Origin: an uncultured Erythrobacter sp.
GTDB lineage: Bacteria; Pseudomonadota; Alphaproteobacteria; Sphingomonadales; Sphingomonadaceae
DNA: 64,000 nt
Direction: 5' to 3'
Assembly: GCA_947502815.1 (NCBI GenBank)
Contig: CANNBH010000001.1
Location: forward strand, 1,426,001 to 1,490,000
Part shown: positions 1 to 64,000 of the stretch, in pieces
Numbering within the stretch: the stretch's first letter is position 1
How the letters are laid out: every line of letters starts with the position of its first letter
Made by a program: the position numbers and the translations under genes
The notes under the pieces: generated by a model
Told to the model about the DNA's origin: nothing
What the model saw: the letters and a program-made list of their open reading frames with translations, nothing else
Databases searched by the model: none

Positions 1-1
1 C

Positions 2-367
2 GCGCTTGACCCGGTTACGATGGAAGTGCGCTCTACCATCGAGACGGGCCGCTTTCCCTTGCGCTTGGCGATCCGGCCTCAGGGCGACGTTGCAGTGACA
101 TCGGACCTTGCAGATGGCGGTCTTAGCGTGATTGATCTCGCCAGCGCCGAAGTGATCCGTTCTATCGCGGTGTCTTCACCAGAAGAAGCTGAAGCGCGCC
201 AACAGGTCACAATCCTGTGGTCGGGCGACGGCTCCAAGATCTACGTCGCAGAAACCGCCAGCAACACGATTGCCGAAGTCGACTATGCGACCGGCACCGT
301 GTTGCGGCGGCTCCAAACCGGTGAGGGCGGGGACGGCCTCGCCATCCTGCCCTCACCGGTTATCTAA
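2..367 (+). CDS. YVTN-type beta-propeller protein, C-terminal part
   Basis: The reading frame is open from the window edge (ALDPVTMEV...) to a stop at 365-367, so this is the 3' end of a gene starting upstream; the ATG at 20 in the ORF track is probably internal. The visible 121 residues contain two blade-like repeats of the YVTN/surface-antigen type (GRFPLRLAIRP, then GSKIYVAETASNTIAEVD with TGTVLRRLQTG). Such propellers are usually exported binding or scaffold proteins; no specific function can be given. The stop overlaps the stop of the convergent amn gene by 8 bp. Confidence 0.7.
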   Translation, partial: ALDPVTMEVRSTIETGRFPLRLAIRPQGDVAVTSDLADGGLSVIDLASAEVIRSIAVSSPEEAEARQQVTILWSGDGSKIYVAETASNTIAEVDYATGTVLRRLQTGEGGDGLAILPSPVI

Positions 368-1808
368 ACGGCGGTTCGTTAAAGGCGCGCAATTTGCGGC
401 TGTGCAACCGGTCGCCTTCATCGCGCAGGCTGGCCACGGCTTGCAGGCCGATCTGAAGGTGGGCTGCGATAGCCTCTTCGTAGAATTTGTTGGCCTGTCC
501 GGGCAGTTTGATTTCGCCATGAAGCGGCTTATCCGAGACGCAGAGCAATGTGCCGTAAGGGACGCGGAAACGGTATCCTTGCGCAGCGATCGTGGCGCTT
601 TCCATCTCCACCGCAATCGCGCGGCTTTGGGAGAAACGCTTGGCGCTGGAGGAATAATGCAATTCCCAATTGCGATCATCTGTGGTGACAACGGTGCCTG
701 TGCGCATGCGCTGTTTCAGGTTCGCGCCTTGGACGCCGGAAACCTGCTCAGCGGCAACGGCAAGGGCTTGCTGCACCTCTGCAATCGGGGGGATAGGAAT
801 CTCTGGCGGCAGGACATTGTCGAGCACATGGTCATCGCGCAAATAGGCGTGCGCCAACACGAAATCGCCGATCTTTTGGCTGGAGCGGACGCCGCCGCAG
901 TGGCCAATCATCATCCAAGCATGCGGGCGCAGAACCGCCAAGTGATCGCAAATCGTCTTTGCATTGGATGGACCAACGCCGATGTTCACCAAAGTGATGC
1001 CGCGATTGTCCGCGCGCTTTAGGTGATAGGCTGGCATCTGGTGCTTGCGCCACGCGGTGTCGTTGAGCTGTTCTTGAGCATCTTCCGCTGGGTCAGAGAT
1101 GTCCAAACCCCCGGCACCCGTTAAGCCGGTGTAGCCTGTGCCGCGATCATTGGGACCGATCTGTTTCGCACCCCAATTGACGAATTCGTCGACATAGCGG
1201 TGGTAGTTGGTGAACAGGATAAAGTCCTGAAAATCTTCAACCTTTGTGCCGGTGTAATGCGCAAGCCGCGCGAGTGAATAATCGGTGCGCAATCCATCGA
1301 AAAGCGACAGCGGCATATCCGCATCGTCATCAAATTCGATCCCGTCGGCCAGTTCATCGCCAATCAATGCCAGATCGGTTGAGGGGAAATGCTGCGCGAT
1401 CTCAGACGGAGCAATCCCTTGCATGGCCGCGCCCGCTTCGCCGTCGAGGACATAGGGGAACGGGATCTCTTGGCGAGAGCGTTCAACCGTCACATCCACT
1501 TCATATTCGCCCGCAATAATTTCAAGCTGTTCCGCCAGATACCGCGCGAACAAATCGGGCCGTGTGATCGTGGTTGTATAGGTCCCCATCATCTCCAATC
1601 GGCCAAACGCACGGCTGCGGTCTTTTGGTTCGCCCACTCCCGAATAATGCAGGGTCAATTGTGGATAGGCGTAGCTGCCGTCCTCGCGCTTTCGCTTAGG
1701 CGGGATGGCGCCCGATTGACCAAAGGCGATCACGTCGCTGCGTAAGGCGCTGACGGCGTCGCTGTAATGTTGCTGCAATTGTTCGAGGATGGTGGAAATT
1801 GGGGTCAT
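360..1808 (-). CDS. amn: AMP nucleosidase
   Basis: A 482-residue protein of the usual length for AMP nucleosidase, which hydrolyses AMP to adenine and ribose 5-phosphate in the cytoplasm and adjusts the adenylate pool. The N-terminal half matches the AMP-nucleosidase-specific domain (YPQLTLHYSG, TTTITRPDLFARYL). The C-terminal half is a nucleoside-phosphorylase-like fold with NIGVGPSNAKTICDHLAVLRP, MIGHCGG and AVEMESATIAAQG, where the EMES segment is the usual nucleoside-binding motif. It appears monocistronic. A family member with the phosphorylase fold but another substrate cannot be fully excluded, but the two-domain layout is characteristic. Confidence 0.93.
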   Translation of the reverse strand: MTPISTILEQLQQHYSDAVSALRSDVIAFGQSGAIPPKRKREDGSYAYPQLTLHYSGVGEPKDRSRAFGRLEMMGTYTTTITRPDLFARYLAEQLEIIAGEYEVDVTVERSRQEIPFPYVLDGEAGAAMQGIAPSEIAQHFPSTDLALIGDELADGIEFDDDADMPLSLFDGLRTDYSLARLAHYTGTKVEDFQDFILFTNYHRYVDEFVNWGAKQIGPNDRGTGYTGLTGAGGLDISDPAEDAQEQLNDTAWRKHQMPAYHLKRADNRGITLVNIGVGPSNAKTICDHLAVLRPHAWMMIGHCGGVRSSQKIGDFVLAHAYLRDDHVLDNVLPPEIPIPPIAEVQQALAVAAEQVSGVQGANLKQRMRTGTVVTTDDRNWELHYSSSAKRFSQSRAIAVEMESATIAAQGYRFRVPYGTLLCVSDKPLHGEIKLPGQANKFYEEAIAAHLQIGLQAVASLRDEGDRLHSRKLRAFNEPPFR

Positions 1809-1908
1809 TCAGTTCGCCTTGCTTGTTAAATCATTGGGTTCAAAGGGCCGCGTGGGCCAATATTTGCGTTGGTTAGCGCATAAGATGGTGTCTCTCATGT
1901 GCTTTTAC

Positions 1909-1943
1909 AAAAAGGGCGCAGAGATCGAATGATCCCCGCGCCC
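1909..1943 (-). terminator. Rho-independent terminator of the rpsF-rpsR-rplI operon
   Basis: About 27 nt past the rplI stop, the minus strand folds into a 13-bp stem (GGGCGCGGGGATC with GATCTCTGCGCCC, two G-U wobbles) closed by an ATTC tetraloop and followed by TTTTT. The plus strand also has a T-run (GTTTTTC) after the same stem, so it may work in both directions and shield amn from ribosomal-operon readthrough. Confidence 0.85.
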
Positions 1944-1969
1944 GTTTTTCTGACAGAAGAAAGCGACGT

Positions 1970-2626
1970 TTATGCGTCGTCTTCTGACTTTTCTTCAGCT
2001 GTTTCGGCGGCGTCTGCTTCAGCAGTATCGCCAGCATCATCAAGCATCTCGGCGGGGATTTCACCCGGCTCAAGATCAGGATCGATGCGGTTGGCATCGG
2101 CCTGCTCTTCGATCTCGCGCTGTTCGTCTTCGAACATTTGCGCCAGAACGTCGACACCTTGCGATTGCAATTCAGCTTCGTCGTCCGAGCGGGCGACGTT
2201 GGCTTTGACGGTGACGTGCACTTCTGGGTGCAAAGCAACGGTCACTTCGTGGATGCCGATCAATTTGATCGGAGCGCCCAGAATAACCTGCTTTTTGTCA
2301 ACTTCGTGGCCGAGTGCAGCCAGGCCAGCGACCATGTCGCGAACGCTAACCGAACCGTACAGCTGACCAGCGTTGGAAGCGGCACGGATCAACACGACCT
2401 CAGCGCCTTCAACCTTTTCACCGGCGCTTTGAGCAACAGTGCGCTTTTCAGCGTTCTCTTTTTCAAGACGTTCACGGTTCGCTTCGAACACGGCTTTGTT
2501 GGCGTTGTTGGCGCGCAGGGCTTTCTTCTGTGGGAGAAGGAAGTTGCGAGCGTAGCCGTCTTTCACAGTGACAACGTCACCGATCGAACCGAGCTTTTCG
2601 ACGCGCTCAAGGAGAATGATATCCAT
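1970..2626 (-). CDS. rplI: 50S ribosomal protein L9
   Basis: A large-subunit protein binding 23S rRNA near the L1 stalk base. The N-terminus [19 protein letters not shown] followed by [12 protein letters not shown] is the diagnostic L9 signature, then the long linker helix and the C-terminal rRNA-binding domain. At 218 residues it is about 70 longer than enterobacterial L9; the extra is an acidic low-complexity tail (from about residue 170, rich in E, D and A, ending EEKSEDDA). It is the last gene of the S6-S18-L9 operon, 14 nt after rpsR, and is followed by the terminator at 1909-1943. Confidence 0.97.
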
Positions 2627-2640
2627 TGTGTCTTCTCCTC

Positions 2641-2865
2641 TTACTTAACAATATACGGCAAAAGGCCGATGTGACGCGAACGCTTGATCGCTTTGGCGAG
2701 CTCACGCTGTTTCTTCCCAGAAACTGCGGTGATGCGCGACGGTACGATCTTACCACGCTCAGACATGAAACCTTGGAGAAGGCGCACATCTTTGTAGTCG
2801 ATTTTTGGGGCATCCTTACCCGAGAACGGGCAAGATTTGCGGCGGCGGAAAAACGGGCGTGCCAT
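2641..2865 (-). CDS. rpsR: 30S ribosomal protein S18
   Basis: A 74-residue small-subunit protein that assembles with S6 on the platform. The sequence has the S18 core: [35 protein letters not shown] and the end [14 protein letters not shown]. It starts one base inside the rpsF stop codon, so the two partners are translationally coupled. No priB-like gene lies between rpsF and rpsR, as is usual in alphaproteobacteria. Confidence 0.97.
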
Positions 2866-3230
2866 CAGTCGCGCTCCTCACGGTCTGTGCGGCGCTTACG
2901 ATCGCGCTCATTTTTGCGCATCATTACGCTTGGGCCATCTTCGTGCTCTTCGACACGGATAGTCATGTAGCGAATGACGTCTTCGTTGATACGGGTTTGG
3001 CGCTCAAGCTCAGCGACGACGGCGCCAGGGCCTTCGATGTTGAGCATGACAAAGTGTGCCTTACGATTGCGTTCGATTTTGTAGGCGAGACCTTTCAGGC
3101 CCCATGTTTCGGTCTTTGTGACCTTGCCTTCGTTCGCTTCGACGATTTCGGTCGCCGCTGCCGCTAGCGCGTCAACTTGAGCTTGGCTCAAATCCTGACG
3201 TGCGAGGAAGATATGCTCATACAGAGCCAT
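2865..3230 (-). CDS. rpsF: 30S ribosomal protein S6
   Basis: S6 forms a heterodimer with S18 on the 30S platform. The protein begins [22 protein letters not shown] and contains the S6 core ([29 protein letters not shown]), with a basic and acidic tail ([17 protein letters not shown]) beyond the globular part. The track starts 5 codons earlier at 3245; I prefer ATG 3230 because AAGGAAG sits about 7 nt upstream of it and the family begins at MALYEH. First gene of the rpsF-rpsR-rplI operon; a small GC-rich leader hairpin precedes it. Confidence 0.96.
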
Positions 3231-3272
3231 CTTGCTTCCTTTCACATTTATGCCGATCGTTGGCTGGTCCGT

Positions 3273-3294
3273 CCGGATGACGGGGCCCCTCCGG
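3273..3294 (-). promoter_or_regulatory. GC-rich hairpin in the rpsF leader
   Basis: Between the rpsF start and the upstream gene, the minus strand has complementary arms CCGGA and TCCGG enclosing a GGGGCCCC core. In other bacteria the S6:S18 dimer binds a structured rpsF leader with a bulged CCG, giving autoregulation. This element has the right position and CCG content, but I cannot show that it has that fold. Confidence 0.25.
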
Positions 3295-3432
3295 CTTTCT
3301 TTGACACCGCCTTATAACAAAGCGGATGCGCGCACATACCGAGTTTGGTGGGGTTTGCAAGCTTTGTGAGCTTGCCAAAATGCAGTCCGGGCGCGATTGA
3401 GGCGCATAGATAAAACGCGAGGGAATGCAAAA

Positions 3433-4374
3433 ATGCCATCTGGTCTGGTCGCACTGTTTGACGATGTTACGGTAATCGCCCGCGCGGCGGCCGCTTCGGT
3501 CGATGATATCGCGGCGGCGGCGGGCAGGGCGGGTTCCAAAACCGCAGGCGTCGTGATCGATGATGCGGCGGTAACGCCAAGCTATGTCACCGGCCTATCC
3601 CCAGCGCGCGAATTGCCGATCATCTGGGCGATTACAAAGGGCAGCTTGTTCAACAAGCTGATCATATTGCTGCCGGGTGCGATATTTCTATCCGAGTTTT
3701 TGCCGTGGCTAATCATATGGATATTGATGCTGGGCGGGGCGTTCCTTTGTTATGAGGGCGCCGAGAAGGTGTTGGAGAAACTGGGCGGGGCCAAACACGG
3801 CAAAACGGTTGAAGATGAGATCACCGACCCTGCGGCATTTGAGAAACAGCGGATTGCCGGCGCGGTTCGGACCGATTTGATCCTGTCGGCGGAGATTATG
3901 GCGATCACATTAAGCGAGCTGGATTTGGCGGTTTGGTGGGAACGTGCAGCGGCGCTTGCGATTGTGGCTGTTGCGGTGACCGTGGTGGTTTACGGCGCGG
4001 TCGCGATCATTGTGAAGATGGACGATGTGGGGCTGGCTCTGACCAAGAAAGACAGCAGTTCTGCGCAAAACTTTGGCCACTTTTTGGTGAATTCGGTGCC
4101 GAAACTACTGATCGCGCTGTCGTTTATCGGGACGGTGGCGATGCTATGGGTTGGCGGCGGCATTATCGTTCACGGCACCCACGAAGTTGGCTTCGACCTG
4201 CTCTATAACATCGCCCACGGCGCGGAATATTGGGTCGCGGGTGTGACAGGCGCGCTGTCGGGCGTTGCCGGATGGTTCACATACGCGGCGATTTCAGGCG
4301 TGCTGGGCCTTGCACTGGGCGCGGTGATTGCGTTCGTCTTGCACAAAGTCATCGGGTTCGAAGGCGCGCATTAA
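3433..4374 (+). CDS. DUF808 family inner-membrane protein (YedI-like)
   Basis: A 313-residue protein beginning MPSGLVALFDDVTVIARAAAASVDD, the signature N-terminus of DUF808/YedI, followed by the conserved KVTPSYVTG-like segment (DAAVTPSYVTGLSPAREL). Several hydrophobic segments follow (LIILLPGAIFLSEFLPWLIIWILMLGG, then four or five more), so it is polytopic. Function is unknown for the family. Start moved from 3397 to ATG 3433, which has GAGGG nearby. Its stop overlaps that of the convergent acyl-CoA synthetase by 4 bp. Confidence 0.88.
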   Translation: MPSGLVALFDDVTVIARAAAASVDDIAAAAGRAGSKTAGVVIDDAAVTPSYVTGLSPARELPIIWAITKGSLFNKLIILLPGAIFLSEFLPWLIIWILMLGGAFLCYEGAEKVLEKLGGAKHGKTVEDEITDPAAFEKQRIAGAVRTDLILSAEIMAITLSELDLAVWWERAAALAIVAVAVTVVVYGAVAIIVKMDDVGLALTKKDSSSAQNFGHFLVNSVPKLLIALSFIGTVAMLWVGGGIIVHGTHEVGFDLLYNIAHGAEYWVAGVTGALSGVAGWFTYAAISGVLGLALGAVIAFVLHKVIGFEGAH

Positions 4375-5897
4375 GCGGCTTGATCGGAAGTAACGGGGCG
4401 GGCGGACAATTCGACCCGCTGCAATTTGCCGATCGGATCGCGCGGCAATTGGTCGACAAATTCGATGTATCGCGGGCGTTTGTATCCGGCGATCTTGCCT
4501 TTGAACCGGGCGGTGATTTCTTCTCTGCTTAGCTCAGCATCTGGGGCCAGCACAACAAAGGCCTTCACCGCTTCGCCCCACTGCTTATCCGGCACGCCGC
4601 AGCACCCTGCATCGGCAACCTCCGGCATTTCGGCAAAGACGGCGTCAACTTCCGCCGGGTAGACGTTTTCGCCGCCGGTTTTGATCAACTCTTTCTCACG
4701 GCCCAGCAAATAGCCAAGACCTTGGCTGTCCATCTTGCCCAAATCGCCTGTGCGCAGCCATCCATGGCCCAGCGCCGCCTCTGTCGCCTCTGGATTGCGC
4801 CAATATCCCAGCATGACCGATGGGCCGCGCAGACAAATTTCGCCTTCTTCGCCCGGCGGCAGTTCGTTGCCTTCCCGGTCCAGTATCGTCATCTCCAAAT
4901 GCGGCATGGTCCAGCCGATTGAGTTCGGGTGATCCAGCATGTCACCATAGTCGATAAAGGTGGCAAAGCCGCAGACCTCGGTCTGGCCATAGCCGCCCAC
5001 GACGCGGGCATCCCAATCCTTCTCAATAAAATCGTACATCTGCGGCTTACCCATGCCGGCCCCGCCGGTGTAATTGGTAAGCGGCATGATCCCTTCGCGA
5101 ACCGGCTCCATGCCCAGCCATGGAAAGCATATCGTGGGAAAGGCGCTGGTCGTGGTGCAGCCTTCGCGGTGGAGCAGATCGAGCACGGCGGCATTGTCAT
5201 CATCTCGGCCCGCAAAGACGCTGCACCCACCGCACGCCAGCATCGCTGCGATCTGCTGCATTCCCACAACATGGAACAGCGGGTTGATGGAGAGCAGGCG
5301 TTCGTCCTTTGTAAAACCGCGCCTAACAGCAAAGCCCATCGCGGACGAAGCGACAGCTGCGCCGGATTGCAAGCACCCTTTGGGACGCCCCGTCGTGCCG
5401 CTGGTGTACATCATGTAAAGGGGGCGGTCGGGGGTGAGGTCTGGAGCGAGTGGCGCCGCATGCGTGGCCGTGACGATGGTCTCAAACGCGCCGCTGGCCC
5501 CGTGATGTTCATCAACCTCGATCACTTCACCGGCCTCTGCCTCAGACAGCAAATTGGCAAAGCGCGGGTTTGCAAATGTCATCGAAAGTTCGGCATTGTT
5601 CGCGATCCATGCGATCTCCGCCGGGGCAAGCCGCCAGTTGAGCAGCACCGCAATCGCCCCAATGCGCCCGCAGGCCAGCAACACGGTGAGGTAGGGCGCG
5701 CCATCGGTCAGCAGGATCGCAACCCGGTCACCCGGTTTGATGCGCCGTTCCATCAACCAATGGGCCAGCGCGTCGACGCGCGCATCCAACTGCGCATAGG
5801 TCAGCCGCTGCGCGCCATCGACGGCGGCCTCGCGCGTCGCGTGCTGGGTGGCGCATGCTTTCAGCAGCGTATCGAGCGAGAAATCATGAGCGGACAT
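4371..5897 (-). CDS. Class I adenylate-forming acyl-CoA synthetase
   Basis: A 508-residue ANL-superfamily enzyme that activates a carboxylic acid via acyl-AMP to acyl-CoA. Visible motifs: the P-loop-like YTSGTTGRPKG, the adenine-binding GGYGQTEVCGF, the hinge aspartate segment GWLRTGDLG, and the C-terminal catalytic lysine motif PRDPIGKLQR. Similarity of layout is to the CaiC / medium- or long-chain acyl-CoA ligase group; the substrate cannot be read from the sequence. Single gene between DUF808 (convergent) and a small membrane protein 36 nt upstream. Confidence 0.88.
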   Translation of the reverse strand: MSAHDFSLDTLLKACATQHATREAAVDGAQRLTYAQLDARVDALAHWLMERRIKPGDRVAILLTDGAPYLTVLLACGRIGAIAVLLNWRLAPAEIAWIANNAELSMTFANPRFANLLSEAEAGEVIEVDEHHGASGAFETIVTATHAAPLAPDLTPDRPLYMMYTSGTTGRPKGCLQSGAAVASSAMGFAVRRGFTKDERLLSINPLFHVVGMQQIAAMLACGGCSVFAGRDDDNAAVLDLLHREGCTTTSAFPTICFPWLGMEPVREGIMPLTNYTGGAGMGKPQMYDFIEKDWDARVVGGYGQTEVCGFATFIDYGDMLDHPNSIGWTMPHLEMTILDREGNELPPGEEGEICLRGPSVMLGYWRNPEATEAALGHGWLRTGDLGKMDSQGLGYLLGREKELIKTGGENVYPAEVDAVFAEMPEVADAGCCGVPDKQWGEAVKAFVVLAPDAELSREEITARFKGKIAGYKRPRYIEFVDQLPRDPIGKLQRVELSARPVTSDQAA

Positions 5898-5933
5898 GGC
5901 GGTAAGACTACCTTGCCCTGGCGGGACGCTCCA

Positions 5934-6218
5934 TCACCTAATTTGCGAAGGGTCGCTTAAATCCGTGCCGCATTTGCCGCAGATCCGGTTGGGCCAAGGA
6001 ACCACAAATATTCCGCGAAAGAACACGTTCTTTCCGCAGGTCTGACAGTTAAACATGAGCATCCGTGCATTGGCGGCCACAAGCCCGACGATCGCGATGC
6101 CAAAAGCGATGCTGGAATGGCCGAAATACTGATCCACAACCACCACAAACAAGAACGCAAGCGCAAGCGCGCCAACCATAAACCACGCATGGCGGCTGGC
6201 GCGTTCAAACAGGCTCAT
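5934..6218 (-). CDS. Small membrane protein with zinc-ribbon-like cysteines
   Basis: A 94-residue protein with two hydrophobic helices (AWFMVGALALAFLFVVVV and SIAFGIAIVGLVAANARMLMF), then a C-terminal cytosolic-looking module with two CxxC pairs (CQTCGK and CGKCG about 25 residues apart) that could bind zinc. I do not recognise the family. Its ATG overlaps the stop of the Mur ligase gene by 4 nt, so it is translationally coupled and probably co-transcribed with it. Confidence 0.75.
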   Translation of the reverse strand: MSLFERASRHAWFMVGALALAFLFVVVVDQYFGHSSIAFGIAIVGLVAANARMLMFNCQTCGKNVFFRGIFVVPWPNRICGKCGTDLSDPSQIR

Positions 6219-7663
6219 TTGAGCTGCTCAAACACACTTTGCGCAAAACTGGTCAGAGTGTCATCGCGCGCGCCCATGATAACAATCCGGTCGCCCGGCC
6301 GCGCCATGGCGACCATGCGGTCACCGCAGGCGCTTCGTGCAGCGATATGCTCGGCCGATCCGCCGTGCTGTGTGATCAGCGCGGTGATCCGCTCGGTCCC
6401 CTGGCTGCGATCAACGGTTCCGCCATAATAGACCGGGTCGCACATGATCGTGATGTCACCTGAATCCAATTCGCGAGCAAAGGTTTCCGCCAATTCGTCG
6501 CCCATCTGTTTGAGCGGGCCGTATCCATGCGGCTGGAAAAACGCGATGACGCGGCCCGGTGTCGCTTTGAGCGTGCGCAAAGTCGCGGCGCATTTTTCGG
6601 GGTTGTGGCCGAAATCGTCGATTACGGTGATGGCGCTGTCCGTCGTTCCGATCACATCAAACCGGCGGCCAAGCCCTTCAAACGATCCCAGCGCGTGCGC
6701 GGCTTTCTTCACATCGATTCCCGCCGCGCTTACCGCGGCAATGGCGGCCAATGCGTTGGAGAGATTGTGGCTGCCCGGCATGGGCAGGTCGAGCGGGGCA
6801 ACATCGCGGCTGCGGCTATCGACAATCACGGCGCTGATGCCAAAGGCCGATTCTTTTACGGTGTCAGGCTCCACCGAAATATCCGCGGCGGTGTTGCTGA
6901 CCGCGAAACTGACATGGTTGGTCGTGCGTTCAGCGAGGAAACGGGCTTCCTCATTGTCGAAATTGATCACGCCGCAGCCCGCTTCGTTGACATAATTGCC
7001 AAACAAAACGCGCAATTCCTCAATGCTCTTATGATCAAGGCTGACGTTGAGCAGCACCCCGATGGTCGGTTTATACAAAGCGATAGAGCCGTCGCTCTCA
7101 TCGACTTCGCTGACGAAAATGCGCGGGTTGCCGATGCGCGCGCTGGCAAAGGGATTGTCCGGGCTGGCGAAGTTTTTCATCACAGCGCCGTTCATCACGG
7201 TTGGGTCATAGCTGCCCTGTGACAATATCCATGCGATCATGCCGGTGACGGTTGATTTGCCTGACGTACCACCAACTGCAATCGAATAACCCGCCTCGTT
7301 AAACAGAGCGGAGAGCAATTCCGCGCGGCTCATCCGCGCGCAGCCCAATTCGCGCGCCTTTGCAACCTCGGGAACGGTGTCTTCCACCGCAGCGGACGCG
7401 ATCAGGATTTGATCGGGCGAAACAATCCCGCTGCCATCTTGTGGGTGCAGGGCAAAGCCATTGCCAGCCAGCCACTCGAATTTTTCCGGCGTGCGCCCTT
7501 GATCATACGAACGGTCGGAACCAGCGACCGAATGGCCAAATCCATGGGCGATTTGTGCAAGGGGAAGCATACCCGATCCGCCAATTCCGCAAAAGAACAG
7601 CGGGCGTCCTGAAAGCGGCTTGGATTGCCCATTGATTAGCGATGCTGCGTCGATATCTGACAT
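6215..7663 (-). CDS. mpl: Mur ligase family protein, Mpl/MurC type
   Basis: A 482-residue ATP-dependent amide ligase. It has an N-terminal Rossmann segment (LFFCGIGGSGMLPLAQIA), the ATP-binding GGTSGKSTVTGMIAWIL near residue 130, the central VSEVDESDGSI and the C-terminal DDFGHNPEKCAATL. The MurC-like layout outside a dcw cluster suggests Mpl, which joins recycled L-Ala-gamma-D-Glu-mDAP tripeptide to UDP-MurNAc. The divergent neighbour encodes an LD-carboxypeptidase, also a murein-recycling enzyme, which supports this. Start placed at ATG 7663 rather than 7759, because the longer form would run into the divergent gene and the family begins near here. A second MurC is the main alternative. Confidence 0.75.
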   Translation of the reverse strand: MSDIDAASLINGQSKPLSGRPLFFCGIGGSGMLPLAQIAHGFGHSVAGSDRSYDQGRTPEKFEWLAGNGFALHPQDGSGIVSPDQILIASAAVEDTVPEVAKARELGCARMSRAELLSALFNEAGYSIAVGGTSGKSTVTGMIAWILSQGSYDPTVMNGAVMKNFASPDNPFASARIGNPRIFVSEVDESDGSIALYKPTIGVLLNVSLDHKSIEELRVLFGNYVNEAGCGVINFDNEEARFLAERTTNHVSFAVSNTAADISVEPDTVKESAFGISAVIVDSRSRDVAPLDLPMPGSHNLSNALAAIAAVSAAGIDVKKAAHALGSFEGLGRRFDVIGTTDSAITVIDDFGHNPEKCAATLRTLKATPGRVIAFFQPHGYGPLKQMGDELAETFARELDSGDITIMCDPVYYGGTVDRSQGTERITALITQHGGSAEHIAARSACGDRMVAMARPGDRIVIMGARDDTLTSFAQSVFEQLK

Positions 7664-7718
7664 GCGGCAAGTGGTTATTGGCTTGCAAGGAGGCTGACAA
7701 GCGCCATAGGCTGAAACC

Positions 7719-8549
7719 ATGACAAATATCGCGATTTGTGCCCCAGCAACGCCAATCACCCGCGACCACGCCGCCGCGCTTGAAGCCTTGGTGGCGGCAG
7801 AGTTCCCTGATCATAGGGTGACCTTCCACGAACAATGCTTTGCCAAACAAGGGCATTTTGCCGGCGACGATCTTACTCGGCTGACCGGGCTGCTCGATTG
7901 CGCGAATGATCCCGCCTTCGACGCGGTGTGGTTTGCAAAGGGGGGCTATGGCTCCAACAGGATTGCAGAGGCGGCAACGGCGCAAATGAACGCGGCGGCG
8001 CGGGCAAAAACCTATGTCGGCTTTTCCGATTGCGGCTATTTGCTCGCAGCGCTTTACCGCGCAGGGATTGGGCAATGCGCGCATGGATCCATGCCAGTCA
8101 GCGCGCGTTCGGAAACCGGGCGCGAGGCGGTGCGCCGCGTTTTGCGCTGGTTCGGCGGCGACAATTCCGGACTTGAGCCGAGCCTTGATGGCGTGACCCC
8201 GGCGGCCGCATTCAATCTGATCACACTGGCGATGCTGGCCAAAACGCCGATTATGCCGGACCTGTCAGGCCATGTCCTGATGGTCGAGGAAGTCAGCGAG
8301 CATCTTTACGCCATCGACCGCATGTTCTTTGCGCTGGCGGGCAGTATGCCGCGCCTCGCTGGACTGCGTTTGGGGGCGATCACCGCGGTGCCGGAAAACT
8401 ATGTCGAGTTTGGTCAGGGTGAAGAGGACATCGCCAAATATTGGTGCGACCGGGTGGGGATACCGTATTTGGGCCGGGCTGACATCGGTCACACCGCTTC
8501 CAACAGGGTTGTGCCTTTCGGACTTGCAGGGCCAGCGGGCGCGGCTTAA
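7719..8549 (+). CDS. ldcA: LD-carboxypeptidase, S66 family
   Basis: A 276-residue member of the LdcA/MccF family, which cleaves the terminal D-Ala from the murein tetrapeptide in the cytoplasm. Visible are the N-terminal IAICAPATPIT, the conserved WFAKGGYGSNRI, the nucleophile elbow YVGFSDCGYL (Ser near residue 103), and a C-terminal EEVSEHLYAIDRMF with the conserved Glu and the later GHTASNRVVPFG containing the catalytic-type His. AAGGAGG lies upstream, although far from the ATG. It is divergent from the Mur ligase, and the two make a plausible murein-recycling pair. Confidence 0.85.
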   Translation: MTNIAICAPATPITRDHAAALEALVAAEFPDHRVTFHEQCFAKQGHFAGDDLTRLTGLLDCANDPAFDAVWFAKGGYGSNRIAEAATAQMNAAARAKTYVGFSDCGYLLAALYRAGIGQCAHGSMPVSARSETGREAVRRVLRWFGGDNSGLEPSLDGVTPAAAFNLITLAMLAKTPIMPDLSGHVLMVEEVSEHLYAIDRMFFALAGSMPRLAGLRLGAITAVPENYVEFGQGEEDIAKYWCDRVGIPYLGRADIGHTASNRVVPFGLAGPAGAA

Positions 8550-8573
8550 CGGCGTACTAACCAAAGCCACCTA

Positions 8574-8651
8574 GCCGCCCGCTCCCTCCGCCCTTCCACC
8601 CGGATCGTATCCGAAAATATTTCGGGTGGAAGGGCGGAGGGAGCGGGCGGC
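8574..8651. repeat. Perfect 29-bp inverted repeat between ldcA and fabD
   Basis: Two 29-nt arms (8574-8602, beginning GCCGCCCGCTCC, and 8623-8651) are exact reverse complements, separated by a 20-nt AT-richer loop (8603-8622). The pyrimidine-rich left arm contrasts with the purine-rich right arm. There is no T-run after it. It lies 24 nt past the ldcA stop and 27 nt before fabD. It could act as a terminator for ldcA, a cruciform, or be a small palindromic repeat element. Confidence 0.9.
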
Positions 8652-8678
8652 CTGGCACCAACGTGACAAGGAAGTTCA

Positions 8679-9620
8679 ATGCACGCATTCGTATTCCCGG
8701 GGCAGGGCAGTCAAAAAGTCGGCATGGGCACAGACCTAGCCGCCGCCAGCAGCGCAGCGCGCGCGGTGTTTGAAGAGGTTGATGATGCGCTGGGCATGAA
8801 ACTGTCCGCTATCATGGCCGATGGTCCAGAGGATCAGCTTACCCTGACCGAGAATGCTCAGCCCGCGATCATGGCCAATGCCATTGCGACCTTGCGCGTG
8901 TTGGAAAGCGAATTTGGGGTGAAGCTGGCGGACAATGCTTCGTGTGTCGCGGGGCATTCGCTGGGCGAATACACCGCATTGTGCGCGGTTGGTGCGTTTG
9001 ATCTGGCGACAACGGCGCGCCTGCTCAAATTGCGCGGGAACTCGATGCAAGCGGCGGTTCCTGTGGGAATCGGCGCGATGGCGGCATTGCTGGGTGCGGA
9101 CATTGAAAAAGCGACCGCATTGGCGCAGGCCGCGGCAGACGGCGAAGTGTGCGAAGTCGCCAATGACAATGATCCCGGCCAAGTCGTGATCTCAGGCCAC
9201 AAGGGCGCGATTGAACGCGCGGTGGCGCTGGTGAAAGATCACGGCGTCAAACGCGGCATTCTGCTGCCCGTATCCGCTCCGTTCCATTGTTCCTTGATGC
9301 AGCCCGCCGCCGACCGCATGGCAGAAACGCTGGCGGAAAATGCACCGGGTGCGCTGGCTGTTCCGCTGTTCGCCAACGTCACCGCTGCGAAAGTCACCGA
9401 CCCTGCCGAAGAGCGATCTCTGCTGGTCCAGCAAGTCACGGGCCGCGTGCGCTGGCGCGAAAGCGTCGCTGCGATGCATGCAGACGGCGTTGACAGTTTC
9501 GTTGAATTTGGCGGCAAAGTGCTCAGCCCAATGATCAAGAAGATCGCCGGCGAAGCGAAAACCACCAGCCTGATTACGATGGAAGACATTGAAGGATTTG
9601 CCAAAGATGTCGGGGCTTGA
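8679..9620 (+). CDS. fabD: Malonyl-CoA:ACP transacylase
   Basis: A 313-residue enzyme moving malonyl from CoA to acyl carrier protein for fatty-acid elongation. It has the N-terminal FPGQGSQKVGMG, the nucleophile elbow GHSLGEYTAL (Ser near residue 92), the NDNDPGQVVISG segment and the active-site His region SAPFHCSLMQPAA. AAGGAAG is well placed before the ATG. fabG, its usual direct partner, lies 3.8 kb downstream; a photolyase locus and a GNAT gene sit between them, which looks like an interrupted fabD-fabG pair. Confidence 0.96.
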   Translation: MHAFVFPGQGSQKVGMGTDLAAASSAARAVFEEVDDALGMKLSAIMADGPEDQLTLTENAQPAIMANAIATLRVLESEFGVKLADNASCVAGHSLGEYTALCAVGAFDLATTARLLKLRGNSMQAAVPVGIGAMAALLGADIEKATALAQAAADGEVCEVANDNDPGQVVISGHKGAIERAVALVKDHGVKRGILLPVSAPFHCSLMQPAADRMAETLAENAPGALAVPLFANVTAAKVTDPAEERSLLVQQVTGRVRWRESVAAMHADGVDSFVEFGGKVLSPMIKKIAGEAKTTSLITMEDIEGFAKDVGA

Positions 9621-9774
9621 ACAGTCTGAGGTCAGATCGCGCTAGTCTTAGAGTCCGCTTTCAGGGCTCTTTGAGAACGATTGGAATGTCCACTTTTGGG
9701 AGTGAAAGTAGTCTTTTTCGGCCGGGGCACTCACGGACTTGCTTCTCGGCTTTTGAGCGATCATTAGCCAGATT

Positions 9775-11298
9775 GTGACGACGCTCTTACCAATTTTCGG
9801 TGACCAACTGAGCGCAACTTTGCCGTCCTTAATGAAGGCCGACCCGGCGCATAGTATCATCCTCATGATGGAGGTCATGGAGGAGGCAAGCTATGTGCCG
9901 CACCACCCCAAAAAGATCGCGTTCATTTTCTCGGCCATGCGCCATTTCGCTCAAGAACTGCGCGAAACGGGATGGTTGGTCGACTATGTTGCGCTCGATG
10001 ATCCGGGCAATACCGGCACATTCACAGATGAAGTCGCGCGCGCAATCAACCGGCATTCGATAACGAATATTGCGCTCACCGAACCCTCTGAATTCCGGGT
10101 CATGGAATTGGTGCGCGGTTGGCAGGACGCGTTTGGCATTACCGTCCACGTTCAAAGGGATGATCGGTTCGTCTGTTCGCTCGAAGAATTTTCTCAATGG
10201 GCAGAAGGCCGAAAGTCGCTTCGGATGGAGTATTTCTATCGCGAAATGCGAAAGAAGACTGGGTTGCTGATGAAAGAGGGCAAGCCAGAAGGCGGCAAAT
10301 GGAATTTTGATAAAGAGAACCGTAAACCGGCCGGCGACAACCTTTTCATGCCGCGTCCGAAACGGTTTGCGCCAGACGCCATAACGCAAGAGGTGCTGCA
10401 GCTTGTTGAGGCTCAATTCCCCGACAACTTCGGATCTCTGGACGACTATTGGTTCGGAGCAAGTCGAGCCGATGCCGAGAATGCTCTAGAGAGTTTCTTG
10501 AGCGAAGCCTTGCCGCAGTTTGGCGAATTTCAAGATGCCATGCTTGAGGGGCAGAATTTTCTCTATCACGCGGTCATATCACTCTATCTCAACATCGGTC
10601 TGCTTTCGCCTCTTGGCGTATGTTTACGGGTGGAAGAAGAGTATCGGGCAGGCCGCGTGCCAATCAATTCTGCCGAAGGGTTCATCCGGCAAATCATCGG
10701 CTGGCGCGAATATGTTCGCGGAATTTATTGGCGCGAAATGCCGGGCTATCAAAAGCGCAATGATCTGAGTGCACATCGCGCGCTGCCTTCGTTTTATTGG
10801 ACCGGAGACACTCAGATGAACTGTCTGCGCACTTGCATTTCCCAGACACGCGATGAAGCCTACGCTCATCACATTCAGCGATTGATGATCACGGGAAATT
10901 TTGCACTGATCGCGGGCATCGATCCAGAGCAAGTTCACGAATGGTATTTGGCCGTTTATGCCGACGCATTCGAGTGGGTCGAACTTCCAAACACCTTGGG
11001 TATGAGCCAATTTGCAGATGGCGGGATTTTGGCAAGCAAACCCTATGCCTCGTCGGGCACATACATCGATAAAATGAGCGATTATTGCGGCGCCTGCCGA
11101 TACTCAGTGAAGGTCAAGGAAGGGGAGGATGCTTGCCCTTTTAATTACCTCTACTGGGATTTCATTTCGCGGCATGAGGAGAGATTCAAGAACAACCCTC
11201 GCATGGCGATGATTGTTAGGAGCTACGGGAAATTCAGCCCCGCTAAGAAATCACAGATTGCCACTGATGCGAGCCGGTTTCTAAGTGAATTGAATTAG
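9775..11298 (+). CDS. phrB: FeS-type (6-4) photolyase / bacterial cryptochrome
   Basis: A 507-residue flavoprotein, the same length as Agrobacterium PhrB, which repairs (6-4) photoproducts with light. The N-terminus LLPIFGDQLS is typical of the deoxyribodipyrimidine-photolyase-related domain. The C-terminal half has GWREYVRGIYW and NALGMSQFADGG-like (NTLGMSQFADGG) FAD-domain motifs. Four cysteines at residues 350, 438, 441 and 454 (NCLRTC, YCGACRY, DACPFNY) fall exactly where, from memory, PhrB binds its 4Fe-4S cluster. Start is GTG at 9775. It is convergent with the decayed photolyase gene, stop to stop without a gap. Confidence 0.93.
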   Translation: MTTLLPIFGDQLSATLPSLMKADPAHSIILMMEVMEEASYVPHHPKKIAFIFSAMRHFAQELRETGWLVDYVALDDPGNTGTFTDEVARAINRHSITNIALTEPSEFRVMELVRGWQDAFGITVHVQRDDRFVCSLEEFSQWAEGRKSLRMEYFYREMRKKTGLLMKEGKPEGGKWNFDKENRKPAGDNLFMPRPKRFAPDAITQEVLQLVEAQFPDNFGSLDDYWFGASRADAENALESFLSEALPQFGEFQDAMLEGQNFLYHAVISLYLNIGLLSPLGVCLRVEEEYRAGRVPINSAEGFIRQIIGWREYVRGIYWREMPGYQKRNDLSAHRALPSFYWTGDTQMNCLRTCISQTRDEAYAHHIQRLMITGNFALIAGIDPEQVHEWYLAVYADAFEWVELPNTLGMSQFADGGILASKPYASSGTYIDKMSDYCGACRYSVKVKEGEDACPFNYLYWDFISRHEERFKNNPRMAMIVRSYGKFSPAKKSQIATDASRFLSELN

Positions 11299-12500
11299 TT
11301 AGATCAAATCCAGCTGCGACAGAATCGATGGGATCTTCTTACGAAGCCCAAAGAAGCCCGCTTTCGCGCAAGGCCATACGAAAGCGTCATAAGGACGCGT
11401 TATCTCCACGAGAGAGACATCCAAATCACGGCATGCCTTCAAAAGGCGCTTGCGCGATGGTCCTATTGGAATTCGCGCAGTTGCCAAAACATCAAGATCA
11501 TTCTGTTTAACCCAATCCGTGATCACGCCTTTCCAATCAGCGCTATCGGTCTCAAGGCATTCAATCTCCCACTTTGCTCTCGCCAGTCTTGCCGCTTCCG
11601 CAACACACTGCTGCGAAAATGCGTCGACAATTGGGCTGTTCGCAAGGACAGAACGCGGTGAGGGATTGAGCAATGAAAGCGTGGCAGCCGGGGCAATCGT
11701 GAGCGGTAAACGGTCGGGGCTACAATCTTCCTCTGTCAGTATCAGTCCGACGCGACCGAGTGGCACTTCGCAGTCGCCCAAGCGAGGGGCAATGGGGGCA
11801 GGCAATGCAGGCTCTTGCAGCGGCGATGCTTCCGTCGCCAAGCCTATGGGATCGAATCGGCCGTTCGTGATTTCTTGATGTTTGAAGCGCGTGCGGAATA
11901 GGTTTTGCCAGTCGTGTGAAGCCCACCGACCCAGCGCCACGAACATGTATTGGAAGCGGCATCTCCATCCAGCAAATGGCGATAGAAGAAATCTGCGCCC
12001 AGCTCCCAAGGGATTTCAAGCGTGAAGATCCAAATGCTAGCAAACCACATGCGAGCATGATTGTGGAGGTACCCGGTTTGGATGAGTTCGCGAACCCAAT
12101 GGTCGAAACAGTCGATCCCTGTTCTGCCATCAATGGCCTCTTCGTAGCGGCGTCGCAGAGATGCATTCCGCTCCAGTTGCCTCACGTAGTTGGTGAGGTT
12201 CCTGCGATAGCGAAACCAAACTTCGGGACGGTGCTCCAACCAGCCTTTGAAGTATCCACGCCAGAACACTTCCGCAACGAACTTTTCGGCGGATTGTTCG
12301 CTATGCTGGGAGAGCGTCTGCGCCAGCACTTCTTCCTCGAGAAGCAGACGATGGCTGATCCAAGGTGAGAGGCAAGAGACGCCCTCATGATGTCCTGCGC
12401 CAAGATCAAAATTCCGCCGTGAGGCGTAAGTCTGACCAGCTTTGGCAATGAATGCATTTTGCCGGTCGAGTGCTGCCCGCCTTGATGGCTCCCAGTTCAA
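11299..12500 (-). pseudogene. Frameshifted FAD-binding photolyase-like gene
   Basis: Two overlapping frames make one protein broken by a single lost base near 11868-11876. The upstream frame (12500 to about 11876) has the photolyase FAD-binding domain: NFDLGAGHHEGVSCLSPWI, EVFWRGYFKGWL, HNHARMWFASIWIF, SNTCSWRWVGGLHTTGK, SNIKK. The downstream frame resumes with TNGRFDP and runs to the stop at 11299, ending in an alpha/beta-looking segment. The span is 1202 nt; adding one base gives exactly 401 codons. I place the start at TTG 12500 because AGGGA lies 6 nt before it. A sequencing error is the main alternative, but the neighbouring DUF2256 is also broken. Confidence 0.8.
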
Positions 12501-12501
12501 T

Positions 12502-12648
12502 TTATATCCCTTTTTTCTGACTGCCGTTGCGACGGTCACGGTCGGAACAGCAACGAACGCGCTACCAATCGCGTTCCCATTTCTTTCGCAAGCTGAATGG
12601 GTGCACGGCAATCAAACAGGTCCCGGACGGGAGGTGTCGCATCTTCAT
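12502..12648 (-). pseudogene. Decayed DUF2256 small zinc-ribbon gene
   Basis: Absent from the ORF track. Reading from ATG 12648 gives MKMRHLPSGTCLIAVHPFSL, then RKKWERDW, an in-frame TAG, and RVRCCSDRDRRNGSQKKGI up to a TAA. This lines up along its length with DUF2256 (pattern CPVCxRPFxWRKKWxxxWxxVxYCSxxCR), but the second and last zinc cysteines are gone, the Trp of FxW is Leu and a stop replaces an acidic residue. CLIAVHPF could derive from a CLIC-type sequence by compensating one-base changes. DUF2256 genes commonly neighbour photolyases; this one ends 1 nt before the photolyase TTG start. Confidence 0.8.
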
Positions 12649-12915
12649 CTTGAACTGAGCGCCTCTGAGGTCTTTGAGCGCGCAGCTGCAAAAATCCGCC
12701 TAGGTCGGTTCTATGCACTGCGCGCGCTGAAACGTCTGGTCGAAAGCCCACTTTTCGGTCGATAGCTGAGGGGCGACGAATTGCTCAAAAATTTGCAGAA
12801 TTGAATGTGCCGCTCCAAGAGGCACCGAACATTCCATCAATGCACGCATCCAGCTGTTAGATGGTGCGGCATTTCGCTCAAATGGGTTATGAGATCGTTG
12901 AGGGAGAAATGCCCG

Positions 12916-13389
12916 ATGACCGAATCCGGGAAAAGCGCAGAGTCAGCTTCGCACCAACACAGCAAAGCGGCTGAGTTCGATCTGCATTGGATCAATGCCG
13001 ACAACGCCCACCTCCTCCAAAATGTTGCCGCCGGGGTTTTTGATGAGGCAATCGATCCGGCGCGTCTTGCGGCCTATCTGGCGAACCCAGCCAATGTGAT
13101 GTGTGTTGCGATATCGGGCGGCCAAGTGGTTGGCATGGTTATGTGCGTAATCCACCTTCATCCCGACAAACCGACCGAGCTATACCTTGACGAGATCGGC
13201 ACAGGGGACGATTGGCGCAGGCAAGGCATCGCGCGCGCTTTGATGCTCAAAGTGTTTGAGCGCGCCGATGACGAGGATATTGAAGAGATTTGGTTGGGAA
13301 CAGAGCCTGACAACACGCCTGCGATTGGCCTGTATGAAAGCTTTGGGGTCAAGCCGGAGAAGGCCTTGATCTATTATCTCGACTGGTAA
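12916..13389 (+). CDS. GNAT family N-acetyltransferase
   Basis: A 157-residue acetyl-CoA-dependent acetyltransferase. After a polar N-terminus it shows the GNAT core: GQVVGMVMCVIHL, LYLDEIGTGDDWRRQGIARALMLKVF (the R/QxxGxG/A acetyl-CoA loop is RRQGIA) and TEPDNTPAIGLYESFGV. The substrate is unknown; the layout resembles aminoglycoside 3-N-acetyltransferase AAC(3)-I-like GNATs, which is suggestive only. Start moved from 12805 to ATG 12916, which has AGGGAG 9 nt upstream. It lies 9 nt before fabG and is probably co-transcribed with it. Confidence 0.85.
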   Translation: MTESGKSAESASHQHSKAAEFDLHWINADNAHLLQNVAAGVFDEAIDPARLAAYLANPANVMCVAISGGQVVGMVMCVIHLHPDKPTELYLDEIGTGDDWRRQGIARALMLKVFERADDEDIEEIWLGTEPDNTPAIGLYESFGVKPEKALIYYLDW

Positions 13390-13398
13390 GGAGCCAAA

Positions 13399-14163
13399 AT
13401 GTTTCAACTCAACGGAATGAACGCGCTGGTTACAGGCGCAAGCGGCGGCATCGGTTCGGCTATTGCTATAGCACTGGCCAAGCAAGGCGCGCGGGTTGCG
13501 CTTTCGGGATCGAATGGCGACAAATTGCGCGCCTTTCGCGAACAGCTTATTTCCGAAGTGGGCTCACCCGAACACGGCGATCACGTTGAGATCACCTGCA
13601 ACCTGTCGGACAAGACTCAAGTCGATGAATTGATCCCTGCGACCGTTCACACGCTGGGCGGGATCGATATTTTGGTGAACAATGCCGGGATTACGCGCGA
13701 CAATCTGGCGATGCGGATGAAGGATGATGAATGGGATCAGGTGATCTCCGTCAATCTCGAAGCGATTTTCCGCCTGATGCGCGCCAGCGCGCGTCCGATG
13801 ATGAAGGCGCGCTTTGGCCGGATCATCAACATCACCAGCGTCGTCGGCAGCACGGGCAATCCGGGCCAGATGAACTATGCCGCCGCCAAAGCAGGCGTGA
13901 CCGGCATGACCAAAAGCTTCGCACAAGAAGTCGCATCGCGCGGGATCACCGCCAATTGCGTCGCGCCCGGCTTTATCCGCACGGCGATGACGGATGAATT
14001 GCCCGACGCGCAGAAAGACGCGCTCAACGCCCGCATCCCAGCGGGCAAAATGGGCGAGGGCGATGATATCGGTGCGGCCGTTGGCTATCTGGCGAGCCGA
14101 GAGGCGGGCTATGTCACGGGCGAAACGCTGCATGTGAACGGCGGCATGGCGATGTTGGGGTAA
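13399..14163 (+). CDS. fabG: 3-oxoacyl-ACP reductase
   Basis: A 254-residue NADPH-dependent SDR that reduces 3-ketoacyl-ACP during fatty-acid elongation. It has the cofactor motif TGASGGIGSA, the NNAG motif (ILVNNAGITRDNLAMRM), catalytic Ser in NITSVVGSTG, YAAAKAG with Tyr and Lys, and the C-terminal GYVTGETLHVNGGMAM. The fatty-acid-type GITRDNLAMRM signature separates FabG from generic SDRs. AAGGAG precedes the ATG. It belongs with fabD, from which it is now separated by the photolyase region. Confidence 0.95.
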   Translation: MFQLNGMNALVTGASGGIGSAIAIALAKQGARVALSGSNGDKLRAFREQLISEVGSPEHGDHVEITCNLSDKTQVDELIPATVHTLGGIDILVNNAGITRDNLAMRMKDDEWDQVISVNLEAIFRLMRASARPMMKARFGRIINITSVVGSTGNPGQMNYAAAKAGVTGMTKSFAQEVASRGITANCVAPGFIRTAMTDELPDAQKDALNARIPAGKMGEGDDIGAAVGYLASREAGYVTGETLHVNGGMAMLG

Positions 14164-14363
14164 GCTCACGCACCCATTTCCCTTCCTATCGGAGTGGACT
14201 GGTTCTTTAATGGCCCCTTATCCCCAAGGGAATCCCGCCTCCCACCGCCCTGAACTTGCCCGCATTGCCGGGTTCGCTAAGGTTTTCTGGAACCAATCGG
14301 CGTTGAAGGGGCGATTCCGTCCTTCTCGACGCCATCTAAGGCACTAAAAGGTAGGCTAAGCTG

Positions 14364-15491
14364 ATGAAGGCTACGATCGAACGCGCGACGCTCCTGCGTT
14401 GTCTCTCCCATGTTCAGTCGGTGGTTGAGCGCCGCAACACCATTCCGATCCTCTCCAACGTCCTGATCGACGCATCAGACGGCGGCAGCGTGAAGGTGAT
14501 GGCGACCGATCTCGACCTGCAAGTCACCGAAACAATGGCGGCGGCATCGGTTGATACGCCCGGTGCGATCACCGTGTCGGCGCATCTGTTGTTCGATATC
14601 GCTCGCAAGCTGCCTGATGGAAGCCAGGTTAGCCTTGAAACGGCGGAAAACCGGATGGAAGTGAAGGCGGGCCGAAGCCGGTTTAAACTGCCGACATTGC
14701 CGCGCGATGATTTTCCCGTGATTGTCGAAGGCGATCTGCCAACATCATTTGAACTGCCCGCGCGCACGCTGGCTCAAATGATTGACGCAACGCGCTTTGC
14801 GATTTCGACCGAAGAAACCCGCTATTATCTTAACGGCATTTTCCTGCACGTTACCGATGAGGATGAGCCTGTGTTGAAAGCGGCGGCCACAGATGGCCAC
14901 CGTCTCGCGCGCTTTACTCTGGCGCGTCCGGACGGCGCCGACGGCATGCCAGACGTCATTGTCCCGCGCAAAGCGGTTGCGGAACTGCGCAAGCTTTTGG
15001 AAGAAGCGATGGACGGTTCGGTTCAGGTTGACCTGTCGGCGAGCAAGGTCCGCTTTACCCTATCGGGTGAGGGCGGCGTTGTGCTGACGAGCAAGCTGAT
15101 CGACGGCACGTTCCCAGATTACAGCCGTGTTATTCCAACGGGTAACGACAAGATCTTGAAAGTTGACCCAAAACTGTTCTTCCAAGGCGTGGACCGCGTT
15201 GCGACCATCGCAACGGAGAAAACGCGGGCCGTCAAAATGGGGCTGGATAATGACCGTGTGACGTTGTCCGTTACCTCGCCCGACAATGGCAACGCAGCCG
15301 AAGAATTGGCCGCCAGCTATTCCAGCGAAGGGTTTGAGATTGGGTTTAACGCCAATTATCTCAAAGACATATTGGGACAATTTGATAGCGACGAGATCGA
15401 ATTGCACCTCGCCGATGCGGGCGCGCCCACTTTGATCCGCGAAGATGACAGCAGCGCGGCGCTTTATGTCCTGATGCCGATGCGCGTGTGA
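14364..15491 (+). CDS. dnaN: DNA polymerase III beta subunit (sliding clamp)
   Basis: A 375-residue protein whose dimeric ring tethers the replicative polymerase. The three repeats of the clamp fold are visible, with MKATIERATLLRCLSHVQSVVERRNTIPILSNVLI at the start, FAISTEETRYYLNGIFLH in the second domain, and the end DDSSAALYVLMPMRV, which carries the terminal PMR(V/L) signature. A 200-nt non-coding stretch precedes it. No dnaA or recF lies nearby, so this is not a dnaA-dnaN-recF origin block. The next gene overlaps its stop. Confidence 0.97.
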   Translation: MKATIERATLLRCLSHVQSVVERRNTIPILSNVLIDASDGGSVKVMATDLDLQVTETMAAASVDTPGAITVSAHLLFDIARKLPDGSQVSLETAENRMEVKAGRSRFKLPTLPRDDFPVIVEGDLPTSFELPARTLAQMIDATRFAISTEETRYYLNGIFLHVTDEDEPVLKAAATDGHRLARFTLARPDGADGMPDVIVPRKAVAELRKLLEEAMDGSVQVDLSASKVRFTLSGEGGVVLTSKLIDGTFPDYSRVIPTGNDKILKVDPKLFFQGVDRVATIATEKTRAVKMGLDNDRVTLSVTSPDNGNAAEELAASYSSEGFEIGFNANYLKDILGQFDSDEIELHLADAGAPTLIREDDSSAALYVLMPMRV

Positions 15492-15493
15492 TC

Positions 15494-15940
15494 ATGCGGG
15501 TGGGGGCGATCGCCGGTGCTGTGATGGGTTTGGCCATTGCTGGCTCTCCTGTGCATGCCCAAGATGAAGAGGCTTTTGAGCCCGCCTTCAACGCCGAATC
15601 CGATTTGGACTGCGCCATTTTCATCGGCGCGTTGATGGCGGAAGGCGAAGCGGAAATGACGCCAGACAATCGTGTGGGCCTAACATCGGCTTTGACCTAT
15701 TTCGTCGGCCGGTATGAAGCGCAGCGCGGAATTGAAATTGCGGAAGCCTTTTCAGAGCGTTATCCAGTTTACCTCGAGCTTAATCCAACCGAAATTCAGC
15801 AGGTTTGTTCGGTCCGAATGCGCGCTTTTAGCGCCCGTTTGCAAGAGGTCAGCAGCGCCATGGCGCGGGTTTCACCCGCGCGGCCTGCTCCTGCCGAAAC
15901 GACGCAGCAAGATGATCCTCAGCCTGAACAGTCTGAGTGA
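15494..15940 (+). CDS. Exported hypothetical protein
   Basis: About 148 residues with a signal peptide (MRVGAIAGAVMGLAIAGSPVHA, cleavage likely after HA). The mature part has two well-separated cysteines (DCAIF, VCSVR) and ends in a Pro/Gln-rich acidic tail. No family is recognised. It starts at the dnaN stop: either GTG 15488, overlapping by 4 nt, or ATG 15494, which gives the cleaner signal peptide. Probably coupled to dnaN transcription and followed 6 nt later by a GST gene. Confidence 0.75.
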   Translation: MRVGAIAGAVMGLAIAGSPVHAQDEEAFEPAFNAESDLDCAIFIGALMAEGEAEMTPDNRVGLTSALTYFVGRYEAQRGIEIAEAFSERYPVYLELNPTEIQQVCSVRMRAFSARLQEVSSAMARVSPARPAPAETTQQDDPQPEQSE

Positions 15941-15946
15941 GACCTC

Positions 15947-16606
15947 GTGACTCATGAAATGGCCCCAACGCCGCAGGTCCGCATCTTTGGCACTGTCATT
16001 TCCACCTACACCCGCATTGTTCAGATCACTTGTGAAGAATCCGGTGTAAGTCACGAAACTATCGCGACTGCTGCCCATTCACCAACCAACCGCCACCCCT
16101 TTGGCAAAGTACCCTTTGTTGAAGTCGACGGGCTGGAATTGATCGAGACTGTCGCGATCACCCAATATATCGACAACGCCCATAATGACGCCGCGCTCCA
16201 ACCGCGCGCCGCCGCTGCCCGTGCGGTGATGGATAAGTGGGTGGGGATCGGAAACACCTATTTATTTCCGCTGTTTGAAAACGGGCTGGTGATGCCTTGG
16301 ATCATGCACCGGGTTGCCGGGATGGAGTTGGACGAAGCAAAGATCACCCGCGCACTGCCTCAGATCAGCCGTGCTTTGGGCTTTGTCGAAGCCGAATTGG
16401 CGCAAGACGGAGCTTGGACAGGCGATAGGGGAAAGAACGGTCAGTTCACGCTTGCCGACATATTCCTCTATCCCATCATCCGCGCTCTTCAAGTCACGCC
16501 TCAAGGGGAAGTTGGCATCAGCCAATGCGATCATCTTTCTGCATGGCTGGTCACGTGCGAAAATCGCCCTTCAATCGCGGCTACCCGGTGGGAAAGCGAG
16601 CCGTGA
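15947..16606 (+). CDS. Glutathione S-transferase family protein
   Basis: About 219 residues with the thioredoxin-like N-domain (VRIFGTVISTYTRIVQITCEE, FGKVPFVEVDGLELIETVAITQYID, where the cis-Pro VP and the E-T pair bind glutathione) and an all-helical C-domain with FTLADIFLYPII. It resembles the unclassified GSTs common in sphingomonads; the substrate is unknown. GTG 15947 is the track start; ATG 15959 in the same frame (MAPTPQVRIFG) is equally possible. Confidence 0.85.
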   Translation: MTHEMAPTPQVRIFGTVISTYTRIVQITCEESGVSHETIATAAHSPTNRHPFGKVPFVEVDGLELIETVAITQYIDNAHNDAALQPRAAAARAVMDKWVGIGNTYLFPLFENGLVMPWIMHRVAGMELDEAKITRALPQISRALGFVEAELAQDGAWTGDRGKNGQFTLADIFLYPIIRALQVTPQGEVGISQCDHLSAWLVTCENRPSIAATRWESEP

Positions 16607-16640
16607 TGGGTTAGAGCGGTGACAAAGAGGAGATAGCCTA

Positions 16641-17735
16641 ATGTCACTTGCCCAAGTTCACGTTCGCAAAGACGAACTTACAAACGCCGCCGTTGTCACC
16701 GCCGATGCAGGCGCGCTTGCCGATGGCGCTGTGCGCCTCGCGGTTGAGAGCTTTTCTGTGACGGCCAACAACATCACCTATGCGGTGGTTGGCGATGGGT
16801 TTGGATATTGGAATTTCTTCCCGCCCAAAACCGATGAAGACGGCATGGGCATCGTGCCGATGTGGGGCCATGCGAAGGTTGTCGAGAGCAACAGCGCCGA
16901 TATCGCCGTGGGTGAGCGGGTTTACGGATATTTGCCGATGGGCAGCCATCTCGACGTGGTGCCGGGCAATGTCACCGCGGCCAGTTTCTCCGACTTGACC
17001 GATTATCGTCAGCCGATGAGCCCGGTCTACAACAATTACACCCGTCTGGCCGCCGATCCAGAGCATGATCCGGCGCGTGAGAATGAGCGGATGATTTACG
17101 GCCCGCTGTTCAAAACCGGGTTTATCATCGACTATTTCATGCGTTCCGAAGCGTGGTTCGGTGCAGAGCAAGTGGTGATGACCAGCGCATCGTCCAAAAC
17201 CGCGATGGGGCTGACCAGCGTTGCGAAGCAAAATTCGCCCGGTGTGAGGCGCATTGGCCTTACATCACCGGGCAATGTCGCCTTTGTGAAATCAACCGGG
17301 CTGTATGACGATGTGGTGGCCTATGATGATCTCTCTGGCATAGCCGCCAAGAACACCGTCAGCGTCGATTTCGCTGGCAATTCCAAACTCTTGGCGAACA
17401 TTCACGGCCATTTCGGTGATGCGCTTAAGTATTCCTGCCTAGTCGGCGCGACCCATATTGAGGAACGCGGCGCAGGGATGGGCGGCGCGGCGGATATGCC
17501 GGGGCCAAAGCCGGTATTGTTGTTCGCACCTGACCACTTCGTTGCGTTCTTTAAGGAACACGGCCCGGTAGACGGCGGCATGATGATCGCCAAAACATGG
17601 CACGGTTTCCTCAGCGCGGTCGAAGGCACCGTCGATATCGTGACGCTCAAAGGATTGGACGCAGCGCGCGATACCTATCTGACGATGGTCGGCGGCACGG
17701 TCGATCCGGCGAAGGGTATTGTGATCCAGCCGTAA
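16641..17735 (+). CDS. DUF2855 family protein
   Basis: A 364-residue protein of the DUF2855 family, which resembles medium-chain dehydrogenases at the N-terminus. Conserved pieces include NNITYAVVGDGFGYWNFFP, WGHAKVVES, GERVYGYLPMGSHL, and a Rossmann-like middle with VVMTSASSKTAMGLTSVAK. No zinc-ligand pattern of classical alcohol dehydrogenases is visible. The biochemical role is unknown. It follows the GST gene by 34 nt in the same direction, so a shared transcript is plausible. Confidence 0.85.
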   Translation: MSLAQVHVRKDELTNAAVVTADAGALADGAVRLAVESFSVTANNITYAVVGDGFGYWNFFPPKTDEDGMGIVPMWGHAKVVESNSADIAVGERVYGYLPMGSHLDVVPGNVTAASFSDLTDYRQPMSPVYNNYTRLAADPEHDPARENERMIYGPLFKTGFIIDYFMRSEAWFGAEQVVMTSASSKTAMGLTSVAKQNSPGVRRIGLTSPGNVAFVKSTGLYDDVVAYDDLSGIAAKNTVSVDFAGNSKLLANIHGHFGDALKYSCLVGATHIEERGAGMGGAADMPGPKPVLLFAPDHFVAFFKEHGPVDGGMMIAKTWHGFLSAVEGTVDIVTLKGLDAARDTYLTMVGGTVDPAKGIVIQP

Positions 17736-17762
17736 GGCGCGGCCAAATCATGACGCAACCGG

Positions 17763-18260
17763 CTACAATTCCAACACAAGTTGGAGGTTGCAGCGGTCAT
17801 AGGGTGTCGGCCAGCATTCCTCAGGCGAAAGCCTGCGGAAACCGACCCGTTCATACAGCCGGACTGCCGCGCTCAAGGCGTCATTGGTTTCGAGCCAAAG
17901 GGCATCGGCGCCGTTTTGGCGCGCGCGTTCGATCAGGCTGTGAATGACACGCTGACCCACGCCTTTGCCCTGAGCGGTGGGATCGGTCGCCATCTTGATG
18001 ATTTCCCACCAATCCCGGCCATCTGCCGGTGCGTTGTGAGCGGGGACCAGCGCGCCTGTCCCAACCGCGCGGCCATTCTCGCAGGCCATGAAAATCGATC
18101 CGCCTTTGCGCACGATCATTCCGTGCGGATCAGCAAAGAGCGCGCGGTCGGCGTCTGCTTCCTCGAAATGCTCTTCGATCCACCGGCGATTGAGCGCCAC
18201 AAATGCCGCAGTATCGCCGTTGTCAAATTCTCGGATTTCGATTTCAGACTGTGAGCTCAT
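17763..18260 (-). CDS. GNAT family N-acetyltransferase
   Basis: A 165-residue acetyltransferase. The core motifs are SIFMACENGRAVGTGALVP, WWEIIKMATDPTAQGKGVGQRVIHSLIERA (acetyl-CoA loop Q-G-K-G-V-G) and LWLETNDALSAAVRLYERVGFRRL. The substrate is unknown. It begins 9 nt after the stop of the amidohydrolase gene and so belongs to the same operon; an N-acyl-D-amino-acid deacylase beside an acetyltransferase may reflect acylated amino-acid metabolism, which is inference. Confidence 0.87.
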   Translation of the reverse strand: MSSQSEIEIREFDNGDTAAFVALNRRWIEEHFEEADADRALFADPHGMIVRKGGSIFMACENGRAVGTGALVPAHNAPADGRDWWEIIKMATDPTAQGKGVGQRVIHSLIERARQNGADALWLETNDALSAAVRLYERVGFRRLSPEECWPTPYDRCNLQLVLEL

Positions 18261-18269
18261 TGTGCCCGT

Positions 18270-20036
18270 TTACTCCGCCGCCTCCGCCAATTGCGCGCGT
18301 TGTGGGCCTCGGATCAGGCCGCCCGGTGTGGCGCCGGTCCATTTGCCCTCTTCAAAGGTCACTTCGCCATTTTTGATCGTGCAGGCATAGCCATCGGCCT
18401 TTTGCAGCAGGCGTTTACCGCCTGCGGGCAGGTCGAATGCCAGCCATGGGCGGCCCAGTTTCAGGCGCTCCATATCGATCACATTGATATCGGCGAGATA
18501 CCCCGGTGCGATCACGCCGCGATCTTCCAATCCGTAAAGGGAGGCGGTGTCGCGGCATTGGCGCTGCATCGCTTGCTCTAGGGTGATCCGGTCGCCCCGG
18601 CGGCGGCTTTTGACCCAGTGCTCCAACATAAACGTCGGCGACGCCGCGTCGCAGATAGTGCCGCAATGCGCGCCGCCATCGGACAGCGAATTCACGGTGT
18701 CGTCGGAATGTTGCAGCGGGTGGAGGAAATCGAGATTGCCGTCGATGTAGTTCAGGATCGGCAGATAGATAAACCCGGTTCCGTCCTGTTCGCACAGCAT
18801 ATTGTAAGCGTATTCTTGCGGGTCGATGCCGGCCCCTTGCGCGCGGGCATTCACACTCGCGGATGCTTCTGGTTCGTAATCGAAATCCGGGTCCATTTCA
18901 TATTGCAAAGCCCACCCTTGGGTGATGACCATCACCACTTCGATGATATCCATGGGCGCCTCGGAATAATCGTTGGATTCCGACAAGAGCTGTTTCTTAA
19001 ACTCGGGGTCGAGCAACTTCGCCTTTTGCTCCGCCCAAGGCAGATCCGCGATGGTTTGCCAGCTGGGGCGGAAGGTGAAGGGGTGAACCGTTCCCTGCCA
19101 CGCCATAATAATGCCGTTTCCGCGCAGCGCGATTTGGGCCACGATGTTGGCGCCGTTGTCGTTTTCTGCGCGCATCGATGTGATCATTTCATCGAGCGTC
19201 ATATCCTTTTTCACCGATTGCAGGGCGGCAAAGGTCACGGGCACTCCGGCCTCTCGGCTGAGTTTGCCCATCCAGCCAAATTCATCCCATTCGCGCATCA
19301 TGTCACTGGCCATTTCAAACACAGCGTGACCGCCGCCGCGCTGCCCGCGGCCCATTGCGTGACCGATGGCGACCAATTCTTCGGGTGTGGCGGTTGTGCC
19401 GGGGACCAATTCGCCGTCGACCGATTTGTGCAAGACGGTGCGCGAGGTGGAGAAGCCCAAGGCCCCGGCGCGCACGCCTTCCTCAACGATATCCGACATT
19501 TGTTTGATGTCGTCTTCGGTGGGAACCGCGCCAGGTTGTTCGCGGTCACCCAAAACATAGGCGCGCACGGCGCCGTGGGGCACATGGGTGGCGACGTCGA
19601 TGCTGCGTGGCATTTTTTCCAGCGCGTCGAGATATTCGGGGAAGGTTTCCCAATCCCATGTGATCCCTTCGGCCAAGGCTGTGCCGGGAATGTCTTCAAC
19701 GCCTTCCATCAGGCTGATCAGCCATTCGTGACGGTCAGGTTTTGCAGGGGCAAAGCCGACGCCGCAATTGCCCATTACAACCGTCGTGACGCCGTGCCAG
19801 CTGGATGGGGCCATTTCCTGATCCCATGTTGCCTGACCATCGTAATGGGTGTGAATGTCGACAAAGCCGGGGGCGACGATCTGACCGGTCGCGTCAATCT
19901 CGCGCGCCGCGTCGCCTTGAATCGTGCCAACGCCCGCGATCAAGCCGTCTTTTACCGCGACATCGCCGGTAAAGGCCTCTGCGCCGGTGCCATCGACAAT
20001 GGTGCCGCCCCGGATGATGAGGTCATAAGTCGCCAT
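18270..20036 (-). CDS. N-acyl-D-amino-acid deacylase type amidohydrolase
   Basis: A 588-residue metal-dependent hydrolase of the amidohydrolase-3 / D-aminoacylase group. It has the N-terminal strand [11 protein letters not shown], the metal-binding [18 protein letters not shown], the [10 protein letters not shown] segment typical of D-aminoacylases, and late SDGGAHCG and [15 protein letters not shown]. These enzymes remove acyl groups from N-acyl-D-amino acids in the cytoplasm. It is somewhat longer than characterised D-aminoacylases (about 480 residues), so the exact substrate is open. Confidence 0.85.
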
Positions 20037-20105
20037 GATGTTCTCTCCCAGTCTTTATTTGATACTGGTTTAGCATAAGAGGCGGCCTGCTGCTATGGTG
20101 CCTGC

Positions 20106-21005
20106 ATGAGCAAAACAGCCAGTTGGTCGCCCGATCCGCAAAGCGGGATCACCGTCGATTTTGTGAAGACTCAGGGTCTGACCTTTGAAGTCGCCATGGC
20201 AGGGGAAGGGGACCATTTGGCGCTAATGCTCCATGGCTTTCCTGAGCTGCATTTTTCATGGCGTCATCAAATGCCTTTGCTCGCAAAGGTGGGATACCGG
20301 GTCTGGGCCCCGAACATTCGCGGGTATGGCGGGACCGACCGTCCTGCCGACGTGCGCGAATATGCGCTGGATCGGCTGACACAGGATGTGGCGGACTTGA
20401 TTGATGCCAGCGGGGCCAAGCAGGTCACGCTGTTTGCGCATGACTGGGGCGCGATCATCGCTTGGGCTTTTGCGATAACAAAGCTGCGCCCGCTAACCCG
20501 GCTTGTGATCATGAATGTGCCCCATCCAATGGTGGCGCGGCGTGAAATTCGGCATTGGCGGCAATTCAAAAAAAGCTGGTATATTTTCGCGTTTCAGCTG
20601 CCGTGGCTGCCCGAACGGATGTTGGCGCGAAAGGGCGGAGATGCGGTCGGCGATTTGATCGCGAAAACCTCCTGCCGCCCAGAACGCTTTGGCCCTGAGG
20701 TACGCGCAGTTTATAGCGATGCGAGCCGCAGGCCGGGCGCAAGGTCCGCCATGGTCAATTACTACCGGGCGTTGCTGCGTCATGGTGGCACAATTGATTT
20801 GGGCGACGCGCGCGTGGACGTGCCGACTTTGATGGTTTGGGGCGAAGAAGATGTCGCTCTCAACATTCATTGCACCGAAGGCACAGAGGAATGGGCGAGC
20901 GATTTCACGCTAAAACGTCTGCCCGGCGTGTCGCATTGGGTTCAGCAAGACGCGCCGGACGAAGTGAACGCGATTATTGCAGAATGGTTGCCGCCCGCGA
21001 GCTAA
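20106..21005 (+). CDS. Alpha/beta hydrolase, epoxide-hydrolase-like
   Basis: A 299-residue alpha/beta-fold hydrolase. The oxyanion-hole motif HGFPELHFSWRHQ, the segment GYGGTDRP and the nucleophile elbow FAHDWGAIIAW with Asp as nucleophile are the marks of soluble epoxide hydrolases and related dehalogenases. The acid is probably in WGEEDVAL and the His in GVSHWVQQDAPDEVN. The two cap-domain tyrosines of epoxide hydrolases cannot be fixed by eye, so the reaction is inferred only from family. Confidence 0.83.
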   Translation: MSKTASWSPDPQSGITVDFVKTQGLTFEVAMAGEGDHLALMLHGFPELHFSWRHQMPLLAKVGYRVWAPNIRGYGGTDRPADVREYALDRLTQDVADLIDASGAKQVTLFAHDWGAIIAWAFAITKLRPLTRLVIMNVPHPMVARREIRHWRQFKKSWYIFAFQLPWLPERMLARKGGDAVGDLIAKTSCRPERFGPEVRAVYSDASRRPGARSAMVNYYRALLRHGGTIDLGDARVDVPTLMVWGEEDVALNIHCTEGTEEWASDFTLKRLPGVSHWVQQDAPDEVNAIIAEWLPPAS

Positions 21006-21006
21006 G

Positions 21007-22425
21007 TCAGGCCCTGCCTAAGGCCCGATCAGGCATCCGAACAAACACCAGCACCGCCAACCCGCTGGCGAACAGCAAGCAGATCGATGCCATCCCGATG
21101 CGTTGATCGTTGAACGCGGTGGTGAAGATTTCAATCAGCAACGGCCCCATCCACACGGTGATCGTCCCGGCTATTGCATAAAGGCCGAAGAATTCCCCGC
21201 TGCGCCCAGATGGAGCGAGTGTGACCAACATCGCGCGGCTGGAAGAGATGCTGGCTGTGGCGGTGACGGCGACGACGCTGATTAACGCCAGATAGGTGAG
21301 ATCAGACAGCGTCTGGAACACCAGACCATCCCACACCTGATAATTTTGCACTGCCCCGAAAAACAGCGTGTCCTGCGTAAGCGAAAGCTGCGCCGAAAAG
21401 GCCGCGACCATTCCCACAATCTCGATGATCAGGGCGTTCTTGACCCCAACTTTGGTATCGAGCCATCCGCCAAAGATACCGCCGAAAAACGCAAAGATCG
21501 ACCCGAAGATCGCGTATGAAAGCATCTCTAGAAAGCCCCATTCAAGGAAAAGCGCGACATAGACCGCGCTGAGGGCGAGCAAAGCGGCCATGCCGTCCGC
21601 GTACAACATCCGGGCGATGAGGAATTTGGCCAATTGGCGGTAATTGCGCACTTCGCGCACGGTCGTAAGGACGGCTTTAGACCCGGTGACGATGGCCGCG
21701 CGCCAGCTTGTGCCCGGTAGGCCGGGGTCTTTTGCGTTCAGGAAGAACGGGATCGAAAATGTCGCTAGCCACGCCGCGCAAATTGGCCCTGTCATTCGCG
21801 CGTGATCAAAGGTTGAAAGATCAACGCCAAATTGCGGCTGTTCAAAAGGCCAACCGATCGCTCCCGGCAGAATGAAGAGCAGGGCAATCGCGACAAAGAT
21901 CAGCACCGCTGCCAGATTGCCAAGTCCCAAACCCAACCCCGAAATCATCGAAAGACGCGCCGGTTCACCCGCAACCGAGAGCATCGCGTTGTGAGTGACT
22001 TCGGAATAGGTGTAGCTGACGTAAGCCACCACCAGCAGCGCCATGATCGCCCACACGGGCAGGCCAGCGCCTCCGGGCTGCGCAAACCAAAGCATCGCAG
22101 ACGAAATAGTGATTGCGCCCAAGAACACTGCCAAAAGCGGCTTTAACCGCCCGCCGCGATCCAACGCTGCGCCAAGAAAAGGAGCGGTGAGGGCGGCTAT
22201 TAGTCCGGCCCATTTGGTGACCGATGCAATGGTCGCTTGGCCTTGGGCGTTGGCTGTCTTGCGCGCTTCTTCGGGGGCAAGAGCGTCCAATTCCCCGCTA
22301 GCCAGCAGATCCGCCCCGATGATGTCGCGCGCGAAATAGGGCGCGAAAATATAGATGACGATCAAGATGTAATACGGGTTTCGCGCCCATTCAAACACAG
22401 CCCAAGCAAACCCGGTTTTGTCCAA
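21007..22425 (-). CDS. MFS transporter, UMF1/Atg22-like
   Basis: A polytopic membrane protein with about 12 hydrophobic segments, starting KTGFAWAVFEWARNPYYILIVIYIFAPYFARDIIG, the signature of the UMF1 (Atg22-like) branch of the major facilitator superfamily. Substrate unknown. The track start at 22617 would overlap the phaZ-like gene and gives a non-membrane basic N-terminus; the only canonical in-frame start after phaZ is TTG 22425, just ahead of the conserved N-terminus, though its GGAG is too close to be ideal. Treat the start as uncertain. Confidence 0.8.
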   Translation of the reverse strand: MDKTGFAWAVFEWARNPYYILIVIYIFAPYFARDIIGADLLASGELDALAPEEARKTANAQGQATIASVTKWAGLIAALTAPFLGAALDRGGRLKPLLAVFLGAITISSAMLWFAQPGGAGLPVWAIMALLVVAYVSYTYSEVTHNAMLSVAGEPARLSMISGLGLGLGNLAAVLIFVAIALLFILPGAIGWPFEQPQFGVDLSTFDHARMTGPICAAWLATFSIPFFLNAKDPGLPGTSWRAAIVTGSKAVLTTVREVRNYRQLAKFLIARMLYADGMAALLALSAVYVALFLEWGFLEMLSYAIFGSIFAFFGGIFGGWLDTKVGVKNALIIEIVGMVAAFSAQLSLTQDTLFFGAVQNYQVWDGLVFQTLSDLTYLALISVVAVTATASISSSRAMLVTLAPSGRSGEFFGLYAIAGTITVWMGPLLIEIFTTAFNDQRIGMASICLLFASGLAVLVFVRMPDRALGRA

Positions 22426-22553
22426 AGCTCCGCCGGTGCCGCTATGGGCCCGAATGGGGACGGATTCGTCTTGCGGAATGGCTGTTGCGATCGCAATTCT
22501 CCCAATGCCCGCTTTGGCCGGGCGGACGCCCGTATTTCTATGCCGCGCCCTTA

Positions 22554-23402
22554 TTAGGCTGCTAGCTCTTCTTCGTTTTCTGGTGCGTCCAAAAATTCGC
22601 GCATCGCCGCGGTGCATTCGTCCTTGTGCGACAACAAGAACAGATGGCCGCCGCCCTTCATCACCACAAGTTCGCTGTTGGGAATGAGCATGTTGAGGAA
22701 TCTGCCATTGGCAAGCGGCACAATCGCATCATCATCGCCCATCATAATCAGGGTGTCTTGCTTAAGCAGGAACGGCAAGGCTGGCGCGCTGGTCCATCCC
22801 AGCATGCACATCAACTGATACATATATCCGCGCGGGCTGGGCGGTTTGAGCCGCGACATATGCCCGCCTTTGCCTTGAGATTTGCCCAGACCTTCGCCGT
22901 AGAGCGTCTCAAAGTTCTTCATCATGAACTCTGGGTCGATATAACGGCGCGGGTTGGCCATTTTGGTCAGCGCCTTGGGGCTACCCGGCATCATCAACAT
23001 GCCAGCGCTGGTCGCGATCAAAACAACGCGCCGGGTGCGTGCGGCGTGCTGCATGGCAAAATGCTGCGCAATGCCGCCGCCCCAGCTGATGCCCATGACA
23101 TCGACTTCATCCACGCCGAATTTGTCGAGCAATTGGGCTGCTGTCCAGCTGATGGTGAAGGGGTTGTAAGGGACAAGCGGATCAGGCGATTCGCCCACGC
23201 CCGGCATGTCGAACATGATGAACGCGCGTTCTTTGAGCTCGTTCGCCAACGGGGCGACCGCTTCGATGTTGGCGCCAATGCCGTTGAAGAACAAAACCGG
23301 TGGATGCTCGGTCGCTTCGGTGAGCCGCCATGTAGCAACCCGTAGCGTCCGACCGGCCACCTGCTCCATGGTGACGACCGCGTCTTTCATTGCTTCGCTC
23401 AT
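22554..23402 (-). CDS. phaZ: Poly(3-hydroxyalkanoate) depolymerase-like hydrolase
   Basis: A 282-residue intracellular alpha/beta hydrolase like the medium-chain PHA depolymerases: LFFNGIGANIEAVAPL, MFDMPGVGESPDP, the elbow GISWGGGIAQHFA (Ser), GDDDAIVPLANGRFLNMLIPNSELVVMKGGGHLFLLS with Asp and His. These enzymes break down stored polymer to 3-hydroxyacids. It lies downstream of phaC on the same strand with a 133-nt gap holding a large inverted repeat. A generic esterase is the alternative, but context and motifs favour PhaZ. Confidence 0.85.
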   Translation of the reverse strand: MSEAMKDAVVTMEQVAGRTLRVATWRLTEATEHPPVLFFNGIGANIEAVAPLANELKERAFIMFDMPGVGESPDPLVPYNPFTISWTAAQLLDKFGVDEVDVMGISWGGGIAQHFAMQHAARTRRVVLIATSAGMLMMPGSPKALTKMANPRRYIDPEFMMKNFETLYGEGLGKSQGKGGHMSRLKPPSPRGYMYQLMCMLGWTSAPALPFLLKQDTLIMMGDDDAIVPLANGRFLNMLIPNSELVVMKGGGHLFLLSHKDECTAAMREFLDAPENEEELAA

Positions 23403-23459
23403 GTATTTCCGTCCTATCGGAGCCTATTTCGGTACCGTGATCCCAAGCCGATACAGGTA

Positions 23460-23498
23460 GGGAGCACTCGTCGCAGATGCTTAGCGACACGTGCTCCC
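23460..23498. repeat. Inverted repeat between phaC and phaZ
   Basis: Two 15-nt arms (23460-23474, GGGAGCACTCGTCGC, and 23484-23498, GCGACACGTGCTCCC) pair with two adjacent internal mismatches around a 9-nt loop. It is 38 nt past the phaC stop. There is no T-run on the minus strand, so it is either an mRNA-stabilising or processing hairpin between the two genes or a weak terminator. Confidence 0.7.
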
Positions 23499-23535
23499 GA
23501 TAAGCTGTTAAATTGTCATTGCGTAGCTAGGTGTA

Positions 23536-25233
23536 TCAGACTTCTTCGACAACGTAGAGTCCGGGGGCGCTTTCTTGCGGGGGATTGGCTTTGCTGCCCA
23601 ATGTACCCGGCGCAGGCATTTTGTCGCCCGAACGCGCCTGAATCCACTCCATCCAATATGGCCACCAGCTGCCTTTGACCTCTTCGGTCCCTTGCAGCCA
23701 TTCATCCGCCGTGCCGGGCAATTTGCCCTTCTTCTTTTGGACGAAATATTTGGCCTTTGGATTGGTCGGCGGGTTCAGGATTGCCTGCATATGTCCAGAT
23801 TGGCTGAGCACATAGGTGACATTCTTTGATCCGAACAATTGCGTGGAACGATAGGTCGCCTTCCACGGCGTGATGTGATCGGTGACCCCGCCCAGGATGA
23901 ACATATCGGCGGTGACTTTGCTGAGGTCGACGTTGTGATCGGCCATTTCGACTTCGCCCTTCTTGGTGAAGGCGAGCGTTTCGTACAAAGTGAGGAAGTC
24001 ACCCATCAGACTGGCTGACAGATTGGTTGCGTCCGCATTCCAAAACAACACGTCAAAGGCGGGCGGGTCCATGCCAAGCAGGTAATTGTTGATCACATAA
24101 TTCCAGATGAGATCATTGGGGCGCAGCCACGCAAATCCGCGGGCCAAATCGTCCGCTTTGATCACGCCCTTCTTCGCGGCGCGTTGGCGGGCCAGCTTCA
24201 TACCGTTTTCGCTGACCAAAGAACCCGCTTCGATATCTGTTTGTTCTGGGTGAAGGACGCAAACCATCAAGGTTAGCGTGCCTAGAATGTCATTGCCTGT
24301 CGCGGCCAGTTTTGACGCCAGCACAGAGGCGGTTTGACCGCCAGAACAACCGGCAGAGACGTTGACTTTGTCCGACCCGGTGATTTCTGACACCGCGGCT
24401 AGCGCCTCTTCACACGAAGAGATGTAGTCGGCCATATCCCAATGGCCCTGATCCTTAGACGGGTTGCGCCAAGAGATCACAAATGTCTGCAGGCCATTGT
24501 CGACCTGCCATTTGATGATCGATTTTTCCGGCGACAAATCGTTGATATACATTTTGTTGATTTGCGGCGGCACCGTCAGTTGCGGGATCGCATAAACCTC
24601 ATCCGTGGTCGGCGCGTAATGGATCAATTCCATCATTTCTGTTCGCAGAACAACATTGCCTTTGGATGTTGCGACATTCTCACCCAGCTTGAACGGGCGC
24701 TTGTCGACTTGGCTCACCATGCCTTTGTTGTGCACGATATCGTTATAGGCATTTTGCAGACCCTTGATCAGGGAAAGGCCGCCCGAATTGATGATCTGTT
24801 TTTGCGCTGTCGGGTTGCCGATCAGTGAGTTGCTCGGCGCAATCCCGTCCAAGATGATGTTGGAAATAAAGTTGGCGCGGTTGCGCTCCAACTCGTCCAG
24901 CTCAAGGTCCTCGAGCCAATTGCGCATGCCTTTTTGCACGGCAAGGTAATATTGCGCACCCGCCTTAAAGAACGGATTGTATTGCCACGCCGGGTCCATG
25001 AAGCGTTTGTCTTTGGGGTGCGGGGCAAGATCGCTTTTGCCGGTCAAGATTTTGACCATGTCTTCGCTCAATGATTTTGCGTGGCGAAACGCGCGGTTAG
25101 GATCAGACGCGGTTTCGCGCAGCAACAGCGCAACCGCGCTGACGAAATCTTCGCGCGCTACACCCACCAAGGGCCCCAATGCGCTGGTTGATTGGGCGGC
25201 CTCGTTTTCGAGTTTCACCGTGCTGTCTGACAT
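23536..25233 (-). CDS. phaC: Polyhydroxyalkanoate synthase, class II-like
   Basis: A 565-residue PHA synthase that polymerises 3-hydroxyacyl-CoA at the granule surface. The lipase-like box reads SAGCSGGQTAS with the catalytic Cys near residue 296; the Asp is in GVTDHITPW and the His in SQSGHMQAILNPP. The motifs LRPNDLIWNYVINNYLLG and NPPTNPKAKYF match the Pseudomonas class II (medium-chain) enzymes better than class I. There is no phaE or phaR subunit nearby. Start moved 5 codons to ATG 25233 (MSDSTVK); the first ATG at 25248 is also possible. Confidence 0.92.
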   Translation of the reverse strand: MSDSTVKLENEAAQSTSALGPLVGVAREDFVSAVALLLRETASDPNRAFRHAKSLSEDMVKILTGKSDLAPHPKDKRFMDPAWQYNPFFKAGAQYYLAVQKGMRNWLEDLELDELERNRANFISNIILDGIAPSNSLIGNPTAQKQIINSGGLSLIKGLQNAYNDIVHNKGMVSQVDKRPFKLGENVATSKGNVVLRTEMMELIHYAPTTDEVYAIPQLTVPPQINKMYINDLSPEKSIIKWQVDNGLQTFVISWRNPSKDQGHWDMADYISSCEEALAAVSEITGSDKVNVSAGCSGGQTASVLASKLAATGNDILGTLTLMVCVLHPEQTDIEAGSLVSENGMKLARQRAAKKGVIKADDLARGFAWLRPNDLIWNYVINNYLLGMDPPAFDVLFWNADATNLSASLMGDFLTLYETLAFTKKGEVEMADHNVDLSKVTADMFILGGVTDHITPWKATYRSTQLFGSKNVTYVLSQSGHMQAILNPPTNPKAKYFVQKKKGKLPGTADEWLQGTEEVKGSWWPYWMEWIQARSGDKMPAPGTLGSKANPPQESAPGLYVVEEV

Positions 25234-25476
25234 CCGAATTGTCCCCATTCTAGGCGTTTTATGGCGTCGCGATTGGCTCGCGTTTTTTGCTTTTGAAACC
25301 TTGATCGCCCTTGATGGCCTGCAAATGGCCTTGTGACAAGATCAACCACTTCTGCATGAGTGTTCACCCAATTAACAAGGCGGTCCGCAAGGCTTAGTTA
25401 AGTCCAAATTATTCATTTTTTCACCCTTTTTGATCAAGGCGGACCGTCAAGGAATTTCCAGTTAAGGTGCATTGCG

Positions 25477-27648
25477 ATGGGCGGCCTGTTTTCAAGGCGC
25501 AAAAATTCGGGGGTTGATGCAGAGGCGAAGGCGGCTCTGCGTTCCTTTGACCATGCCAGCCGTGCATCCCTGCTGCAAAGTTTGGAGAAGTCCGATCTTG
25601 GTTGGTTTTGGGCCAGCGATGCCGAAGGGCGCCTTGTCTATCTCTCCGATCCTGCTGCGCAACGTATAGGCAGGCCCTTTAGCGACATTAATGGCCGGTC
25701 TATAACCGAGGTGTTCCAACCGGTTGAGAACAGCGAAGATCGCGGCACGCAGCGCCCACTGAAATTCCAGCTTGCCGCGCGTAATTCGATCAAGCCAGTC
25801 ACGGTCAAGCTCGACATGGGCGAGGGGCAATCCTGGTGGGAAATCGCCGCTGTGCCTCAGACCGATTCAGAGGGCGGCTTCATGGGCTATCACGGGATTG
25901 CCCGCGATGTTTCCGACACGTTTCAAAGCGCGCGCGATGCGGAAAAGCTTTCGCGTTACGATTCGCTCACCGGCCTATCCAACCGCTACCGCATGTCCCA
26001 GCAATTGGGAGCAACTCTAACCGCGTTCAAAGTATCCAAGCGATCTTGCGCCATTATGCTGATCGATCTCGATCGGTTTAAGCAGGTCAACGATACCATG
26101 GGCCATCCCGCCGGTGATGAGCTCCTCAAACAAGTCGCCGGCCGATTGCAGCGCGTTTTGGGCGACAAGGTGGAAATTGGCCGCATCGGCGGTGATGAAT
26201 TCCAAGTTATCATGCCAGACGAGGACGACCGCGGCGTGTTGGGCGATTTGGGTCAGCGAGTCATCCAAATGGTCTCGCAGCCCTACTCTATCAACGGAAT
26301 GCGCGCGGTGATTGGGTGCTCTGTTGGCATCGCGGTTGCCCCGTTCGATGGCATCGAAGAAGAAGAGTTGATCAAGGCTGCTGACCTTGCACTGTATTCC
26401 GCCAAAGGCGGCGGGCGCGGTCAGTTCCGGTTCTATTCCAGCGACCTGCGCGATCAGGCGAGCCATCGTCACCAGATTGAAGCGGATCTGCGTGATGCGA
26501 TTGCCCGCGACGAGCTGCAAATGCATTACCAACCGATCGTCGATGCAAAAACGCATGAGGTCGCCTGTGTCGAAGCGTTGATGCGTTGGAACCACACCGA
26601 TCGCGGAATGATTTCACCTGCGGACTTTATTCCCGTTGCGGAAGAGGTCGGTATCATTCGCGAATTGGGCGAATGGGCTCTGAACGAAGTGTGCCGCACT
26701 GTGCAAACATGGCCGGGCGATATCCGCGCCGCCGTCAATGTATCAGCGGTGCAATTCGCTTCGGAAGATTTTGTCGAAATCGTCAAGCGCGCGCTCAGCA
26801 CAACCGGGATCAAACCGAGCCGGGTTGAGTTGGAAATCACCGAAAGCGTCTTTGTTGGCGATATGGAGCGGGCGCTGCGCGTCTTCCATGAGCTTAAAGA
26901 CCTGGGTGTCCGGCTTTCACTCGATGATTTTGGAACGGGCTATTCCTCGCTCAGCTATCTTCGCGACGCGCCGTTTGACAAGATCAAGATTGACCAGAGC
27001 TTTGTTCGCGGATGCACCGCCGAAGACAATAAGAACGAAGCGATCATTGCTGCCATCGTCAGCTTGGCCACCGCGCTCGGCATGGAAACAGTCGCCGAAG
27101 GGGTGGAGACGAAGGATGAATTGGCCGCTGTGACGTCAGAAGGCGTTTCGCACCTTCAGGGGATGCTGTTTTCTCGCGCTGTGCCCGATGCGGATATTGT
27201 CGCCCGTTTGGAAGCTGGGGAATTGCACTATGTGCCGCGCGGTCCGGAAAAATACCGTGCCGAACGTCGCACCGAATTCCGCAAAATCGGCCTGATTCAC
27301 GAAAATGACCGCTACAATGTGTTCCTTCGAAACATATCTAAGACAGGGGCTAAGATCGAAGGTCTGTTGGAAGTGCCTGTGGGCACTGACATCGTGATCG
27401 ATCTGGGTGGCGGGCAATTGGCCGTAGCCAAGGTTCGCCGATCCGAAGGGTTCAGTCAGGGCGTAGAGTTTGAAACGCCTCTGATTAGCGACGGAGCCGA
27501 TGGACTTTGCACGCGGCACCGCGTGTCTCCTTATCAGATCGAAGCCGCGGGCAGGCCTTTGCGCGCATTGAACGATGAAGCGGTGGCCGCTATCACCGGT
27601 GTCATGGGGTCGAACACCAAAGCGTTTGTCGAAGTCGAAATCACTTAA
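25477..27648 (+). CDS. PAS-GGDEF-EAL-PilZ cyclic-di-GMP protein
   Basis: A 723-residue cytoplasmic signalling protein with no membrane segment. Order: PAS-like sensor (GWFWASDAEGRLVYLSDPAAQRIGRPF, about 35-150), GGDEF domain with intact RIGGDEF near residue 239, EAL domain with intact VEALMRW near 365 and DDFGTGYSSLSYLRDAPFDKIKIDQ, and a C-terminal PilZ-like domain (NISKTGAKIEG, DLGGGQLAVAKV). It can in principle make and degrade c-di-GMP and bind it. The next gene is a paralogue with the same architecture, 226 nt downstream. Confidence 0.92.
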   Translation: MGGLFSRRKNSGVDAEAKAALRSFDHASRASLLQSLEKSDLGWFWASDAEGRLVYLSDPAAQRIGRPFSDINGRSITEVFQPVENSEDRGTQRPLKFQLAARNSIKPVTVKLDMGEGQSWWEIAAVPQTDSEGGFMGYHGIARDVSDTFQSARDAEKLSRYDSLTGLSNRYRMSQQLGATLTAFKVSKRSCAIMLIDLDRFKQVNDTMGHPAGDELLKQVAGRLQRVLGDKVEIGRIGGDEFQVIMPDEDDRGVLGDLGQRVIQMVSQPYSINGMRAVIGCSVGIAVAPFDGIEEEELIKAADLALYSAKGGGRGQFRFYSSDLRDQASHRHQIEADLRDAIARDELQMHYQPIVDAKTHEVACVEALMRWNHTDRGMISPADFIPVAEEVGIIRELGEWALNEVCRTVQTWPGDIRAAVNVSAVQFASEDFVEIVKRALSTTGIKPSRVELEITESVFVGDMERALRVFHELKDLGVRLSLDDFGTGYSSLSYLRDAPFDKIKIDQSFVRGCTAEDNKNEAIIAAIVSLATALGMETVAEGVETKDELAAVTSEGVSHLQGMLFSRAVPDADIVARLEAGELHYVPRGPEKYRAERRTEFRKIGLIHENDRYNVFLRNISKTGAKIEGLLEVPVGTDIVIDLGGGQLAVAKVRRSEGFSQGVEFETPLISDGADGLCTRHRVSPYQIEAAGRPLRALNDEAVAAITGVMGSNTKAFVEVEIT

Positions 27649-27874
27649 ACAAATTCGGCTCCCGCCCGCTTTAGGCTCATTTCCGCCAAGCTGCTCCATT
27701 CGAAAAATTGGCGCGATTGTCGGAAAATTTTACGCATTAACCCCTGATCTTATCCAAAAAATAACCAACCGGATTTACTGATGGTGAAGGACGGCGATGG
27801 GCTGTCCATATGGATTGACTGATTTTGGCACCGGGTTCGCTCGGGTTGCCAAGTTGTAGAGAGGGAAAGCGCGG

Positions 27875-30076
27875 GTGCCCCTGAAGGGTTTCTTGTCAAA
27901 GAGTGGCCTCAAATCGGCCAAAGCGGCGAGCGCCCTTTCCGACGGGGAGAGGCTCGCCATGCTGGACGAGCTCGAACAATCGGGCCTCGGCTGGTTTTGG
28001 GCAAGCGATACAAGCGGCAACCTCACCTACCTTTCTGCTGCGATTGCTGAACGCGTTGATGTGCCGCTTTCTGAACTGCTTGGCCAACCGTTGGCGAGCG
28101 TTTTTGCCTCTGCTGACCGTGACGGACGCACCAAATCTTTGGCGCTGATGCTGGGCGCGCATAAGGCATTTTCTGGCTTTGCCGTGCGCGCGGAAAAAGG
28201 CGCGGATGTATCTGCGGGCGGCGCGGTCCTTCGCCTTTCAGGTCAACCGGCTTTTGATGGCCAGAAATTCACCGGATTTCGCGGCACAGGCGCCGACATT
28301 ACCGACGAATATTTTCGTGAAGAAGAAACTGAGCGGCTGGCCAAATTTGATTCCCTCACAGGCCTATCGAACCGCCACCGCATGCAGCACACTATCGAGA
28401 CCACATTGACAGCGTTCAAGGCAGCCAAGCGCAATTGCGCGGTGATGATGCTTGATCTCGATAAGTTTAAGAATGTGAACGACACGCTTGGCCATGCGGC
28501 GGGCGATGAATTGCTGAAACAAGTTTCTGACCGCCTGCAGCGTTCTATCGAAGTGGAATGCGAGATTGGCCGTCTTGGCGGCGACGAGTTCCAGGTGATG
28601 ATCCCCGATATGGATGATCGCGGCGAGCTGGGCGAGATCGCGATGAAGATCATCACGATGCTGCGCCAACCCTATTCTTTGGAAGAAGGCCGCTGCGTCA
28701 TCGGTGCCTCAATCGGTATTGCCATCGCCCCGCATGACGGCGTTAGCGCGGATGAAGTCGTGCGATCTGCCGATCTTGCGCTGTATTCGGCGAAGAACAG
28801 CGGACGCGGGCAATATCGCTTTTTCTCCGGCGAATTGGAGAACGAGGCTCTTTTCCGCCGGCGGCTTGAGGAGAATCTCGGCATTGCGGTGCAAGAAAAA
28901 CAGCTGTTCCTGAAATACGAACCAATCGTGACAGCGGAGGACGAAACCGTCCGAGCGCTAGAAACCCACATTTGCTGGATGCACGATCAACGCGGCGAAA
29001 TTGATGAAGAAGAGTTCGCCTCGATCCTTGATGGGTCGAGCCAAGTGGTCGAAGTCGGCACATGGGCCATCGAAGAAGCGTGCCAGCATGCTGCAAGCTG
29101 GCCCGATACGGTGCGTGTCGCGGTCAATGTCCCGGTGGCGTTGTTTGCATCGGACAGTTTCGTGGATGCCGTATCCGAAGCCCTGAAATCCGCCGATCTG
29201 CCTTCCCACCGGTTGGAATTGGAGATCAGCGAGGCCGTCTTTTTTGGCGACACCAACGACGTTGATCGGACATTGGCGCAGCTGTTCAAATTGGGTGTGC
29301 GTTTGACGCTCGACGAATTTGGTAGCGGGTATTCCAGCCTAGCTTATCTGCGCCGCGCTCCATTTGACGCGGTCAAGATTGATGAGGCGCTGGTAAGCGA
29401 AGCCGAAGCGCACGACAGCAAGGATTTGGGCCTGATCCGGGCTATTGTTGCTTTGGCTGGCGCGCTGGAAATGGACACGATTGCCAACGGCATCGAAACC
29501 ACCGACTTGTTTGACCGCCTGAAAGAAAGCGGCGTGAAGTTCATGCAGGGGCCGATTTATTCTGATCCGGTTGCCCGTGAAGTTGCTGATACAGAGTTGA
29601 TCGGCGACGCTTGGAAGATCGAACCGAGCAGTGATCGCACAAAACGCGCGCGCCGCCGGACGGTGTTCCGCAAGATCCAAGTTATCCATGATGACCATTC
29701 CTACGAGGTCACTTTGCGCAATCTGTCCAAGACCGGCGCGCTGATCGAAGGGCTTCATGAAGTGCCCAAGGAAACGCAATTCGTGGTCGATCTGGGTGGC
29801 GGACAATTGGCCGTGGCGACCGTCATCCGCTCCAGCGGCGACACGCAGGGCCTAGAATTTGAACAATCGCTTGTCGATGACGGAGCCGGCGGCTTGTGCA
29901 CGCGCAACCGCGTCAGTCCCTATGCCCTAAGCGCAGCAGGAGCACCGCTGGCGGCGCTATCGCAAGGTGACTATAAAGGCATGGAAGGTGGTATGCTGAG
30001 TGAAGGCGGAAGCAGCGTTCCGCAATTTGGCTATGCAATTCAGGCGCACGGACAACCGCGGTGTGAAGCCGCCTAA
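27875..30076 (+). CDS. PAS-GGDEF-degenerate EAL-PilZ paralogue
   Basis: A 733-residue paralogue of the preceding protein with the same order: PAS (SGLGWFWASDTSGNLTYLS), GGDEF with intact RLGGDEF near residue 235, EAL-like domain, PilZ (NLSKTGALIEG). The EAL site has decayed: EAL reads ETH (RALETHICW, near 362), the DDFGTG loop reads DEFGSG, and the preceding region is acidic. It therefore probably keeps diguanylate cyclase potential while the phosphodiesterase domain is inactive or only binds ligand. Start is GTG 27875 with GAGGGA upstream. The pair arose by tandem duplication. Confidence 0.9.
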   Translation: MPLKGFLSKSGLKSAKAASALSDGERLAMLDELEQSGLGWFWASDTSGNLTYLSAAIAERVDVPLSELLGQPLASVFASADRDGRTKSLALMLGAHKAFSGFAVRAEKGADVSAGGAVLRLSGQPAFDGQKFTGFRGTGADITDEYFREEETERLAKFDSLTGLSNRHRMQHTIETTLTAFKAAKRNCAVMMLDLDKFKNVNDTLGHAAGDELLKQVSDRLQRSIEVECEIGRLGGDEFQVMIPDMDDRGELGEIAMKIITMLRQPYSLEEGRCVIGASIGIAIAPHDGVSADEVVRSADLALYSAKNSGRGQYRFFSGELENEALFRRRLEENLGIAVQEKQLFLKYEPIVTAEDETVRALETHICWMHDQRGEIDEEEFASILDGSSQVVEVGTWAIEEACQHAASWPDTVRVAVNVPVALFASDSFVDAVSEALKSADLPSHRLELEISEAVFFGDTNDVDRTLAQLFKLGVRLTLDEFGSGYSSLAYLRRAPFDAVKIDEALVSEAEAHDSKDLGLIRAIVALAGALEMDTIANGIETTDLFDRLKESGVKFMQGPIYSDPVAREVADTELIGDAWKIEPSSDRTKRARRRTVFRKIQVIHDDHSYEVTLRNLSKTGALIEGLHEVPKETQFVVDLGGGQLAVATVIRSSGDTQGLEFEQSLVDDGAGGLCTRNRVSPYALSAAGAPLAALSQGDYKGMEGGMLSEGGSSVPQFGYAIQAHGQPRCEAA

Positions 30077-30162
30077 TCCACCGCCATTTCATTCACTGAC
30101 TGTGAGTGTTGCAATTTTCCCCAATGACATGGGGGCGGCAGGCCGCTAAACGCGCAGTCGAA

Positions 30163-31980
30163 ATGACTGACCTCTCCAAAATTCGCAACTTCTCTATCAT
30201 CGCTCATATCGATCATGGTAAAAGCACGCTCGCCGACCGGTTGATCCAATTCACCGGCGGACTGACAGAGCGTGAGATGTCCGCCCAAGTCCTCGATAAT
30301 ATGGATATCGAGAAAGAGCGCGGCATCACGATTAAGGCGCAAACCGTCCGGTTGAATTACACGGCCAAAGACGGCGAAACCTATCAGCTGAACCTGATGG
30401 ACACGCCCGGCCACGTCGATTTTGCTTATGAAGTGTCGCGCAGCCTTGCGGCGTGCGAAGGCGCTTTGTTGGTAGTAGACGCGGCGCAAGGGGTTGAGGC
30501 GCAAACCCTCGCCAACGTCTACCAATCCATTGAGCACGATCACGAAATCGTGCCGGTCATCAACAAAGTGGATTTACCGGCCGCCGAACCAGAGCGTGTG
30601 CGCGAGGAAATCGAAGAAGTGATCGGCCTCGATGCATCCGAAGCGGTGCTGGCCAGCGCGAAAAGCGGCATCGGCATCGAAGAAGTGCTCGAAGCCGTTA
30701 TTTCCAAGATTCCGCCGCCAAACGGCGAGCGCGATTTGCCGCTCAAGGCATCCTTGGTCGACAGCTGGTACGATCCCTATTTGGGCGTCGTCATTCTTGT
30801 GCGCGTGATCGAAGGGTTTCTGAACAAAGGGTTGAACATCAAGTTCATGCAGGGCGGCACGCAGCACCTGATCGACCGGGTTGGTTGCTTCACGCCGAAA
30901 CGCACGGATCTCGAAGAACTCGGCCCGGGTGAAATTGGCTTTATCACTGCGCAGATCAAAGAGGTGGAGCAAGCCCGTGTTGGTGACACAATCACGACGG
31001 TAAAGGGCGGGGCGGTCGAAGCGCTGGCGGGATATAAAGAAGTGCAGCCGGTTGTGTTCTGCGGTCTATTCCCCGTCGATGCCGCCGATTTTGAGAAACT
31101 GCGCGAAAGCATCGGGAAACTGCGCCTGAATGATGCAAGTTTCAGCTTTGAAATGGAAAGCTCCGCCGCGCTTGGCTTTGGTTTTCGTGCGGGTTTCCTT
31201 GGATTGTTACACTTGGAGATTATCCAAGAGCGATTGAGCCGCGAATACGACCTTGACCTGATCACCACCGCGCCTTCGGTTGTTTACCGTCTGCAATTGG
31301 GCAAGACCAAAAACGAAGCGGCAAAAGAGATCATGATCCACAACCCCGCCGACTGGCCGGATGTGAACCGTATCGACATGATCGAGGAACCTTGGATCAA
31401 AGCGGTGATCTACACGCCTGACGAATATCTCGGTGCGATCCTGAAATTGTGCCAAGATCGCCGTGGGATTCAGACCGATCTCACCTATGTCGGGGGGCGC
31501 GCTCAGGTAACCTATGAACTGCCCCTCAACGAAGTCGTGTTCGATTTCTACGACCGGTTGAAGAGCATTTCGCGCGGCTATGCCTCGTTCGATTACGAAC
31601 AGATTGGCCTGCGCGAGGGCGATTTGGTCAAGATGAACATCCTCGTCAACGCCGAACCGGTCGATGCGCTGTCATTGATCGTCCACGCCGGCGTTGCTGA
31701 GGAACGCGGGCGCGGAATGTGCGAACGGCTAAAAGACCTGATCCCGCGTCACCTGTTCAAAATCCCCGTGCAAGCGGCCATCGGCGGCAAGATTATCGCC
31801 CGTGAGACCATCGCTGCGATGCGCAAAGACGTGACCGCCAAATGCTATGGCGGCGATATTTCGCGCAAAAAGAAACTGTTGGAGAAGCAGAAAAAGGGTA
31901 AGGCCAAGATGCGCGAATACGGCAATGTCAGCATTCCGCAGGAAGCCTTTATCGCGGCGCTGCGAATGGGCGAGGAATAG
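30163..31980 (+). CDS. lepA: Elongation factor 4 (back-translocase)
   Basis: A 605-residue translational GTPase beginning [29 protein letters not shown], with G2/G3 motifs RGITIK and [15 protein letters not shown]4 NKVDLP, and the LepA-specific C-terminal domain ending [20 protein letters not shown]. It acts on stalled ribosomes. The track start at 30106 adds 19 poorly conserved residues; ATG 30163 gives the standard N-terminus. A diverged second copy of its last 56 codons lies 1.5 kb downstream (33439-33607). Confidence 0.97.
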
Positions 31981-31984
31981 GCCC

Positions 31985-33379
31985 CTAATCAATCACCAGT
32001 TTCAGCCGGATGACAAAGTTGGGCTGAGCCGCATTGTCCGCGGGGTTGAGCGAACCATCCGGCGTAAAGCGCACATGCGTGATTGCCGTGTCGGTGCCAT
32101 CACCGGCCGGTTGCGGCTCATAATCGAAATCGGTCCCGTTGATAGAGAACTCAACGCCATCATTCATGTCCAGATGGCCGCCCCAGTCCAATGTTAATCC
32201 GCTAACCGGGCTGCCTTCGACCAGCTCAAAGACATCGGCGCCGGTAACGACCAACCGCGCGTCTGCGGGGAGCGAATCGAGGATGTCGATTGTGGTGTCA
32301 TCAACCCGCTGCCCTGTGTTGGTCACCGTGATTTCGTAATTCACCGTGGCACCGGGCAGCGCAAACCCGCCCCCTTGGGTGTCTTCGAACGAAACGGACG
32401 CCTTGTTAACGTCTAGTCCGATTGGGCATGCCTCTTGTGCTGTGCTGGTCGTGACCTGGATGTTGGTGCAGATCGCAGCGCGCAGCGTAAAGTTGCTGGT
32501 TCGCAAATCCTGATAGGACCCGCCCGGTGGCTGCGCTTGAATTTCGATTGGGCCATCGCAGCACCCTTCGAAACCCAACGCCTCCAACCTGTGCCAGCCT
32601 GCTGGCAGGTTTCGTGTGTCTTCGAACACGTCGGCGTTGTTAAAACTGGTGGCCCACCAGATATCCTCGGTCCAATCGCCATCGACCAGTGTTTCACCAA
32701 GCCGGAAATGACCGCCGCGGCCAAAGTCGAAGCCTCCACGAAAACTCCATGTGCCCGCTTGGGCTGGAGGAACGTTGAGCAGGGTGCTGATGCACAACCC
32801 ATAGTCTCCGTTGCTCCCGCCAAGCGATCGGTTGTTGATCCGGAACACGTCCGACCGAATGACATCGGCAACGGTGGAGCCGGCGTCCTGAATCGCCTGG
32901 AGCCCGTCTTCGGCGTTTTGCGGATCGGTCTGCGACACGCGTGACAGCACGCGCAGTCCCGTCACGGGGAAAACTCCGGTCGCATTGGATGCCGAACCAA
33001 CAAAGGCATTGCCAAGGAAGAAATTGTAGGTCGCAGAGCTGCCCGCAGCCAATCCGGGTGGGCGGATAAAGATGGTCGCCTGCTGTGCCAAAGCATCCCA
33101 GCGTGAAATGAAGAAGGGTATTGCGGTGGTGTTGTCACTGGCAAAGACCCGCAAGTCCGCGCCGCTTGCGGTCATCGCGTAACCTGCCGGGAAATCGGCT
33201 GCGGTCAAATCCACGCGGATTTCATCGGAATGGGCGCTTGCCCCCGCCGTCGCGGTGACAGCAATGGAATGCGACCATTCGCAGCTAAGCCGGGCCTGCG
33301 CGGTGGAAGGCTGGGAAACGAAGGCGCTCCCACTCAAAAGCAACGCAAGCCAAATCACGACGGAGACGTGGAACTTCAT
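31985..33379 (-). CDS. Secreted DUF2341 / DUF11-repeat protein
   Basis: A 464-residue exported protein. A signal peptide (MKFHVSVVIWLALLLSGSAFVSQPSTAQA) is followed by a DUF2341-like beta domain (IRVDLTAADFPAGYAMTASGADLRVFAS, FFISRWD), a cysteine-containing middle with GFEGCCDGPIEI (CCxG motif) and a C-terminal DUF11-type conserved repeat (LPGATVNYEITVTNTGQRVDD, DSLPADARLVVTG). Such proteins sit at the cell surface; function unknown. No PEP-CTERM or LPxTG-like tail is visible. It is convergent with lepA (4-nt gap) and bounded on its other side by the lepA-like fragment. Confidence 0.8.
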   Translation of the reverse strand: MKFHVSVVIWLALLLSGSAFVSQPSTAQARLSCEWSHSIAVTATAGASAHSDEIRVDLTAADFPAGYAMTASGADLRVFASDNTTAIPFFISRWDALAQQATIFIRPPGLAAGSSATYNFFLGNAFVGSASNATGVFPVTGLRVLSRVSQTDPQNAEDGLQAIQDAGSTVADVIRSDVFRINNRSLGGSNGDYGLCISTLLNVPPAQAGTWSFRGGFDFGRGGHFRLGETLVDGDWTEDIWWATSFNNADVFEDTRNLPAGWHRLEALGFEGCCDGPIEIQAQPPGGSYQDLRTSNFTLRAAICTNIQVTTSTAQEACPIGLDVNKASVSFEDTQGGGFALPGATVNYEITVTNTGQRVDDTTIDILDSLPADARLVVTGADVFELVEGSPVSGLTLDWGGHLDMNDGVEFSINGTDFDYEPQPAGDGTDTAITHVRFTPDGSLNPADNAAQPNFVIRLKLVID

Positions 33380-33438
33380 GCCGGTAAGCTTACAAGCACG
33401 GGCGCGCTAAATCAAAAGCCGCTGTGTAAATACTCGTG

Positions 33439-33607
33439 TCTGCGATGCGGAAAAACATCGCCGGCATGTGCTACGGAGCGGTTTCTTCGCGTATGCAGAA
33501 GCCGCTGAAGTAGCAGAAGAAGGGCAAGGCGATGATGCGCGAAATGCGGCGATGTGGGCATTGCTCAGGACGCGTTTATTGCGGGGCTTAGGATATGAGA
33601 GGAGCAA
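33439..33607 (+). pseudogene. Decayed copy of the lepA 3' end
   Basis: By hand alignment, 33439-33607 matches lepA 31813-31980 without gaps except one inserted base after GAAATG; I count about 119 identical of 168 positions (roughly 71%). The translation is recognisable (QKKGKAMMRE, then GDVGIAQDAFIAGLR against [15 protein letters not shown]) but contains a TAG, a frameshift and an early TGA. Homology stops abruptly just before 33439. It is a remnant of another, diverged lepA, not a fresh duplication, and lies directly at the edge of the restriction-modification genes. Confidence 0.85.
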
Positions 33608-33674
33608 AACATTGCCAGTTTGCAAATAAATGTAGATATATTCTTGAAATCCATTGAGGAAAATTGAGGGTGAA

Positions 33675-34610
33675 ATGGAATTCGATAACCCGATTTACAA
33701 GGTTTTAGCCCATAATGACACTGGCGATGCAGCTGGCCATCAAGGAGGATTCGTTCTACCAAAGGCTTTAGAGGATTACTTGCCGTTACTTAGAAATGAA
33801 ACGACCTCTCAAAATCCGACAGTCGGTATTTCTATTAAAGCAGACTTGTTTGTTGGTAGTCGGTTTCTAGAAGCTGTAGAGACGCGATATCAGTATCAAA
33901 CTTGGGGTGGGGCAAGATCGCCAGAACGTCGAATAACTGGCGGTATCGGCAATCTACGTAACGCCGCTACCAAAGATGACATATTGATCATTGAGCGGGG
34001 CATAGAGGATGAGGCACGCTATCGCTTTACCCTGATCAAGAACGATCACCCAAAGTATGGTGACTTGATCAAGAGTTTTGGGAGTAGCCGTTGGGGCATA
34101 CTTGACCCGAAACGAACCCCTGTTCCGGAAACTGCAATAGACGAGGCGGTGCTCGAAATTGTGGAAGCAAGAGAAACACCTTTTGCGATGTTTGATACTG
34201 AGGTTGGTCACGCTGAAAGCCGCATCCGTCGAATTTCAAGAGGGCGTGCTTTCGGGCGGTTGGTCCGAGATGCTTACTGCGATGAGTGTGCGATCTGTGC
34301 CAGTGGTTATCGGCATCCTGATGGAAGGTCAGAACTCGAAGCTGGCCATGTTGTATCTCGCTCAAAAAGGGGCTCCGATGACGTTCGCAATGGATTGCTC
34401 TTGTGTCGCGGCCATCACTGGGCATTTGATAGTGGCCTATTCGGGATTGATGACAACTACCAGATTTTGATCGCTCAAGCAGCTGAAAATATTGCTCAAA
34501 ATGCTTCGTTAATTGAGTACCATGGGCGTCAGATTCGTTTGCCCGTATTAGTCGCAAATCATCCGGCTCAAGAAGCGCTAGCATGGCATCGGGTTAACGT
34601 TATGATCTAA
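33675..34610 (+). CDS. HNH restriction endonuclease with EcoRII-N-type domain
   Basis: A 311-residue protein. The N-terminal half (YKVLAHNDTGDAAGHQGGFVLPKA, NETTSQNPTVGISIKA, RITGGIGNLRN) resembles the EcoRII N-terminal (B3-like) DNA-recognition domain, including the NDTG...HQxG signature. The C-terminal half is an HNH nuclease: CDECAICASGY, LEAGHVVSRSKRGSDDVRNGLLLCRGHHWAFDSGLFGI. EcoRII itself has a different nuclease domain, so this is a swap. Convergent with a C5-cytosine methyltransferase, together forming a type II-like restriction-modification pair. Start at ATG 33675 with GAGGG upstream. AT-richer than its neighbours, so probably acquired. Confidence 0.85.
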   Translation: MEFDNPIYKVLAHNDTGDAAGHQGGFVLPKALEDYLPLLRNETTSQNPTVGISIKADLFVGSRFLEAVETRYQYQTWGGARSPERRITGGIGNLRNAATKDDILIIERGIEDEARYRFTLIKNDHPKYGDLIKSFGSSRWGILDPKRTPVPETAIDEAVLEIVEARETPFAMFDTEVGHAESRIRRISRGRAFGRLVRDAYCDECAICASGYRHPDGRSELEAGHVVSRSKRGSDDVRNGLLLCRGHHWAFDSGLFGIDDNYQILIAQAAENIAQNASLIEYHGRQIRLPVLVANHPAQEALAWHRVNVMI

Positions 34611-34652
34611 ATGGAAGATCCTTTTGTCTAACCACAAGTTGAACTAGTGCAT

Positions 34653-35669
34653 TTAAGCTGCTTTGGAACTGACCCTGTTTTGAGCCAAGGCTGCAAAAAG
34701 ATATGGCTTAATTGCATCTGCGATAAACTCTACGACTGGTACTACAACAGCATTGCCAAATTGGCGATATGCTTGGGTGTCCGACACATCGGGTGGGATG
34801 ACCCACTTCCTTTCCCCGTGTTCGAAACCCATCAGCCGTGCACACTCTTGTGGAGTTAGCCGTCTTGGGCGATGTCCCGGTTGTGCAATGAGAATTTCCG
34901 AGCCGTCTTTGTGATAGCGCGCCGACAGAGTGCGTGCCACGTCGTCAGGACCACATAATCCGAAGCCGAACCCGTTGCCTTTAGCTTCATGCTTGGCTTT
35001 GTAGCCTTGAAGATAATCCCAAAGACGCGGCGTTAGCGTATACTTTGGATCGACCAACGAATTGGGTTCAAGAATCGAACCTAATTTGGGCGAGGTATTA
35101 GGCAGTGCTAATTTGCCAATATCAAAAGAAGTTTCGTTTTTAAAACCGACAATGAAAACCCTTTCGCGTTTTTGAGGGACCCAAGGTGCGCTTGAAATGA
35201 CACGGTGTTGCACGTGATATCCAAGTTCATTCTCAAGGGCGTGCATCATTGTCGCGAACGTGTTGCCTTTGTCGTGGCGCTCAAGATTCTTGACGTTTTC
35301 TAAAACGAAGGCAGTCGGCTGGTGATGGCGAATTACATTCGCAGTATCGAAGAACAGAGTGCCCTGCGTGTCATCGAGGAAGCCATGTGGTCTTCCCAAT
35401 GAATTCTTCTTTGAAACTCCAGCGATTGAAAAAGGTTGGCACGGGAATCCGGCTAAGAGGACGTCAAATTCTGGAATTTGCGACGGGTCCTCCGAGTAAG
35501 GTTCAATATCTTCACCAAGAGGATGGTTATCTCGAAAATTTGCTTGGTAGGTTCGTCGCGCGTACTTGTCTCTCTCGGAGGTAAAAACGCACTGCCCTCC
35601 AAGATTGTCGAAGCCAATGCGCAATCCGCCAATTCCCGCGAAAAGATCGATAAACCGGAAATTTGGCAT
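34653..35669 (-). CDS. DNA (cytosine-5-)-methyltransferase
   Basis: A 338-residue C5-methyltransferase. Motif [16 protein letters not shown], motif [14 protein letters not shown] with the catalytic Cys, motif [11 protein letters not shown], motif [14 protein letters not shown], the target-recognition region with [14 protein letters not shown], and motif [14 protein letters not shown] are all present and intact. It should protect host DNA against the convergent HNH endonuclease. Start set at ATG 35669 because AAGGAGG lies 7 nt upstream; the track's longer form adds a poor N-terminus. Recognition sequence unknown; the EcoRII-N partner hints at a CCWGG-like site, which is inference. Confidence 0.93.
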
Positions 35670-36200
35670 ATTCGCCTCCTTGCAACGAGCGTTAAGCAGA
35701 AACAATAGCAGAACACCGAGAAGAGTGCGAGTTAGGATTTGCTCGATCTCAATCCAACACTGCCACACATTGGATTGAGCCATAAGGTTCAATCACTAAG
35801 GCAAATTTTGAATGAGAATTAGGGCGTTTTCTAGACATTACGAAAACTCTCCCGGAAAGATCCTACATTTTGCCTTGATGATCTAAACGGGCAGCAAATT
35901 AATTGCACCTTTCACATCTCCATCCCCTCATGGACCGCTTTCCTACACTGCGCGGCAAAGCTATTGCCGTCCCATGCCGTTTGCTCAGAAATTTGCTGCT
36001 TGGTTCCTTGCAAAGCGCCCCGCGAAGGGCGGTCTTCAAGCCCAGCAGTATTTCGCCTTAGGACTGTGTAACATGCGGTCCATGTCTCTGGCTGAAAGTC
36101 TCTGCTTGAAAGCGTGCGCATTGCCTCTGGGGCAGGGCGTGCGGGAAAAACCCTTCAACTTCACTTGGCGTTCAGGCGCGCGCTGGCTATACGCGAGGCC
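35670..36200. other. Gene-poor gap between the methyltransferase and bamD
   Basis: About 530 nt without a convincing gene. The left part is AT-rich like the restriction-modification module and holds the methyltransferase leader; from about 35,930 base composition returns to the chromosomal type. The ORF at 35974-36204 shows no recognisable family or good ribosome site. The right edge of the acquired segment probably lies here; I found no direct repeat matching the lepA scar. Confidence 0.5.
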
Positions 36201-36995
36201 ATGACTAAGACGATCCGCTCTCGCCTGACGCGCGCCACCTTGATGGGCGCGGCCTTTGCCACTCTTGCAGCATGCGGAGGCGGCTCTGGCAATGAAGACG
36301 TCGCTTACGTCGCGCGCGATGTCGAATCGCTCTATGCAGAGGCGCAGCGGCGGCTGGATGACGGCAACACTGTCCTTGCTGCGGCGTTGTTCGATGAAGT
36401 GGAGCGCCAGCACCCCTATTCGCCATGGGCCCGCCGCGCGCAGTTGATGAGCGCGTTCAGCTACTACATCGCGCGTGACTACAACAAAGCGATCCAGAAC
36501 TCTCAACGGTTCCTGTCGATCCACCCGGGCAACAAAGACGCGCCCTATGCCTATTACCTGATTGCGCTTTCCTACTACGAGCAAATCAGCGATGTGAACC
36601 GCGATCAGTCGATCACGGAGCAGGCGCAGATTGCGCTGCGCGAGGTGAACCGCCGGTTCCCGCAAACCGAATACGCCGCCGATGCGCGTCTAAAGCTTGA
36701 TCTGGTGTCCGATCACCTTGCGGGCAAAGAGATGGAAATTGGCCGCTATTACCAACGGTCTGGCCGGTGGCTTGCAGCGGCGCTGCGGTTCCGCAATGTG
36801 GTCGAAGAGTTTGAAACCACGAGCCACACACCAGAGGCTCTGTACCGTCTGACCGAAAGCAGCCTTGCGCTGGGGATTCGCGAAGAAGCGGTGAAATATG
36901 CCGCGGTGCTGGGTGCGAACTATCCCGGTACGGAGTGGTATGAGAAGGCTTTTGAGCTGGTCGGCGACCACGCCGGCGATGTCACCCCCAGCTAA
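36201..36995 (+). CDS. bamD: Outer membrane assembly lipoprotein BamD
   Basis: A 264-residue lipoprotein of the BAM complex, which inserts beta-barrel proteins into the outer membrane. A signal peptide with lipobox LAAC (Cys after ATLAA) is followed by TPR-like repeats: LYAEAQRRLDDGNTVLAAALFDEVERQHPYSPWARRAQLMSAFSYY, the YAYYLIALSYYEQI segment, and FPQTEYAADARLKL, all standard BamD features. Start at ATG 36201 with GAGG; the track's 36114 adds a non-signal N-terminus. recN follows, as in related genomes; lpxC, often just upstream, is not in the window. Confidence 0.93.
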   Translation: MTKTIRSRLTRATLMGAAFATLAACGGGSGNEDVAYVARDVESLYAEAQRRLDDGNTVLAAALFDEVERQHPYSPWARRAQLMSAFSYYIARDYNKAIQNSQRFLSIHPGNKDAPYAYYLIALSYYEQISDVNRDQSITEQAQIALREVNRRFPQTEYAADARLKLDLVSDHLAGKEMEIGRYYQRSGRWLAAALRFRNVVEEFETTSHTPEALYRLTESSLALGIREEAVKYAAVLGANYPGTEWYEKAFELVGDHAGDVTPS

Positions 36996-37047
36996 GAGAA
37001 GCTGATGTGGTGACGGGGCCAGATGATTGGGTTAGTGCAGCAATGCA

Positions 37048-38715
37048 ATGCTGACCCGTCTGTCCATCCGTAACATTGTCCTAATCGAAGCGCTCGACCT
37101 GGATTTCGCGCATGGCCTCGGCGTGCTTACGGGCGAGACGGGGGCGGGCAAATCGATCCTGCTCGATGCGCTTGGGCTGGTGCTGGGCGACCGGGCGGAA
37201 ACGTCGCTGGTCCGCGCCGGGGAGGCCAAGGCCAGCGTCACGGCGAGTTTCGAGTTTGCAAAGCTGCCCGCGCTGATCGAGGCGGCGCTGGACGAAGCGG
37301 ATTTGGAGATTGAGCCGGGCGAGCCGCTGCTGATCCGGCGTCAGGTCAAGGCTGATGGAGGCTCCAAAGCCTTCGTCAATGATCAACCCACCAGCGTGGC
37401 GCTGCTGCGCGAATTGGCACCCGCTTTGGTGGAGCTGCACGGCCAGCATGATGATCGCGGATTGGTGAACCCACGCGGGCACCGGATGTTGCTCGATCGC
37501 TATGCCGGCGTTGACCTTGGCGCGATTGAAGGGCGCTGGAAAAGATGGGCCAAGGCTGAGGCGAAACTGGCGGAGGCGCGCGCTGCGCAGGAACAGGCAA
37601 AGCTCGACGAGGATCTGCTGACGGCGCATTTGGCGGAGTTGACCACGCTTGAGCCAAAGGTGGGCGAGGAAGAGCAGCTCGCAGGCCAACGTTCCGACAT
37701 GCAAAAGGGCGAAAGACTGGCGGGCGAACTCGAAGACCTGCGCCATATCTGGGAGGGTTCGGATTCGCCGCTAGCCTCTCTGCGTGTTGCCGCGCGCAAG
37801 CTCGACCGGATTGCACCGGAGCACCCGATGTTGACGGAGGCGCTGGCGGCATTGGACCGTGCGGTCATCGAAGCGGGTGAGGCGGAAGACAAGTTGGAGG
37901 CGGCCGCGCGCGCATTGGTCCACGACCCGGCGGCGCTGGACGCGGCGGAGACGCGCCTGTTTGAACTGCGAGCGCTCGCACGCAAACATCGCTGCGACGT
38001 CGATGCTCTGCCCGAATTGATGGTGGAGATGCGCGCGAAGCTCGATGCGATTGAGGGCGGCGATGCGGAGCTGGGGGCGCTGGAGAAAGCCGCCCGTGAT
38101 GCGCGCGAAACCTATCTTAAAACGGCAGAGAAGGCACAGGCCGCGCGGATTAAAGCGGCCAAAGTGCTCGACAAAGCGGTGGCCGCAGAACTCGCTCCGC
38201 TTAAACTGGATGCCGCGCGCTTCCAGACCGCGATCAGCACTCTGCCGGAAGAGAAATGGGGCGCACACGGCATGGATGCCGCTGAGTTCCTAATTGCGAC
38301 CAACCCCGGTGCCGATTTCGCACCGCTCGCCAAGATCGCCTCGGGCGGGGAGCTGTCACGCTTTATCCTCGCGTTGAAAGTTGCGCTGGCGGAAAAAGGC
38401 GGGGCAGCGACCATCATCTTTGATGAAATCGACCGCGGTGTCGGCGGCGCTGTCGCATCGGCCATCGGCGAGCGTCTGGCGCGGCTTGCGAGCGCGGAGG
38501 GGCAATTATTGGCCGTCACCCACTCCCCCCAAGTCGCGGCGCGCGGCGGTATGCACTATATGATCGCAAAAGCATCGAGCGGCACAGTGACCAAAACCAG
38601 CGTCGTGTTGCTGGATGATGCTGGCCGCCAGGAAGAGATTGCGCGGATGCTTTCGGGCGCAGAAGTTACGCCAGAGGCGCGCGCGCAGGCGGATCGCTTA
38701 TTGGAGAATGTGTGA
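37048..38715 (+). CDS. recN: DNA repair protein RecN
   Basis: A 555-residue SMC-like ATPase for double-strand-break repair. The N-terminus MLTRLSIRNIVLIEALDLDF runs into Walker A GETGAGKS; the middle is a long alanine/glutamate-rich coiled coil; the C-terminus has the ABC signature ASGGELSRFILALKVAL, Walker B ATIIFDEIDRGVGG and THSPQVAARG. It follows bamD by 52 nt. No LexA-like box is obvious by eye in the short gap. The next gene overlaps its stop. Confidence 0.96.
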   Translation: MLTRLSIRNIVLIEALDLDFAHGLGVLTGETGAGKSILLDALGLVLGDRAETSLVRAGEAKASVTASFEFAKLPALIEAALDEADLEIEPGEPLLIRRQVKADGGSKAFVNDQPTSVALLRELAPALVELHGQHDDRGLVNPRGHRMLLDRYAGVDLGAIEGRWKRWAKAEAKLAEARAAQEQAKLDEDLLTAHLAELTTLEPKVGEEEQLAGQRSDMQKGERLAGELEDLRHIWEGSDSPLASLRVAARKLDRIAPEHPMLTEALAALDRAVIEAGEAEDKLEAAARALVHDPAALDAAETRLFELRALARKHRCDVDALPELMVEMRAKLDAIEGGDAELGALEKAARDARETYLKTAEKAQAARIKAAKVLDKAVAAELAPLKLDAARFQTAISTLPEEKWGAHGMDAAEFLIATNPGADFAPLAKIASGGELSRFILALKVALAEKGGAATIIFDEIDRGVGGAVASAIGERLARLASAEGQLLAVTHSPQVAARGGMHYMIAKASSGTVTKTSVVLLDDAGRQEEIARMLSGAEVTPEARAQADRLLENV

Positions 38716-39218
38716 TGCGTTTCGCGCTACCTGTCTTGGGTTCTGTTTTGATTGCAGGCCTGCCGATCAATGCCGCTGCGGAGCAATCCGATAGAGCCAG
38801 ACAATTTGAACCGCTTTCGATACCGCGCGCGGCTGTGATTGAATTTGGCGAATGGCCGCTTGAACACGCCGATCCTGATGCCGTTGAGGCCATGCTGCGC
38901 CATGAAATCGCATGGGCGATGGACCGGTTTGGCGATGACTTGAAGTTCGCCTGTTTTGGTTTTTCTTATGGTGAGCCGAACCCAGAGTTTTTCGAACGGT
39001 TTGACGATGTGCCCTTGCGGTTGGAGGGGCGGCTCAATTGTTCTCCATACGTGGGGGAAGACGGTAAGTCGGTGCTCTTGGCGCTCAGCACGATCCGATG
39101 CGAAGTGGACACCTGCACGGCCAACACCGACGTGAGTTATGGTGATGTGATTGAGCCCGGTTTGCCTATAGTGGCACGCAAGGTGGATGGAGTTTGGGCC
39201 GTTCAGGTTGAGCGGTGA
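38712..39218 (+). CDS. Exported hypothetical protein
   Basis: A 167- or 168-residue protein overlapping the recN stop (GTG 38712 or ATG 38715). A signal peptide (MRFALPVLGSVLIAGLPINAAAEQ) precedes a mature domain with four cysteines (FACFGFS, LNCSPYV, IRCEVDTCT), probably disulfide-bonded in the periplasm. I do not recognise the family. It heads a run of three small exported or membrane genes with near-zero spacing between recN and ligA. Confidence 0.75.
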   Translation: MMRFALPVLGSVLIAGLPINAAAEQSDRARQFEPLSIPRAAVIEFGEWPLEHADPDAVEAMLRHEIAWAMDRFGDDLKFACFGFSYGEPNPEFFERFDDVPLRLEGRLNCSPYVGEDGKSVLLALSTIRCEVDTCTANTDVSYGDVIEPGLPIVARKVDGVWAVQVER

Positions 39219-39231
39219 TGGAGAGCGTTTG

Positions 39232-39680
39232 ATGGAAATTCTGGGCGGATCGTTGTTGGCGATCATTGCGTTGACGTTGTTGGGATCGGTTACGGCCTTG
39301 GCCTTCGCGTCCATGGCGGTGCTGGGTATCGTCACCGAAATGAGTTTTAAGCGGTTGTTTTTCGTGTCTTTTGGTTTGGGGCTGCTGGCTCCAATTCTGC
39401 TTGGAGTTTGGGTTGCGTCAGCGCTTTCTGATGATCGTGTTCAGCGCGATATCATGGCCGAATTTAATCAGGCGGTAACAGGATCAGAAAGCGTCGTAGA
39501 AGCCATTCCGCGCATCCGCGAACTACGCGAGCAATTGAGCGATGGCACGATTACGCCGGACCAATTTGAGGAGCAATTGGAGGCTCTGATCGAAGAACGG
39601 ACCGGCTCCCAGATTGAATTGGATGGCCCAGGTGTGACGATTGATGCGGAGACAGAGACGGATCGGTTGTTGGAGAGAGA

Positions 39681-39684
<4 letters not shown>
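39232..39684 (+). CDS. Small membrane protein with C-terminal acidic domain
   Basis: A 150-residue protein with two hydrophobic segments (LGGSLLAIIALTLLGSVTALAFASMAVLGIV and LFFVSFGLGLLAPILLGVWVASAL) and a soluble, glutamate-rich tail that reads like a short-coiled-coil SHOCT-like segment (LREQLSDGTITPDQFEEQLEALIEE). Start at ATG 39232 after GGAGAG. No family assigned. Its stop overlaps the next start (GTGATG), indicating coupling. Confidence 0.72.
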
Positions 39685-42359
<2,675 letters not shown>

Positions 42360-42360
<1 letters not shown>

Positions 42361-42860
42361 TGGACCTTTTGCGCGAACTTCACCCTCAGGCGGTGCGCAT
42401 CGCCGATCTGCTGCGTGCTCGCAATGAGAAAGTGGCCGTTGCAGACGGGGCAACAGGCGGATTAATCGGAGCGAGTTTGCTGACCGTGCCGGGCGCGCTT
42501 AAATTCTATGTTGGCGGCGGGATCGTCTACTCCTTCAAGGCGCGCGATGCGCTGTTTGATTTACCGCGTGACGCCTATGAAGGGATGCGTTCTGTCACCG
42601 AAGAATATGCGCTGCTTCAAGCGCGCGCGATCCGCGACCGATTGGGCGCAGCGTGGGGCATCGCGGAAAGCGGATCAGCTGGGGCCAGCAAACACCCCTT
42701 GGGCGTTGCATCAGGCCGCAGCATATCGGCGGTCGCGGGGCCTGAATTTTACCAAACCGCGTTGACAGAGACGCAAAGCGATGACCGCATTGACAATATG
42801 GCGGCCTTTACCCGCGGCGCTTTGAACCTGCTTGAAGAGGCTCTGATCCGCGCTGGATAA
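42360..42860 (+). CDS. CinA C-terminal-like protein lacking the usual catalytic Ser
   Basis: A 166-residue protein of the CinA-C/PncC fold (nicotinamide-nucleotide amidase). Family marks: VPGALKFYVGGGIVYSFKARDALF, VTEEYALLQARAIRDRLGAAWGIAESGSAGA. In active PncC the nucleophile lies in a (T/A)ESCTGG motif; here the aligned segment is VADGATGG, so the Ser is replaced. It may be an inactive or altered relative. Its ATG overlaps the ligA stop; LigA releases NMN, the PncC substrate, so the coupling would make sense for a recycling or sensing role, which is inference. Confidence 0.82.
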
Positions 42861-42863
42861 GGA

Positions 42864-43547
42864 TTAGGGCGCGCGCGGAACCCACTTCATCACGCCGCCG
42901 GGCAATGGCGACCAGATCCCAACATTGACGCCAGCAGCGGCCAATTGATCCGATGTCCATTGGTTGCACGTGTTGGCGATATGATAGGTGCCGCGCGCGC
43001 TGTAAAACACGTCGTGACTGCCATATCCGGGCAGGACCTCGTGATCAGACGCGCTGACCAGGTGGCTTTCCACCGCCTGTGTCAAAGCGCGATATTCGGA
43101 CGCTCTTAAACGCAAGACACGGTAATCATCTGCGGGGGCAGGGCGGACATAATGCGCCACATGCAGCACCGCCTCTCCCCCGGTCATTGCGCCGACTGCC
43201 GTCGAAAGGGTGAGGTCCGTCCATTCGGGCGTTTCAAGGAAGAACGAGCGCTCACCCCAACTGACCGCCACATGGGTGTAAGGTTGGTCGCTGGCGACAA
43301 TATCGCTGGCGGGGAACACGGCTCGCCAATCTTTTTCTGCCGTGACCAAAGGCATGGCGATTTCTGTGTGAATGCCGTTGCTGCCGACCATAATTTCGAT
43401 CGTGCGTTCATCGGCGGCGACGGGTTCGGTCCAATCGACGCCTCGCCCAATCGAGGAACCGATCCACGCCACCAATGCGAACAGCAGCACAGCCGAGACA
43501 AGGGCTATGGCGGCCCATTTCGCGATGACTTTGGCCTTACCGAGCAT
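42864..43547 (-). CDS. DUF2459 / TIGR02117 family membrane-anchored protein
   Basis: A 227-residue protein with one N-terminal hydrophobic anchor (AIALVSAVLLFALVAWIGSSI) and the DUF2459 domain: VGSNGIHTEIAMPL, YTHVAVSWGERSFFLETPEW, HVAHYVRP, and YHIANTCNQWTSDQLAAAGVNVGIWSPLPGGVMKW. The conserved His, Asn-T-C-N and Trp residues suggest an enzyme with a periplasmic active site, but no reaction is known. It starts 11 nt inside the prmA stop region and is likely co-transcribed. Confidence 0.85.
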   Translation of the reverse strand: MLGKAKVIAKWAAIALVSAVLLFALVAWIGSSIGRGVDWTEPVAADERTIEIMVGSNGIHTEIAMPLVTAEKDWRAVFPASDIVASDQPYTHVAVSWGERSFFLETPEWTDLTLSTAVGAMTGGEAVLHVAHYVRPAPADDYRVLRLRASEYRALTQAVESHLVSASDHEVLPGYGSHDVFYSARGTYHIANTCNQWTSDQLAAAGVNVGIWSPLPGGVMKWVPRAP

Positions 43548-44448
43548 GTCGGCGCCTAAACCACAAAATTGCCCAATCGCCGCGCTGTATCCGTTTCACT
43601 TGGCGAAAGCCGGCCAGTTTATACGCCCGGCGCACGGCTGTCTCTTGATCGCCGGCAAGCAACCCAGCGAGCAGTACATGGCCACCCGGCGAAACGGAGG
43701 CTGCAAAATCGGGTGCCAATTCAACCAATGGCCCGGCAAGGATGTTGGCAATCAACAGATCATACGGCCCGCGCATTTGCAGCAATGGATCATCCATTCC
43801 CGGCGCGATCACCATCGTCATTTCACCCGGACCAGAGCCGAGGGCAACCGCGTTCAATTGCGCGTTGTCTTCCACGACTTGCGCGCAAACCGCGTCAATA
43901 TCAGACGCCGTGACTTCGGCGCGGGGCCACAAAGCCATTCCGGCAAAGCCCAGCAGACCGGTGCCTGTGCCAATATCCGCAATACGCCGTGCAACGATGC
44001 CGCTGCTCTTTATCGCGCCCAGCATTTCCAAACAACCCGCCGTGGTCTGGTGCTGCCCGGTGCCAAACGCTTGGGCTGCAGGAATGATGAAATTTATTGC
44101 GCTGGAATCGTCCGCATATTCGGGGGTGTGGACATAGAACCGTCCCGCGCGGATCGGTTCAACGCCTTGCTGGCTTAGGGTGAGCCAATCCTCATCCGGC
44201 AATTTTTCGATTGTGATGTCGGGCGCAGTGCCTTCGAAGAGGCTGGAAAGGGCATGTTTCTGCGCGCTGGCTGGCTTGCACGGATACCACGCTTCGAGCA
44301 CCCAATCTTGGGGCCGATTCTCTGCGACCTCGCGGCCCGAAATGACCAGATCGAAATCCCAATCATCAATCTCATCATGCGCAAGCAGAGCCGATTGAAC
44401 CGACGCTTTGGGCGCAAAAGCGCTCAGTTTCCAACTTTCCCCGCTCAC
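43537..44448 (-). CDS. prmA: Ribosomal protein L11 methyltransferase
   Basis: A 303-residue SAM-dependent enzyme that trimethylates L11. PrmA marks: FIIPAAQAFGTGQHQTTAGCLEML, the SAM motif IADIGTGTGLLGFAGMALWPRAEVTASDID and YDLLIANILAGPLVELAPDF (the NxLxxPL-type motif). The track start at 44520 is inside the upstream gene; GTG 44448 overlaps that gene's TGA (GTGA) and gives the normal length, so I use it. It is part of a compact minus-strand operon with the SDR, the beta-lactamase-type gene and DUF2459. Confidence 0.93.
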   Translation of the reverse strand: MSGESWKLSAFAPKASVQSALLAHDEIDDWDFDLVISGREVAENRPQDWVLEAWYPCKPASAQKHALSSLFEGTAPDITIEKLPDEDWLTLSQQGVEPIRAGRFYVHTPEYADDSSAINFIIPAAQAFGTGQHQTTAGCLEMLGAIKSSGIVARRIADIGTGTGLLGFAGMALWPRAEVTASDIDAVCAQVVEDNAQLNAVALGSGPGEMTMVIAPGMDDPLLQMRGPYDLLIANILAGPLVELAPDFAASVSPGGHVLLAGLLAGDQETAVRRAYKLAGFRQVKRIQRGDWAILWFRRRHAR

Positions 44449-45362
44449 TGATCGATTCCCGATTCGCGCGCTAGGCGAGCGTCGAGATCGCGGCTCTTTC
44501 CATCGGCATATTCGGCGCAAGTGACGCCGCCGACAAAGGTCCCCGTGGCAGCGCGCTCGATCATCCGGCTATGAGAAGGGTGGGGGGTGAGCAGAATGTC
44601 GCAATCGAGGGCTTTAAGCCGAGCAATCCCGGCTCTGTAAGCGGCGACGTAGTCGGGATGGTCAGAAAATTTGTAATCATCCCGGCTAATGGGCGACATG
44701 CTGTCGGCATAGACGATGGTATCGCAATCATCGTCCAGAGGGCAGCTCTCCCATTGCCACGCAAGCGCGCCCGGTGTGTGGCCGGGAGTTTCAAAAGCGG
44801 TCAGGGTAAGGTTGCCTAGAACTTCGCTCTCGCCGTTCGCAATATGGCGTGCAGGCACGACGGTTTCCATTGGGTCATGCAGTCCATATTGGGGGTCACG
44901 CGGGTGATCTTGGCCGGAAAACAAAACAGCCGCTCCGGGTTTTGAAGCGACAATATCGGCTCCCGTTGCATCTGCCATGAAGGCAAAGCCGCCCACATGG
45001 TCGAAATGCTCATGGCTGTGGAGCATAAGCTTTATGTCAGATGGCTCGATGCCCAGAGATTGAATATTGGCCAGCACCACCTCGGCGCCCTCGCGGGTTC
45101 CGGTGTCCAGAAGGATGTGGCCTTCATCGCCCATCACAAGGATGGCGGCGATCCCGCAAGTTCCCACGTAATAGGTGTTTGCGCGGATTTGAAACGGCTT
45201 GGCGGGTTTGTCCCAATCGTCCCACTTCTCACACTCGTCAGAAAAGCGCACGATGCCGCTTGAATGCAAATCGCGCTCACCGCCGATGCTTTCAGGAATT
45301 TGATCGACGGGAACACAGGCCGAAACGGCGATGAGCGATGCGGGGAGGAGTTTAGCGAACAT
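44445..45362 (-). CDS. Subclass B3 metallo-beta-lactamase-type lipoprotein
   Basis: A 305-residue exported metallohydrolase. The signal peptide ends in a lipobox-like AVSAC, so it is probably membrane-anchored. Zinc ligands of the B3 type are all visible: HEHFDH near residues 116-121 (site 1 plus Asp), TPGHTPG, and LLTPHPSH at the third His position. GTREGAEVVLANIQSLGI and HGPLDD-like B3 surroundings (HSHEHFDHVGGFAFM) fit this group. Hydrolysis of beta-lactams is inferred from family; many B3-like enzymes in sphingomonads are uncharacterised. Start at ATG 45362, 11 nt inside the SDR stop. Confidence 0.87.
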   Translation of the reverse strand: MFAKLLPASLIAVSACVPVDQIPESIGGERDLHSSGIVRFSDECEKWDDWDKPAKPFQIRANTYYVGTCGIAAILVMGDEGHILLDTGTREGAEVVLANIQSLGIEPSDIKLMLHSHEHFDHVGGFAFMADATGADIVASKPGAAVLFSGQDHPRDPQYGLHDPMETVVPARHIANGESEVLGNLTLTAFETPGHTPGALAWQWESCPLDDDCDTIVYADSMSPISRDDYKFSDHPDYVAAYRAGIARLKALDCDILLTPHPSHSRMIERAATGTFVGGVTCAEYADGKSRDLDARLARESGIDQ

Positions 45363-46077
45363 AGCTTGCCCCATTGGCATCAATCACCGCGCCCGTCATG
45401 CTTGCCGGGGCATCCAATGCGCAAAAGGCGATGATGGATGCGATTTCTTCCGGCGTGGCGACTCGGCCCAAGGGAATATCTGCAAGCAGGCCTGCCCCGC
45501 CGCGGCTTTCCAGATAGTCGCCTGCCATGGATGTGTCGGTAAATCCCGGCGTGATTGCAAAGCTGACGATTCCTTCGCTGGCATAGGCACGCGCAATGGT
45601 TTTATGCATCGCCACCATGCCGCCCTTTGCCGCAGCATAATGCCAATGCGCCGGGGAATCGCCGCGATAGGCTGCTCGGCTTGCAACATGGACAAGCCGC
45701 CCGCGAACGCCATCTGCCCCGGCATCGCGGCTTTGCCAATGGCGCACTGCAAAGCGGCTGATCTGCGCGGCGGCGGTCAGGTTGATGCGCAGCGTATCCT
45801 CCCACCCATCAAGCCATTCAATATCCGACGAATCGAGCGGGGTGGGGGTGAACAAACCTGCGTTGTTCACGACGGCCGAAATGTTCCCGCCGCTGCGATC
45901 CAACGTTTCTTCCCACAAGGATTGCGCGGCGAGCGGGTTGGAAAAATCCGCAGCGATTCGCTCAGGATCTCCGGTGCGGGTTTGATGCCCGATCACTGTC
46001 ACCCCTCTATCAGCCAGCATTTTATGGGCCGCTGCGCCGATCCCTCGGCTGGATCCGGTGACAAGAATGTAAGTCAT
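45352..46077 (-). CDS. SDR family oxidoreductase
   Basis: A 241-residue NAD(P)-dependent short-chain dehydrogenase, FabG-like. MTYILVTGSSRGIGAAAHKML holds the cofactor glycine motif; NNAGLF, HVASRAAYRG with the Ser, YAAAKGG with Tyr and Lys and the C-terminal MTGAVIDANGASYVR complete the pattern. Substrate unknown. Start moved from 46182 to ATG 46077, which gives the standard N-terminus. First gene of the minus-strand operon leading to prmA, divergent from sdhC. Confidence 0.88.
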   Translation of the reverse strand: MTYILVTGSSRGIGAAAHKMLADRGVTVIGHQTRTGDPERIAADFSNPLAAQSLWEETLDRSGGNISAVVNNAGLFTPTPLDSSDIEWLDGWEDTLRINLTAAAQISRFAVRHWQSRDAGADGVRGRLVHVASRAAYRGDSPAHWHYAAAKGGMVAMHKTIARAYASEGIVSFAITPGFTDTSMAGDYLESRGGAGLLADIPLGRVATPEEIASIIAFCALDAPASMTGAVIDANGASYVR

Positions 46078-46184
46078 GCACGTATCTATCATAAAATTTG
46101 CAACGGAAGTCGAGCGCGCCATGCTTGCACCGCGCTCAAGTTGCGCTAAGTGTCCTCGGGGGCAATCAAACACATGGGACAATC

Positions 46185-46577
46185 ATGAGCCAAAGACCGC
46201 TTTCTCCGCACCTTCAGATATGGCGGTGGGGCCCGCATATGCTGGTTTCTATCCTGCACCGCGCAACCGGCGATGGAATGGCGCTGGTCGGGCTGGGTGT
46301 ATTGGTCTGGTGGTTGGGCGCTCTTGCGAGCGGACCGGCTGCCTATGAAACCTTTACTGACATCATGACGTCGCCATTGGGCTGGGTTGTGTTGGTAGGC
46401 CTTTCTTGGGCTTTCTTCACTCATATGATGAGCGGCCTGCGGCACTTTGTTCTTGATATCGGCGCCGGCTATGAACTGGACACCAACAAGTTCTGGTCCA
46501 TCGCGTCGCCAGTGATCGCGATTGTTCTGACCGGCGTGTTTTGGGCCGTCATTTTGCGTGTTTGGGAGTCACAATAA
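46185..46577 (+). CDS. sdhC: Succinate dehydrogenase cytochrome b556 subunit
   Basis: A 130-residue inner-membrane anchor of complex II. RPLSPHLQIWRWGPHMLVSILHRATG is the SdhC signature, with the conserved Ser/His around SILHR; three hydrophobic helices follow, the second ending in the haem-ligand region MMSGLRHFVLD. Start at ATG 46185 rather than 46098. Its TAA overlaps the sdhD ATG by one base. Confidence 0.95.
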   Translation: MSQRPLSPHLQIWRWGPHMLVSILHRATGDGMALVGLGVLVWWLGALASGPAAYETFTDIMTSPLGWVVLVGLSWAFFTHMMSGLRHFVLDIGAGYELDTNKFWSIASPVIAIVLTGVFWAVILRVWESQ

Positions 46578-46963
46578 TGGGTAATGGCACTTCCATTGGC
46601 CGCGTGCGCGGTTTGGGTTCTTCGCATCACGGCGCACAGCATTGGCTGTCTCACCGTTTCACCGCGATCACCAATTTGGTTTTGATGAGCTGGCTTATCG
46701 TCAGCTTCGCCGTGATGGGCGATTATTCTTATTCTTCGGTCAGCGCGTGGCTGTCGCATCCGGTTTCGGCCCTTGCGATGATCCTGCTGGTGATCAGCCT
46801 GTTCTGGCACGCCAAAATGGGGCTTACCGTTCTTATCGAAGATTATGTTCACGAAGCCGGAACGAAGTTTGGCGTGCTTATGGCGCTCAACATCGCGGCA
46901 ATTGGCGGCGGTGCATTCGCCGTCTTTAGCATCATCATGCTTGTATTCGGAGGTCAGGCCTGA
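46577..46963 (+). CDS. sdhD: Succinate dehydrogenase hydrophobic anchor subunit
   Basis: A 128-residue partner of SdhC. It starts [31 protein letters not shown] and has three membrane helices; [19 protein letters not shown] carries the conserved haem- and quinone-site residues of alphaproteobacterial SdhD. Start at ATG 46577, overlapping sdhC; its TGA overlaps the sdhA ATG, so the three genes are tightly coupled. Confidence 0.95.
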
Positions 46964-48807
46964 TGGCTACGGCAGCAGCTCAAGACAGCTATAAAATTAT
47001 TGACCACATGTATGACGTGGTCGTCGTGGGGGCAGGCGGTTCGGGCCTGCGCGCGACAACGGGTGCGGCCGAAGCGGGCCTGCGCACCGCAAATATCTCC
47101 AAGGTTTTCCCGACTCGTTCGCACACCGTGGCGGCGCAGGGCGGCATTGCGGCCAGCTTGGGCAACAACACGCCCGATCACTGGACATGGCACATGTACG
47201 ACACCGTAAAAGGGTCGGACTGGCTGGGCGACCAAGACGCGATCGAATATCTGGTTCGTGAGGCTCCGCAGGCGGTTTATGAATTGGAGCACGCTGGTGT
47301 TCCGTTTAGCCGCAACGAAGACGGCACGATTTATCAGCGTCCCTTTGGCGGTCACATGCAAAACATGGGCGATGGCCCACCGGTGCAGCGCACATGCGCG
47401 GCGGCTGACCGCACTGGTCACGCGATGCTCCACGCTTTGTATCAGCAGAGCCTGAAATACGACGCGGACTTCTTCATTGAATATTTCGCGCTCGACCTGA
47501 TCATGGCGGACGTTGACGGTGTGCAGCAATGCGTTGGCGTGATGGCGATGTGCATGGATGATGGCACGATCCACCGTTTCCGCGCGCAAAGCGTTGTTCT
47601 GGCAACGGGCGGCTATGGCCGCTGCTATTTCACCGCGACATCGGCGCACACATGCACCGGCGACGGCGGCGGGATGGTTCTGCGCGCGGGGCTTCCGCTG
47701 CAGGATATGGAATTTGTCCAGTTCCACCCAACCGGCATTTACGGCGCTGGGGTTCTCATCACAGAGGGCGCCCGCGGCGAAGGCGGCTATCTCACCAATT
47801 CCGAGGGCGAACGCTTTATGGAGCGGTATGCTCCTTCGGCCAAAGACCTCGCCTCACGCGATGTTGTTAGCCGTTCGATGGCGCTGGAAATGCGCGAAGG
47901 GCGCGGTCATGGGCCGGATGGCGATCATATCCACCTGCACCTTGATCACATTGCGCCGGACGTTTTGGCCCAGCGCCTGCCGGGCATCACCGAAAGCGGC
48001 AAGATTTTCGCAGGCGTCGATCTGACCCGCGAAGCTTTGCCCGTAACACCGACGGTCCATTACAATATGGGTGGCATTCCGTGTAATTATCACGGTCAGG
48101 TTGTGACCATTGGAAAAGACGGCCCCGACACAGTTGTGCCAGGCCTTTACGCTGTTGGCGAAGCGGCCTGTGTTTCGGTGCACGGCGCAAACCGTTTGGG
48201 TTCAAATTCACTGATCGATTTGGTCGTGTTTGGCCGCGCAACCGGTCTGCATTTGAAAGACAACCTCACCGCCGGTGCAGCGCAGCCTGAATTGCCAGCC
48301 GATGGCGCGGACTTCGCGCTTAGCCGCGTCGATCACTTCCGCTATGCAAAAGGTGGTTCCACCACCGCAGAAATCCGTGCGGATATGCAAAAAGGTATGC
48401 AGAAACACGCCGCCGTATTCCGCGACAGCGCGCTTATGGAGGAGGGCGTCAAAGTCCTCGCCGAGCAGAACACGCGTATGGCGGATATCAAAGTGTCCGA
48501 CACCTCGCTTATCTGGAACAGCGATTTGATTGAGACACTAGAGCTCGACAATCTGATGAGCCAAGCGAACGTCACCATCGCGTCGGCCGCGAACCGGAAA
48601 GAAAGCCGCGGCGCACATGCGCACGAAGATTTCCCCGATCGCAACGACAAAGAATGGATGAAACACACCGTCGCGTGGTTTGACGGTTGGGGCGGCGGTG
48701 CCGGCGGCAGCGGCAAAGGCGATATGAAAATCGACTACCGCCCAGTCCACGAATACACGCTCACCGAAGACGCGAGCTACATCGAACCAAAGGCACGGGT
48801 TTACTGA
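46963..48807 (+). CDS. sdhA: Succinate dehydrogenase flavoprotein subunit
   Basis: A 614-residue FAD-containing subunit that oxidises succinate to fumarate in the TCA cycle on the cytoplasmic face. It has the dinucleotide fold [20 protein letters not shown], the covalent-FAD His in [11 protein letters not shown], the substrate site [21 protein letters not shown] and [15 protein letters not shown], and the C-terminal tail [10 protein letters not shown]. sdhB, usually next, is absent; a small unrelated gene follows 27 nt later. Confidence 0.97.
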
Positions 48808-48834
48808 TCCGGTGTCTAGACAGAGGATAAAGCG

Positions 48835-49038
48835 ATGAGCGGATTTTTAGTATGTCGCCGGGTGCAAGACGCTCGTGAAATCGCAATCAACAAACTCAAC
48901 ATTATTCATGTTGAGCCAAAAGGCGACGCGCCCCAACATACTGTGGTCCGCTATTGGAATGTGACCGAAGCGAAAGAACGGACCAGTAAAGAGGAGATTA
49001 TCGACGAGACTTTCGAGGAAGTTGCTCGAAAGCTTTGA
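48835..49038 (+). CDS. Small conserved-looking hypothetical protein
   Basis: A 67-residue protein starting 27 nt after sdhA with AGAGGA before the ATG. It has a basic, beta-rich N-terminal half (GFLVCRRVQDAREIAINKLNIIHVEP) and a charged helical C-terminus (KERTSKEEIIDETFEEVARKL). No family recognised. It occupies the place where sdhB would normally be, but bears no resemblance to it (no Cys clusters). Confidence 0.6.
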   Translation: MSGFLVCRRVQDAREIAINKLNIIHVEPKGDAPQHTVVRYWNVTEAKERTSKEEIIDETFEEVARKL

Positions 49039-49462
49039 GTTAGTTCCCGATCAAGCCTTGATAGGATTTTCTTTGTTGTCGTTTGTCACAAAGTTGGCAC
49101 AACCACACGCCTAACTAGGCGAATTGCAAATCCACCGCTTCGCCCGTTCGGTGCTGAGCATTGTGGCGCTCAAGCGCATTGGGAGCAGTAAGTGCGCTAA
49201 CTCTTCGTTGCGACTTGCGCCCAAACAGGCCGACGGTTGGGATTGCTGCTGAAACTTGAGCCATAGGACATTCCTTCGCTTCACTGTGTGAGCAGTTTCT
49301 GCCGATTGCGACGCTGCTCTGACACCCCAAATAGGTCAGTCGTGGCCGCCGTTATTGTAGCGATCTGACATTCCTAACAATTGCCGGATTCGTACAATTG
49401 TGGTGATTGGCATGGGATCGTATCGTTTGCTTGACCGCGCAGTGCGGAAGGGGCAGCTTCGC
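49039..49462. other. Intergenic stretch after the sdh cluster
   Basis: About 420 nt with no strong gene on the plus strand. An ATCAAGCCTTGAT dyad just after 49050, followed by T-rich sequence, could weakly end sdh transcription. The only candidate gene is the short minus-strand ORF at 49115-49264, listed separately. Confidence 0.5.
49115..49264 (-). CDS. Possible 49-residue protein
   Basis: MAQVSAAIPTVGLFGRKSQR... to a TAG at 49115, preceded by AAGGAA about 6 nt before the ATG, which is a better ribosome site than most shadows have. The product is basic, with no membrane segment or known motif. It is inside the track's 71-residue ORF (49115-49330). With no family evidence it may be fortuitous. 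Confidence 0.3.
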   Translation of the reverse strand: MAQVSAAIPTVGLFGRKSQRRVSALTAPNALERHNAQHRTGEAVDLQFA

Positions 49463-50446
49463 ATGATGCTTTATCGCCTTGCTTTTGGTCTATCCGCGCT
49501 GACGCTTGCTGTTGTTCCTTTGGCTGCGCAGTCGCGCGGTGGCGAAAGCCATCCTCCTGAACACACGGAACCCTTTCCCAACCTCGCATCTGGCCAAAGC
49601 CGTGAAGAGATCACCGAAAGTCTGGCGCTTTCACCTCAGCTTGATCGCGGTGTTCCTGCGCGCGAACTGTTGGAGCAACAGCGGCGGCTTACCCGCTCGC
49701 TTGATGCGCTTCAGCCTCAGCGGCCCGGGACAATTGACGCCTATGTTGTCACCATCGCGCTGGACAGCGACCCGGTCTTTGCCCGCGAGGCGCGCGAGGC
49801 GGGACGGGTGTTGTCGCGGCGTTATGATGGGGCGGGGCGCACTTTGGTTTTGGCCGGACCTGACGGCACTCGTGATGATCTGGCTCGCGGCTCAATTGAA
49901 AGTCTGCTGGTCAGCCTCGCTCATATTGCCGAGGTGATGGATGAGGAGGAGGATGTGCTCGTCCTCTACACCACCAGTCACGGCAACAAGTTGGGGTTGG
50001 CGTACCACTATGGAGACACCGGGTACGGCATCCTGTCCCCAGTCCGGCTTAAGCAGGCGCTGCAAGAGCTCGGGATTGAACGGCGGATCCTGGTGATCAG
50101 CGCGTGTTTTTCAGGTGTGTTCGTCCCAGCATTGGCGAGCGCCGACACGGCCATTCTGACGGCGGCGGCGTCAGAGCGAAATTCCTTTGGCTGTGAACCT
50201 CAAAATGATTGGACGTTTTACGGCGATGCGATGATCAATCGCGCTATGCGCCAACCCCAACCCTTGGCCGAAGTGGTGCGCGCAGCCAACCGCACGGTTG
50301 CAGGGTGGGAAACACAGAGGCGCTTGCTCGCATCGCTGCCGCAAAGCGCCTTTGGCGCGAATGTCTCGGCGTGGTTGCCGCAATTGGAGGCGCGCATGCC
50401 GCAAAGCGCGACGCAGCCTGTTGGTCGTCCCGCTATCGGGGAATAA
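49463..50446 (+). CDS. Exported C13-type (legumain/caspase-like) peptidase
   Basis: A 327-residue protein with a signal peptide (LYRLAFGLSALTLAVVPLAAQS). The C-terminal catalytic domain shows the clan CD dyad: His in VLYTTSHGNK near residue 172 and Cys in LVISACFSGVF near 214, the pattern of bacterial peptidase C13 family proteins. AAASERNSFGCEPQNDWTFYGDA follows. The substrate and role are unknown, and it is probably periplasmic. Start chosen at ATG 49463 with AAGGGG upstream; ATG 49466 is equivalent. Convergent with the cyclophilin gene, 1 nt apart. Confidence 0.85.
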   Translation: MMLYRLAFGLSALTLAVVPLAAQSRGGESHPPEHTEPFPNLASGQSREEITESLALSPQLDRGVPARELLEQQRRLTRSLDALQPQRPGTIDAYVVTIALDSDPVFAREAREAGRVLSRRYDGAGRTLVLAGPDGTRDDLARGSIESLLVSLAHIAEVMDEEEDVLVLYTTSHGNKLGLAYHYGDTGYGILSPVRLKQALQELGIERRILVISACFSGVFVPALASADTAILTAAASERNSFGCEPQNDWTFYGDAMINRAMRQPQPLAEVVRAANRTVAGWETQRRLLASLPQSAFGANVSAWLPQLEARMPQSATQPVGRPAIGE

Positions 50447-50447
50447 A

Positions 50448-51839
50448 CTATTCAGCGGGCTCTGCCACGCGCGCTTCGGTAACGGTAACTGGCTGCGCCA
50501 GCATTTGCCCTTTCATCCAGCCTTCGCCGAGTTCGGGATCAATTGCAGCGGCATGGATCGCGGCCACCACATCCATTCCATCGGTGACATAGCCAAACAC
50601 CGCATAGCCGTTTTGCCAAACGGGATCATCGGATTCGGGCTTTGCATCAAGGCCGGTTTGGTCGCCGAGCATGATGGAGAAGTCGCCGTTGGCTGTGCCC
50701 GGTTCGCCCATCGCCATGGACAGCGCGCCGCGCGTGTGGCTCAATCCTGTGATGGTGGTCGGTTCGTGCGGGATACCGGGTAGGACCCGGTCGGGATGCC
50801 ATTGCGCACCCCCCTGGATCAATCCGTTGGGCTGTTCCCCCCAATCGACATGCATCGCGCGGTAAAAGACGATGCCGTCAAATCGCCCTTCTTCAACATA
50901 GCGCAGGAAATTGCCTGCCGTGATGGGGGCGCGCTCTGTTTCGAGCGCGATGGTGATAGCACCAAGTTCAGTTTCGAAGACGACTGTTGTGGTGGCGAAC
51001 GCGGGCTCTGAATCGGGTGCAGGCACATCGGGTGTGTCGCGAACGAAATCCAACCATCCTTGCTCAACGGGGCGATCCAATGCGCGCTGTTGGGTAACCG
51101 CCTGCTGCATGTATCCTTGCGCTCCCGCTTCGCCAGCATCGCGCAACAGTATGGCGAGGTTCGCGAAAATCTCTGGCAAAACGTCACCAGTAGAAATGAA
51201 ATGCTTAAGCCGAGCGATCGCAAGGGCACTATCATCGCGCGGAATCGCCATATCGATAAGCGTGCGCATGGCGGGCCGGCGCTGGCTTTCTTCCAGAGCA
51301 TCGCTCTCCAGCAATCTGATCAGAGCCTCCTCGCGGAGCACCGTATCGCGCAGCATTCCGGCCAGATTGTAAAGCTCCGTTCCGCCTGCGAGCCGCTCTT
51401 CCGGCCCAAATTCATCGGAGCTGACCAGAAAACGGTAAATGTCGGTGGCGGCGATAATGTCGTTTTCCGCCACGGCTTCCCGGCCCTGTAGTAAGAGGCA
51501 CGATGCGCGTTCACCAACGGCATCGTTGTCGCTGACACAGGTGGTGGTGATCCGCTTGTTGACGGGATTCGCGCCGTGGAACGGGCTGATGCCAGAACCC
51601 GGTGTTAAGCCTGCGATGCCCGTGGACGTCGCAACATTCAAATCGCGGTAAAGCGGTTCACCCGGAATGCGCGATCCTGTTTGCGCGCGGACCTCTGGAT
51701 CATTGGTGTTGCCTTCTACAATGATCGGAGTTTGTGTGGCGGCCTCTTCGGGATCGGCGGCGTGCGACTCGCTGTTGTTTTGATCCTGAACCAAAACCAT
51801 CATGCTGAGAGATAAGAGCAGGGGTGCGATAAATGTCAT
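50448..51839 (-). CDS. Exported cyclophilin-type peptidyl-prolyl isomerase
   Basis: A 463-residue protein with a hydrophobic N-terminus (signal-like, MTFIAPLLLSLSMMVLVQ), a long helical N-terminal region with repeat-like, tetratricopeptide-style helices (about 100-270), and a C-terminal cyclophilin domain: VVFETELGAITIALETERAPITAGNFLRYVEEGRFDGIVFYRAMH, GGAQWHPD, LSHTRGALSMAMGEPGTANGDFSIML. The central cyclophilin residues are mostly present although the usual FHRVI is FYRAM. It probably assists folding in the periplasm. Confidence 0.88.
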   Translation of the reverse strand: MTFIAPLLLSLSMMVLVQDQNNSESHAADPEEAATQTPIIVEGNTNDPEVRAQTGSRIPGEPLYRDLNVATSTGIAGLTPGSGISPFHGANPVNKRITTTCVSDNDAVGERASCLLLQGREAVAENDIIAATDIYRFLVSSDEFGPEERLAGGTELYNLAGMLRDTVLREEALIRLLESDALEESQRRPAMRTLIDMAIPRDDSALAIARLKHFISTGDVLPEIFANLAILLRDAGEAGAQGYMQQAVTQQRALDRPVEQGWLDFVRDTPDVPAPDSEPAFATTTVVFETELGAITIALETERAPITAGNFLRYVEEGRFDGIVFYRAMHVDWGEQPNGLIQGGAQWHPDRVLPGIPHEPTTITGLSHTRGALSMAMGEPGTANGDFSIMLGDQTGLDAKPESDDPVWQNGYAVFGYVTDGMDVVAAIHAAAIDPELGEGWMKGQMLAQPVTVTEARVAEPAE

Positions 51840-51899
51840 TCGTCCTTTGATATCGGGTCTTTGCAGAAGAGCAACCGGGGAAAGGGTCTGTTCATCTGA

Positions 51900-51933
51900 C
51901 TGTAATGTTTACAGGCGTAGTCGATATGACTAC
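51900..51933. promoter_or_regulatory. Paired dyads, probable BlaI-type operators
   Basis: Two back-to-back inverted repeats lie just before the blaI-type gene: CTGTAA-TGT-TTACAG (51900-51914) and GTAGTC-GATAT-GACTAC (51917-51933), both with perfect 6-bp arms. BlaI/MecI repressors bind dyads of TACA/TGTA-like half-sites in their own promoters, so these are good autoregulatory operator candidates. They also lie between the divergent cyclophilin and blaI genes. Confidence 0.65.
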
Positions 51934-51961
51934 AGACGTAATCAAGCGAATGGAGAACGCC

Positions 51962-52345
51962 TTGAGCCAGTCCGATAAACCTGAACGCATCAGCGAAGCG
52001 GAGCATGCCGTTATGGAAGCTCTATGGGATCGCGGCACATTGACTGCGACCGAAGTGTGCGACGCCGTGGGCGAACAGCGCGATTGGAGCCTTGCGACGG
52101 TGAAGACGCTGTTGTCACGGCTTGTCCAAAAGCAGGCGATTGAAACCCGTCCAGATGGCCGCCGGTTTCTCTACACGCCTTTGATGGCGCGTTCTGATTA
52201 TGTCGGCGGCGAATCGCGGCGATTGGTTGATCGCTTGTTTGGAGGGAAGGCGGCCTCATTGGTCGCGCATCTCGCCGAAACAGAGGCGCTGAGTGACAGT
52301 GACGTCTCCGAAATCGAAGCCCTTTTGAAGGAGTTGAAGCAATGA
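51962..52345 (+). CDS. blaI: BlaI/MecI family transcriptional repressor
   Basis: A 127-residue winged-helix repressor: RISEAEHAVMEALWDRGTLTATEVCDAVGEQRDWSLATVKTLLSRLVQKQAI is the DNA-binding domain and the C-terminal helices dimerise. BlaI proteins are cleaved when the partner M56 sensor is activated. I place the start at TTG 51962, which has GGAG 6 nt upstream; ATG 51950 is the alternative, and the track's 51905 lies inside the operator dyads. Its stop overlaps the M56 gene by 4 nt. Confidence 0.9.
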   Translation: MSQSDKPERISEAEHAVMEALWDRGTLTATEVCDAVGEQRDWSLATVKTLLSRLVQKQAIETRPDGRRFLYTPLMARSDYVGGESRRLVDRLFGGKAASLVAHLAETEALSDSDVSEIEALLKELKQ

Positions 52346-54024
52346 CAAGCTGGCTCTTAGAAACGCTGATCTGGACCGCGGTGCTTATTGCGGGCGTGCT
52401 GGTTTTGCGCCGCCCCGTGGCGCGGTGGTTTGGTCCGCAATTCGCCTATGCCCTGTGGGCTATCCCGGCTATCCGATTGTTCCTCCCGCCAATTGAACTG
52501 CCCGCTTGGATGCGTCCGGCTGATATGGCCGAAGAGGCCGAACAGGCCGCCGCGCTTGCTGCAAACGGCAAAACTGAATTCCTAATCCTCAATCCTGCCA
52601 ATCCAGTTGCGACAACAGATGGACCTGTGGGTGTTGAGGCGGCGGCGCATGATGCGTCATCACCGATTACCCCTGCGCTGAACGTTGATCTGGAGACCCT
52701 ATTCCAGATCGGCATCCAATTCGGCATTGCGGTTTGGCTGATCGGCGCCGCCATCTTCCTTTACCTGCGCTTTGCCGATTACTTCCGGCTGCGCAGCGAC
52801 CTTTTGACCGATGCGATCCAAGTGGGACGCGAAGGGCCAATTCGCCTGATCGAAACGCCCGGAACAGATGCGCCGTTGGCCTTTGGTGTAATCGACAAAG
52901 TCATTGCGCTGCCCATCGGATTTCTGGCTCAGCCAGACCGCACAGCGCGCGATCTCGCTCTGGCGCATGAAATGGCGCACCACAGGGGCAACGATCTGCT
53001 GATCAATGTCGCGGTGCAGCCTTTGTTTGCGCTGCATTGGTTCAACCCTCTTGGCCGCTATGGCTGGCTGGCCCTGCGCCGGGATCAAGAGGCCGCGTGC
53101 GATGCTCGGGTTCTGGCAAAGCAACCCACCGCTCAGCGTGCCGCCTACGCCGATCTTATCGTCAGCACTGCTGCCGGACCCCAAGCCGCGCCGCATTGCG
53201 CAATCGCCGCCCCTATGGCGTGCCCGGTCTTGGGCGAAAAATCGATAATCCACCGTTTAAGGAGCCTTAACATGACCGATACATCTCAAAAACGCCGTTT
53301 CACCGGCCGCCTTATGCTCGGCGCGGCGGTGCTGGCTCTGCCGCTCACCGCTTCGATCAGCTATGCGGCAAGCGAACTGCCATCGGCTCCCACTCCGCCG
53401 GTCGCCCCCAATGCACCGGGTGTTGCAATCGCACCTCCGGCGCCTCCCGCTCCCCCTGCCGCTCCTTTGGCTCCTGAATTGGCCCCATTGGCGGCGGGCA
53501 CCATCACAATCATCGATCCGGATACGGGAGAAGAACGCGAAGTTACTCGCGAACAAACGGTCATTGTGATCAGCGATGAAAGCGAAGACACAGAGAGCCG
53601 CGAACGCCGCGTTGAAACCATCCGCATGTCAATCGAAGACGGCGAACTGACCGAAGAGCAGATGGAAGAGATCATGATCGACGTCCGTGAAGGGTTGGAA
53701 GAGGCAAATGAAGCTCTTCGCGATGTCCCTGCCATGATCGAAGAAGCTATGGCAGCCTCTGCCGAGGGGCAAGGGCGCACAATCGTCCGCATGTCCTGCG
53801 ATAACTCCAGCGGCGAAGTCGCGACCACGACAGAAAACGCTGATGGCACACGCACCGTTATGCTGTGTCAGGCGCGCGTTATGGCGCATGCGCGTGAAGG
53901 CCTTCAGCAAGCGCGCGATCAGATCGCGACCAACGCAGAGATTTCAGAGCGTATGCGCGAACGGCTTGTTCGCCAGCTTGATGAACAAATTCGCGAATGG
54001 GATCAGGCAACGACCGAATCGTAA
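52342..54024 (+). CDS. M56 family (BlaR1-like) membrane metallopeptidase
   Basis: A 560-residue sensor protease. It has N-terminal membrane helices, the zinc motif LALAHEMAHHRG near residue 209 with the downstream RDQEAACDARVL Glu, a further hydrophobic segment around residues 320-345, then a Pro/Ala-rich linker and an acidic, helical periplasmic region (EDGELTEEQMEEIMIDVREG). BlaR1's penicillin-binding sensor domain is absent, so the signal is not evidently a beta-lactam. It forms a coupled pair with blaI. A strong terminator follows. Confidence 0.9.
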   Translation: MTSWLLETLIWTAVLIAGVLVLRRPVARWFGPQFAYALWAIPAIRLFLPPIELPAWMRPADMAEEAEQAAALAANGKTEFLILNPANPVATTDGPVGVEAAAHDASSPITPALNVDLETLFQIGIQFGIAVWLIGAAIFLYLRFADYFRLRSDLLTDAIQVGREGPIRLIETPGTDAPLAFGVIDKVIALPIGFLAQPDRTARDLALAHEMAHHRGNDLLINVAVQPLFALHWFNPLGRYGWLALRRDQEAACDARVLAKQPTAQRAAYADLIVSTAAGPQAAPHCAIAAPMACPVLGEKSIIHRLRSLNMTDTSQKRRFTGRLMLGAAVLALPLTASISYAASELPSAPTPPVAPNAPGVAIAPPAPPAPPAAPLAPELAPLAAGTITIIDPDTGEEREVTREQTVIVISDESEDTESRERRVETIRMSIEDGELTEEQMEEIMIDVREGLEEANEALRDVPAMIEEAMAASAEGQGRTIVRMSCDNSSGEVATTTENADGTRTVMLCQARVMAHAREGLQQARDQIATNAEISERMRERLVRQLDEQIREWDQATTES

Positions 54025-54052
54025 AGATAATCAAACCACAGTTTTGGCGCGA

Positions 54053-54092
54053 AAAGGCCGGTGCAGAAGAAACTCTGCGCCGGCCTTTTTCG
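54053..54092 (+). terminator. Rho-independent terminator after blaI-M56
   Basis: A 15-bp stem (AAAGGCCGGTGCAGA with TCTGCGCCGGCCTTT, one G-U wobble) with a 6-nt loop AGAAAC runs into a T-rich end (TTTTTCGTTT), 28 nt past the M56 stop. The mirror A-run on the 5' side makes it potentially bidirectional for the convergent genes downstream. Confidence 0.9.
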
Positions 54093-54116
54093 TTTGGCCA
54101 GGCTCTCCGCCGCGGA

Positions 54117-54656
54117 TTATTCGGTGGCGGTTAGAGTCTCACGATCTTCGCGCGGGCGGGCAGGGTAGGAACAGCCGCGCTGCTGACCCAGACCTTTTAA
54201 GAAACCGCGGCGAACCATGCCCGATGTGATCGCCATATTCACTTCATTCCGGCGGGCATTGGCGCCCGAAACTTCGCGGACAATTCCGCGAAATGGGATG
54301 AATGAACCCACGACGCTTTGCGCAATGCGGCCCCTGCTGATGCGGCGTTCTTCGGTGTCGGCAATGTCGAAATCTGCACCCAACGCCCGGTCGAGCAAGG
54401 CGATTTCAGCGACTATAGCGTTGCAGGTGGTGAGGCCATCCGACGCATAGGGATCGCGAGCAGCGACCACCAAAACCTCCGGAATGTCATCACTGTCGAT
54501 GTTAAAATCGTCCAGAGGCGTCCGCGCGACATCTTCCACATCGGGTTCGTCAGAGATCACCTGAGCCGCAGCTCCGGTGGAGGCGAGACACGCGATTGCG
54601 AGGCCAGCGACGAGAGCTTTAGCGGAAGTCAAAATATGTGTCGCACGATGCGTCAT
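54117..54656 (-). CDS. Exported hypothetical protein
   Basis: A 179-residue protein with a signal peptide (SAKALVAGLAIACLASTGAAAQ). The mature part is acidic at first, with TCNAIVAEIALLDRALG and a basic Cys-containing end (QQRGCSYPARPRE). No family recognised. Its start region overlaps the 3' end of the YpfJ-type gene by 38 nt in another frame, so translation is probably coupled; the true start may be a little downstream. Confidence 0.7.
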   Translation of the reverse strand: MTHRATHILTSAKALVAGLAIACLASTGAAAQVISDEPDVEDVARTPLDDFNIDSDDIPEVLVVAARDPYASDGLTTCNAIVAEIALLDRALGADFDIADTEERRISRGRIAQSVVGSFIPFRGIVREVSGANARRNEVNMAITSGMVRRGFLKGLGQQRGCSYPARPREDRETLTATE

Positions 54657-55494
54657 CGGCGCTTTCCAATCCTCTGCGCAGAGCTTGCATGCGCTGCTGG
54701 CTGGTTCCGTGGGTGAAGTTTTCGGGATTGATGCGTTGTCCGGCGTTTCGCATCAATGTGTCATCGCCAATTGCGCTGGCCGCGCGCAACCCTTCTTCCA
54801 TGTCGCCGCGCTCAATCCGCGATCGGTTTTTGCCCGCCCATACCCCGGCATAGCAATCCGCCTGCAGTTCCATGCGGACCTGCAATTCGTTGGACCTGCG
54901 CGGGTTTTGCTGTTGCAGGCTGCGCACCTGGCTTGCGAGGCCGGTCATATTCTGGATGTGATGGCCGTATTCATGCGCAATCACATACAATCGCGCGAAG
55001 TCACCACCTGTGCCGGACATCCGCGCCAGTTGTTCGTAAAATCCAGTGTCGATGTAAATGCCCAAATCCGCTGGGCAATAGAACGGACCAGAGGCGGAAC
55101 TGGCGCTGCCGCAGCCATCCGTGCTGACTTGCCCAGATCGGAATAGGTCCAAGGTTGGCTGCTCAAAAGCGATGCCTGCTCGGGCAAATTCGGGCTCCCA
55201 AGTCTCATTAAGGCTGGTGAGCGCTTCGCAAGCTTCCTGCGCATAGGGGCCCATGGTGCAGACCTCTTGTTCGGACATATCCCCGCCAGCGCTTTGCGGC
55301 GCGCCTTGCGTTTCGTCGATCCCGCCAAGAACAGCGATGGTCTGCGCCGGATCGACGCCAAAGGCGACCGCAGCGATCAGAGCAATCACCAATGTGCCGC
55401 ACCCGGCACCGCCAGCTTTGCGCATACCGCGCCCGCCGCCGCCATTGCTGGAGCGGACTTTAATCTTGGAGGTATCAAATGGATTGAGCCGCAT
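54619..55494 (-). CDS. YpfJ-type neutral zinc metallopeptidase
   Basis: A 291-residue protein with a single N-terminal membrane anchor (GCGTLVIALIAAVAFGV) and an extracytoplasmic peptidase domain. The zinc motif is YVIAHEYGHHIQN near residue 172, and the second-sphere region ELQADCYAGVWAG supplies the third ligand. PFYCPADLGIYIDTGFYEQL is typical of the YpfJ/zinc-metallopeptidase family. Substrate unknown. Confidence 0.9.
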   Translation of the reverse strand: MRLNPFDTSKIKVRSSNGGGGRGMRKAGGAGCGTLVIALIAAVAFGVDPAQTIAVLGGIDETQGAPQSAGGDMSEQEVCTMGPYAQEACEALTSLNETWEPEFARAGIAFEQPTLDLFRSGQVSTDGCGSASSASGPFYCPADLGIYIDTGFYEQLARMSGTGGDFARLYVIAHEYGHHIQNMTGLASQVRSLQQQNPRRSNELQVRMELQADCYAGVWAGKNRSRIERGDMEEGLRAASAIGDDTLMRNAGQRINPENFTHGTSQQRMQALRRGLESADDASCDTYFDFR

Positions 55495-55675
55495 GCGTTT
55501 TCCCCTCAGCGCCCGAATGTTCTAATTCTGCGATAACTTACCCGTTAGGCGGTTGCTGCGCAATTCACTGGACAGTGCAGTTCAGCGTTGCAAAGTGTAA
55601 CGCGATGCCAAAGCGGGCGGCCAACAGTGCCCTTGCCGAGCCGAATTGAACCAATAGGTGCAGGAGTTGGAAGAA

Positions 55676-56458
55676 ATGCTCAAGAGCGAAGGCCGCACAG
55701 AGCAATTGCTCGCTGGAAAACGGGCCTTGATCACCGGCTCAACCTCCGGAATCGGATTGGCAACGGCGCGCGCGCTTTATGCAGAGGGCGCCGAGGTTAT
55801 TCTGAACGGATTTGGCGATCCCGATGAAATCGCTGCGCTGACCAAAGAAATGGACGCCGTGCATAGCAGCACCAACTTGCTTGATCCCGCCGCGATTGAG
55901 GGGATGATGGGCGAAATTGGCCCGGTCGATATCCTTATCAACAACGCCGGGATGCAATATGTATCGCCGGTCGAGGATTTCCCGACCGACAAATGGGACG
56001 CGATCCTTGCTCTTAATCTGACTGCGGCGTTCCACACGTCGCGTCTGGCCGTGCCCGCGATGAAAGAGGCAGGGTGGGGCCGCATCATCAACACCGCATC
56101 CGCGCACTCGCTCACCGCATCGCCGTTCAAAAGCGCCTATAACGCCAGCAAGCACGGCATCGTAGGCTTTACAAAGACGATCGCGCTTGAGCTGGCGCAG
56201 ACCGGCGTGACCGCCAATTGCATCAGTCCGGGATATGTTTGGACGTCTTTGATCGAGGGGCAAATTCCCGACACAATGGCCGCGCGCGGATTGTCTCGCG
56301 AAGAGGTCATCAACGATGTCTTGCTGGCAAAACAGCCGACCAAGAAATTTGTTCAACCCGAAGAGATTGGAGCGCTTGCTGTGTTCCTTTGCCGCGAAGA
56401 GGCAGGCAATGTCACCGGCGCCAATTGGAGCATTGATGGGGGCTGGACCGCGGAATGA
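55676..56458 (+). CDS. bdhA: 3-hydroxybutyrate dehydrogenase
   Basis: A 260-residue SDR. LLAGKRALITGSTSGIGLATARAL carries the NAD site; NNAGMQYVSPVEDFP, NTASAHSLTASPFKSAYNASKHG and the end GANWSIDGGWTAE match D-3-hydroxybutyrate dehydrogenase, which interconverts 3-hydroxybutyrate and acetoacetate. It would serve breakdown of PHA and ketone bodies in the cytoplasm. Start moved from 55658 (GTG, no ribosome site) to ATG 55676, with AGGAG 9 nt upstream. Overlaps the M28 peptidase gene by 4 nt. Confidence 0.9.
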   Translation: MLKSEGRTEQLLAGKRALITGSTSGIGLATARALYAEGAEVILNGFGDPDEIAALTKEMDAVHSSTNLLDPAAIEGMMGEIGPVDILINNAGMQYVSPVEDFPTDKWDAILALNLTAAFHTSRLAVPAMKEAGWGRIINTASAHSLTASPFKSAYNASKHGIVGFTKTIALELAQTGVTANCISPGYVWTSLIEGQIPDTMAARGLSREEVINDVLLAKQPTKKFVQPEEIGALAVFLCREEAGNVTGANWSIDGGWTAE

Positions 56459-57927
56459 AGCCGGTGGGTCGCTGTCTTACTCTTGCGCTGACCTGCCTCG
56501 CGCTCAGCGCCTGCGCAAAGGTTCCGCTTGCGACCGTGCCAGCGGCGGAGCGGGAGATCATCGCGGGCAATTTGATGCGCGATATTGCGGTCTTGTCGAG
56601 CGACGAATTCGGCGGGCGCGAACCCGGCACATTGGGCGAAGACCGCACGGTCACGTTTCTGATTGATGAAATGCAGGCCGCTGGATTGACCTCTGGCACC
56701 AACGATCCGGGAAGCGCATGGCGCGCGCCTGTCGATTTGGTCAGCAGCGCGCCCAGCGACCATGCAATTGCATATTCGCTAGGCGATGAACGGATTGCGG
56801 TGGACCCGGCATCGGGCGCGGCCTTTACCTCGGCCAACAGGCTGCTGGTCGACAACGCGCAGATGATCTTTGTCGGGTTTGAAGCGGACAGCATCGAACC
56901 TGAAAGCATTGCGGGCAAAGTTGTCGTGATGCTGGGAGAATCCGGGGCAAGTCCGGGCAGGCGCAACCGATTGTTTCAGGCTGGTCCTGCGGCGATTATC
57001 ACAGTGGTGGAGGATGACGCCGCCATCGCGGATTTAAGCGTGAGCTTTGGCCGCGAACAGATGATCCTCGCCAGCGAGGAGGAGAAACGCCTCACCGCCT
57101 TTGTAACGCATGAATCGATGCGGCAGGCCAATGGGGCATCGCATTGGGACGCTTTGGTGGAAGAGGCAGGCAGCGGCGCGTTTTCACCGGGGCCGTTGGA
57201 GGCCACCGTTTCGATCGATGCAATGTCGACACGCCGCGAATTTTCCAGCTCCAATGTTGTGGGCCTGATGCGCGGCTCTGTGCCGGGTTCGGGGGCGGTG
57301 CTGCTGCTAGCGCATTGGGATCATCTGGGTGAATGCGGAAGCGACGGCGCGCGCGATCTGATCTGCAATGGCGCGGTCGACAACGCCAGCGGAATTGCCG
57401 TGATGCTGGAGCTGACACGGCGATTGTCCGCCGCCGGCCCGCATGACCGCGATATTTATATCTTGGCGACCAGCGCCGAAGAGGCCGGGCTGCTCGGCGC
57501 AAAGGCATTCGTCAGCGCGCCTCCAATCCCGCTGGACACCATTGTCGCAGCGTTCAATTTCGACACCGCTGCCGTTGCGCCAGCCGGCAGCGCGGTGGGC
57601 TTTGTCGGGGAAGGGCGCACACCGCTTGATCCCATTATCCTGGATGTGATGGATAAGGGCGCGCGCGAATTGGGAAATCGCGATTTCGCCGAGCAATTTG
57701 TCCGTAGACAGGATGGCTGGGCCTTGCTCGAAGAAGGCGTTCCGGCGGTGTTTTTGTCCACTGCCTTCAGTTCACAGATCGTGCTGGGCCCTTATCTTTC
57801 GGACGACTATCATCAGCCCTCTGATGAAATCGCCAATATCGAATTGGGCGGGGCGATTGATGATCTGCTGCTCCATCAAGAATTGGTGAGGCGCTTTGCC
57901 AGCACCACCGAATATCCGCGCGAATAG
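56455..57927 (+). CDS. M28 family peptidase, lipoprotein
   Basis: A 490-residue exported aminopeptidase-like enzyme. The lipobox LSAC near residue 20 indicates lipid anchoring. A PA-like insert occupies the middle. The catalytic domain has LLAHWDHLGECG (zinc His and Asp), CNGAVDNASGIAVMLEL (bridging Asp), TSAEEAGLLGA (catalytic and zinc Glu), FNFDTAAV and the late SDDYHQPSDE with the last His. Translationally coupled to the dehydrogenase gene; the peptidase substrate is unknown. Confidence 0.88.
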   Translation: MKPVGRCLTLALTCLALSACAKVPLATVPAAEREIIAGNLMRDIAVLSSDEFGGREPGTLGEDRTVTFLIDEMQAAGLTSGTNDPGSAWRAPVDLVSSAPSDHAIAYSLGDERIAVDPASGAAFTSANRLLVDNAQMIFVGFEADSIEPESIAGKVVVMLGESGASPGRRNRLFQAGPAAIITVVEDDAAIADLSVSFGREQMILASEEEKRLTAFVTHESMRQANGASHWDALVEEAGSGAFSPGPLEATVSIDAMSTRREFSSSNVVGLMRGSVPGSGAVLLLAHWDHLGECGSDGARDLICNGAVDNASGIAVMLELTRRLSAAGPHDRDIYILATSAEEAGLLGAKAFVSAPPIPLDTIVAAFNFDTAAVAPAGSAVGFVGEGRTPLDPIILDVMDKGARELGNRDFAEQFVRRQDGWALLEEGVPAVFLSTAFSSQIVLGPYLSDDYHQPSDEIANIELGGAIDDLLLHQELVRRFASTTEYPRE

Positions 57928-58039
57928 TCACACTTTTGCCAATAGACCGTCGATAGCTTCGTTTCTTGCTCTAGCGCCGCGCGCAATCCCGTCCTACAGG
58001 GACGTGCACGATTCGAGCCGCATATAAGTGGCCGATTAA

Positions 58040-59524
<1,485 letters not shown>

Positions 59525-59544
59525 ACATCTGGTGCGATTTACAC

Positions 59545-59571
59545 GGGGCTTCGGCCTTGGCCCTCTTTTTC
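59545..59571 (+). terminator. Weak candidate terminator after guaB
   Basis: GGGC and GCCC arms (59546-59549, 59560-59563) with a 10-nt loop, and a competing GGC-TTCG-GCC tetraloop hairpin, are followed by TCTTTTTC. The stem is short, so readthrough into the methyltransferase gene is likely. Confidence 0.4.
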
Positions 59572-59587
59572 TAATCAAAGGCGCATC

Positions 59588-60769
59588 ATGACCCCATCGG
59601 CCCGCGTTCAAGCCGCCATCGAATTGCTCGATTCCATTCTGGAGGCGGCAATGGCGAAGGGTGCGCCAGCGGACCGTTTGATTTCGGAATATTTTCGCGC
59701 GCGCCGATACGCCGGGTCAAAGGATCGCCGGGCTGTGCGCGAATTGGTTTACCGCGCCATCCGGCTATGCGGTCCGCGCCCAGCAAGCGGGCGTGCCGCG
59801 ATGCTGGCGGTGGCGCAGCACGATAAAGAAATTGCGCCGCTGTTTGACGGTTCCACCCATGGTCCCCCGGCAATTGGCCCGGACGAAAAGCCCGCCAAAA
59901 CTGGTATTGCGGTAAGCTGGCTTGCGGCAAAGCTTGCGGCATCTGGGATTGAACCAGAGGTTGCGCGGTCTTTGTTGGACAGGGCACCGCTGGATATTCG
60001 GGTCAACACGCTCAAAGCGGATCGTGCGACAATCGAATTGCCCGAAGAGGGCGAGCAGCTCTCTGCTCCCAACGCAATCCGGTTTCCATCGGGCACGAAC
60101 ATCGACCAATGGCCAGCCTTTCGTGAAGGCAATATCGAGATTCAGGATCTTGGCAGCCAGTGGGTTTGCGAAGCTGTGGGCGCGAAATCTGGCGAAGTGA
60201 TCATTGATTTGTGCGCTGGGGCCGGGGGCAAAACTCTCGCTTTGGCCAGCAGCACGGGCAATGCGGCAAGCCTGATCGCAGCAGACACGGACAAACGGCG
60301 GCTAGGCAATCTTGCTCCGCGTGCGGCCCGCGCCGGGGCGAGCGTTGAGCACACGGTTTTGCTTGATCCGGGCAAGGAAGTGGAAGCGCTTTCGCCGTGG
60401 CTGGGTAAGGCCGACCGCGTGTTGGTCGATGCACCGTGTTCAGGCAGCGGCACATGGCGGCGCAATCCCGAAGGGCGCTGGCGGCTCGACAAAAACGAAT
60501 TAGAGCGGCTGACGCAGCTGCAAGATCATGTCCTGAATATCGGCGCGCAATTGGTGCGACCGGGCGGGACTTTGGTCTTCGTCACATGTTCAGTCTTTGA
60601 TGAAGAAGGGGCACACCGCGTCAACGCCTTTCTCGACCGTCATCCCGGATGGCAGGCCCAGCCAGCCGAAATTCCCGTGGGCCAGCCCCGGGGCAAGGGC
60701 ACGCGTCTGACTCCGCTGCATGACGGAGCGGATGGATTTTTTGTCGCTATCCTCCAATCTAGCTGTTAG
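59588..60769 (+). CDS. RsmB/NOP family RNA (cytosine-C5) methyltransferase
   Basis: A 393-residue SAM-dependent rRNA methyltransferase. The N-terminal NusB-like segment is short and includes RRYAGSKDRRAVRELVYR. The catalytic part has IDLCAGAGGKTLALAS, VDAPCSGSGTWRRNPEGRWRLDKN and VFVTCSVFDEEGAHRVNAFL, with both Cys of the PCSGSGT and TCS motifs. RsmB itself methylates C967 of 16S rRNA; which site this one modifies is not certain. Confidence 0.9.
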   Translation: MTPSARVQAAIELLDSILEAAMAKGAPADRLISEYFRARRYAGSKDRRAVRELVYRAIRLCGPRPASGRAAMLAVAQHDKEIAPLFDGSTHGPPAIGPDEKPAKTGIAVSWLAAKLAASGIEPEVARSLLDRAPLDIRVNTLKADRATIELPEEGEQLSAPNAIRFPSGTNIDQWPAFREGNIEIQDLGSQWVCEAVGAKSGEVIIDLCAGAGGKTLALASSTGNAASLIAADTDKRRLGNLAPRAARAGASVEHTVLLDPGKEVEALSPWLGKADRVLVDAPCSGSGTWRRNPEGRWRLDKNELERLTQLQDHVLNIGAQLVRPGGTLVFVTCSVFDEEGAHRVNAFLDRHPGWQAQPAEIPVGQPRGKGTRLTPLHDGADGFFVAILQSSC

Positions 60770-60828
60770 CCAAGGGGCCTATGGCGGAGCCCCAAACTTC
60801 CCGGCTTGCTGATTTCAAGGAACTTTTC

Positions 60829-61323
60829 ATGCGTTTTGCGCCCGTTGCCGCTGCTTTGTCGTTGCTTTTGGCGACCTCTGCCAGTGTGATCAGCGCGGAT
60901 CCCGGCCAGGCCGCACCGCGCGCAGCGATGCTGATCGCGCAAGGGCAGGCCGCGTTGGAAGCGGGCGATGTTCAGACCGCGATTGATTCCTTCGAAGCCG
61001 CTTTGGTGGTTGATCCGGGCTACACCCCAATTTTCCTCAACCTTGCAGAAGCCGCTCGGCGAGACGGATTGCAAGGCAAAGCGATCCGTTATTACCGCGA
61101 AGCGTTGGAGCGCGATCCCGGCAATTTTGCCGCCCTCTCGGGTGAAGGGGAGGCCTTGGTCGAAAAGGGCGCGTTGGAAAAGGCGCAGCGCAATCTGGCC
61201 CGGCTTGAAAGCCTTTGCGGGGAAACCTGCCCGGAAACGCTTTCGCTTCAGGCGAGCATAACCGCTGGCCCGCCAGAACGGCTTGCCGCCGAAGCGAGCG
61301 AAGACGAAACGGCAACCAACTGA
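60829..61323 (+). CDS. Exported TPR protein
   Basis: A 164-residue protein with a signal peptide (RFAPVAAALSLLLATSASVISA) and two to three tetratricopeptide repeats (AQGQAALEAGDVQTAIDSFEAALVVDPGYTPIFLNLAEAARRDG, KAIRYYREALERDPGNFAALSGEGEAL). TPR domains bind other proteins. Start moved from 60781 to ATG 60829, with AAGGAA upstream. Confidence 0.82.
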   Translation: MRFAPVAAALSLLLATSASVISADPGQAAPRAAMLIAQGQAALEAGDVQTAIDSFEAALVVDPGYTPIFLNLAEAARRDGLQGKAIRYYREALERDPGNFAALSGEGEALVEKGALEKAQRNLARLESLCGETCPETLSLQASITAGPPERLAAEASEDETATN

Positions 61324-61354
61324 CACCGCTCATAATTGCAAGACGGAGTGCACC

Positions 61355-62026
61355 ATGCTGACGCTGCATCATCTGGAATATTCGCAAAGTTTCCGCATTC
61401 TCTGGCTGCTTGAGGCGCTCGATGCGCCCTATGAGCTGAAATGCTACAACCGTGACCCTGATAGCAACCTAGCACCGGATGACTACAAAGCGCTTTCCCC
61501 GCTAGGAACGGCTCCGGTGATCACCGATGGCGACGTTGTGCTCGCCGAAAGCAACGCGATCATCGACTATATTATGGACGCACATCCAGACAGCGCGCTC
61601 AATCCAAAACCGGGCAGCCCGGACCGCGCACGGCATTTGTTTTGGTACCATGCCAGTCCGGGATCGCTGATGTCGATCCAAAGCGTCGCGATGGTGCTTG
61701 GCTTGTTGGAAACGCGCTCTCCTTGGCCGATCAGTTCGTTGTTGAAGGCGGTGTTTGGGCAGGTGCGCAAGCTCTTCGTCAATCCGCGGACCGAAGCGCT
61801 GTACGATTTGATGGACAAAGACCTGAGTGAGAAGCCGTTCTTTGGTGGTGATGCGCTCACCACAGCTGACATCACCTTGATCTATGCGATGGTCGCGGCC
61901 CGCACCAAAGGCGTGTTTGAAGGGTATCCGAACATCTTGGCTTGGTTTGGCCGGATTGAGGTGCTGGTTTCCTTTAAGGTGGCGCAGGCCAAGGATGACC
62001 GTCCGCACATTGATTTCCAGTTTTAA
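61355..62026 (+). CDS. Glutathione S-transferase family protein
   Basis: A 223-residue GST with an N-terminal thioredoxin-like domain (MLTLHHLEYSQSFRILWLLEALDAPYELKCY, SPLGTAPVITDGDVVLAESNAIIDYIM with cis-Pro and ES) and helical C-domain (FFGGDALTTADITLIYAM). Start moved from 61283 to ATG 61355 because GGAG lies 6 nt before and the domain begins there; the longer form would overlap the TPR gene. Substrate unknown. Confidence 0.88.
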   Translation: MLTLHHLEYSQSFRILWLLEALDAPYELKCYNRDPDSNLAPDDYKALSPLGTAPVITDGDVVLAESNAIIDYIMDAHPDSALNPKPGSPDRARHLFWYHASPGSLMSIQSVAMVLGLLETRSPWPISSLLKAVFGQVRKLFVNPRTEALYDLMDKDLSEKPFFGGDALTTADITLIYAMVAARTKGVFEGYPNILAWFGRIEVLVSFKVAQAKDDRPHIDFQF

Positions 62027-62035
62027 GAAACGGGA

Positions 62036-62509
62036 TTAGATGAGCGGCGCAAATTCCGCGACGATCGCGGCGTAGACATCGCGTTTGAAAGGCACGATCA
62101 GCTCGGTCAATTGGCCGGTATCGACCCATTGAAACGAGTCAAATTCTGGCGGATTGTGCGCGTTCAGATTGACGTCGGCATCGCTGCCAAGAAAACGGCC
62201 CAAATACCAATATTGCTCTTGGCCGCGATATTTGCCCTTCCAAACGCGGCCCAGCAGGTCAGGCGGAAGGTCATAACGGATGGGTTTGGATGCGGCTGCG
62301 ATCACTTCGACCAGATTGGGGCCGATACCGGTCTCTTCCTCCAATTCGCGTAAGGCCGCGACCTGTGCATCTTCGCCCGGGTCAATTCCGCCCTGCGGCA
62401 TTTGCCAGCTGCCGCGCGCGCGCTTTTCCATCCGCTGACCGACGAAGACTTTGCCGTCTGCATTGACGAGCATGAACCCGGCGCAGGGCCGGTAAGGCAG
62501 GTCGTTCAT
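62036..62509 (-). CDS. rppH: RNA pyrophosphohydrolase
   Basis: A 157-residue Nudix hydrolase that removes pyrophosphate from mRNA 5' ends, triggering decay. It begins LPYRPCAGFMLVNADGKVFVGQRM and has the Nudix box GGIDPGEDAQVAALRELEEETGI, with GSWQMPQGGIDPGE typical of RppH/IalA. YLGRFLGSDADVNLN and FQWVDTGQLTELIVPFKRDVY complete the RppH pattern. Its ATG overlaps the stop of the upstream alpha/beta hydrolase by 4 nt. Confidence 0.93.
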   Translation of the reverse strand: MNDLPYRPCAGFMLVNADGKVFVGQRMEKRARGSWQMPQGGIDPGEDAQVAALRELEEETGIGPNLVEVIAAASKPIRYDLPPDLLGRVWKGKYRGQEQYWYLGRFLGSDADVNLNAHNPPEFDSFQWVDTGQLTELIVPFKRDVYAAIVAEFAPLI

Positions 62510-63468
62510 GCGCCGCTGGCCTCTGACGTCGCAAGGGTGAATTTCATCGCAGCGATCATCCGTTCCAGATCGGCCTGTGTGCTGGGCACGGCCCCACGCA
62601 AATTTGTGAAGCTGTGCGTTACGCCGCGCATTTCAAGGAAGGTAAAACTGACGCCGGCATCTGTCAGCGCCTTAGCATAGTCGCGCCCGGAATCGCGGAT
62701 GGGGTCAAGGCTTGCGGTGACCAACACGGTTGGCGGCGCGGCCGCATGATCGCCAAGAATGGGAAAGCCGCGCGGATCGCTGCGGTCGGCAGCGTATGCT
62801 ACGTCAAAGAATTCAATTGCGGGTTTGGTCAGCACAAATCCGTCGGAAAATTGGTCGAGGCTGGCTGAACCCATCGCATCGCTCGCCAATGGGAAAATCG
62901 GAACTTGCAAGACCACGGGCGCGTCTGCCGCATTGCTTGCGAGCAATTGCCCCACGGCCAATGTCGCCGTGCCGCCCGCGCTGTCTCCAATGGTGATGAT
63001 GCCGGTGCAGCCGCGCCCCAATGCGCCGGGGGATGACGCGATCCAGCGGGTTGCTGCTTCGCAATCGTCAATCGCTGCGGGGAAGGGGTGTTCGGGTGCG
63101 CGGCGATAATCCACCGCAACCACTGGCAGGTCCATCAAAGCGGCGATTTCCGTGCACAACGCATGGTGCGTTTCCAAATCACCAATAACAAAGCCGCCGC
63201 CATGGTAGAATGTGATCACCGGACCGGGATCGCGATCTTCGCGTGTATCATAAAGGCGCAGCGGAATGTCCCCGCCCGGGCCAGGGCATGTAAGGTCGCG
63301 CATGACAGGTAAATCGCGGGCGGGACGATCCGCCATACCGTGCAGCGCCACATACGACGCGCGCGCTTCCTCCAACGTCATATCCGCAATGCTGGGCCCC
63401 GCCATAGCGGCCAAGCCATCCAGAAAGGCTTTCATATCAGGGCGGACAAATGGGGTTTGGTCGGTCAT
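62506..63468 (-). CDS. Alpha/beta hydrolase, hormone-sensitive-lipase type
   Basis: A 320-residue esterase of the HSL (family IV) group. The oxyanion-hole FYHGGGFVIGD, the elbow IGDSAGGTATLAVG with Ser, and later Asp/His in DPIRDSGRDYAKAL and GVTHSFTN are in the expected order. Substrate unknown. Start at ATG 63468 (MTDQTPF), with GAGAGA upstream; the track's longer form adds a poor extension. Confidence 0.88.
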   Translation of the reverse strand: MTDQTPFVRPDMKAFLDGLAAMAGPSIADMTLEEARASYVALHGMADRPARDLPVMRDLTCPGPGGDIPLRLYDTREDRDPGPVITFYHGGGFVIGDLETHHALCTEIAALMDLPVVAVDYRRAPEHPFPAAIDDCEAATRWIASSPGALGRGCTGIITIGDSAGGTATLAVGQLLASNAADAPVVLQVPIFPLASDAMGSASLDQFSDGFVLTKPAIEFFDVAYAADRSDPRGFPILGDHAAAPPTVLVTASLDPIRDSGRDYAKALTDAGVSFTFLEMRGVTHSFTNLRGAVPSTQADLERMIAAMKFTLATSEASGA

Positions 63469-63565
63469 GAATGCGGTCTCTCTCAGTGACTTTTGCGAAT
63501 GCGATAGAGCCATCACTCCGTCTTTTCCACTCGCAATGAGGAGGCGCGCGGATTAGGCAAGCGGT

Positions 63566-64000
63566 ATGGACAATCTAACGCACAGCCTCGTCGGGGCGGT
63601 CATGGGGCAAGCGGGCCTTAAGAAGAAAACCGGTTTGGCGATGCCCGCGCTGATTATCGGGGCGAACCTGCCCGATGTGGATGCGGCGTGTTTCTTTTGG
63701 CTGGAGGGGACGGAGCATCTGGGGTTTCGCCGGGGCATCACCCACGGCCCGCCCGCTTGGGTGCTGTTGCCACTGATACTGGCGGGGCTGTTGTGGTGGT
63801 TTGACCGTTGGCAGACAAAGCGCGGAAAACGGCCCGAGGATCGGTTACCGGTGAACTTCAAATGGCTTTATCTCCTCAGTTTCATCGGCTGTCTCAGCCA
63901 TCCGCTGTTCGACTGGTTCAACGTCTATGGCATTCGGTTTCTGGAGCCGTTTTCTTCTCAATGGTTCTATGGCGATACGCTGTTCATCATCGACGTTTGG
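63566..64000 (+). CDS. DUF457-type membrane metal-dependent hydrolase, truncated by window
   Basis: Absent from the track because it runs off the end: 145 codons open from ATG 63566. MDNLTHSLVGAVMGQAG and IIGANLPDVDA with GITHGPPAW are the signature of the YbcI/DUF457 (membrane-bound metal-dependent hydrolase) family; hydrophobic segments PAWVLLPLILAGLLWWF and WLYLLSFIGCLSHPLFDWFNVYGIRF follow. The N-terminus MDNLTHSLVGAVMG and HPLFDW carry the conserved Asp and His. Divergent from the hydrolase gene. Confidence 0.85.
   Translation, partial: MDNLTHSLVGAVMGQAGLKKKTGLAMPALIIGANLPDVDAACFFWLEGTEHLGFRRGITHGPPAWVLLPLILAGLLWWFDRWQTKRGKRPEDRLPVNFKWLYLLSFIGCLSHPLFDWFNVYGIRFLEPFSSQWFYGDTLFIIDVW

Follow-up and report, generated by a model that had tools for sequence, protein, structure and literature searches.

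Gene content of the fabD-fabG insert

The window analysed here, a whole stretch of 64,000 nucleotides from an uncultured Erythrobacter sp. (contig CANNBH010000001.1 of assembly GCA_947502815.1), carries between fabD and fabG an insert in which an intact photolyase gene faces a damaged pair, a second photolyase split by a frameshift and a small pseudogene of the DUF2256 family, while an intact acetyltransferase gene makes up the remainder (Table 1).

Table 1. Features of the insert, in window coordinates
Feature	Position	Strand	Evidence and remarks
Whole insert between fabD (8679-9620) and fabG (13399-14163)	9700..13390		GC 53.2% vs 57.4% for the window
Intact DPRP (prokaryotic 6-4 / FeS-BCP type photolyase), 507 aa	9775..11298	(+)	PF04244, 281 bits
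C-terminal (Z-domain-like) half of the photolyase pseudogene	about 11299..11883	(-)	Other frame; alignment and tblastn to intact homologues
FAD-domain half of the NewPHL/SPL-type photolyase pseudogene	11844..12500	(-)	TTG start 12500, premature TAG 11844; FAD_binding_7 (PF03441), 86 bits
Frame-change zone of the photolyase pseudogene	11868..11880	(-)	Net one-base loss; homologue alignments
DUF2256 pseudogene	12502..12648	(-)	PF10013, 44.8-46 bits (stop as X in the 46-bit search); 2 of 4 cysteines lost; in-frame TAG 12562-12564
GNAT-family acetyltransferase, intact, remaining insert gene	12913..13389	(+)	PF00583, 70.9 bits

The intact enzyme is, as an earlier note on this DNA had recognized, of the Fe-S type. 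Its full-length match to PF04244 and the presence of all four Fe-S cysteines (C350, C438, C441 and C454) place it among the prokaryotic 6-4 photolyases (FeS-BCP), from which it differs in being an apparently non-native copy at a foreign site; it also diverges from the genus's own DPRP.

The photolyase opposite combines an N-terminal FAD_binding_7 domain with a C-terminal extra domain, and a Pfam search found PF00875 in neither of its two pieces. This order, in which no N-terminal antenna domain precedes the FAD domain and a distinct C-terminal domain follows, is shared with NewPHL/Phr7, which is described as a photolyase for CPDs in single-stranded DNA (Emmerich et al., 2020, cited in PMC9426592), and with the short photolyase-like (SPL) proteins, a named group of the photolyase family (PMC9178010). 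The window photolyase differs from NewPHL/Phr7 in that it is split, with the C-terminal domain in another frame past the stop at 11844, and its membership follows from domain order and not from a comparison with characterized proteins. It is a broken NewPHL/SPL member by descent and no working one, and the activity of its type is presumed by analogy with homologues.

The FAD domain shares 53-68% identity with intact homologues from Rhodobacterales and other Alphaproteobacteria; its frame is also open upstream of the TTG at 12500 (minus strand), to 12611, and the TTG has AAAAAAGGGATATAAA directly upstream. Searched alone, the C-terminal half matched no Pfam family, but its alignment to the corresponding domain of intact homologues gives 25-42% identity. 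Solved structures match the window photolyase through the FAD domain only. The family matching the fragments is represented in about 30 relatives and also at 80 or more named loci, and these matches appear to be more than chance. Several alphaproteobacterial families also hold related FAD-only open frames of approximately 245-310 aa that lack the C-terminal domain (G085, G240, G245, G275, G344, G075, G269, G338, G443, G444). The frame changes where the earlier note had placed it: the conserved residues 'NI' (11882) and 'TNGRF' (11868) fall in different frames, which places the change in the interval from 11880 to 11868; the residues flanking this junction stand in a single frame in nine aligned homologues, not in the window copy.

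DUF2256 (PF10013) is a small zinc-finger-like protein of the TRASH clan (PMC4047054). In the window copy the whole 40-residue domain is still recognizable and scores above the curated Pfam cut-off of 25 bits, and by score it belongs to the family. It differs from the family in being a pseudogene of an extra copy: of the four cysteines (CxxC and CxxxC) expected in an open frame, only two remain, alanine (12609-12607) and aspartate (12537-12535) having taken the place of the others, and a stop interrupts the frame. Both genes are thus damaged in the way first described. Since the terminal TAA of DUF2256 lies one base ahead of the TTG start of the photolyase, the two probably once formed one operon, as had been proposed.

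Unequal damage in the two pseudogenes

Decay was measured as the count of changed near-invariant sites, dN/dS being unusable with synonymous sites saturated (the nearest photolyase homologue is 69% identical). In the FAD domain of the photolyase one of the 66 sites that are kept in at least 97% of 109 other homologues has changed (rank 12 of 110); lowering the conservation threshold to 90% gives 3 of 89. This is typical, as many intact homologues differ equally or more, and the end branch of 0.24, against a median of 0.17, is ordinary and not long. The window DUF2256, on the other hand, has changed at 7 of 23 near-invariant sites, the stop not counted, in a comparison that is short at 23 columns. 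Measured against a broader set, whose intact sequences each show at most one such difference, it has changed at 5 of 17 sites (Fisher p 0.001); the motif used to pick this set fixes some of the columns. DUF2256 broke much earlier than the photolyase. Joint loss of function would predict many more changes in the photolyase, and the proposed co-decay of the two genes therefore finds no support.

The FAD domain carries no excess of changes, and the frameshift, the only visible lesion of the photolyase, would be recent, or conceivably an assembly error. The argument that damage to both genes speaks against a sequencing error does not hold: the damage in DUF2256 is separate and older and therefore has no bearing on this choice. 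That the gene is in fact intact, its frameshift a mistake of assembly or sequencing, and the redundant DUF2256 copy the sole pseudogene, is nevertheless unlikely. The frameshift stands alone in a gene of ordinary branch length whose FAD domain retains 65 of its 66 near-invariant residues, and the codon-position GC of the C-terminal half (0.61/0.48/0.54) is still position-dependent, all of which fits an error; against it, a scan of the junction found no homopolymer of at least 5, the assembly consists of 4 contigs only at 100% completeness, and loss of the photolyase is common in the genus.

Indeed, at least 6 of 36 sampled congeners (G006, G007, G008, G010, G012 and G020) are without the FAD-first photolyase, which upholds the part of the earlier note that regarded the enzyme as dispensable. 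An intact class I CPD photolyase lies just right of the window (C1:1490559-1491917). Judged by family functions, it should act on the type of lesion that NewPHL proteins repair; this enzyme, and not the facing 6-4-type photolyase, is therefore the likely backup for the lost photolyase.

The company of DUF2256

The apparent co-decay of the pseudogenes had suggested that DUF2256 works with this photolyase. Of 387 alphaproteobacterial genomes, 108 carry DUF2256, and DPRP accompanies it in 101 of these; DPRP occurs without DUF2256 in 18 others (odds ratio 209); as the genomes are related, p-values from such counts overstate independence, and the family-level and out-of-class counts are safer. At the family level, with about 154 families taken, DPRP accompanies DUF2256 in 55 of 57, and outside the class in all eight DUF2256 genomes of 74, two more having DPRP alone. 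The association persists among genomes with a class I photolyase (odds ratio 150). The FAD-first photolyase is nested within this pair, both other genes being present in 46 of the 47 genomes that carry it.

It is improbable that DUF2256 and the FAD-first photolyase are dedicated partners that decayed jointly once the second repair enzyme became dispensable. Such a partnership would agree with the operon found in the window and in Rhodobacteraceae, and with the observation that, given DPRP, the FAD-first photolyase raises the presence of DUF2256 from 55/73 to 46/46 genomes. It is contradicted by the unequal decay, by an intact native DUF2256 elsewhere in the same genome (C1:1141418-1141534, 78.8 bits, with neighbours as in the sister G030) and by the gene content of congeners, five of which (G006, G008, G010, G012 and G020) have retained DPRP and DUF2256 without the photolyase, while G033 lacks all three genes. 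Proximity argues the same way, as DUF2256 is no more than 2 kb away from DPRP in 39 genomes, compared with five for the FAD-first photolyase. The draft congener G007 has DUF2256 without either other gene.

Two further roles were considered. DUF2256 as a general partner of photolyases was rejected, since it does not track class I photolyase where DPRP is missing (p 0.26). DUF2256 as a helper for the Fe-S cluster of DPRP is excluded by a comparison of the cysteines, all four of which are present in the DPRP of 17 DUF2256-free genomes (the eighteenth DPRP is cut off) and lacking in 6 DUF2256-positive genomes. A literature search found no paper linking DUF2256 with photolyase.

Origin of the cassette

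In the congeners G024 and G008, fabD and fabG are 3 bp apart. At the same place the sister G030 holds a different insert, encoding a 646-residue beta-propeller protein (L123:7715-9655), and the junction (window 9621-13398) may be an insertion hot spot in the lineage. The earlier picture of a native operon is at odds with the phylogenies, the insertion site and a scar at the native DPRP locus, all of which make the cluster look foreign. Native DPRPs from 25 congeners fall into one clade (support 97; 100 together with another genus of the family) and native photolyases from 27 congeners into another (97), and in both trees the window copy stands outside, its photolyase among sequences of Thiotrichales, Hyphomonadaceae and Rhizobiaceae. 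Identity to congeners is 72-90% for fabD, about 55% for DPRP (63% to G008) and 53-61% for the photolyase. The DPRP of G008 also falls outside the genus clade; this non-native gene lies at a different site (L145:5886-10015), beside genes for a DCC1-like thiol-disulfide protein, an ABC1-kinase-like protein, a short-chain dehydrogenase and DUF2256.

Both native genes are missing from their own sites. In G030, DPRP separates a GST-like gene from the next conserved gene; in the genome studied here these two abut, and an 18-residue C-terminal remnant of DPRP, an 18-codon scar, persists in place and orientation. At the native photolyase site the flanks are retained and the gene is missing; a search there for a photolyase remnant gave chance-level matches only.

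In Rhodobacteraceae, DPRP, DUF2256 and the photolyase follow one another directly, so the three-gene set recurs as a unit elsewhere; the orientation of the window cassette, with DPRP facing the pair, differs from that order. Neither a donor of more than 69% identity nor a mobile-element boundary was found. One genome of another family (G038, C135; L135) has the FAD-first photolyase divergently next to dnaN; the window cassette is also close to dnaN, two genes away, which is probably a coincidence.

Taken together, we favour, at a probability of roughly 0.75, a horizontally acquired cassette of DPRP, a NewPHL/SPL-type photolyase and DUF2256, which would have inserted between fabD and fabG and supplanted the genome's own DPRP and photolyase. 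The extra DUF2256 would have decayed first after arrival, because the native DUF2256 was still present; the photolyase would have stayed under purifying selection until its recent frameshift; and the imported DPRP would be the retained part of the cassette. The two lesions, the position of the cluster, the lack of the native genes together with the DPRP scar, the second, intact DUF2256 and the unequal extent of damage are established; the direction of transfer and this order of events are inferred, and the photolyase loss may have been tolerated because the class I CPD photolyase remains. The acquisition is taken to be a single transfer of three genes, and the frameshift is that of one assembly.

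It is doubtful that the cluster, without any import, is an ancient paralogue set inherited vertically in the genus and lost by most members. An AU test on the photolyase alone, with a reduced set, did not reject a placement of the window copy within the genus (p 0.098), and the unrelated insert of G030 makes insertion at fabD-fabG non-unique; this account is opposed by the DPRP clade of the genus and its sister genus, which leaves the window copy out, by the 3-bp spacing of fabD and fabG in G024 and G008, and by the scar at the native DPRP site.

Very improbable, finally, is a photolyase that is functionally split, whose halves would be separate products or be linked through ribosomal frameshifting, a mechanism suggested for phr4/phr5 of marine Synechococcus (PMC9426592), since, although phr4/phr5 are of a related FAD-first type with domains in different frames and separate ORFs, and FAD-only open frames occur in several Alphaproteobacteria, many strains conserve the former, with seven G-C pairs separating the two ORFs, whereas the window case is one genome in which programmed frameshifting was rejected for want of a slippery heptamer near the junction, separate translation for want of a credible start and ribosome-binding site for the second half, and the intact close homologues checked run through the junction in one frame.

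Read as an acquired cassette, the locus is an ordinary and known kind of event, gene replacement followed by partial decay, and it cautions against inferring a partnership from adjacent pseudogenes. The part worth following is the association of DUF2256, a common yet unstudied small protein, with the prokaryotic 6-4 photolyase, which holds at the family level across Alphaproteobacteria and beyond and independently of class I photolyase. The chances are about even that DUF2256 is a dedicated small partner of DPRP, for example a folding, cofactor or DNA-handling factor, which acts with or without an Fe-S cluster in the enzyme; the decay of the window copy would then have been possible with the native copy serving the imported DPRP in trans. 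Such a role is testable: Caulobacter vibrioides and Synechococcus elongatus carry both DUF2256 and DPRP, so the question can be answered experimentally.
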